This document shows, piece after piece, positions 1 through 26,407 of a stretch of DNA of 26,407 nucleotides. Numbering within the stretch: the stretch's first letter is position 1; every line of letters starts with the position of its first letter. The notes below the pieces were generated by a model. It worked only from the letters and a program-made list of their open reading frames with translations, had not been told where the DNA came from and did not search any database. This stretch comes from a virus. The stretch lies in IMG/VR virus record IMGVR_UViG_3300044630_001391, positions 1-26,407 of that record, one strand, 5' to 3'. Position numbers and translations under genes: made by a program.

Positions 1-98
1 ACGCCATCTCATCACCTGCCACGGGATTGGTTTTGTACGATTCCACAACTAACAAATTACAATGCTACAATGGTAGCACTTGGAACGATTTATTCTAA
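1..98 (+). CDS. Tail fibre/receptor-binding protein, C-terminal fragment
   Basis: Only the last 31 codons are in the window, read from base 3 to the TAA at 96-98. The end reads AISSPATGLVLYDSTTNK followed by LQCYNGSTWNDLF. From memory, this ending is common in structural and tail-fibre proteins of Bacteroidota phages. It probably belongs at the distal tail. The gene that starts at 26076 and runs off the right edge is the obvious candidate for the N-terminal part, but joining the two window ends directly puts them out of frame. The stop codon forms the first bases of a promoter-like TAATTTTG box. Confidence 0.6.
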   Translation, partial: AISSPATGLVLYDSTTNKLQCYNGSTWNDLF

Positions 99-103
99 TT
101 TTG
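96..103 (+). promoter_or_regulatory. Promoter -7 box (TAATTTTG), probably left from before the endonuclease insertion
   Basis: TAATTTTG matches the Bacteroidota -7 consensus TAnnTTTG. It lies 7 bases before an ATG at 111 that opens a six-codon frame (MKAIQN, stop at 129-131). No clear -33 TTTG was found at standard spacing. The truncated frame resembles the start of the gene at 684, so this may be that gene's original promoter. Confidence 0.45.
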
Positions 104-145
104 TAAATATATGAAAGCAATTCAAAACTGAAAGCAATTAATGCG

Positions 146-153
146 TATCTTTG
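146..153 (+). promoter_or_regulatory. Promoter -7 box (TATCTTTG) of the GIY-YIG gene
   Basis: TATCTTTG fits TAnnTTTG and ends 3 bases before the ATG at 157, so a transcript from it would be essentially leaderless. No good -33 element is visible. The box supports choosing ATG 157 over the TTG at 151. Confidence 0.4.
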
Positions 154-156
154 AGT

Positions 157-696
157 ATGGCATACATTTATAGACATATCAGATTAGACACAAATCAACC
201 ATTTTACATTAGTATGAGTTCGGATAATAAACGACCATTTAGGAAATCGCTTCGTACAAAAGAATGGAGTGAAGTTGTGGCTAAAACCAAATATAGGGTT
301 GAAATACTTTTTGATGATTTGAATAGGAATGAGGCATTGCAAAAAGAAAAAGAATTAATTGCTTTGTACAAACGCGAGATTGATGGCGGAACTTTGGTGA
401 ATAAAACACTTGGTGGAATGGGAATCTGTGGTTTCAAAAAAGAACTTATTAGCGAAAGTACACGATTGAAAATGTCGTTAAGTCGAAAAGGAGTTCCAAA
501 GCCAAATCACAGTATTGCGATGAAGGGAAAACCCGCAAAAAATAGAATTCAAATTTATTGTGGGACAAATGGAAAAACTTATTCTTCACTAACCGAAGCA
601 TCAAAAGATTTGGGTCTTGCAATTGGCACAATACACGGATACCTAAACAATACTTTTAAGAACAAATACAAAATAGAAAAATTATGCAAGCAATAA
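157..696 (+). CDS. GIY-YIG homing endonuclease, free-standing
   Basis: This 179-residue protein has the layout of phage GIY-YIG homing nucleases, which cut DNA and promote their own spread. The N-terminal core (residues 1-70) has YIYRHIRLDTNQPFYIS, then KYRVEILFDDL and EKELIALY, which supplies the usual metal-binding Glu. A NUMOD3-like basic stretch follows (about 97-125, SRKGVPKPNHS), then a NUMOD1-like DNA-binding module (about 131-165, GKTYSSLTEASKDLGL). The glycine of YIG is serine here (FYIS), so activity is uncertain. The start is ATG 157, just after a TATCTTTG box. The 3' end overlaps the next gene by 13 bases, and its last codons contain that gene's start codon, consistent with precise insertion at a gene boundary. 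Confidence 0.8.
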   Translation: MAYIYRHIRLDTNQPFYISMSSDNKRPFRKSLRTKEWSEVVAKTKYRVEILFDDLNRNEALQKEKELIALYKREIDGGTLVNKTLGGMGICGFKKELISESTRLKMSLSRKGVPKPNHSIAMKGKPAKNRIQIYCGTNGKTYSSLTEASKDLGLAIGTIHGYLNNTFKNKYKIEKLCKQ

Positions 697-1028
697 AAAT
701 TTTAAGCCCCGTAAACCTTACAAGCGGTTTATCAATCCCATCGGGTTCAGTAGTAGTAATCGCAGAAGGTTACGCTGATGTAAAAAGTCAAAAAGACGGA
801 ATCATTCCCGCTCAAATAGCAACATTTGTGTTTGCAAGTGTTCAAGCATTGGCAGAAGGCAAAGCCCCGATTCAAGGGATTGAGGATTTTAACACTACTT
901 TTTCCAACCTTGAATTATCGGTTGTGGCGTACGAAACAATCCCCGCAGAATCATTGTTGGTGAATGCCGTGTACGATGCATTGGTAGCCATTTATGGTGC
1001 GGAGAATGTGGAACAAATAACCATTTAA
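684..1028 (+). CDS. Conserved phage protein of unknown function
   Basis: This 114-residue acidic protein begins MQAIKILSPVNLTSGLSIPS and has no membrane segment or catalytic motif that I recognise. From memory, similar proteins follow tail-fibre genes in Bacteroidota phages, but the function is unknown. The middle (VIAEGYADVKSQKDG, then IPAQIATFVFASVQALAEGKAP) looks like a small alpha/beta or beta-rich fold. Its position suggests a tail-associated or fibre-assembly role, which is inference. The start lies inside the 3' end of the GIY-YIG gene. An ATG at 111 with a similar first few codons may be the ancestral start. Confidence 0.75.
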   Translation: MQAIKILSPVNLTSGLSIPSGSVVVIAEGYADVKSQKDGIIPAQIATFVFASVQALAEGKAPIQGIEDFNTTFSNLELSVVAYETIPAESLLVNAVYDALVAIYGAENVEQITI

Positions 1029-1042
1029 TCGTTTTGTAGGCA

Positions 1043-1324
1043 ATGACCGCCATAAAGAAAACCCCCTCGCCAATCCCTGTTAGCTTTGAGCAATTTCGTA
1101 AAAACCCAGTTGCTGCCGTGGCTTTTTGTATGCTTTTGGCTGTTAGTTATTTGTATGTTGACCTTAGGTCGGGGTACAAAGAACAGATTGAAAAGAGCAA
1201 CCAGAAAATAGATGCTCTAGATATTAAGATAGATCGCCTGAGCTACGCATTAAAGAAATCCGACAGTGCACTGGCTGCCGCCATCACTGAAATACGAATC
1301 ATGAATACAATGAATAAGCTATGA
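1043..1324 (+). CDS. Small membrane protein with coiled coil
   Basis: This 93-residue protein has one membrane segment (about 24-40, NPVAAVAFCMLLAVSYLYV), followed by a charged heptad-like helix (about 46-78, EQIEKSNQKIDALDIKIDRL). That topology, a short cytosolic N-terminus, one helix and a periplasmic coiled coil, is the one inner-membrane spanins have, and the gene opens the lysis block. It could equally be another phage membrane protein. Its stop overlaps the next start (ATGA). Confidence 0.65.
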   Translation: MTAIKKTPSPIPVSFEQFRKNPVAAVAFCMLLAVSYLYVDLRSGYKEQIEKSNQKIDALDIKIDRLSYALKKSDSALAAAITEIRIMNTMNKL

Positions 1325-1692
1325 GAAACTTTGCTTTAATTTTCTTAACTGTGCTTTTCTTAGGGTGGATTTGCATACCTATTCAAGCAGTTCAGCAACC
1401 GCCTTACGATGAAGTGGAGGCGATGCTAAAGAAGGTCGAAGCTAATTTGCAAACAGCCGGGCAGGCTACCAAGTTAGCGCAGACAATGAGCGCGGAATTA
1501 GTTGAAAAGAAGGTTGAAGAGAAAGCAGAATTAAAGCAGGCGGTTGTAGCAGCAGAAGCTCAGACATTGAAGGCCCAGGCGAAGGTTAAAAAGTACGCCG
1601 TTACAATGATGTTTTTAGGAGTCGATACTGCGATGGCCGACATGGATACAATCAGCATTAATAACATGCTTAGGCTTAACGGGTTGAAATAA
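1321..1692 (+). CDS. Exported coiled-coil protein, unknown function
   Basis: This 123-residue protein begins with a signal peptide (about residues 1-23, hydrophobic FALIFLTVLFLGWICIPIQA). The mature part is a long alanine-, lysine- and glutamate-rich helix (about 30-95) that should form a coiled coil in the periplasm. No lipobox cysteine is seen at the cleavage site. It is translationally coupled to the genes on both sides (ATGA upstream, TAATG downstream). The position in the lysis block suggests envelope disruption or control of lysis, but the function is not established. Confidence 0.6.
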   Translation: MRNFALIFLTVLFLGWICIPIQAVQQPPYDEVEAMLKKVEANLQTAGQATKLAQTMSAELVEKKVEEKAELKQAVVAAEAQTLKAQAKVKKYAVTMMFLGVDTAMADMDTISINNMLRLNGLK

Positions 1693-1814
1693 TGGCAAAG
1701 GCAAGCAAACCCACCGCATCCAGTTGGCAGCCAAAGCCTAAGCGTAAACTGCGCAGGCATACAAAGCACATCAATAAACACAAATCTAAAAAGCCCAGTG
1801 TTGGGCAGGGGTGA
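1692..1814 (+). CDS. Very basic 40-residue protein
   Basis: A short frame starts at ATG 1692, overlapping the previous stop (TAATG), and ends at TGA 1812-1814. The product is very rich in Lys, Arg and His (KPKRKLRRHTKHINKHKSKK) and ends KPSVGQG. From memory, small proteins of this style with a GQG-type end occur in Bacteroidota phage lysis and tail regions. Nucleic-acid or envelope binding is possible. No function is known. The coupled start and even spacing argue that it is a real gene. Confidence 0.55.
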   Translation: MAKASKPTASSWQPKPKRKLRRHTKHINKHKSKKPSVGQG

Positions 1815-1815
1815 T

Positions 1816-2046
1816 ATGAAAAAATTAATGGAAATATTTAAAGGAGACAACGGCCAACTATCCAGTAAGCGGTTCGTCGGAATTATCGGCGCGTTTGTTT
1901 TGTTTGGCACTATGGCACATAACTCAATGAGCCCGCAGGACATTGCACCGAGTGCGGAATTAGTGGCGGCAGTTGAATGGGTAACTATTTTAACGCTTGG
2001 CTTTACAAGTGTAGATAAGTTTAGCGGAAAGAAAAACGACGAATGA
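1816..2046 (+). CDS. Holin-like small membrane protein
   Basis: Read from ATG 1816, the product has 76 residues: a hydrophilic N-terminus (MKKLMEIFKGDNGQLSSKR), a first membrane helix (about 20-37, RFVGIIGAFVLFGTMAH), a loop, a second helix (about 48-66, AAVEWVTILTLGFTSV) and a charged tail (DKFSGKKNDE). Two helices in under 100 residues plus a charged tail fit a class II holin, which opens the inner membrane at lysis. The adjacent spanin-like and cell-wall-enzyme genes support this. A GTG at 1798 is an alternative start. A small hairpin, GCCCA/TGGGC (1793-1806), lies just before the ATG and could affect translation. Confidence 0.65.
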   Translation: MKKLMEIFKGDNGQLSSKRFVGIIGAFVLFGTMAHNSMSPQDIAPSAELVAAVEWVTILTLGFTSVDKFSGKKNDE

Positions 2047-2336
2047 AAAACGGGGGCTTCTGGGCTGTCTGTTTAATTGTGTTAGCAGTTTGCCTGTACA
2101 CTATAACGAAAGTGCCTGAGAAGCCCGTTAAAATCGTTCAGATAGATAAGGAGGTTGTGTTAATGCACGACACGCTCCGACAGATACGGCTTAAGTACAA
2201 AACCTTGCACGATACGCAGACTATAATAACTCAGAAATATGACACGCTTTACCTTACTCTTACTGGCGATACTAGCTGCAGCGCCACGCGTCGCCTTATC
2301 GCAATGCACCGACAGCTCGATAGTCTCGGCAAGTAA
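2043..2336 (+). CDS. Inner-membrane spanin-like protein
   Basis: This 97-residue protein has one N-terminal membrane helix (about 6-21, FWAVCLIVLAVCLYTI) and then a polar, largely helical domain (KIVQIDKEVVLMHDTLRQIR onward). This is the topology of Rz-like inner-membrane spanins. Its last 98 bases are overlapped in another frame by the next gene, as in many Rz/Rz1 pairs. It overlaps the holin-like gene by 4 bases (ATGA). Spanin families share little sequence, so the call rests on topology and context. Confidence 0.55.
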   Translation: MKNGGFWAVCLIVLAVCLYTITKVPEKPVKIVQIDKEVVLMHDTLRQIRLKYKTLHDTQTIITQKYDTLYLTLTGDTSCSATRRLIAMHRQLDSLGK

Positions 2337-2544
2337 TTTGTATTTAATTAAAGGAGCAGAGGCGCGGGAAAACTTAGCACTGTGCAGGGAGTTTCGGAAA
2401 GTCGATAGCGCAGTCATTGCGCAGCAGAGCAAGATTGAGGCAAAGCTTTTAGATCGCATACAGGCAACCGATAAGGCGGTAACTAAGTGGAAACGCTTAA
2501 CGCTTGGCATTTCATTGCTAAGTATTATTTTTGCTATACTATGA
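2239..2544 (+). CDS. Spanin-like protein with signal sequence and C-terminal membrane helix
   Basis: This 101-residue protein starts inside the previous gene in a different frame. It has an N-terminal export signal (about 4-21, FTLLLLAILAAAPRVALSQ) with a Cys at 23, a helical periplasmic part (about 37-83) and a C-terminal membrane helix (about 86-101, RLTLGISLLSIIFAIL). Lipoprotein signal plus C-terminal inner-membrane helix is the topology of unimolecular spanins such as T1 gp11. The lipobox would be LSQC, and Gln at -1 is not canonical, so lipidation is uncertain. Without lipidation it could be a plain exported membrane protein. The stop overlaps the endolysin start (ATGA). Confidence 0.6.
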   Translation: MTRFTLLLLAILAAAPRVALSQCTDSSIVSASNLYLIKGAEARENLALCREFRKVDSAVIAQQSKIEAKLLDRIQATDKAVTKWKRLTLGISLLSIIFAIL

Positions 2545-3104
2545 ACATACAAACATTAAAGGCCACGATGGCCGCTAAGAAATACGCTTTCTTTGAGGGC
2601 GGCGAATACAATTTAAATATTATAGGGATCCGCAACAGTTCCACAGGCTCGAAAGTTACTAACGCTTTTGACGATAAGCTTGTAGTTGCTTACCAAGTTG
2701 CCGGGGCTTGGGTGATCAAAGAATATCCAATTACAACGGATAACGGCGGCGGTACTGCGCGCCTAGTTTGCAACCAGTACAGAGGTAGCCACGCCATCGG
2801 CTTGCACCAGGGAAAGTATGAGGCGCTGCGCCAAGTTGCACCTGTAACAGTGTACCGCGATTTTACAAAGGATGGAATATATCAAACAGATAAAACAGAA
2901 ACAGGCGTTTTTGGTATTAATATACATAAGGCTGGAGTTGACAGTACACGCGTTGACGACTGGAGCCACGGCTGCCAAGTCTTTAAACGAGTTGCTGATT
3001 TTAACGAGTTTATGCTATTAGCAAAAAAAGCGGCCGCCTTGCATGGCAACCGCTTTAGTTATACTTTGATAGAAAGCAAGGACTTAGTTAACCTTTTGGA
3101 TTAA
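2541..3104 (+). CDS. L,D-transpeptidase-like cell-wall enzyme, probable endolysin
   Basis: The 187-residue product starts at ATG 2541, coupled to the upstream gene. An in-frame start at 2487 would only add sequence overlapping that gene. The key signature is FGINIHKAG (125-132) followed by DDWSHGCQVF (139-148). This resembles the His...(S/T)-x-G-C active site of YkuD-type L,D-transpeptidases, with His129, His143 and Cys145 as candidate catalytic residues. Such a domain would act on peptidoglycan stem peptides. The neighbours (holin- and spanin-like genes) suggest it is the lysis enzyme. There is no signal peptide, so export would depend on the holin. A role in crosslink editing instead of hydrolysis cannot be excluded. 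Confidence 0.65.
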   Translation: MNIQTLKATMAAKKYAFFEGGEYNLNIIGIRNSSTGSKVTNAFDDKLVVAYQVAGAWVIKEYPITTDNGGGTARLVCNQYRGSHAIGLHQGKYEALRQVAPVTVYRDFTKDGIYQTDKTETGVFGINIHKAGVDSTRVDDWSHGCQVFKRVADFNEFMLLAKKAAALHGNRFSYTLIESKDLVNLLD

Positions 3105-3696
3105 TCTTGGCATTGATTGCATCCACGCTAGCGGGTTGCATAGGCGTTATGTCTATCACTTCCTCGCTCGTTTGCATGCCCATTAATACCTCGGGGGCGT
3201 AAAGCCTGCCAAAGAAAGCAGCGGCCCTGTATTTTAGCATAAGCTCAGGCATTGTAATCCACTTGCTGCCTGTCTTGGTTAGCCATCCTTCTGCCTTTGC
3301 CATAGCTAAAGACACTGTGGGGCCTTCTAACACTTCGCCCGTTGCTTTGTCTGTTGCTACTGCTTTGCACTTATCAGCGTCGCCTTGGAAACGGAGGGTA
3401 GTGAAGCGGCCGCAGCTGTTCAATGAGGCAATAATAAAACTAGAGCCCCAAGATGGGCGGCCATGAATGATGTGTAAATTTTGCATCACCATAAGCGGAC
3501 TAGCGCCCATACGGTTAGCCATTTCTAGGGCAACGAGCGTGTTGGCCACGTTGTTTTTATACTGGGTTGGTACTAGGTCGCTAGATGATAGGACTTTTGC
3601 GATACGCTGGGCGTGTTCAAACTGCGCCGGGGCGAAGATTGCGCCGTTGTTTGGCTCAATGGTGGTTAGTTCGGTGGTGTTATTTACGGTTTCCAT
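3088..3696 (-). CDS. recT: RecT-family single-strand annealing protein
   Basis: This 202-residue protein carries the features I associate with RecT-type annealing proteins: a helical N-terminus (FEHAQRIAKVLSSSDLVPTQ), ALEMANRMGASPLMVMQNLH (about 56-75), then GRPSWGSSFIIASLNSCGRF and a C-terminal KWITMPELMLKYRAAAFFGR. RecT proteins coat single-stranded DNA and anneal complementary strands during phage recombination and replication. The gene lies downstream of the RecE-like nuclease on the - strand with a 13-base overlap, giving the usual exonuclease/annealase pair. Its 3' end overlaps the endolysin gene tail to tail by 17 bases, and no terminator is visible between them. Confidence 0.75.
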   Translation of the reverse strand: METVNNTTELTTIEPNNGAIFAPAQFEHAQRIAKVLSSSDLVPTQYKNNVANTLVALEMANRMGASPLMVMQNLHIIHGRPSWGSSFIIASLNSCGRFTTLRFQGDADKCKAVATDKATGEVLEGPTVSLAMAKAEGWLTKTGSKWITMPELMLKYRAAAFFGRLYAPEVLMGMQTSEEVIDITPMQPASVDAINAKINPKG

Positions 3697-4457
3697 ATTT
3701 CTAATTTTGTTACGATTTCAGAATAGCCCGACCAAATGCCAGACTCTTTGCACAGCCTATAAGTGAGCAGATTTTTTTGGTATTTCTGCTTAGCTTCTAG
3801 CAGGTCGTCGGCGCCTAAAAAATAAACGGCACACAGGAACGGCGGGGATTTCTCAACGGCTATAAAGAAAAAGCCTTCACACTCTTTGCCCGTTGCAGCT
3901 TCGAGCCCGTCAGAATAAAACGCGGCCTGTACATCGTAACGATACTTGCGGACGCTTTGGGCGAACCCGCGCGGGCTTGCGTCCTCGGTAGTTTTTAGAT
4001 CTACGATTATATTATCTGGAGTAAGCCAGTCGGGGCGTGCTTTGCAATCCACTTCGATAGCTTCATCGGTCCACTCGATTACTTTCTCTGCCTGGCCTTT
4101 TTTGAGTAGGTATTTAGCAGCAGGAAAACGGCGCACGGCTTCCATAATTCGCTCGCATAGGGTTGCAGTTTCAGAGTCGAGGCAAGTAAGCCCTGCGGAT
4201 TGGGTTAAGAACTCTTCCCATTCGGCCTTCCCCTTGGAGGTTCGGCGGTCAACGCGTGGCCCAACGGCGTAGCGTTTGCCAAACTCTTCGGGCTCCAGTA
4301 CCGCGCAATGGACTGCCGACCCAATGACCAGGGCGGGCGTTTCTTTTTGCGGGGGTGCGTTTGGGTTTAGGTAGCGCTCAAAGTAATGAGCTGGAGCGCG
4401 GTTAATTAGGTCGAGGCCGCTTTTAGATATGCGGCTAGTATTAGTGTGGTAACTCAT
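3684..4457 (-). CDS. recE: RecE/exonuclease VIII-like PD-(D/E)XK nuclease
   Basis: This 257-residue protein is the size of the isolated RecE nuclease domain. Visible motifs, in order, are GSAVHCAVLEPEEF (46-59), CKARPDWLTPDNIIVDLKTT (138-157), which contains the catalytic Asp143 and the D153-x-K155 pair, and the helical YDVQAAFYSDG (174-184). The enzyme should resect double-stranded DNA ends to leave 3' single strands for the RecT protein encoded next. The start codon is 7 bases from a - strand TAAATTTG box, which suggests a leaderless message. The first codons contain a copy of the TATTAGTGTGGT repeat, a possible operator. Confidence 0.85.
   Translation of the reverse strand: MSYHTNTSRISKSGLDLINRAPAHYFERYLNPNAPPQKETPALVIGSAVHCAVLEPEEFGKRYAVGPRVDRRTSKGKAEWEEFLTQSAGLTCLDSETATLCERIMEAVRRFPAAKYLLKKGQAEKVIEWTDEAIEVDCKARPDWLTPDNIIVDLKTTEDASPRGFAQSVRKYRYDVQAAFYSDGLEAATGKECEGFFFIAVEKSPPFLCAVYFLGADDLLEAKQKYQKNLLTYRLCKESGIWSGYSEIVTKLEIWKP
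4439..4450 (+). repeat. TATTAGTGTGGT repeat, copy 1 (possible operator)
   Basis: This 12-bp word lies in the first codons of the RecE-like gene, just downstream of its promoter, and recurs exactly at 4689-4700. The core TAGTGTGGT occurs inverted at 4819-4827 and 5237-5245, and TAGTGTG occurs at 4782-4788 inside an early promoter. The clustering around a repressor-like gene suggests binding sites for it. Confidence 0.4.
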
Positions 4458-4461
4458 AAGG

Positions 4462-4492
4462 TTGCAAATTTAACACATTATTTGTAAATTTG
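4462..4492 (+). promoter_or_regulatory. Rightward promoter of the HTH gene
   Basis: TTG (4462-4464), 20 bases, then TAAATTTG (4485-4492) fits the Bacteroidota -33/-7 pattern. The box ends 6 bases before ATG 4499, so the transcript would be leaderless or nearly so. It overlaps the leftward recE promoter. Confidence 0.6.
4465..4472 (-). promoter_or_regulatory. Leftward -7 box of the recE-recT operon
   Basis: CAAATTTA on the + strand reads TAAATTTG on the - strand and ends 7 bases before the recE start. It is an exact inverted copy of the rightward box at 4485-4492, with 12 bases between them. A possible -33 CAAA (4496-4499 on the + strand) has longer spacing than usual. Confidence 0.5.
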
Positions 4493-4498
4493 TAGCAA

Positions 4499-4675
4499 AT
4501 GAATAGAAATATTGTAATGGAATTGAAACTGCGAGCGGTTAGTAAAGGGGTCAGTCTTACGAAAGTTTGCGATATGGCAGGGATAAATAGAGGGGTGTTA
4601 AGCCATTGGGCAAAAAAGGAACCCAAGACGTTAACAACTCTGCGCAGGATTAACGAGGTACTGGATACCCTGTAA
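4499..4675 (+). CDS. Cro/CI-like helix-turn-helix regulator, 58 residues
   Basis: The small frame runs from ATG 4499 to TAA 4673-4675. The product contains an XRE-type HTH: SLTKVCDMAGINRGVLSHWA (19-38), where the second helix of the motif should read DNA, followed by TLRRINEVLDTL. It has only the DNA-binding fold, as Cro proteins do. It sits where a phage regulator would be expected: divergent from the recombination genes, with its own promoter, and followed by a strong terminator. It probably controls the leftward promoter, its own promoter, or the early promoter at 4777. Whether it supports lysogeny is unknown, since no integrase is seen. Confidence 0.75.
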   Translation: MNRNIVMELKLRAVSKGVSLTKVCDMAGINRGVLSHWAKKEPKTLTTLRRINEVLDTL

Positions 4676-4688
4676 TACTTTTGCACCT

Positions 4689-4700
4689 TATTAGTGTGGT
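4689..4700 (+). repeat. TATTAGTGTGGT repeat, copy 2 (possible operator)
   Basis: An exact copy of the word at 4439-4450, lying between the HTH gene stop and its terminator. Related copies follow at 4782-4788 and, inverted, at 4819-4827, flanking the early promoter. Confidence 0.4.
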
Positions 4701-4717
4701 GCTAATTTTTTTAGTTT

Positions 4718-4748
4718 GCCTCGGGTTTCGGCTCGGGGCTTTTTTTTT
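4718..4748 (+). terminator. Rho-independent terminator after the HTH gene
   Basis: GCCTCGGG (4718-4725) pairs with CTCGGGGC (4732-4739) over eight positions, two of them G-U, around a six-base loop TTTCGG, followed by nine T residues. It separates the HTH transcript from the early operon. Confidence 0.85.
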
Positions 4749-4776
4749 AAAAAAAATTAAAATATTTTAAAAAATG

Positions 4777-4807
4777 TTTGGTAGTGTGTAAAACTCGCCT
4801 ATATTTG
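4777..4807 (+). promoter_or_regulatory. Main early promoter (Bacteroidota type)
   Basis: TTTG (4777-4780), 19 bases, then TATATTTG (4800-4807) is a close match to the Bacteroidota consensus in sequence and spacing. It lies in a very AT-rich stretch and drives the operon that begins at 4827, with a short leader of at most 19 bases. TAGTGTG (4782-4788) sits in the spacer and ACCACACTA (4819-4827) covers the start codon, so regulator binding here is plausible. Confidence 0.8.
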
Positions 4808-4826
4808 CACATACAAAAACCACACT

Positions 4827-5009
4827 ATGACAAACGAAACAAGAAAAAACAGAGACGAATTTAGAGCATTAAACTTAAAAATTCGCAGTCACCAAAGAAC
4901 AATTAAAATGAACTCAGCAGCTAAGCAAGTATTTACTCAGGAGTATTTAGATTGGGTTAATCAATTAATTGAGCGCAGTATTTACTTATCAATTCACGGG
5001 GGTTTTTAA
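4827..5009 (+). CDS. Small early protein, unknown function
   Basis: The 60-residue product is basic in its first half (ETRKNRDEFRALNLKIRSHQ) and has no membrane segment or known motif. It is the first gene after the strong early promoter and is followed at once by a hairpin that overlaps its stop codon. It is therefore probably made early and in larger amounts than the genes downstream. First genes of early operons often alter host functions, but nothing in this sequence shows that here. Confidence 0.65.
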   Translation: MTNETRKNRDEFRALNLKIRSHQRTIKMNSAAKQVFTQEYLDWVNQLIERSIYLSIHGGF

Positions 5010-5025
5010 CCCCCTTTAATTTTTA
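4998..5025 (+). terminator. Terminator or attenuator inside the early operon
   Basis: GGGGGTT (4998-5004) pairs perfectly with AACCCCC (5008-5014) around a TTT loop, followed by TTTAATTTTT. The stop codon TAA (5007-5009) lies in the hairpin. The next gene starts at 5031 with no new promoter box, so partial read-through is likely, setting a high first-gene to downstream ratio. Confidence 0.65.
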
Positions 5026-5030
5026 AAACT

Positions 5031-5228
5031 ATGGATGCAATCTACCTTATTTTAGCAACCCCTTTAGCCGTTGCAGTCAGTTTCACCGTTTGGAAATTTA
5101 AACAGTACAAGCGCGACATTAACAACCTCCCAGAGGCCAAGCCTTACCAATGGGAAAAGGACGAATTTATCCCGCACTTTGACGATTACACGCAGATGCT
5201 AACCCAAAGAAAAACTAAAAATAAATGA
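5031..5228 (+). CDS. Small single-span membrane protein
   Basis: The 65-residue product has an N-terminal membrane helix (about 3-21, AIYLILATPLAVAVSFTVW) and a charged cytosolic tail rich in Lys and Asp (FKQYKRDINNLPEAKPYQWE). No family is recognised. The start lies just after the attenuator hairpin. The end overlaps the next gene start (ATGA at 5225). Confidence 0.6.
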   Translation: MDAIYLILATPLAVAVSFTVWKFKQYKRDINNLPEAKPYQWEKDEFIPHFDDYTQMLTQRKTKNK

Positions 5229-5593
5229 TACTTTACACCACACTAGCCACTATTGCAGCCGTTGCGCTTGCATTGGCGTTGAATGCTTCCCGCGCTCAGG
5301 TGCGAGGATTGAGCAGAGAATTACGCAAGAAATCAAATCTAATTACAGATTACGAAATTAAATTAATGTCGTCGCGCTCGGAGTTATTGGGATCGCTTGA
5401 CAAAGCAAAGACTTGGGAAGGCAGGGGCGAGGAGTTGCAGCGCCGTTGCTTAGTTGCTGAGAATGACCTAGCCGCAGCGTTACAGAAACTTTTTGCACTC
5501 CAGGCGAAGCAGACAGAGCGCAGAGAAAACGCAAGGCTTAGAAAGGCTAAGGAAAGGGCAAAGAAAAAGGAGGTGAGCAATGACAAACAATAA
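5225..5593 (+). CDS. Membrane-anchored coiled-coil protein
   Basis: The 122-residue product has an N-terminal membrane helix (about 2-20, ILYTTLATIAAVALALALN). A long charged helix follows (about 23-105) with heptad-like spacing, ending in a run of Lys, Arg and Glu (RKAKERAKKKEVSNDKQ). No catalytic motif is seen. Rz-like proteins have a similar build, but this gene lies in the early operon, away from the lysis block, so a spanin role is unlikely. Its last codons contain the Shine-Dalgarno-like GGAGG of the next gene. Confidence 0.6.
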   Translation: MILYTTLATIAAVALALALNASRAQVRGLSRELRKKSNLITDYEIKLMSSRSELLGSLDKAKTWEGRGEELQRRCLVAENDLAAALQKLFALQAKQTERRENARLRKAKERAKKKEVSNDKQ

Positions 5594-5606
5594 ACAACAG
5601 ACGGCA
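5567..5606 (+). repeat. 40-bp direct repeat, copy 1 (ribosome-binding site plus gene start)
   Basis: A 40-bp segment is identical to 6042-6081. It holds AAGGAGGTGAGCA, the ATG at 5580 and nine codons (MTNNKQQTA). The shorter GGAGGTGAGCAATGA part is also present at 5820-5834. The GGAGG is 6 bases from the ATG, a strong Shine-Dalgarno sequence in a genome otherwise nearly lacking them. Confidence 0.9.
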
Positions 5607-5834
5607 GTGGGGATTCTATGTGGAAAGTTAGCAATGAAGTTAGGCATACCACAAGCAATTACTTTTTACATAGACCATCAAGAAGAAATTAGAGAAGCCA
5701 AAGAAATAGAGAAGGAAAGAATTGAAACTGCATACAATAAAGGAACAGTTCATGGAATTGATTATCCTGAAAGTACACTACCAATAACTGGTGAACAATA
5801 CTACAACGAAACCTACGGAGGAGGTGAGCAATGA
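5580..5834 (+). CDS. Small early protein, unknown function
   Basis: The 84-residue product begins with nine residues (MTNNKQQTA) identical to the protein at 6055, then continues with LCGKLAMKLGIPQAITFYID and a charged helix (EIREAKEIEKERIETAY), ending GGGEQ. No known domain. It starts from a strong Shine-Dalgarno, overlaps the previous gene by 14 bases, and its own last codons form the Shine-Dalgarno of the next gene. The base composition is more AT-rich than the flanking replication genes, which hints at separate acquisition. Confidence 0.65.
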   Translation: MTNNKQQTAVGILCGKLAMKLGIPQAITFYIDHQEEIREAKEIEKERIETAYNKGTVHGIDYPESTLPITGEQYYNETYGGGEQ

Positions 5835-6058
5835 AACTATACACAGAAGAACAAGTAAAAAAAATGTTAGATTTAGCAAGGTTTACTTATAATTCAGAGG
5901 ATAAAATACTTTTATCTCAAATTCCCATCCAACTACCAAGTGATGAGGAGATAGAGGACGCATCATTAGAAGAAAATAATGATGATTTATCACCTGCTGA
6001 AGAATTTCAAAGAGGTGCAAAATGGATGCGTGATAAAATACAAGGAGGTGAGCAATGA
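5831..6058 (+). CDS. Small acidic early protein, unknown function
   Basis: The 75-residue acidic product begins MKLYTEEQVKKMLDLARF, has a strongly acidic middle (PSDEEIEDASLEENNDD) and ends WMRDKIQGGEQ. From memory, short proteins starting with an EEQV-like helix and ending in a GAKWMRD-like helix are common in Bacteroidota phages and have no known role. The last four codons (GGA GGT GAG CAA) both encode GGEQ and supply the Shine-Dalgarno sequence of the next gene. Confidence 0.65.
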   Translation: MKLYTEEQVKKMLDLARFTYNSEDKILLSQIPIQLPSDEEIEDASLEENNDDLSPAEEFQRGAKWMRDKIQGGEQ

Positions 6059-6081
6059 CAAACAATAAACAACAGACGGCA
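6042..6081 (+). repeat. 40-bp direct repeat, copy 2
   Basis: Identical to 5567-5606 over 40 bp, starting at the Shine-Dalgarno and ending after the ninth codon of the gene at 6055. Sequence on either side differs, so the repeat marks a module boundary. Confidence 0.9.
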
Positions 6082-6219
6082 AAAATTATACTATTATTAA
6101 TGATAATTATATTAATAGTTTGGGCTTTTAAAAATGATAAATTTAAAACGACAGAGCACAGGGTTACGGATACTGTTATTTATTGGAACGGCGAAAGGCT
6201 TATAAATGAATCACCGTAA
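6055..6219 (+). CDS. 54-residue membrane protein sharing its start with the 5580 gene
   Basis: The frame runs from ATG 6055 to TAA 6217-6219. Residues 1-9 (MTNNKQQTA) copy those of the protein at 5580. Then a membrane helix (about 10-25, KIILLLMIIILIVWAF) and a short polar tail (TEHRVTDTVIYWNGERLINE) follow. It starts from the repeated strong Shine-Dalgarno. The different bodies behind one shared start suggest exchange of small genes by recombination at the repeat. Function unknown. Confidence 0.6.
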   Translation: MTNNKQQTAKIILLLMIIILIVWAFKNDKFKTTEHRVTDTVIYWNGERLINESP

Positions 6220-6221
6220 CA

Positions 6222-6509
6222 ATGAGCAACTACAATTTAATCTGGGCCGTTGCAATCCTTCGGGATGACTTCGGCCTTACTTGGCGCTCCATTGGTGAGC
6301 GCTTAAACATCACCGACAAAACAGCACACTATATTTATGGAAAAAGAAAAAAGCATTACAGCATACGTTTGGGCATTACTGAGCCCAACGGAACAGGAAC
6401 GACTCAGACAGTCATTAATTTCCTTGGAAATCTTGGAGCGCATACGGTTTCACGAGAACGATATGCGCAGCAGGGACCGAATACTCACCACACAAACGAC
6501 GAAATTTGA
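6222..6509 (+). CDS. Small HTH-like protein
   Basis: The 95-residue frame starts 2 bases after the previous stop. The first half looks like a helix-turn-helix DNA-binding fold: ILRDDFGLTWRSIGERLNIT (12-31), then KTAHYIYGKRKK. After about residue 45 the composition changes (many Thr, Asn, Gly and His) and reads like an out-of-frame translation. Over that same stretch another frame (6337-6561) reads like real protein. The frame is nevertheless coupled to the next gene by a one-base TGATG overlap, which argues that it is translated to its end. Confidence 0.5.
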   Translation: MSNYNLIWAVAILRDDFGLTWRSIGERLNITDKTAHYIYGKRKKHYSIRLGITEPNGTGTTQTVINFLGNLGAHTVSRERYAQQGPNTHHTNDEI

Positions 6510-6561
6510 TGGACTATATACTAGCCTACACGAAGAGCAGCAGAAGAGTACGGGAGCTTGA
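6337..6561 (+). CDS. Possible overlapping small protein
   Basis: A 74-residue frame in +1 relative to 6222-6509 overlaps both that gene and the start of the next. Its product (MEKEKSITAYVWALLSPTEQ, then ERLRQSLISLEILERIRF) has a normal helical protein composition. This is why I list it, despite an overlap of 173 bases with one gene and 53 with the other. It begins at ATG 6337 in the A-rich run ATGGAAAAAGAAAAAA. It may be a true overlapping gene, or the real C-terminus of the HTH protein reached by frameshift. Confidence 0.35.
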   Translation: MEKEKSITAYVWALLSPTEQERLRQSLISLEILERIRFHENDMRSRDRILTTQTTKFDGLYTSLHEEQQKSTGA

Positions 6562-6982
6562 GAACAAACTGGCTTACACCGTTGCAAAATACGAGAAAGA
6601 AATAGCCGGGCTAAAAAAGGAAATACTGGCTCCTAAAATTAAGTTCACGTCCAAGATGGGGCAATTTGAGAAAGTGCTTCAGGTGGCCTGTATGGTTTGC
6701 AATGTAACGCCCGCGGAGGTGCTCAGCAAAATGAGGCGCGGGGATATTATGACGGCTAGGCATTTGGTCGTCTACCTACTTCGCCACGATTACGCCCTGC
6801 ACTATGCCGAAATAGGGCGCAGGCTTCACCGCGATCACAGCACCGCGATTAATAGCTTTAAGCAGTTTAGCAATAGCTTGGAATACAGGCGCGAGGAAAG
6901 GCGGATTTATAACACGGCTAAGGAGTTGCTTTGTATTACTGAGCAGGTCGAAGGCTTAGGAATGGAGGTGCAAAGTGCTTAG
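6509..6982 (+). CDS. DnaA domain IV-like DNA-binding protein
   Basis: Read from ATG 6509, the product has 157 residues. An N-terminal coiled coil (about 10-40, SSRRVRELENKLAYTVAKYE) is followed by a helical domain that ends in the DnaA C-terminal signature: MTARHLVVYLLRHDY (81-95), then YAEIGRRLHRDHSTAINSF (99-117). In DnaA this RDH(S/T)T segment contacts the DnaA box. There is no AAA+ ATPase domain, so this is a DNA-binding piece only. A role in origin recognition, or in competing with host DnaA, is plausible given the helicase and primase genes downstream. This is inference. Confidence 0.75.
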   Translation: MDYILAYTKSSRRVRELENKLAYTVAKYEKEIAGLKKEILAPKIKFTSKMGQFEKVLQVACMVCNVTPAEVLSKMRRGDIMTARHLVVYLLRHDYALHYAEIGRRLHRDHSTAINSFKQFSNSLEYRREERRIYNTAKELLCITEQVEGLGMEVQSA

Positions 6983-8393
6983 GGATTACCAAGTGGACAG
7001 CGTGGCCCAAGTGCAGAGGGCGTTTGCTTCGGGCAGTAAGCGCGTTATTTTATGCCTACCTACTGGAGCGGGCAAGACTGTTATATTTTCGGACATAGCA
7101 GCAAGGGCAGCGGCAAAGGGTAAGCGGGTTGCAATTCTAACCCATCGCAGGGAGTTGCTGAGTCAAGCGGGACGGCTAAACAGCTGCGATATTTTGATGG
7201 TGGAAACGCTAAATAACCAAATTAAGCGGGGGTTGGATTTGAGCCAGTACGATTTGCTTGTAGTGGACGAGGCGCATATTGGTAACTTCCGAAAGGTTTT
7301 GCAAGGCTTCGAGGGCTTTGTAATTGGAGCGACTGCAACGCCAGTATCCAGTCCCCCACTAAAAGAAAGTTATAGCTCAATAGTTTGCCCTGTGGGGATT
7401 GAGTCATTGATAGAGCAGGGATGGCTTGCAACCCCGCACACTTACGCAATGCACCCAGTCGACACTTCTAAATTAGCGACGGCCCGAGGCGAGTATACAG
7501 AGCAAAGCCTAGACGATGCTTTTAACAAGCCGAAAGTTTATGAGGGGGTAGTGCATGAATTTTGCCAAAAATGGGCCGATAAAAAGGCTATTGTATTTTG
7601 TGTTAATATTAGCGCCACGATCAACACAGCCATAGAATTTATAAAGCAATTAGGGCCGGGCAGAGTTTGGGGCGTGCACTCAAAGCAAAGCCCACAGGAA
7701 CGCGAGCGGATTATTGCGGAATTTAGCGCATCTAAAAACGGAATCCTAGTTAACTGTGGAATAGCTACGACTGGCTTCGACTGCCCAGATATTGAGGTGG
7801 TGGTAGTTAATCGCGCCACTAAGTCGGTTGCACTATGGTTGCAAATGGTGGGCAGAGCCTCGCGTAGGACTCAAACTAAATCAGCCTTTACAATCCTAGA
7901 CTTTGGCGAGAATGTAACCCGCTTAGGTTTCTGGCAGGAGCCGCGCGATTGGGCGCACCTGTTCGAGAATCCTAAAAAGAAAGGCGAAGGCGTGGCCCCT
8001 GTTAAGGACTGTGCAAATTGCGGTTTTGTAGCTTACGTTTCAGCTCGAATCTGTGCTAACTGTGGGGCGGAGTTTCCAGAGCCAAAAAAGACTGAAGAGG
8101 ACATAATTGCAACTTTAAAGTTGTTAAATTACCAAAAATCCGCAAAACTTGAGGGCCGTAAAATTTACGACATTGCCAAAAATCCCGCCGATCTATACGA
8201 TTTGCAACGGGTTAAAAAGTACAAACAGGCGTTTATAGAGCGAGTGCTATACTTTGCTAACTACTCAGAGCTTCAGAGGTTTTGGCGGTCCAAAGGTTAT
8301 ACCGATGGCTACCGATGGCGCAAAGAAAGGGATTTTGCAGAGGGCGCTCCAGTTAAGAATTTTACAATAAGATTGGGGGAGGTTGCAGGATGA
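6975..8393 (+). CDS. Superfamily 2 DEAD/DEAH helicase with zinc ribbon
   Basis: This 472-residue protein starts at GTG 6975 (LRDYQVDSV, the usual N-terminal Q-motif-like start of this class). ATP-binding and helicase motifs are clear: PTGAGKT (29-35), ILTHRREL, VVDEAH (96-101), GATATP (118-123), and in the second RecA-like domain GVHSKQSPQERE, VNCGIATTGFDCPDI and the QMVGRASR arginine motif. A four-cysteine zinc ribbon follows (CANCGFVAYVSARICANCG). The layout matches phage SSL2/RadD-like helicases used in replication or recombination. It sits between DNA-binding and nuclease genes in the early operon, overlapping the previous gene by 8 bases and the next by 4 (ATGA). Confidence 0.9.
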   Translation: MLRDYQVDSVAQVQRAFASGSKRVILCLPTGAGKTVIFSDIAARAAAKGKRVAILTHRRELLSQAGRLNSCDILMVETLNNQIKRGLDLSQYDLLVVDEAHIGNFRKVLQGFEGFVIGATATPVSSPPLKESYSSIVCPVGIESLIEQGWLATPHTYAMHPVDTSKLATARGEYTEQSLDDAFNKPKVYEGVVHEFCQKWADKKAIVFCVNISATINTAIEFIKQLGPGRVWGVHSKQSPQERERIIAEFSASKNGILVNCGIATTGFDCPDIEVVVVNRATKSVALWLQMVGRASRRTQTKSAFTILDFGENVTRLGFWQEPRDWAHLFENPKKKGEGVAPVKDCANCGFVAYVSARICANCGAEFPEPKKTEEDIIATLKLLNYQKSAKLEGRKIYDIAKNPADLYDLQRVKKYKQAFIERVLYFANYSELQRFWRSKGYTDGYRWRKERDFAEGAPVKNFTIRLGEVAG

Positions 8394-8992
8394 GAAAATA
8401 CTGGACACCAAAAGAAACCCGGGTATTAATCAAAATTTACGCCGATACAATTACAGCGGATCTAGCCAAGCAATTTAACTGCACGGTTAAGCAGATTTAC
8501 AATAAAGCAAAGCGTTTGGATCTGTCCAAATCTCAGCACTATTTGCAAAACTATGGCGGTCGAATTAAGGAAACCAACATAGCCACCCAGTTTAAAAAAG
8601 GGCATAAGAGTTGGAATAAGGGGCTAAAAGGATTGCAAATGGGAGGCGTAGAGACTCAGTTTAAAGCTGGAGGTTTGCCTCACAATACCAAGCCAATCGG
8701 ATACCGAAGTACCAGGGATGGCTACCTAGTAGAAAAGACGGATAAAGGCTTTGAGTTTGTGCATTGGCTTCTTTGGCGTCAGCATCACGGCGAAATACCA
8801 AAAGGGCTGTTTGTCGTATTTAAGGACCGCAATAGGCTAAACGTTTGCATTGATAACCTCGAGCTTATCGACCGCTCAGAGAATATGCGACGCAATCATA
8901 TTCAAAATTTACCCGCTGAGCTGCGGGCAGTAATTCACATAAAAAAACAAATAACTAGAAAAATTAACCAACATGGCACGAAACAAAATTAA
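8390..8992 (+). CDS. HNH-type protein with N-terminal SANT/HTH-like domain
   Basis: This 200-residue protein begins with a Myb/SANT-like or HTH segment (WTPKETRVLIKIYADT, then DLAKQFNCTVKQIYNKAKRL). A basic middle follows (FKKGHKSWNKGLKG), then an HNH_3-like region: FEFVHWLLWRQHHGEIPKG, VVFKDRNRLN and IDNLELIDRSENMRRN. The position that is usually the metal-binding His of the vvHxDgn motif is Phe here (VVFKDRN), so cleavage activity is uncertain. As I recall it, this variant is widespread in phage replication regions and may nick, or simply bind, DNA. It is coupled to the helicase (ATGA) and overlaps the next gene by 20 bases. Confidence 0.75.
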   Translation: MRKYWTPKETRVLIKIYADTITADLAKQFNCTVKQIYNKAKRLDLSKSQHYLQNYGGRIKETNIATQFKKGHKSWNKGLKGLQMGGVETQFKAGGLPHNTKPIGYRSTRDGYLVEKTDKGFEFVHWLLWRQHHGEIPKGLFVVFKDRNRLNVCIDNLELIDRSENMRRNHIQNLPAELRAVIHIKKQITRKINQHGTKQN

Positions 8993-9194
8993 CGACTTAA
9001 GGGATCACCTTTTTGAAACACTGGAACGCCTGAAGGATGGCGACATCGACATAGCAACCGCTAAGGCAATGGCAGACGTCGGGCAAGTAATTATCAACAG
9101 CGCAAAGATTGAAATAGATTTTATCCGCGCCACTGGAAGCACCAAGGATTCGGGCTTCATTAAATTGGGTGATGGTAACGAGAAACTGCTTTGA
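8973..9194 (+). CDS. Small conserved phage protein, unknown function
   Basis: The 73-residue, mostly helical product (MARNKINDLRDHLFETLERL, then DIATAKAMADVGQVIINSAK) resembles, from memory, small proteins near replication genes of many phages. No function is known. It probably forms a helical bundle and could be an accessory to the primase or the HNH protein. It overlaps the HNH gene by 20 bases and ends in a TTGA overlap with the next gene. Confidence 0.7.
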   Translation: MARNKINDLRDHLFETLERLKDGDIDIATAKAMADVGQVIINSAKIEIDFIRATGSTKDSGFIKLGDGNEKLL

Positions 9195-9424
9195 GTAATT
9201 ACGCTATAATCCCTAACAGGGGTATTTATTATTTTAGTAAAAGAAAAAAAACTAAGTTTGTACCCCTGTTTAAAATTTGCAAGGTCAACGGAACCACCTT
9301 AGAAGAGTTCCAAGCACTAATAAATCAGATTGAAATAACTTTAAAAAATGGCACCACAAAACAACAAACCGACCCACGCCCGAATAGCTTGGGTGGAGGT
9401 CATCCCGGAAGGGATACTAATTAA
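9191..9424 (+). CDS. Small unknown protein with TTG start
   Basis: The 77-residue frame begins at TTG 9191, overlapping the previous stop (TTGA). The N-terminal part (NYAIIPNRGIYYFSKRKKTK, then VPLFKICKVNGTTLEEFQAL) looks like a small mixed fold. The last 24 residues (TKQQTDPRPNSLGGGHPGRD) have low-complexity, out-of-frame character, and the next gene covers them in another frame. No family recognised. Confidence 0.5.
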   Translation: MSNYAIIPNRGIYYFSKRKKTKFVPLFKICKVNGTTLEEFQALINQIEITLKNGTTKQQTDPRPNSLGGGHPGRDTN

Positions 9425-9536
9425 ACAGATTGGACTGTATACCGAGGATGGCGAATACATACGAGACGCTAAACTTAATGGCGATCTACTTTGCACACTG
9501 ACCGAGCACCCGCTAGCCATTACGATATGCAAATAA
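9348..9536 (+). CDS. Small unknown protein
   Basis: This 62-residue frame begins at ATG 9348, right after a run of A residues, and overlaps the previous frame by 77 bases in +1. The product is a compact mixed sequence (ARIAWVEVIPEGILIKQIGL, then YTEDGEYIRDAKLNGDLLC) with no membrane segment or known motif. It overlaps the primase start by 10 bases, matching the coupling used through this operon. Confidence 0.55.
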   Translation: MAPQNNKPTHARIAWVEVIPEGILIKQIGLYTEDGEYIRDAKLNGDLLCTLTEHPLAITICK

Positions 9537-11701
9537 ATTTTCTGCCTAACATCAAACTGAGCAACAAATTTACTGTAATACCCATTACGGAATATCTGGA
9601 GCTTGTAAGGAATGGCACGTATATTAACAGCATCGAGGCGTTTAGAAACTCGGCCGCACTATCCAAAGACCAGCAGGCGGAAATTAAGCAACAGATCCCT
9701 GCGGTAACAATAAGCGGAATTTTTAAAGACAGCGTTAAAAATGCAAACCTACTAACGCACTCAGGGCTTATTTGTATAGATTTTGACGCGGTGGAGAATC
9801 CCGGGCAATTAAAAGCGGAGTTATCCAAAGACCCCTATACTTTTGCCGCATTATTGAGCGCTTCAGGCAATGGCTTGGCCGCGATAGTACGAATAGAAGC
9901 CGACAGGCATTTGGATTCGTTTAACGGGCTTAAAACCTATTATTTTCGTAATTACGGGCAGCTAATAGATGCAAGTTGTAAAAATGTAAGCCGCCTGCGT
10001 TTCCTTTCAGTAGACCCTGCGCTATTTGTTAACCCCTCGAGTAAGGTATTTAAAGAATACCCAAAAAAGGAGGCAAAGCCCAAGGTAGTTAACACTGTGC
10101 TCACCGGCAACGAGTTTGACGAGCTTATAGATAGGATTTGTCGGGGTGGTTATGATTTAACGCAAGGAGTTTACAGCAATTATCTCAGCATTGGGTTTGC
10201 ACTGGCTTCCGAGTTTGGAGAACGAGGGCGCGAGCATTTCCACGCTATATGCGCGCAAAATGATAAATACGACCCCGCAAAGGCTGACAAACAATTTACA
10301 TATTGTTTACGCGATACGGGCCTAAGTAAGGTAACCATAGCGACTTTTTACTATTATGCCAAGGAGGCAGGCGTTGAACTAAAATCCGCCCAATCGGTTA
10401 AGCTTGAGAATATAGCCAAAATGGCAAAGAAACAAGGGCGCGCTAAGGAGTCAGTTATTGAAATTGCACGCCTGCAGGGTATGGATATTGAGAAAGCCAC
10501 AGAGACCGCGGCAGCAGTATACGAGGCCAACGTTAACCTCGCATTGGTTGGCCAGACTAACCTCGGACTCGTTCAACTTTACCTATCCAATAATTACCAA
10601 CTGTACTATAACACTATTACAAATGATTTAGAAGATCGCACAGTGCTATTTAATAACAGGGCCAAAATTATAGACGATATGGCCCTAAATACAATGTATT
10701 TGCGTTTTTCAGAGGTTACAGATAATAAGATAAGCTTTGAGTTTTTTTGCCGTGTAGTTTACTCTGAGCTCACGACCTATTACAACCCTTTCGAGGATTT
10801 TATTAGACTTAATCAATCCATCCAGAGGGGGCAGGAATTAATCGAGCAACTAGCCGCCTGCATTGAAACCCCGACGCCAAATGTATCAAAATACTTAACG
10901 CATTGGGGCGTTGGTATGATTGCAAGCATTTTTGGGCGCACATCGCCTTTGGTCTTAGTGCTAGCAGGTGAACGCCAAAACACGGGTAAAACAGAGTTTT
11001 TTAGGCGCCTTTTGCCCCCTCAGTTATCCAACTACTACGCAGAGAGTAAACTGGATGGCGGTAAAGATGACGATATTTTGTTAACGAAAAAGTTAATTAT
11101 AATGGATGATGAATTTGGGGGTAAGTCTAAGCTGGAAAGTAAGCGCTTTAAGGAACTGACAAGCAAAGCCAGTTTCTCTATTCGCTTACCTTACGGACGG
11201 ACTCACCGAGATCTAAAACGCTTAGCCGTCTTAGCAGGAACGACTAACGATTTGGGCCTAATCAGCGACCCAACAGGCAACCGCCGAATCTTGCCAGTGA
11301 ATGTAACTGCAGTAAACCAAACTCAATACAACGCTATCGACAAATCCGCACTATTTATGGCCTTTTATGACCTATACCAAAGCGGCTTTAAGTGGGAGTT
11401 ATCAAGCGCTGACATAGCAGAATTAAACGAAAATAGTGATGAATTTAACGCTATTAATTTTGAGGCTGAATTAATAAATCAATTTTTATTTAACCCAAAA
11501 GAAGGCGAATATTCGTCATATTTGAGTAATACGGAAATTAAAATTTACTTAGAATTGTGCTCAAATCAGAAGATTTTTGACACTCGGAAGCTCGGAATGG
11601 AGTTAAAAAACATGGGATTTTTGCAACGGGTCGTAAAATTAAATTCAAAAACCCAAAGAGTTTTTAGGGTCGGAAAGATAAAAACGCTACAAAATGACTA
11701 A
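9527..11701 (+). CDS. Primase-helicase: BT4734-like AEP primase domain fused to VirE-type ATPase
   Basis: Read from ATG 9527, the product has 724 residues. The N-terminal part (about 1-170) matches BT4734-like primases: LICIDFDAVEN (81-91), which carries the metal-binding acidic pair, SASGNGLAAIVRI (111-123) and SRLRFLSVDP (155-164). A primase C-terminal-like region follows (about 200-270). The C-terminal part is a VirE/SF3-like helicase: Walker A GERQNTGKT (481-489), Walker B LIIMDDEF (523-530), sensor GTTND (571-575) and an arginine-finger region GNRRILP. It should prime and unwind DNA at the phage origin, which I place immediately downstream. Starts upstream of 9527 would only overlap the previous gene further. 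Confidence 0.9.
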   Translation: MQINFLPNIKLSNKFTVIPITEYLELVRNGTYINSIEAFRNSAALSKDQQAEIKQQIPAVTISGIFKDSVKNANLLTHSGLICIDFDAVENPGQLKAELSKDPYTFAALLSASGNGLAAIVRIEADRHLDSFNGLKTYYFRNYGQLIDASCKNVSRLRFLSVDPALFVNPSSKVFKEYPKKEAKPKVVNTVLTGNEFDELIDRICRGGYDLTQGVYSNYLSIGFALASEFGERGREHFHAICAQNDKYDPAKADKQFTYCLRDTGLSKVTIATFYYYAKEAGVELKSAQSVKLENIAKMAKKQGRAKESVIEIARLQGMDIEKATETAAAVYEANVNLALVGQTNLGLVQLYLSNNYQLYYNTITNDLEDRTVLFNNRAKIIDDMALNTMYLRFSEVTDNKISFEFFCRVVYSELTTYYNPFEDFIRLNQSIQRGQELIEQLAACIETPTPNVSKYLTHWGVGMIASIFGRTSPLVLVLAGERQNTGKTEFFRRLLPPQLSNYYAESKLDGGKDDDILLTKKLIIMDDEFGGKSKLESKRFKELTSKASFSIRLPYGRTHRDLKRLAVLAGTTNDLGLISDPTGNRRILPVNVTAVNQTQYNAIDKSALFMAFYDLYQSGFKWELSSADIAELNENSDEFNAINFEAELINQFLFNPKEGEYSSYLSNTEIKIYLELCSNQKIFDTRKLGMELKNMGFLQRVVKLNSKTQRVFRVGKIKTLQND

Positions 11702-11723
11702 AAACGGGCAAAAAATACGATTT

Positions 11724-11992
11724 CAGTGTAACCAAAGCCTAGCATGGGCTAAGGGGGTATTTTGGGGGTGCGGTTACAAAAGTTACACGAAAATACATAA
11801 CTTTCCCCAGTGGATTTTACTATTGGATTTTTACCCTATTTATGTTTTACTGTTTTCCAAAGTCTTTACATTTCTCTGTAACTTTTGTAACTTTGGGCTA
11901 TATCCCAATGCAGGACAGGGTTACACTGGAATTGAAGTCTCTGTAACTTTTGTAACCGAGAGGGCTCTAGACCAAGCCTAGAAAGGGTTACA
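11724..11992 (+). other. Probable replication origin with iteron-like repeats
   Basis: The 332 bases between the primase-helicase and the VRR-NUC gene hold nine copies of TGTAAC in six clusters. Three are the double form TGTAACTTTTGTAAC: direct at 11877-11891 and 11942-11956, inverted at 11773-11787. Three are singles sharing CAGTGTAACC: direct at 11724-11733, inverted around 11919-11928 and 11986-11995. An AT-rich stretch lies between the inverted and direct double copies (about 11800-11870), and a TATATATATA run lies at about 12024-12034. Spaced, oriented repeats beside replication genes are typical of origins with initiator-binding iterons. A regulatory role for the repeats is the alternative. 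Confidence 0.6.
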
Positions 11993-12033
11993 CTGACTAT
12001 TCCACTAAATAGGACACTAAAGAATATATATAT

Positions 12034-12378
12034 ATGAATGAGAATCAATTACAACAATCAATTTATTTATGGTATCAAAATACCTATGTCATCCACGATA
12101 AGCGCTGCATGATCCTGAGCATACCTAATGGAGGGCTAAGGGATAAGATGACAGCCATTACTATGAAGGCAACAGGGTTGTATAAGGGGGCGGCTGACCT
12201 AATGATAGTGCACAGGGGTTGGATGGGGTTTGTTGAGCTTAAGACAGAGACAGGCACACAGTCACCTCAGCAGAAAGCATTTGAGTTACATTGCAAACAG
12301 GCGGACATACCTTACCTATTAGTGCGCACCTTGGCAGAGTTTCAGGACTTAATCATGAGCTTAGATGCCAAGCGTTAA
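12034..12378 (+). CDS. VRR-NUC domain nuclease
   Basis: This 114-residue protein is a stand-alone VRR-NUC domain (PD-(D/E)XK fold). Visible motifs are SIPNGG (29-34), GLYKGAADLMIVHRG (48-62) with the catalytic Asp55, FVELKTETGTQSPQQKAF (66-83) with the E68-x-K70 pair, and the C-terminal LVRTLAEFQDLI. Phage VRR-NUC proteins are structure-selective nucleases that may resolve replication or recombination intermediates before packaging. The start follows a TATATATA run with no promoter box. The 3' end overlaps the HNH gene by 14 bases. Confidence 0.85.
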   Translation: MNENQLQQSIYLWYQNTYVIHDKRCMILSIPNGGLRDKMTAITMKATGLYKGAADLMIVHRGWMGFVELKTETGTQSPQQKAFELHCKQADIPYLLVRTLAEFQDLIMSLDAKR

Positions 12379-12667
12379 CAAACCCAAGGGCGATAAGGGA
12401 AAGCCTAAGCGTCCTTATCAAAAGGGTTCTTATGTCGAGGTCCGATACAATACAACGCGATGGCGTAACGTGCGCGAACAGGTGCTGCAGTGCAATCCGT
12501 TATGTGTTAACTGCGAATCGCTGGGCTTACTGACAGTTGCGCAGATGGTAGATCACATCGAGCCAGTGCGATTAGGTGGCGAGTTCTGGGATATGGATAA
12601 CTTACAACCGCTGTGCAATTCGTGCCATGCCTCCAAGTCCGCGCGAGAAAGGAATTTGTCCCACTAG
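12365..12667 (+). CDS. HNH endonuclease of the packaging region
   Basis: The 100-residue product has the complete classical HNH motif: CNPLCVNC (43-50), VDHIEPVRLGGEFWDMDNLQ (62-81) with the catalytic His64 and the Asn79, and LCNSCHASK (83-91). Two cysteine pairs should hold a structural zinc. HNH proteins of this size next to the small terminase are common in HK97-like phages and assist terminase-dependent cleavage of packaged DNA. The N-terminus is strongly basic (KPKGDKGKPKRPYQKG). It is the last gene before a 103-base gap that carries the late promoter. Confidence 0.9.
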   Translation: MPSVNKPKGDKGKPKRPYQKGSYVEVRYNTTRWRNVREQVLQCNPLCVNCESLGLLTVAQMVDHIEPVRLGGEFWDMDNLQPLCNSCHASKSARERNLSH

Positions 12668-12701
12668 GGGGGTAATAATCTATGAGGTACGTGCTCAAAA
12701 C

Positions 12702-12730
12702 CGCGGGTCTTATTTTCTTTCACACCCGTG
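12702..12730 (+). other. Hairpin in the gap before the small terminase gene
   Basis: CGCGGGT (12702-12708) can pair with ACCCGTG (12724-12730), including one G-U pair, around a 15-base pyrimidine-rich loop. There is no T-run after it, so it is a weak terminator candidate. Its place next to the terminase genes also allows a packaging-site role, for which there is no direct evidence. Confidence 0.3.
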
Positions 12731-12757
12731 CAAAAATAAATGTACTAAATTTTAGAC

Positions 12758-12765
12758 TATATTTG
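12758..12765 (+). promoter_or_regulatory. Promoter -7 box (TATATTTG) of the packaging/head operon
   Basis: TATATTTG ends 5 bases before ATG 12771, so the transcript would be leaderless or nearly so. No standard -33 TTTG was found. A phage-encoded or host factor may help activate it. Confidence 0.55.
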
Positions 12766-12770
12766 TAAAT

Positions 12771-13241
12771 ATGAAAGGAAGGCCACGAATACCTACCGAA
12801 ATTAAGGTAATGAAGGGAACGCTAAGCCCGAGCAGGGAATTGCTTGCCCCTATGATCGTCGAACTAAGCGAAGGGGTACCGCAACCGCCAGCGCACTTAA
12901 ACGCTTTGGGCTTTGAGTACTGGGATATCACTTGCAAGGAATTAAAAAACAATCATTTGTTAACAGGCGTTGATCTTGGATTAGTTGCCGGGTACTGCAA
13001 CGAGTTAGGACTTTATAAGAAAGCGTGCGGAATGACAGAGGCGGAGGGGGAAGTTGTGTTAAATCGTTTTGGCGATAAAGTTATTTCGCCCTGGTACGAT
13101 GTTAGAAGCCGAGCACTTAAGCAAGCTACACAAATGGGGCAACTATTTGGAGTAACGCCAAGCGCAAGGGGGAAGATTGAAACAGGCAAGAGCGCGCCAG
13201 TAAGTAAATTGGAACTTTTACAAAAATCAAAAATAGCATGA
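12771..13241 (+). CDS. terS: Terminase small subunit, P27 family
   Basis: This 156-residue protein has the P27-family pattern: a basic start (MKGRPRIPTEIKVMKGT), PQPPAHLNALGFEYWDITCK, a helical central part (VDLGLVAGYCNELGLYKKA) and SPWYDVRSRALKQATQMGQL near the C-terminus. It recognises phage DNA and recruits the large subunit to start packaging. It begins just after a TATATTTG box and is followed by a small gene (ATGA overlap) and the large terminase. Confidence 0.85.
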   Translation: MKGRPRIPTEIKVMKGTLSPSRELLAPMIVELSEGVPQPPAHLNALGFEYWDITCKELKNNHLLTGVDLGLVAGYCNELGLYKKACGMTEAEGEVVLNRFGDKVISPWYDVRSRALKQATQMGQLFGVTPSARGKIETGKSAPVSKLELLQKSKIA

Positions 13242-13453
13242 AAAAGAAAATAGAAACAACCGAGCCAGTGGAAGTAACGGCGGGAGTAACCTTTAGAGTT
13301 GAGCCAAGCGGCTTGCATTTTATCGTTAGCCGTAATCAAGGCAGCGGCTTTAAGCCATGTGGCAAGGATGGGCTTTGGAGCGATACGCCGCACCTTTACA
13401 GAAACCAATACCTTGCGCAGATAGCTTTAGATTATTTCTTTGCGAATAGCTGA
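13238..13453 (+). CDS. Small protein between the terminase genes, unknown function
   Basis: The 71-residue product (VTAGVTFRVEPSGLHFIVSR, then ending YLAQIALDYFFANS) has no motif I recognise. It looks like a small beta-rich fold with a C-terminal helix. It is coupled at both ends: ATGA with the small terminase, and a 14-base overlap with the large terminase, whose TTG start lies inside it. A packaging accessory role is suggested only by position. Confidence 0.6.
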   Translation: MKKKIETTEPVEVTAGVTFRVEPSGLHFIVSRNQGSGFKPCGKDGLWSDTPHLYRNQYLAQIALDYFFANS

Positions 13454-15062
13454 ACAGTATATTGAGGGCGTAGTGAGTGGGCGCGTAATTGTGTGCGAAC
13501 ACGTGCGCAATGCTGTTAACCGCTATCTGTCGGATCGTGCAAACGGTTGGGCGTTTAGTGAAAACTACGCTCAGCACGCTATCGACTTTATCGAACAGCT
13601 CGAGCACTCGACGGGCGACTATGCCGGCAAGCCGTTTAAGTTGGAAGGGTGGCAGGCGTTTATAGTTTGGAATCTGTTTGGCTTTCTCAATCCCGACGGC
13701 TCGCGAAGATTTACGCGGGCTTATGTTGAGGTCCCCCGAAAAAATGGCAAATCTACTTTCTCCAGTGCTGTTATGCTTTACGGCTTAATGGCCGACGGGG
13801 AAAGTGCAGCGCAAGTTTATTCGGCGGCTACAAAACTTGATCAGGCAATGATGGTATTTGCGGAGTCTGTTAGAGTTTGCCAAAATGTAGACTGGCTAGC
13901 AGAATCGTTAACCGTTAACAACAGTGTAAACAATCGGCGCATCCTTTACGGGCAATCGGTGTATAAGCCCCTCGAGTGGAACCCAAGTAAACAGGACGGA
14001 CTAAATACGCACTTTGCAGTTATTGACGAATACCACGCGCACCCTAACGATGAGCTTTATAACGTATTGCGCAACTCGATGGGAGCCAGACGGCAACCGT
14101 TGTTATTTACAATTACGACGGCGGGCTTTAATCGTGAGTCGCCGTGTTATAAACATCGCAATTACTGCGCGTCTGTTTTATCTGGGGCTATTATAGACGA
14201 TGCTTTGTTCAGCGTCATTTACACGCTAGACGAAGGCGATGATTGGACAGACTCGGCAAACTGGGCTAAGGCTAATCCTAATTGGGGCATTTCGGTTTAT
14301 CCGCGTCAGTTAGAGCAGGCGCTAACCGAGGCAAAGGAATTTGTACACAAAGAAGTTGAGTTTAAAACAAAGTTGTTAAACGTGTGGACAGATACGGCAA
14401 TGACTTGGATTAATGACAGTACTTGGATGGAATGCGCAGAGTCTCAACAGTTAGACGGTATTTGTTACGGCGGGTTGGATTTGGCGAGCACTGGGGACTT
14501 TTGCGCCTTTACTTTGTACTGGCCCGAATACTCAGCAATTAGGACTTGGTACTTTTTGCCAAGCGAGGCAGCGTATAGGCGTAAGGATGCGGCAGGGGCT
14601 TCTATTAGGCAATGGATTGCAGACGGCCAGATAATTGCAACCGATGGCAACGTAACGGATTATAATTTTATCAAAGCGCAAATATTAGATTTGGCTTTAG
14701 AGTTTGATATTAAGGATATTGCTTACGATCGTTTCAACGCTTCGCAGCTTGTAATTGATTTACAAAACGAGGGATTGCAAATGTTTCCCTTTGGTCAGGG
14801 GTTTATTTCAATGAGTAGCCCAACTAAAGAACTGGAGCGCTTAGTAAAGGACGGCAGGCTTAAACACGATGGCAACCCAGTAACGCGTTGGATGATGGGT
14901 AATGTATTACTTGCAAATGATCCTGCTGGCAATATTAAGATTAACAAAGCAAAGAGCGGCGATAAGGTCGACGGGCCTGTTAGTATTGTGATGGCTTTGG
15001 GAACTGCTATGCAAGACGCTGCCAAAGAAAAAGAAACGGACTTTTGGTTTATAAGCTTATGA
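13440..15062 (+). CDS. terL: Terminase large subunit
   Basis: This 540-residue packaging motor begins at TTG 13440. N-terminal features are typical of the HK97-type family (YIEGVVSGRVIVCEHVRNA, then FKLEGWQAFIVWNLFGF). The ATPase has a Walker A-like VPRKNGKST (98-106), Walker B FAVIDEYHAH (192-201) and motif III TITTAGF (224-230). The C-terminal nuclease begins with YGGLDLASTGDFCAFTL (343-359), with Asp347 and Asp353 as candidate metal ligands. It cuts concatemers and pumps DNA into proheads through the portal. It is read at its 5' end by coupling from the previous gene and overlaps the next by 4 bases. Confidence 0.95.
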   Translation: MRIAEQYIEGVVSGRVIVCEHVRNAVNRYLSDRANGWAFSENYAQHAIDFIEQLEHSTGDYAGKPFKLEGWQAFIVWNLFGFLNPDGSRRFTRAYVEVPRKNGKSTFSSAVMLYGLMADGESAAQVYSAATKLDQAMMVFAESVRVCQNVDWLAESLTVNNSVNNRRILYGQSVYKPLEWNPSKQDGLNTHFAVIDEYHAHPNDELYNVLRNSMGARRQPLLFTITTAGFNRESPCYKHRNYCASVLSGAIIDDALFSVIYTLDEGDDWTDSANWAKANPNWGISVYPRQLEQALTEAKEFVHKEVEFKTKLLNVWTDTAMTWINDSTWMECAESQQLDGICYGGLDLASTGDFCAFTLYWPEYSAIRTWYFLPSEAAYRRKDAAGASIRQWIADGQIIATDGNVTDYNFIKAQILDLALEFDIKDIAYDRFNASQLVIDLQNEGLQMFPFGQGFISMSSPTKELERLVKDGRLKHDGNPVTRWMMGNVLLANDPAGNIKINKAKSGDKVDGPVSIVMALGTAMQDAAKEKETDFWFISL

Positions 15063-15244
15063 GATTTGTAGATGATTTTATGAACAAGTATTATTTTAAC
15101 CTTCCTAAGTTTAGAACTTACGAGGATGCCTATAACGCAACCGAGGCCGAGTACCTGGAAAGGTACGGCGTGCCACGCTATAAAAACTACGACGTATTTC
15201 GCTCGGCCCTCAGCAGGTGGCTGGCACAGGGGCGCAATAAATAA
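15059..15244 (+). CDS. Small protein between terminase and portal, unknown function
   Basis: The 61-residue product, read from ATG 15059 (ATGA overlap with the large terminase), is rich in Tyr, Arg and Asp (MRFVDDFMNKYYFNLPKFRT, then YEDAYNATEAEYLERYGVPR). No domain is recognised. It is followed by a 44-base gap with a promoter-like element, so it ends the terminase operon. Confidence 0.6.
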   Translation: MRFVDDFMNKYYFNLPKFRTYEDAYNATEAEYLERYGVPRYKNYDVFRSALSRWLAQGRNK

Positions 15245-15246
15245 GA

Positions 15247-15283
15247 TTTGTTAACAAGGCAGAATTTAAGGAGTTGTAATTTG
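15247..15283 (+). promoter_or_regulatory. Late promoter-like element before the portal gene
   Basis: TTTGTTAACA (15247-15256), 17 bases, then TTGTAATTTG (15274-15283), five bases before ATG 15289. The same arrangement, with TTGTAATTTTG, precedes the tail gene at 26076. The -7 part is one base short of TAnnTTTG here. Confidence 0.55.
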
Positions 15284-15288
15284 CACCG

Positions 15289-16560
15289 ATGAATTTAAGA
15301 TTTTGGGAACGGAAAACAGAAAAGCGGTCAATGCTAACGCAACCCGCGGACTGGTTTGTAAATACCTTAAACAATATTTTTGGCTATCAAACCAAAAGCG
15401 GCCAAGCCGTAAATAATACAACGGCGTTAAGCATTGCATCCGTGCACGCTTGCGTTAGAGTTATTGCGGATGGGATAGCAGGCCTAGGCTTAAAGTTGTA
15501 TAAAGACGATGGGCAGAACAGAGACCAAATTATAATCCACTACGCCACAGCTTTAACTAACGAGCCGAATCCCTATCAAACTAAATACGATTTTACCAAG
15601 TACATGACGAGCCACTTGGCGCTAACTGGTAACGCTTACGCTTTTATTAATCGCGATGTGCGAAACATTGGCATCGAGTTGCACCCAATCGCGCCGCAGT
15701 ATGTAACGCCAGTAATGCAGGACGGCCTTTTATTTTACAAGGTTACACTGGCAGGATACCCGGGCATGATCCCTGCTACTGAAATGCTACACTTTAAAGG
15801 AATGTGTGGCGACAATCCGCTAGTAGGTTTAAGCCCTGTCGTATTGCACGCCGAAACTTTAGGTATTGACTTGGCAGCAATCAGCCAGAGCGCAGGAGTT
15901 TATAAAAATGGAGTATTGAAATTTTTGTTAACGTCAGACGCGCAGATAAAAATAGACCAAGCAGGGCCGTTAAAAAAATCGCTCGACGATGTTATAGACG
16001 GGGCAAGCCGTAGCGCTGTGCTTCCTAACGGAATCAAGATGGAGAAATTAAGCCTAAGCCCTGAAGAGGCACAGTACTTGGAGACCCGTAAATTTAGCAG
16101 CGAGGAAATCGCAAGAATCTTTGGAGTGCCCGCGTCAATGATTGGCGCAACCGCAGGGATTAAGTCCAGCGTCGAGCAGGAGTACCAAGATTTTTACGCG
16201 CGTACTTTGATGAGCTACGCTATTAACATCGAGCAGGAACTAGCCCGCAAGCTGTTAACAGAAAACGACAAGCTCACATATTACTTTAAATTTAATTTTA
16301 ACTCACTATTGAGGGCCTCCGCCAATGAGCGCGCAGACTATTACAATAAAGGCATTCGCGGCGGCTGGCTTTCACGTAACGAGGCGCGGGTATACGAGGA
16401 CGTTAACGCGTTTGATGGTGGCGACGAATATTTAATTGAAGCCAACTTAATGCCGTCAAGTCAAATCAACGAGTATATGGATGCGAAGATTGCAAACCTT
16501 ATGGCGACCGCAGACAAAAACAATAACCCCGAGGGCGTAAATAACCAAACAATAAATTAA
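15289..16560 (+). CDS. Portal protein, HK97 family
   Basis: This 423-residue protein has the HK97-family portal pattern: ALSIASVHACVRVIADGIAG (46-65), then GLGLKLYKDD, the NEPNPYQTKYDFTKYMTSHL region, ALTGNAYAFINRD, and a C-terminal part with SSEEIARIFGVPASMIGATA. Twelve copies form the ring at one head vertex through which DNA enters and leaves, and on which the connector assembles. The length is normal for the family. The start lies 5 bases after a promoter-like box, and the next gene begins 2 bases after the stop. Confidence 0.93.
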   Translation: MNLRFWERKTEKRSMLTQPADWFVNTLNNIFGYQTKSGQAVNNTTALSIASVHACVRVIADGIAGLGLKLYKDDGQNRDQIIIHYATALTNEPNPYQTKYDFTKYMTSHLALTGNAYAFINRDVRNIGIELHPIAPQYVTPVMQDGLLFYKVTLAGYPGMIPATEMLHFKGMCGDNPLVGLSPVVLHAETLGIDLAAISQSAGVYKNGVLKFLLTSDAQIKIDQAGPLKKSLDDVIDGASRSAVLPNGIKMEKLSLSPEEAQYLETRKFSSEEIARIFGVPASMIGATAGIKSSVEQEYQDFYARTLMSYAINIEQELARKLLTENDKLTYYFKFNFNSLLRASANERADYYNKGIRGGWLSRNEARVYEDVNAFDGGDEYLIEANLMPSSQINEYMDAKIANLMATADKNNNPEGVNNQTIN

Positions 16561-16561
16561 A

Positions 16562-17173
16562 ATGAAACAAGAAAGGCGCACATTTACGGGCACCGTCCAC
16601 ACCAGAGCAGACGGCGAAGGCATGCCAAAAGAAATTGGTGGCATCGCTGCCGTTATTAATTCAGTAACTGACCTTGGATATTTTGAAGAGGTGATAATGG
16701 CAGGGGCGTTTGACAATGCTTTGAGCAAAGATTACGATATTCGTTGTTTGTTTAATCATGAAGCCGATTTAATTTTGGGCCGCACTAAGGCAGACACTTG
16801 CAGAGTATTTGTAAATGGCGACGGCAATCTTGAATATACTTGGGTTCCAGATTACGAGAACCCTACGCATATGAGCGTTGTGCGTTCTATTATGCGCGGA
16901 GACATTACGCAAAGCTCATTTGCTTTTACAATCAAAGAGCAGAACTGGAGCGAGTCAGAAAAATACGGCACAATGGGAAAGCGTACTATTAAAGTTATTG
17001 AGGACCTTTACGATGTTAGCCCTGTAACTTATCCTGCTTACGAGGATACAGAAGCGGACGCTCGTAGCATTGCAGCCATAAGAGACCAAGAGTTAGAAAT
17101 TGAAGCCGCAAAACAAAGCCAAGTCAGCGCAGATATTTTGAAACTTGCTTTAGCTAGATATACAAACTATTAA
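16562..17173 (+). CDS. Prohead maturation protease, HK97 (U35) family
   Basis: This 203-residue protein carries the expected catalytic elements of the HK97-type serine protease: His66 in CLFNHEAD, Ser119 in GDITQSSFAF (113-122), and DVSPVTYPAYEDTEA (151-165) near the C-terminus. It removes the scaffolding delta domain from the major capsid protein during head maturation and then digests itself. The gene sits in the standard place between portal and capsid. Confidence 0.92.
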   Translation: MKQERRTFTGTVHTRADGEGMPKEIGGIAAVINSVTDLGYFEEVIMAGAFDNALSKDYDIRCLFNHEADLILGRTKADTCRVFVNGDGNLEYTWVPDYENPTHMSVVRSIMRGDITQSSFAFTIKEQNWSESEKYGTMGKRTIKVIEDLYDVSPVTYPAYEDTEADARSIAAIRDQELEIEAAKQSQVSADILKLALARYTNY

Positions 17174-17186
17174 AAAAACAAAAATC

Positions 17187-18500
17187 ATGAATAAAATTAA
17201 AGCCCTAAAAGAAGAGCGTGGACGTTTGCTAGGCGAATTGTCTACCCTACAATCTACCATCGAGCGTGAAGCACGTTCTATGGCTGACACTGAAAACAAC
17301 CGTTTGTCTGAAATCGAAGCTCGTTTGGGCGCGATCAAAGCAGAGGTTGAAACCTTAGAGAAATTGCAAAACCTTGCAGCTCAAGCCGCAGGCCACAGCG
17401 CAAGCCGTAGCGAAGAAAAAGAAAAGTCTAACATGGCTAAAGATTACAGCTTTAAGCGCGCGATGGAAATGGCTATCACTGGCCGTCGTGAAGGCGTTGA
17501 AGGCGAATTTTCTGCAATGGGTGGATCTGAATTTCAGCGCTCAGGTGTAAGCGTTTCTGCTCACTCTATCAAAATCCCTTCTGAAGTATTTACTCGTGAC
17601 ATGACTGCAACAGGCGGAACTTCTGGTTCTGAAGGTGGCGTAAACGTTCAAACTTCTGTTGGTTCTATCATTGACGTTTTGTTGCCTCGCACAGTATTGG
17701 CAGGTTTGGGCGTTCAACGTTTGAGCGGATTGGTTGGAAACTTGGATTTACCAACAGCATCAACTTTGCCAAGTGCAGGTTGGAATACTGAGAACGGCAC
17801 AGCTACTGAAAAGAGCCCTGCTTTCTCTAAAATCACTTTTTCTCCGAAGCGTTTGGCTGCCTATATTCAGGTATCTAACCAGTTAATGTTGCAATCTAGC
17901 AACTCTATCGACGGGTACGTTCGTAACTGGTTGTTAAATGCAATGGCTCAATCTTTGGAAACTGCTGCTATTAAAGGTGGTGGATCTAACGAGCCTGTAG
18001 GAATTATCGGTAACGCTAACGTTAACGTAACTTTCGCAGGTGGCGCAACTTCTAACTCTACCAACGCTAACGGAATCGCTCCAGTTTGGGCCGATGTTGT
18101 TAACTTGATGAAAGCCGTTGAGAACGCTAACGGAAACGGTGTTGCTTACTTGACTAACCCATTGGTGAAAGCTAAATTGCAAACTACTGCCCGCCAATCT
18201 TCAGGTGTTGAAGGTAACTTTATTTGGCCTTCTGGTGGTACTGATTTGAACGGTTACAATGTTCAAACAACTACCTTGGTTCCTAGCAACTTGTCTAAAG
18301 GTTCTAGCTCTACTTTGTCTGCAATGATCTTCGGAGACTTCAGCAAAATGGCTATCGCTAACTGGGGCGGTATGGAGTTGACAGTTGACCCGTATAGCGG
18401 AGCTACTGCCGGCTTGACTAACGTTGTGCTTAACGCTTATTTGGATTGCAACTTGTTGAACCCTGCAGCCTTCGCGGTTTGTAAGGACATCGTTGCCTAA
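17187..18500 (+). CDS. Major capsid protein, HK97 fold
   Basis: This 437-residue protein has an N-terminal coiled-coil delta-like domain (about 1-65, LKEERGRLLGELSTLQSTIE), probably removed by the protease next door. Then comes an HK97-type body with SVGSIIDVLLPRTVLAGLGV, FSKITFSPKRLAAYIQVSNQ and the C-terminal FGDFSKMAIANWGGMELTVD. It builds the head. Codon use differs from its neighbours (frequent CGT, TCT, GGT and AAC), as expected for the most highly expressed gene. The leader before ATG 17187 is A-rich (TTAAAAAAACAAAAATC), a feature linked to strong translation in Bacteroidota. A structured RNA region follows the stop. Confidence 0.95.
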   Translation: MNKIKALKEERGRLLGELSTLQSTIEREARSMADTENNRLSEIEARLGAIKAEVETLEKLQNLAAQAAGHSASRSEEKEKSNMAKDYSFKRAMEMAITGRREGVEGEFSAMGGSEFQRSGVSVSAHSIKIPSEVFTRDMTATGGTSGSEGGVNVQTSVGSIIDVLLPRTVLAGLGVQRLSGLVGNLDLPTASTLPSAGWNTENGTATEKSPAFSKITFSPKRLAAYIQVSNQLMLQSSNSIDGYVRNWLLNAMAQSLETAAIKGGGSNEPVGIIGNANVNVTFAGGATSNSTNANGIAPVWADVVNLMKAVENANGNGVAYLTNPLVKAKLQTTARQSSGVEGNFIWPSGGTDLNGYNVQTTTLVPSNLSKGSSSTLSAMIFGDFSKMAIANWGGMELTVDPYSGATAGLTNVVLNAYLDCNLLNPAAFAVCKDIVA

Positions 18501-18507
18501 TCACTAG

Positions 18508-18562
18508 CCCGCTCGGGGGCGTAAAAGTCCGAGTGCTGCGGGGGGTCTTGACTGCACCCCCC
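18508..18562 (+). promoter_or_regulatory. Structured RNA element after the capsid gene (possible attenuator)
   Basis: Two competing structures can form. One pairs CCCG (18508-18511) plus CTCGG (18512-18516) with CCGAG (18529-18533) plus CGGG (18539-18542). The other is a strong hairpin GGGGGGT (18540-18546) / ACCCCCC (18556-18562) with a 9-base loop. They share the G-run, so they are mutually exclusive. The second ends 9 bases before ATG 18572. There is no T-run, so RNA protection or translation control is more likely than classic termination. Confidence 0.5.
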
Positions 18563-18571
18563 ACGGGCCAA

Positions 18572-18757
18572 ATGTTAGTAAAATTTTTGATCAATCCAAC
18601 AGGCCAATTTAACCTAAGTTATAACTTGGGGGAGGTTGTAGAAATTGAAACTAAGCAAGCCGAGTTATTACTTGAGGCGGGGGCTGTCGAAGTTGTAGCT
18701 GCGCCAAAGACCAAAAAGAAACCGACAAATCCAGAGACCGAATTAGACGCCGAATAA
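18572..18757 (+). CDS. Small head-associated protein, unknown function
   Basis: Read from ATG 18572, the product has 61 residues: a small beta-rich domain (MLVKFLINPTGQFNLSYNLG, then EVVEIETKQAELLLEAGAVE) and a charged tail (KTKKKPTNPETELDAE). From memory, similar small proteins with a GEVVEL...AxxLIxAGxAE pattern follow capsid genes in many phages. They are unstudied, or possibly capsid decoration or completion proteins. A GTG at 18533 is an alternative start but lies inside the hairpin region. The end overlaps the next gene (TAATG). Confidence 0.65.
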   Translation: MLVKFLINPTGQFNLSYNLGEVVEIETKQAELLLEAGAVEVVAAPKTKKKPTNPETELDAE

Positions 18758-19416
18758 TGTTTAAATCTAGAAGATACACAGCCTTTGCCAATGTAGCAAC
18801 CGACTATTTAAGTTTGGCCGACGCTAAGCAGCATTTGCGCGTTACGGCTTCCGATGACGACAGTTATATTTCGGGTTTAATCAGTATGGCCGTTGACGCC
18901 TGCAGCAATTACTTAGGATACTCGATTAAGAAGGGAACGGCTAAATATGGCTTTGATAGCTTTACGGGCTCGCCTGCGCTAATCAATCCCGTAAACGGGC
19001 TCAATATACCTTCTGGAAATTATCTGCGCGTAAATAGCCGCGTGTTGGCTGTTAACTCTGTGAGCTATGTAAACAGCAGCCAAGCGGTGACGGCATTTGC
19101 AGGCAGTGATTGGATAGTAGCGCCTGACCCAATGGGCAACTACTCGCGAAATATCTTCATCAATACCGCGCCCGACTCAATTACTGACGATACAATTAAG
19201 TACATTATTGAAGTATCTGAGGGATTTAATCCAGTGGGAACCGCAAGCGTTGACCCCGATACTATTTTTCCAATGGCAATTAAACACGCCGCTTTGCTTT
19301 TAGTCGGTCAGTATTACGATAACAGGAATGCTGTAATAGTTGGCACTAATAATGCGCCAATGGGCCTAGGCTTTGAGTATCTTTTAGATCCTTACAAAAT
19401 CCAAATTATACTATAA
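18757..19416 (+). CDS. Head-tail connector protein, gp6-like
   Basis: This 219-residue protein begins with the gp6/phiE125 gp8-type helical core (DYLSLADAKQHLRVTASDDD, then SYISGLISMAVDACSNYLGY). A beta-rich middle follows, and a C-terminal helical part FPMAIKHAALLLVGQYYDNR that packs against the portal ring in this family. It forms the first connector ring under the portal. It is coupled at both ends by TAATG overlaps. Confidence 0.85.
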   Translation: MFKSRRYTAFANVATDYLSLADAKQHLRVTASDDDSYISGLISMAVDACSNYLGYSIKKGTAKYGFDSFTGSPALINPVNGLNIPSGNYLRVNSRVLAVNSVSYVNSSQAVTAFAGSDWIVAPDPMGNYSRNIFINTAPDSITDDTIKYIIEVSEGFNPVGTASVDPDTIFPMAIKHAALLLVGQYYDNRNAVIVGTNNAPMGLGFEYLLDPYKIQIIL

Positions 19417-19736
19417 TGCAAGCGGGATCTATGGACGTATTGGTAAGCCTGCAGAGTTATGCGGAAACCATCGACGCCAATACAGGAGAGAAATTACAGA
19501 CGTGGACCGAATACGCAACGGCTTGGGCTCAGCGCGTAGAACAGGAAAGCGGAAGCGAGCAAGTTAATGCGGACCGCAGAGAGCATAAGCAAATCGTTTA
19601 CTATACTATCCGCTATAATTCAGCGGTAAGCGTTAAGCATAGAATAGTTGACGCGGGCCTTAATCATAACATTGTTAACATTGCAAACCTAGCAAGGAAT
19701 TTATATTTGAAGCTACAAACGGAACTAACAGAGTGA
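19416..19736 (+). CDS. Head-tail joining protein (SPP1 gp16-like)
   Basis: The 106-residue product has the family pattern: SMDVLVSLQSYAETIDANTG (5-24) with WTEYATAWAQRVEQESGSE, then a beta-strand-rich region with KQIVYYTIRYNSAVSVKHRI, ending in NIANLARNLYLKLQTELTE. Proteins of this kind form the stopper ring that closes the head and joins the tail. It lies directly after the gp6-like gene and overlaps the next gene by 4 bases (GTGA). Confidence 0.85.
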   Translation: MQAGSMDVLVSLQSYAETIDANTGEKLQTWTEYATAWAQRVEQESGSEQVNADRREHKQIVYYTIRYNSAVSVKHRIVDAGLNHNIVNIANLARNLYLKLQTELTE

Positions 19737-20179
19737 GCAAAAACGTTGAAAATATTGCCGAGGTTATAGACGCCTTAAAAGCAATGGGGGTCGAAATCGA
19801 CAACCCCGAATTTCAGCGCATGCTCAAAGCTCAGGCATTACCAATAATTAGTAGTGCAAAGAACTTAGCGCCAAAAGATAGCGGAGACTTGGCGGCATCC
19901 ATCGGCTTTATCACTGGCAAGGACAAGGACAATAAGACCAAAGTGCTGATTGGATTGCGCAAAGAATATTACAACAATTACCTGGGGCCGATGTTTGAAT
20001 ACGGCACTGTTGCACGTATACAGGAAAAGACAGGCCGCTATACTGGCATCATTGAAGCGCGCCCTTTTATGCGCCCGGCATTAGATCAAAACGCGGGCAA
20101 AGTAACGGACGGAATTATAAACGGCGTGGATAAAATCCTAGCCAAATTAGCTAAAAAAAATAACTTAATATATAAATAA
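19733..20179 (+). CDS. HK97 gp10-like neck/tail-completion protein
   Basis: The 148-residue product starts at GTG 19733, overlapping the previous stop. The family features are a helical start (AEVIDALKAMGVEIDNPEFQ), KNLAPKDSGDLAASIGF (43-59), YLGPMFEYGTVARI and the C-terminal EARPFMRPALDQN. It belongs to the HK97 gp10 group, which acts in the neck or in tail completion. The position between joining protein and tail tube fits. Confidence 0.87.
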   Translation: MSKNVENIAEVIDALKAMGVEIDNPEFQRMLKAQALPIISSAKNLAPKDSGDLAASIGFITGKDKDNKTKVLIGLRKEYYNNYLGPMFEYGTVARIQEKTGRYTGIIEARPFMRPALDQNAGKVTDGIINGVDKILAKLAKKNNLIYK

Positions 20180-20181
20180 TC

Positions 20182-20619
20182 ATGCCAACCACAGGACCAG
20201 TTAACGGCACGCTCATAAGCATCTATAAAGATGTGAGCGGCTCACTTAAGAAGATTGCAAACGCAACTTCTAACTCTATCGACATTTCAAAAGATATGAT
20301 CGACGTAACAAGTAAAGACAGCGCAGGCGCGAAGGAATTTATCGCGGGTGAGTATGGCTACACTTTAAACGTTGAAGCAATCTTTGAAGATGATTCAAGC
20401 GTTGGAGCAACTCAACAATCTTTTAAAGACTTAGCTACCGATTTGCTAGCAGGTACTTTATTGACTATTGTAATGAGCTCAAACGTAACAGGCGACGAAA
20501 AATATAGCGGTACCGCTTTCTTTACTAGCTTGTCACTTAGCGCACCTAACAACGACAAAGCAACTTGGACTGGCACCTTGCAGGGGTCTGGCGCTTTGAC
20601 TATTGGCACTGTTGCCTAA
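20182..20619 (+). CDS. Major tail (tube) protein
   Basis: This 145-residue protein looks like a TP901-1-type tail tube subunit: GTLISIYKDVSGSLKKIANA, SIDISKDMIDVTSKDSAGAK, then a beta-rich end (GTAFFTSLSLSAPNNDKATW, then TGTLQGSGALTIG). Rings of it stack along the tape measure to form the tail. Its length and position, before the chaperone, are usual. The next gene has its own promoter-like box 6 bases after this stop. Confidence 0.88.
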   Translation: MPTTGPVNGTLISIYKDVSGSLKKIANATSNSIDISKDMIDVTSKDSAGAKEFIAGEYGYTLNVEAIFEDDSSVGATQQSFKDLATDLLAGTLLTIVMSSNVTGDEKYSGTAFFTSLSLSAPNNDKATWTGTLQGSGALTIGTVA

Positions 20620-20625
20620 TAGTAT

Positions 20626-20633
20626 TATATTTG
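20626..20633 (+). promoter_or_regulatory. Promoter -7 box (TATATTTG) of the tail-assembly operon
   Basis: TATATTTG ends 4 bases before ATG 20638. A TTTG at 20595-20598 lies 27 bases upstream, close to the 26-base spacing seen at 15247 and 26034, and so longer than the usual 19-20. Confidence 0.55.
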
Positions 20634-20637
20634 TGCC

Positions 20638-20970
20638 ATGAGCACTACAATAAAAATTGGGGGTGCTGAGCATCCCCTTTTATTTAACATGAATAGCCTG
20701 CGCAACATTATGGAAGTTGCCGGCATGGAAACCTTTGCAGATTTAAACCTGCAAAAGGACTTGGCTAAGTCTATGGATTTTGCTTTGAGCTGCGCGTTTT
20801 ACGGGATCTTGGAAGGCTACGAGGCGCAAGATAAAAAGACGCCTTACCCAACAGTTCAAAAGTTAGGCGCGGCGATTAAAAAGTTTCAAGAAATTAGCCC
20901 AGCGTTGGAGGGTTTCACCGCAGCAATTACAGAATTTTTTGCACCTGTTGAAGAGTCAACGGGGGAGTAA
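20638..20970 (+). CDS. Tail-assembly chaperone, short form (gpG-like)
   Basis: The 110-residue product (IKIGGAEHPLLFNMNSLRNI, MDFALSCAFYGILEGYEAQD, and the C-terminal LEGFTAAITEFFAPVEEST) matches short tail-assembly chaperones, which hold the tape measure in an assembly-ready form. As in lambda G, the gene ends in a slippery sequence (GGGGG at 20961-20965, stop TAA 20968-20970), and a -1 shift would join it to the frame that continues to 21311. It has its own promoter-like box, with only a 4-base gap to the ATG. Confidence 0.8.
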   Translation: MSTTIKIGGAEHPLLFNMNSLRNIMEVAGMETFADLNLQKDLAKSMDFALSCAFYGILEGYEAQDKKTPYPTVQKLGAAIKKFQEISPALEGFTAAITEFFAPVEESTGE

Positions 20971-21003
20971 CTGCCAAGGGCGACAGCGCCCCGCTAACTT
21001 GGC
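20961..21003 (+). promoter_or_regulatory. Programmed -1 frameshift signal
   Basis: The Gly codon GGG (20962-20964) lies in GGGGG (20961-20965), so its tRNA can slip back one base with perfect re-pairing. Seven bases downstream a stem-loop begins: GCCAAG (20973-20978) pairs with CTTGGC (20998-21003), and inside it GGCG (20979-20982) pairs with CGCC (20987-20990). Slippery site, short spacer and stem match known -1 signals. The new frame is open from 20952 to 21311. Confidence 0.75.
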
Positions 21004-21311
21004 GCAAGATTGAGCGCATTGCTTACGGTGAAATGATGCTAAGCGAAAGCGAGTTTTTACTTTCTACGCCTCGCTTTTGGCGTTTGAAATTGGAAGGGAT
21101 GCGCGAAGCTCAGCAGCAGCAGTATCGCAACCAATGGGAAATAACCCGCTGGGCTGTTGCTACCGGCATGGCCCCGCACTTAAAGAAACCTATTGAGCCC
21201 AAACGTCTGTTAACATTTCCTTGGGAGCAGTCCGATTACTTATCTATTCACGACGCTTTAAAGTTATATTCGCATGTCTTTGATAAGTTAACCCCAGACG
21301 CGAAAGCATGA
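20964..21311 (+). CDS. Tail-assembly chaperone, frameshift extension (gpT-like part of gpGT)
   Basis: This reading frame is reached by a -1 shift from the gene at 20638. From the slip point it reads GVTAKGDSAPLTWRKIERIA and then YGEMMLSESEFLLSTPRFWR, LKLEGM. The part before the first ATG in this frame (21033) is clearly protein-like, so the extension is not an independent gene starting there. The fusion would have about 224 residues. WRKIERIAYGEMMLSESEF resembles the T domain of siphovirus chaperones, which contacts the tail tube while the G part binds the tape measure. The ratio of short to fused forms matters for tail assembly in lambda. Confidence 0.8.
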   Translation, partial: GVTAKGDSAPLTWRKIERIAYGEMMLSESEFLLSTPRFWRLKLEGMREAQQQQYRNQWEITRWAVATGMAPHLKKPIEPKRLLTFPWEQSDYLSIHDALKLYSHVFDKLTPDAKA

Positions 21312-21796
21312 GCGCCCCTATAAAAATAGTCTATTCAATTTTAAGCAATGCGGCGGGGGTTACTTCGTTAGTAGGCACGCGGATAAACCCCGTTAGAATC
21401 CCGCAAGAGTCAGCATTTCCCGCGATCAGTTACAACCTTGTTTCTATTGCAGCCAACCCAACCAACAGCGGCCACAGTCGCACAGAGTTTGCAAGGGTGC
21501 AAGTTAATGTTTATGCTACAAGCTTTGCGGATGCTGTAGAACTTTCTGCGCAAGTTCGGGTTGCGTTTGATGACGCTAGCACTCCAGATACTTATAACGA
21601 TTCTTACGTGCAAGTAATCGAATACGACGGCGAGAATCATACAGCCGACGACACGGCAGCGTTTGCGGGGTTATACCAAATTAGCCAAGACTATTTGCTT
21701 AATTATATTTATACCGCTCCGCTTCCTGAGTTTAATTTGCTTTTGGAAAGTGGCGACTTTGTGCTTTTAGAAACTGGCGATAAAATTATAATCTAA
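21308..21796 (+). CDS. DUF3168-like tail terminator/completion protein
   Basis: The 162-residue product has the DUF3168 pattern: IKIVYSILSNAAGVTSLVGT (5-24), RINPVRIPQESAFPAISYNL, then RVQVNVYATSFADAVELSAQ. Relatives such as SPP1 gp17 cap the head-proximal end of the tail tube. The C-terminus adds a short repeated strand motif (LLLESGDF, then VLLETGDKI) not usual for the family. The gene usually precedes the tail tube gene; here it lies after the chaperone. It overlaps the chaperone end (ATGA) and the tape measure start (TAATG). Confidence 0.75.
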   Translation: MSAPIKIVYSILSNAAGVTSLVGTRINPVRIPQESAFPAISYNLVSIAANPTNSGHSRTEFARVQVNVYATSFADAVELSAQVRVAFDDASTPDTYNDSYVQVIEYDGENHTADDTAAFAGLYQISQDYLLNYIYTAPLPEFNLLLESGDFVLLETGDKIII

Positions 21797-23601
21797 TGGC
21801 TAAAAGTTTAAATATTGTAATTGGCGCAGACATTGAGAAACTGCGCGAAGGGTTTAACAAAGCCATTGCGATAGTTCAAAAGAGCAGCAACCAAATGAGT
21901 GCCGAGGTTGCGAAGTCCGCTAAAGGGATGGAGGAACGATTGGCGGCTATTGCTACGCGCAACCCAACGATGGGCAGCGTGCGGCAGTTGACTCAGTTGG
22001 CGATGGAAGCCCGGGCATTGGGTCCAGAGTTTGCCCAAGTTGCCAACGAAATAATTAAACAGGCGGGCCGCATGAAGGATGCCATCGCCGATACGCGCGG
22101 AGAGGTGACTTATTTTGCAAGCGACACGCGTAGGCTAGACGCTGTGCTTGGTGGTATTCAGGGAGTAGCAGGGGCTTTTGGAGTTGCGCAAGGTGCGGCT
22201 GCTGTATTTGGTGGAGAAAATAAAGAGCTGCAGCAAACTATGGTAAAGTTGCAGGCCGTAATGGCTTTGGTAACTGGATTGCAAGCGGTGCAAAATGCAT
22301 TGCAGGCAGAAAGTGCTTTTATGGTTGGACTAACTACAGCGGCCACAAAAATACAAACCTACGTTTTAGGGCAGGCAACAGTTGCCGCTCGCGTTTATTC
22401 TGCCGCATTAGTTGCTACTGGAGCGGGGGCAATTATTGCGGGATTGCTTTTAATTTACAATGCACTACAAGACAATGCAGAAGCGGCAGAAGCGGCTGAG
22501 GAAGCGCAAAAAAAATATACTACCGAATTAGAGGCTTACAATAACAGAGCGTTAAAATTTGTAGAACGACAGTTAGAATTTAAAAAAGATATTGCGATTA
22601 AAGAGGCGCAGCTTGCGGGTAAAACCCAGGCAGAAATTGAGAAAATAGAACTCGAGCATATGAATAAAAAGCTTAAGGCTTTGAGAACTATGCAAACTCA
22701 ATTAGGCGACGATTCGGAATTAAAAGTACAATTAACCGAAAGAACGCAAGAGCTTGAAAACGCTATAACATTAAAAGGTCTAGACGTAAAAATTAGCGCC
22801 TCTAAGGCTGCCAATGCACAGCGCAAAAAAGATAGGGCCGAGGATTTAGCAGAAGAGAAAAAAGCATTAGAGGAAAGCAAAAAGCTTTACATAGAACAGC
22901 AGGCATTTATTGCGGGATTCAAACCAATGGAGCAATTTGCCGCGCCAAAGGCCCCGACCGTTTCAAAGTTCAAAGGAGCATTTGCTTCCGATGACATGAC
23001 TACGGAACTAAAAAAGAATACCGATGATCAAGTAAAAGTAATGTCCGATTACGAGCGCAAAATGGCTAGCGCTACGGATGCCGTTAATGGCTCTTTTGCT
23101 TCATTGCAAACAGACGCTGCTAATTCATTTGCTCAGTTTATTGCAGATACTGCCGCAGGCGATGCTAACGCAGGTGCAAATTTTGGTAAGTCAATGATGG
23201 GCGCCATTGCTAATTTTATGCAATCGGTCGGTGCTGCATTGATTACAACAGCAATAGCAACGAAAGCTTTTAAGGAATTAATTTTACAGAATCCTGTAGC
23301 GGCAGCTGCTGCGGGTGTGGCATTGGTTGCAGGTTCTGCAATCCTTAAAGCCCAGATAAGTGCGGGCCCAAAGTTTACCGCTTTCGCCGATGGAGGTATA
23401 GTAAGCGGCCCGACCTTGGGGCTTATGGGTGAATATCCCGGGGCGAGTTCTAACCCTGAAGTAATTGCACCACTGGATAAATTAAAAGGAATGTTAAAGA
23501 GTGGAGACAGTAGCAGCGGATTTGTGGCTAGCACTTCCATTGCAGGCAGGGATTTGGCAATAGTTTTGGAACGATACAATAAAGATAGCAAGCGCGGATA
23601 A
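21796..23601 (+). CDS. Tape measure protein
   Basis: This 601-residue protein has the tape-measure build: a helical N-terminus (LNIVIGADIEKLREGFNKAI), a membrane-type helix at about 202-221 (SAALVATGAGAIIAGLLLIY), a long charged coiled coil (about 230-370, with EKIELEHMNKKLKALRTMQT), and a second hydrophobic stretch near 500-520 (AAAAGVALVAGSAILKAQI). It ends with the common FADGGIVSGPTLGLMGEYPG motif. It sets the tail length (about 1.5 Å per residue in other siphoviruses, suggesting a tail of about 90 nm) and may help DNA cross the host membrane. At 601 residues it is on the short side. Confidence 0.9.
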   Translation: MAKSLNIVIGADIEKLREGFNKAIAIVQKSSNQMSAEVAKSAKGMEERLAAIATRNPTMGSVRQLTQLAMEARALGPEFAQVANEIIKQAGRMKDAIADTRGEVTYFASDTRRLDAVLGGIQGVAGAFGVAQGAAAVFGGENKELQQTMVKLQAVMALVTGLQAVQNALQAESAFMVGLTTAATKIQTYVLGQATVAARVYSAALVATGAGAIIAGLLLIYNALQDNAEAAEAAEEAQKKYTTELEAYNNRALKFVERQLEFKKDIAIKEAQLAGKTQAEIEKIELEHMNKKLKALRTMQTQLGDDSELKVQLTERTQELENAITLKGLDVKISASKAANAQRKKDRAEDLAEEKKALEESKKLYIEQQAFIAGFKPMEQFAAPKAPTVSKFKGAFASDDMTTELKKNTDDQVKVMSDYERKMASATDAVNGSFASLQTDAANSFAQFIADTAAGDANAGANFGKSMMGAIANFMQSVGAALITTAIATKAFKELILQNPVAAAAAGVALVAGSAILKAQISAGPKFTAFADGGIVSGPTLGLMGEYPGASSNPEVIAPLDKLKGMLKSGDSSSGFVASTSIAGRDLAIVLERYNKDSKRG

Positions 23602-26033
23602 TGGCACGTATTTACTTTGGCTCATTTAAGAGCATCCAAAATATTACCTATACAGTTGAACTATACGACGGGCCTACTGGTTCGACAAGCTCAGGCACCG
23701 AGTTGATTTTGGCAGGCGAAGGCTTTGAAATAGACAGGCAGGGCGATGGCTCAACTTACTATCAAGATTTTGTAAGGCCGTCAAAGATTACAAGCTATTG
23801 GGAAATCCCAAATAACACTGTTAAAACTGCCTTTGTAAATATTGCAAATAACGAAGAGAATAAATATGCTTTAGTTGTTTATCGCGGGGCGGACTTGTTT
23901 TATGTCGGCCGAGTGATTGCAGATCAAGCCAGTTATTTGCGTGAGTCTGTAGATGGCGCAATGATATTTGATCTTGCAGCTGTTGACGCATTTAATTTAA
24001 TCGAAGGTTTCAATATAGATCCTGCTTGGTTTACAGATGGGCAAGCCACGGCGTTAGACATAATACGCAAGTCTTTGGAATATGCAGGGCTTGATGATTA
24101 TTGGACCTACTTAAGCGCGTCGATTTATTTAAAAGATGGCGTAACAATGTACGACACGGCGCAAGCCAGTAACAAAGGATTAGCAAATACAAAATTAAAT
24201 ATACTTTCTTTTTACAATAATTTTGATGCTTTTGGAGACATCACTTTTATAGATACAGATGGCACGGCCTACGCAGCTACAACCAATATAGATTTAGCAA
24301 ATTGTAAGCAGGCCATTGAGCAGATACTAGAAATTTACGGATCGCGGATGCACCTAGAAAGCGGGGCCTATTGGATTGTTTCGGATGACAACTATAACGC
24401 GGCTTCTATTACTACGCGAAATTATAACGCAGCGGGCACCTTCCAAAGTACAACCACATTAACCCACGCCGTAACGCTTGGAGGCACAGGCACGCGCCCG
24501 CAATGGGAAGCAAAGCCTACGCTAACTTATCAGCCCCCTGTTAGGTTAGTGGATGTAATTGAAGAGCGACAAAATGCTTTATTAGTTGTTAGGACTGAGC
24601 CAGATTATAACAGCATCGAGTTATCAGTAGTTGACAAATTAATCGACGTTGCTAAGGCCATCCGTTGCCGCATGCTTATTAAGTGGATGGATAATTCTTA
24701 TATAGCAATTACTAGCGGATCGGTTAAAAGATACCAACGCTATGCTTTTGAATATAAAATTTATTTCAAAAACTCTGGCGGTGCTATAAAACAATATAGC
24801 GCAAATTTAAACGACTACTTTACACCTGTTGGGCCCGTGTTATATATTAACGAATACATGACCATTAGCGGCGCGCGCAACTCTTGGAATACTTTTATAT
24901 TTGATAAGCAGATGCCACCACCTCCCGCGGGTTATAATCGCATGTTTGTTGACATGATAATTACCGCAGAACAGGGATCATTTATTGCGCCTAATTCATG
25001 GACTGCAAGCAGCTTTAACATTATTAATTTTTGGGGATCTATTAGCGTAGCTCAGCCATTTGGCACAGTTGAAAATCCCAACTATTCGCGCATTACAAAA
25101 AATACAACTTCAGTATCTGGAGCGGCAAGTAATAACAGCCAAAAAATAGAATGGATGCCAAAGTATTACGATGGCGAGGGTGCTTATGGTTATGGCTCTA
25201 TTTACGTTTATAACGGCTCGGCTTGGGTCTTATCTTCAGATTGGTATAGTGGCTACGCTTCTGCAATCCATGACGACCTAGGAACTATACAGGGGCGGCG
25301 CATTGGTGGCATGTATAATAAATTTGTGCCAGTTATTCAGGGCACGCTTTACGATGCAGGCACGCTGACCGCTGTTAAAACTTTGCAGTTTGACTCTACG
25401 CGTTGGCTATTTAATGGTGGAACTTATAACCCGCGTTCAGAAACATGGTCGGGTGAATGGCTAGGCTTAACGCCTGACTATACACAGGCGACAAGCGGCG
25501 GCGGAGTAAACTATAATCCGCGCACAGGTGAGCGAGTTATTCAAAGCCGTTTAGATTACCATGAATTTGCGATAAGCTCGTTTAATTCGCAGTTTAGCAA
25601 TGTACCTCAGCAGGTGCTTGAAGAGCTTGTAAACTATGCGGACCAACCGATAACAGTGCAGCCGACACAGGATACCCAGTACGAGGTAATGCTAAAATAT
25701 ACAGATAGCACTGAGGCGGTTACTTGGTTATTACAAGAGCACGGCACCTTTAAAACTTACACCACAGGCACGAGCTCACTGGATACAAACTTTGAGGGGC
25801 ACCTTGGAAATACTGCGGGCGGTTCTGTTATTTTAAACTTGCCTGCTGTAGCTACACAGAAAGGGAAAAAATATTACTTCGTGAAGTCGGGCTCCTCGCA
25901 TACCTTCAGGATTAATGCAGCCACTGGAGAAAATATAAACGGCACAGATCACTTCCTTTTAAATACAAACTACGACAGCCACACGATTATTTGCGACGGT
26001 ACCCAGTGGTTTATTATTGCAGCGCATCCGTAA
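23601..26033 (+). CDS. Large tail-tip / distal tail protein
   Basis: This 810-residue protein follows the tape measure by a one-base overlap, the place of distal-tail and tail-associated proteins. The N-terminal region (ARIYFGSFKSIQNITYTVEL, YDGPTGS; YYQDFVRPSKITSYWEIPNN) is consistent with a tail-hub (Dit/Tal-like) part. The middle (TALDIIRKSLEYAGLDDYWT and onward) resembles baseplate hub regions. The last 80 or so residues (NTAGGSVILNLPAVATQKGK, then YYFVKSGSSHTFRINAA) look like a beta-rich module found at the C-termini of fibres that bind host surfaces. A combined hub and receptor-binding role is inferred. No enzymatic motif is seen. Confidence 0.7.
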   Translation: MARIYFGSFKSIQNITYTVELYDGPTGSTSSGTELILAGEGFEIDRQGDGSTYYQDFVRPSKITSYWEIPNNTVKTAFVNIANNEENKYALVVYRGADLFYVGRVIADQASYLRESVDGAMIFDLAAVDAFNLIEGFNIDPAWFTDGQATALDIIRKSLEYAGLDDYWTYLSASIYLKDGVTMYDTAQASNKGLANTKLNILSFYNNFDAFGDITFIDTDGTAYAATTNIDLANCKQAIEQILEIYGSRMHLESGAYWIVSDDNYNAASITTRNYNAAGTFQSTTTLTHAVTLGGTGTRPQWEAKPTLTYQPPVRLVDVIEERQNALLVVRTEPDYNSIELSVVDKLIDVAKAIRCRMLIKWMDNSYIAITSGSVKRYQRYAFEYKIYFKNSGGAIKQYSANLNDYFTPVGPVLYINEYMTISGARNSWNTFIFDKQMPPPPAGYNRMFVDMIITAEQGSFIAPNSWTASSFNIINFWGSISVAQPFGTVENPNYSRITKNTTSVSGAASNNSQKIEWMPKYYDGEGAYGYGSIYVYNGSAWVLSSDWYSGYASAIHDDLGTIQGRRIGGMYNKFVPVIQGTLYDAGTLTAVKTLQFDSTRWLFNGGTYNPRSETWSGEWLGLTPDYTQATSGGGVNYNPRTGERVIQSRLDYHEFAISSFNSQFSNVPQQVLEELVNYADQPITVQPTQDTQYEVMLKYTDSTEAVTWLLQEHGTFKTYTTGTSSLDTNFEGHLGNTAGGSVILNLPAVATQKGKKYYFVKSGSSHTFRINAATGENINGTDHFLLNTNYDSHTIICDGTQWFIIAAHP

Positions 26034-26071
26034 TTTGTTAACACAATAGACGGCGGGGCTTTGTAATTTTG
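26034..26071 (+). promoter_or_regulatory. Late promoter-like element before the terminal tail-fibre gene
   Basis: TTTGTTAACA (26034-26043), 17 bases, then TTGTAATTTTG (26061-26071), which contains TAATTTTG, 4 bases before ATG 26076. The arrangement copies the element at 15247-15283 in motif and spacing. Confidence 0.6.
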
Positions 26072-26075
26072 GGCT

Positions 26076-26407
26076 ATGCCTAATCAAAAAATTAGCGAGT
26101 TAACCGCGATTGTAACGGTAGACACGAGCCTAGACGTCCTGCCGATTGTAGACACGTCAGCGAATACTACTAAAAAAATTAGTCCGACTGCTTTAAAGAC
26201 TGCTTTAGCGTTGGACAACGTCAACAATACCAGCGACGCTAACAAGCCAGTGAGCACCGCGCAGCAGGATGCTTTAAACGCTAAGGTAACAGGAAACACT
26301 GCAATCGTTGCAGCTACAAAAACCAAGATCACATACGACGCGAAAGGGCTAGTAACTGCGGGTAATATTTTAGATGCTGCAGATATGCCGATGGCAATAG
26401 ATGCGGC
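26076..26407 (+). CDS. Tail fibre-like protein, N-terminal part (runs off the window)
   Basis: 110 complete codons are visible. The start, MPNQKISELTAIVTVDTSLD, is a typical N-terminus of Bacteroidota phage fibre proteins. KISPTALKTALALDNVNNTS, DANKPVSTAQ and KITYDAKGLVTAGNILDAAD follow. These stretches resemble the NVNNTSDANKPVSTAQ-type repeats of collagen-like or trimeric fibres that end in a receptor-binding tip. The C-terminus is outside the window. The fragment at 1-98 probably represents the other end of this gene or of a similar one. Confidence 0.8.
   Translation, partial: MPNQKISELTAIVTVDTSLDVLPIVDTSANTTKKISPTALKTALALDNVNNTSDANKPVSTAQQDALNAKVTGNTAIVAATKTKITYDAKGLVTAGNILDAADMPMAIDA

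Follow-up and report, generated by a model that had tools for sequence, protein, structure and literature searches.

Gene context and repeat array of the primase-helicase locus

The stretch of DNA analyzed here (the window) comprises the 26,407 nucleotides of IMG/VR record IMGVR_UViG_3300044630_001391, which belongs to a tailed phage whose terminase, portal and head-tail connector genes lie at 13440-19416. It codes for a primase-helicase (Table 1) that contains the BT4734-like_N, PriCT_2 and VapE-like Pfam domains, all above their gathering scores, as found in members of the VirE/VapE-type family, and that also matches a PHROG annotated as DNA primase. A profile search against the PDB recovered 7pds_A ('similar to D. 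nodosus vapE', E 9.5e-13) as its sole relative, which we take to be SaPI5 PriRep1. Relatives of the primase in isolated phages belong mainly to Cellulophaga, Nonlabens and Flavobacterium phages; based on these, and with relatives in a genome-collection search being few and distant, we propose that the host of the phage is probably a member of Bacteroidota.

The primase-helicase gene is followed by an intergenic gap of 332 bp (11702-12033), in which the sequence-only reading had noticed nine TGTAAC words within about 270 bp and in both orientations. Exact matching places these words at 11727(+), 11773(-), 11782(-), 11877(+), 11886(+), 11920(-), 11942(+), 11951(+) and 11987(-), the first of them 26 bp past the primase-helicase stop codon. 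Across this array (11727-11992, 266 bp) 0.14 copies would be expected against the nine observed (Poisson P ~6e-14); a further 14 copies are scattered outside it, with ~13 being the chance expectation for the whole window, and hence the words are nowhere else comparably dense. Their division into two forms likewise holds: a 15-mer double iteron, TGTAACTTTTGTAAC, occurs in exactly three copies in the array and nowhere else in the record, and the three single iterons all have the sequence CAGTGTAACC. The inner doubles are inverted relative to each other around the AT-rich stretch described earlier, which exceeds the regional A+T content of 63%. The gap was also said to lack a convincing gene, and we concur: a 95-aa ORF across it (11694-11981) was rejected because it has no family match and is poorly conserved outside the closest relatives, beyond which it is 44-52% alike over part of its length only.

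The GC skew of the window shows no turn at the array and does not decide on the origin. As a nucleotide search with 11600-12100 against a phage collection gave no match, relatives were sought via the primase-helicase protein. The exact 15-mer TGTAACTTTTGTAAC also occurs in viral contigs, nearly every contig among the matches listed having one copy; these were set aside because a single 15-mer is not diagnostic.

Table 1. Coordinates and basis of the features discussed in the text
Feature	Coordinates	Strand	Basis or remark
VirE/VapE-type primase-helicase, proposed initiator	9527..11701	+	724 aa from ATG; 736 from TTG at 9491
C-terminal winged-helix domain, residues ~645-724, proposed iteron reader	11459..11698	+	AlphaFold2 model; iteron type follows domain
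Wing hairpin, residues 700-717	11624..11677	+	holds type-fixed residues 702 and 709; 719 just outside
Single iteron (CAGTGTAACC), outer left	11727..11732	+	exact word match
Double iteron TGTAACTTTTGTAAC, inner left	11773..11787	-	exact 15-mer match
AT-rich core, proposed unwinding site, 89 bp, 70% A+T	11788..11876		composition; edges CGAAAATACATAAC, CCAAAGTCTTT
Double iteron TGTAACTTTTGTAAC, inner right	11877..11891	+	exact 15-mer match
Single iteron CAGTGTAACC, outer right	11920..11925	-	exact word match
Double iteron TGTAACTTTTGTAAC, outer right	11942..11956	+	exact 15-mer match
Single iteron CAGTGTAACC, outermost right	11987..11992	-	exact word match
T5orf172 nuclease genes	L259:2387-2950; L264:3501-4064; L265:3501-4076; L267:3501-4028		between VirE primase and iteron array

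Iterons beside the primase in related phages

We gathered 78 distinct loci in which the end of the primase is present together with sufficient DNA beyond it. Within 450 bp spanning the stop codon and the DNA that follows, the count of the most frequent 7-mer was compared with those in 100 dinucleotide shuffles. Downstream of the primase, a repeated 7-mer exceeded all shuffles in 61 of the 78 loci, as against none of 67 upstream of the gene by the same test (one reached 0.01), and when loci are clustered at 85% identity 23 of 30 clusters bear an array. Among isolated Flavobacterium phages, snusmum6-1, mumin6-1, lotta8-1 and FPSV-S27 have iterons 3' of the primase. The array is displaced by ~1.1 kb, beyond another gene, in L027, and is also found further on in mumin6-1, with another gene between it and the primase; L040, L049, L237, L257 and L258 show no clear array at the primase 3' side. 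In Cellulophaga phage phi46:1, the VirE gene is followed at once on its 3' side by a gene annotated as hypothetical (L257:2632-2940), and no array could be detected at this place. In L009, unrelated sequence replaces the right part of the array from ~200 bp past the primase stop, leaving four words.

The words found across these relatives include TGTAAC, TGTAGA, TGACCACC, TGTACACC, TGTTACA, TGTAGTC, TGTGCCAAC, TGAGACCA, GGTTACC and TGGAAC, among others. When motifs were assigned manually for each iteron type, the innermost iterons proved to be separated by 81-114 bp in most types, a gap that is usually 66-87% A+T, whichever the word. The expectation that the words would be kept beside the primase in relatives consequently holds for the position and the layout, in the form of inverted iteron sets about an AT-rich core, and fails for the word itself, which changes even at ~97% primase identity.

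The gene downstream of the array varies as well, coding for a VRR-type protein in the window and a ResIII helicase in L036-L048. Words repeated in tandem and inverted in a gap upstream of genes can act as operators, and the words might accordingly serve a transcription regulator of the downstream genes; however, neither the inner spacing around the AT-rich core nor the location 3' of the primase changes with the downstream gene, and none of the neighbors tested is a regulator that tracks the word, making this reading very unlikely. Separately, in a Prevotella nigrescens plasmid (NZ_CP072340), TGTAGTA words occur both in the terminal part of a VapE-domain gene and past it (L270:2280-2380), on the basis of which the arrangement may reach other Bacteroidota elements.

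Word switches and the C-terminal winged helix

For close comparison we distinguished iteron types A (TGTAAC, as in the window), B (TGTAGA), C (TGACCACC) and D (TGTACACC). Arrays of one type have a common word at matching positions, and the core edges (CGAAAATACATAAC, CCAAAGTCTTT) are largely retained between types A and B. The primase bodies of A and B phages are up to 97-98% identical, and those of C and D phages 93-98%. Residue 709 (T/S) is the sole primase residue fixed between A and B, and 702 (K/R) and 719 (A or S/N) are the sole ones between C and D. The C-terminal portion of the protein stands apart in several ways: the type B primase of L008 has a body 84-85% identical to those of A and B alike and last 84 residues 99% identical to B; the type D members L012 and L026 are united by the C-terminus only; and at the nucleotide level a shared stretch extends from ~300 bp before the stop codon into the putative origin.

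An AlphaFold2 model of this C-terminal domain (mean pLDDT 83) shows the order H-E-H-H-E-E, with the last helix at residues 686-695 followed by the wing. A profile search with the domain for solved structures gave no match and a Foldseek search with the model gave nothing below E 0.03, its weak matches including several winged helices, RFX5 and TcpK among them. In RFX1 and TcpK the wing enters the major groove (PMC6137059); a wing that discriminates between words in the phage proteins would be in keeping with this usage. In another locus, a stand-alone protein encoded upstream of the primase (L232:2167-2778) has an end that resembles the C-terminal winged helix of the primase (profile E 2.8e-7), and is perhaps a replication regulator or a decoy.

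In these comparisons, the word follows the predicted C-terminal winged-helix domain and not the body of the protein. We have moderate confidence in the more specific suggestion, graded below the former, that the fixed residues in or beside the wing set the word: they are few (one and two), type D is represented by two genomes, and replacing T by S is a mild substitution. When type labels were permuted among these genomes, some arbitrary groupings yielded equal or more fixed differences elsewhere in the primase, and for this reason the placement of the observed ones in the wing is suggestive and falls short of proof.

We further propose that the word and the tip of the protein have been exchanged together between relatives by recombination. 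Such joint exchange is partly expected because the winged helix adjoins the iterons; indeed, with the two lying 25-300 bp apart and identity plots showing their joint exchange, they might co-travel merely as neighbors in a recombining cassette, devoid of any recognition. Yet linkage alone explains the pattern poorly, because the VRR-type gene on the other side, ~40 bp past the last iteron, does not travel with the type and has no type-specific residue, and the sharing of one word by all copies in an array needs a common reader. We therefore judge co-travel without recognition to be distinctly improbable. If the winged helix does read the word, these near-identical natural initiators beside different words would be ready-made pairs for studying how a winged helix chooses its origin.

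Among eight neighboring proteins compared, the primase alone has fixed differences in both A/B and C/D. The ResIII helicase has one fixed difference, in A/B only, and no type-fixed residue was found, where testable, in the DnaA-domain-IV-like protein, the VRR-type protein, two HNH proteins and TerS. DnaA domain IV is an origin-binding domain, and a 158-aa protein of the phage (6506-6982) matches Bac_DnaA_C (E 3.4e-14) with no AAA+ domain match. This raises the alternative that the locus is an origin whose word is read by the 158-aa protein, which would then recruit the primase-helicase. However, the window (TGTAAC) and L002 (TGTAGA), which are of opposite types, encode 100% identical copies of this protein, and it is consequently not the reader of the word; nor was it detected in the more distant iteron-bearing loci, within the flanks examined. 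We hence consider such a division of labor exceedingly improbable. A DnaA-type origin, with boxes read by DnaA domain IV, was likewise rejected, as none of six consensus-like DnaA box forms tested occurs in the window and the protein does not track the word. The best explanation of these patterns of sequence variation is that the initiator among the neighbors would be the primase-helicase, acting via its C-terminal winged helix, and not the small DnaA-like protein.

A proposed replication origin

The sequence-only reading had cast the array as the phage origin, with one of the neighboring proteins as initiator, and this gains support from the iterons beside the primases of relatives and from the absence of dense words elsewhere in the window. 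We consider it highly likely that 11727-11992 serves as the origin of phage replication, is of the PICI/P4-alpha kind and is read by the primase-helicase, as its initiator, via the C-terminal domain of that protein. From the observed array, the conservation of its position and layout, and a winged helix that co-varies with the word, we infer binding, melting and initiation along the following lines: the C-terminal winged helix would bind the TGTAAC words, discriminating between words mainly by the wing; the two bound iteron sets would then position helicase hexamers on either side of the AT-rich core, which would be melted prior to helicase loading; and the first primers would come from the N-terminal primase part.

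T5orf172 nucleases beside the array

In the mumin and mymlan phages, L265 and L267/L268, the primase and the main array are separated by a gene coding for a T5orf172 (GIY-YIG) nuclease; snusmum6-1 is without it. The nucleases have similar heads, and their tails resemble primase C-terminal domains: when scored against 1000 shuffles, the tails of L264 and L265 exceeded all, and that of L267 did not. The L265 tail scores 120 against the mumin primase and 77 against its own primase, and the mumin tail 88 against the L265 primase and 77 against its own. With low confidence (pLDDT 53), the tail of the L265 nuclease is modeled as E-H-H-E-E. The ICP1 nuclease Odn, in which T5orf172 is joined to a RepA-like domain, cuts the origin of a satellite in an iteron-dependent manner (PMC8263062). 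As a lead, it is possible that the T5orf172 proteins with predicted primase-like tails are origin-directed nucleases comparable to Odn. More tentatively, and with considerable doubt, we suggest that the origin word could be a fast-changing identity code in Bacteroidota phages: word and winged-helix tip would be swapped as a cassette to escape rivals that target origins, including T5orf172 nucleases with a captured primase-like origin-reading tail, an Odn-like weapon arisen separately from that of ICP1. The near-identical natural initiators beside different words also make it testable whether phage origins diversify because rivals target origins.

Comparison with known replication systems

We read the array as a PICI-kind origin because PICI origins and the crr of P4 have a similar place and layout. 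This layout is already known from phage satellites: the PICI origin directly follows the initiator gene on its 3' side and has two iteron sets about an AT-rich, presumed melting region, and the PICI rep-ori supports plasmid replication (PMC6092414). Both features of the PICI/SaPI pri-rep-ori recur here, namely the position immediately 3' of the primase-helicase/Rep gene and the two iteron sets flanking an AT-rich region. The C-terminal domain of SaPI Rep acts on iterons directly downstream of its own gene (PMC7581432), and its counterpart here would be the predicted winged helix that co-varies with the word.

In P4 (NC_001609), the array crr lies directly 3' of the primase-helicase gene alpha and, as here, is made up of short words that occur in both orientations, singly and in pairs with a 9-bp period. 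The alpha protein is described as having a winged-helix origin-binding domain (Yeo 2002, as cited in PMC10516667), the equivalent here being a predicted one. An hhalign comparison with P4 alpha gave E 0.045 over 111 ATPase columns and no match for the C-terminus, which falls short of homology; as far as sequence comparison goes, the kinship is by architecture and not by descent from P4 alpha. P4 differs in having a separate ori, with a second array at 9310-9413 in the annotated origin. Since the viral record may be incomplete, the array might by analogy be a secondary replication or incompatibility site, the main origin lying outside the 26-kb record. Against this, the record has no second array of the TGTAAC word, and PICIs have their origin in the array 3' of rep (PMC6092414); we hence view a secondary site as unlikely and retain the array as the proposed origin.

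Further parallels are seen in SCC and pRN1. The helicase gene of SCCmec Cch2 has direct repeats (AAGTG) just downstream, which are bound by the isolated C-terminal domain of Cch2; however, its primase is separate and its 23-bp direct-repeat region has three iterons instead of two sets about a core (PMC7581432). In the case of pRN1 ORF904, replication needs DNA directly 3' (within 166 bp) of a replication-protein gene, but the site is a stem-loop in which no iterons were found (PMC4234260).

The literature searched, which excluded most subscription journals, yielded no description of this layout in Bacteroidota tailed phages or of a natural recoding of an origin word. The present data place the layout in many Bacteroidota-type tailed phages. 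The window itself was rejected as a PICI element, a satellite without head genes, as it has its own TerL, portal and head-tail connector genes. Furthermore, unlike in PICIs and SaPIs, the proposed initiator is a BT4734_N-PriCT_2-VapE fusion, and many words occur within one protein family, exchanged between phages with ~97% identical initiators.
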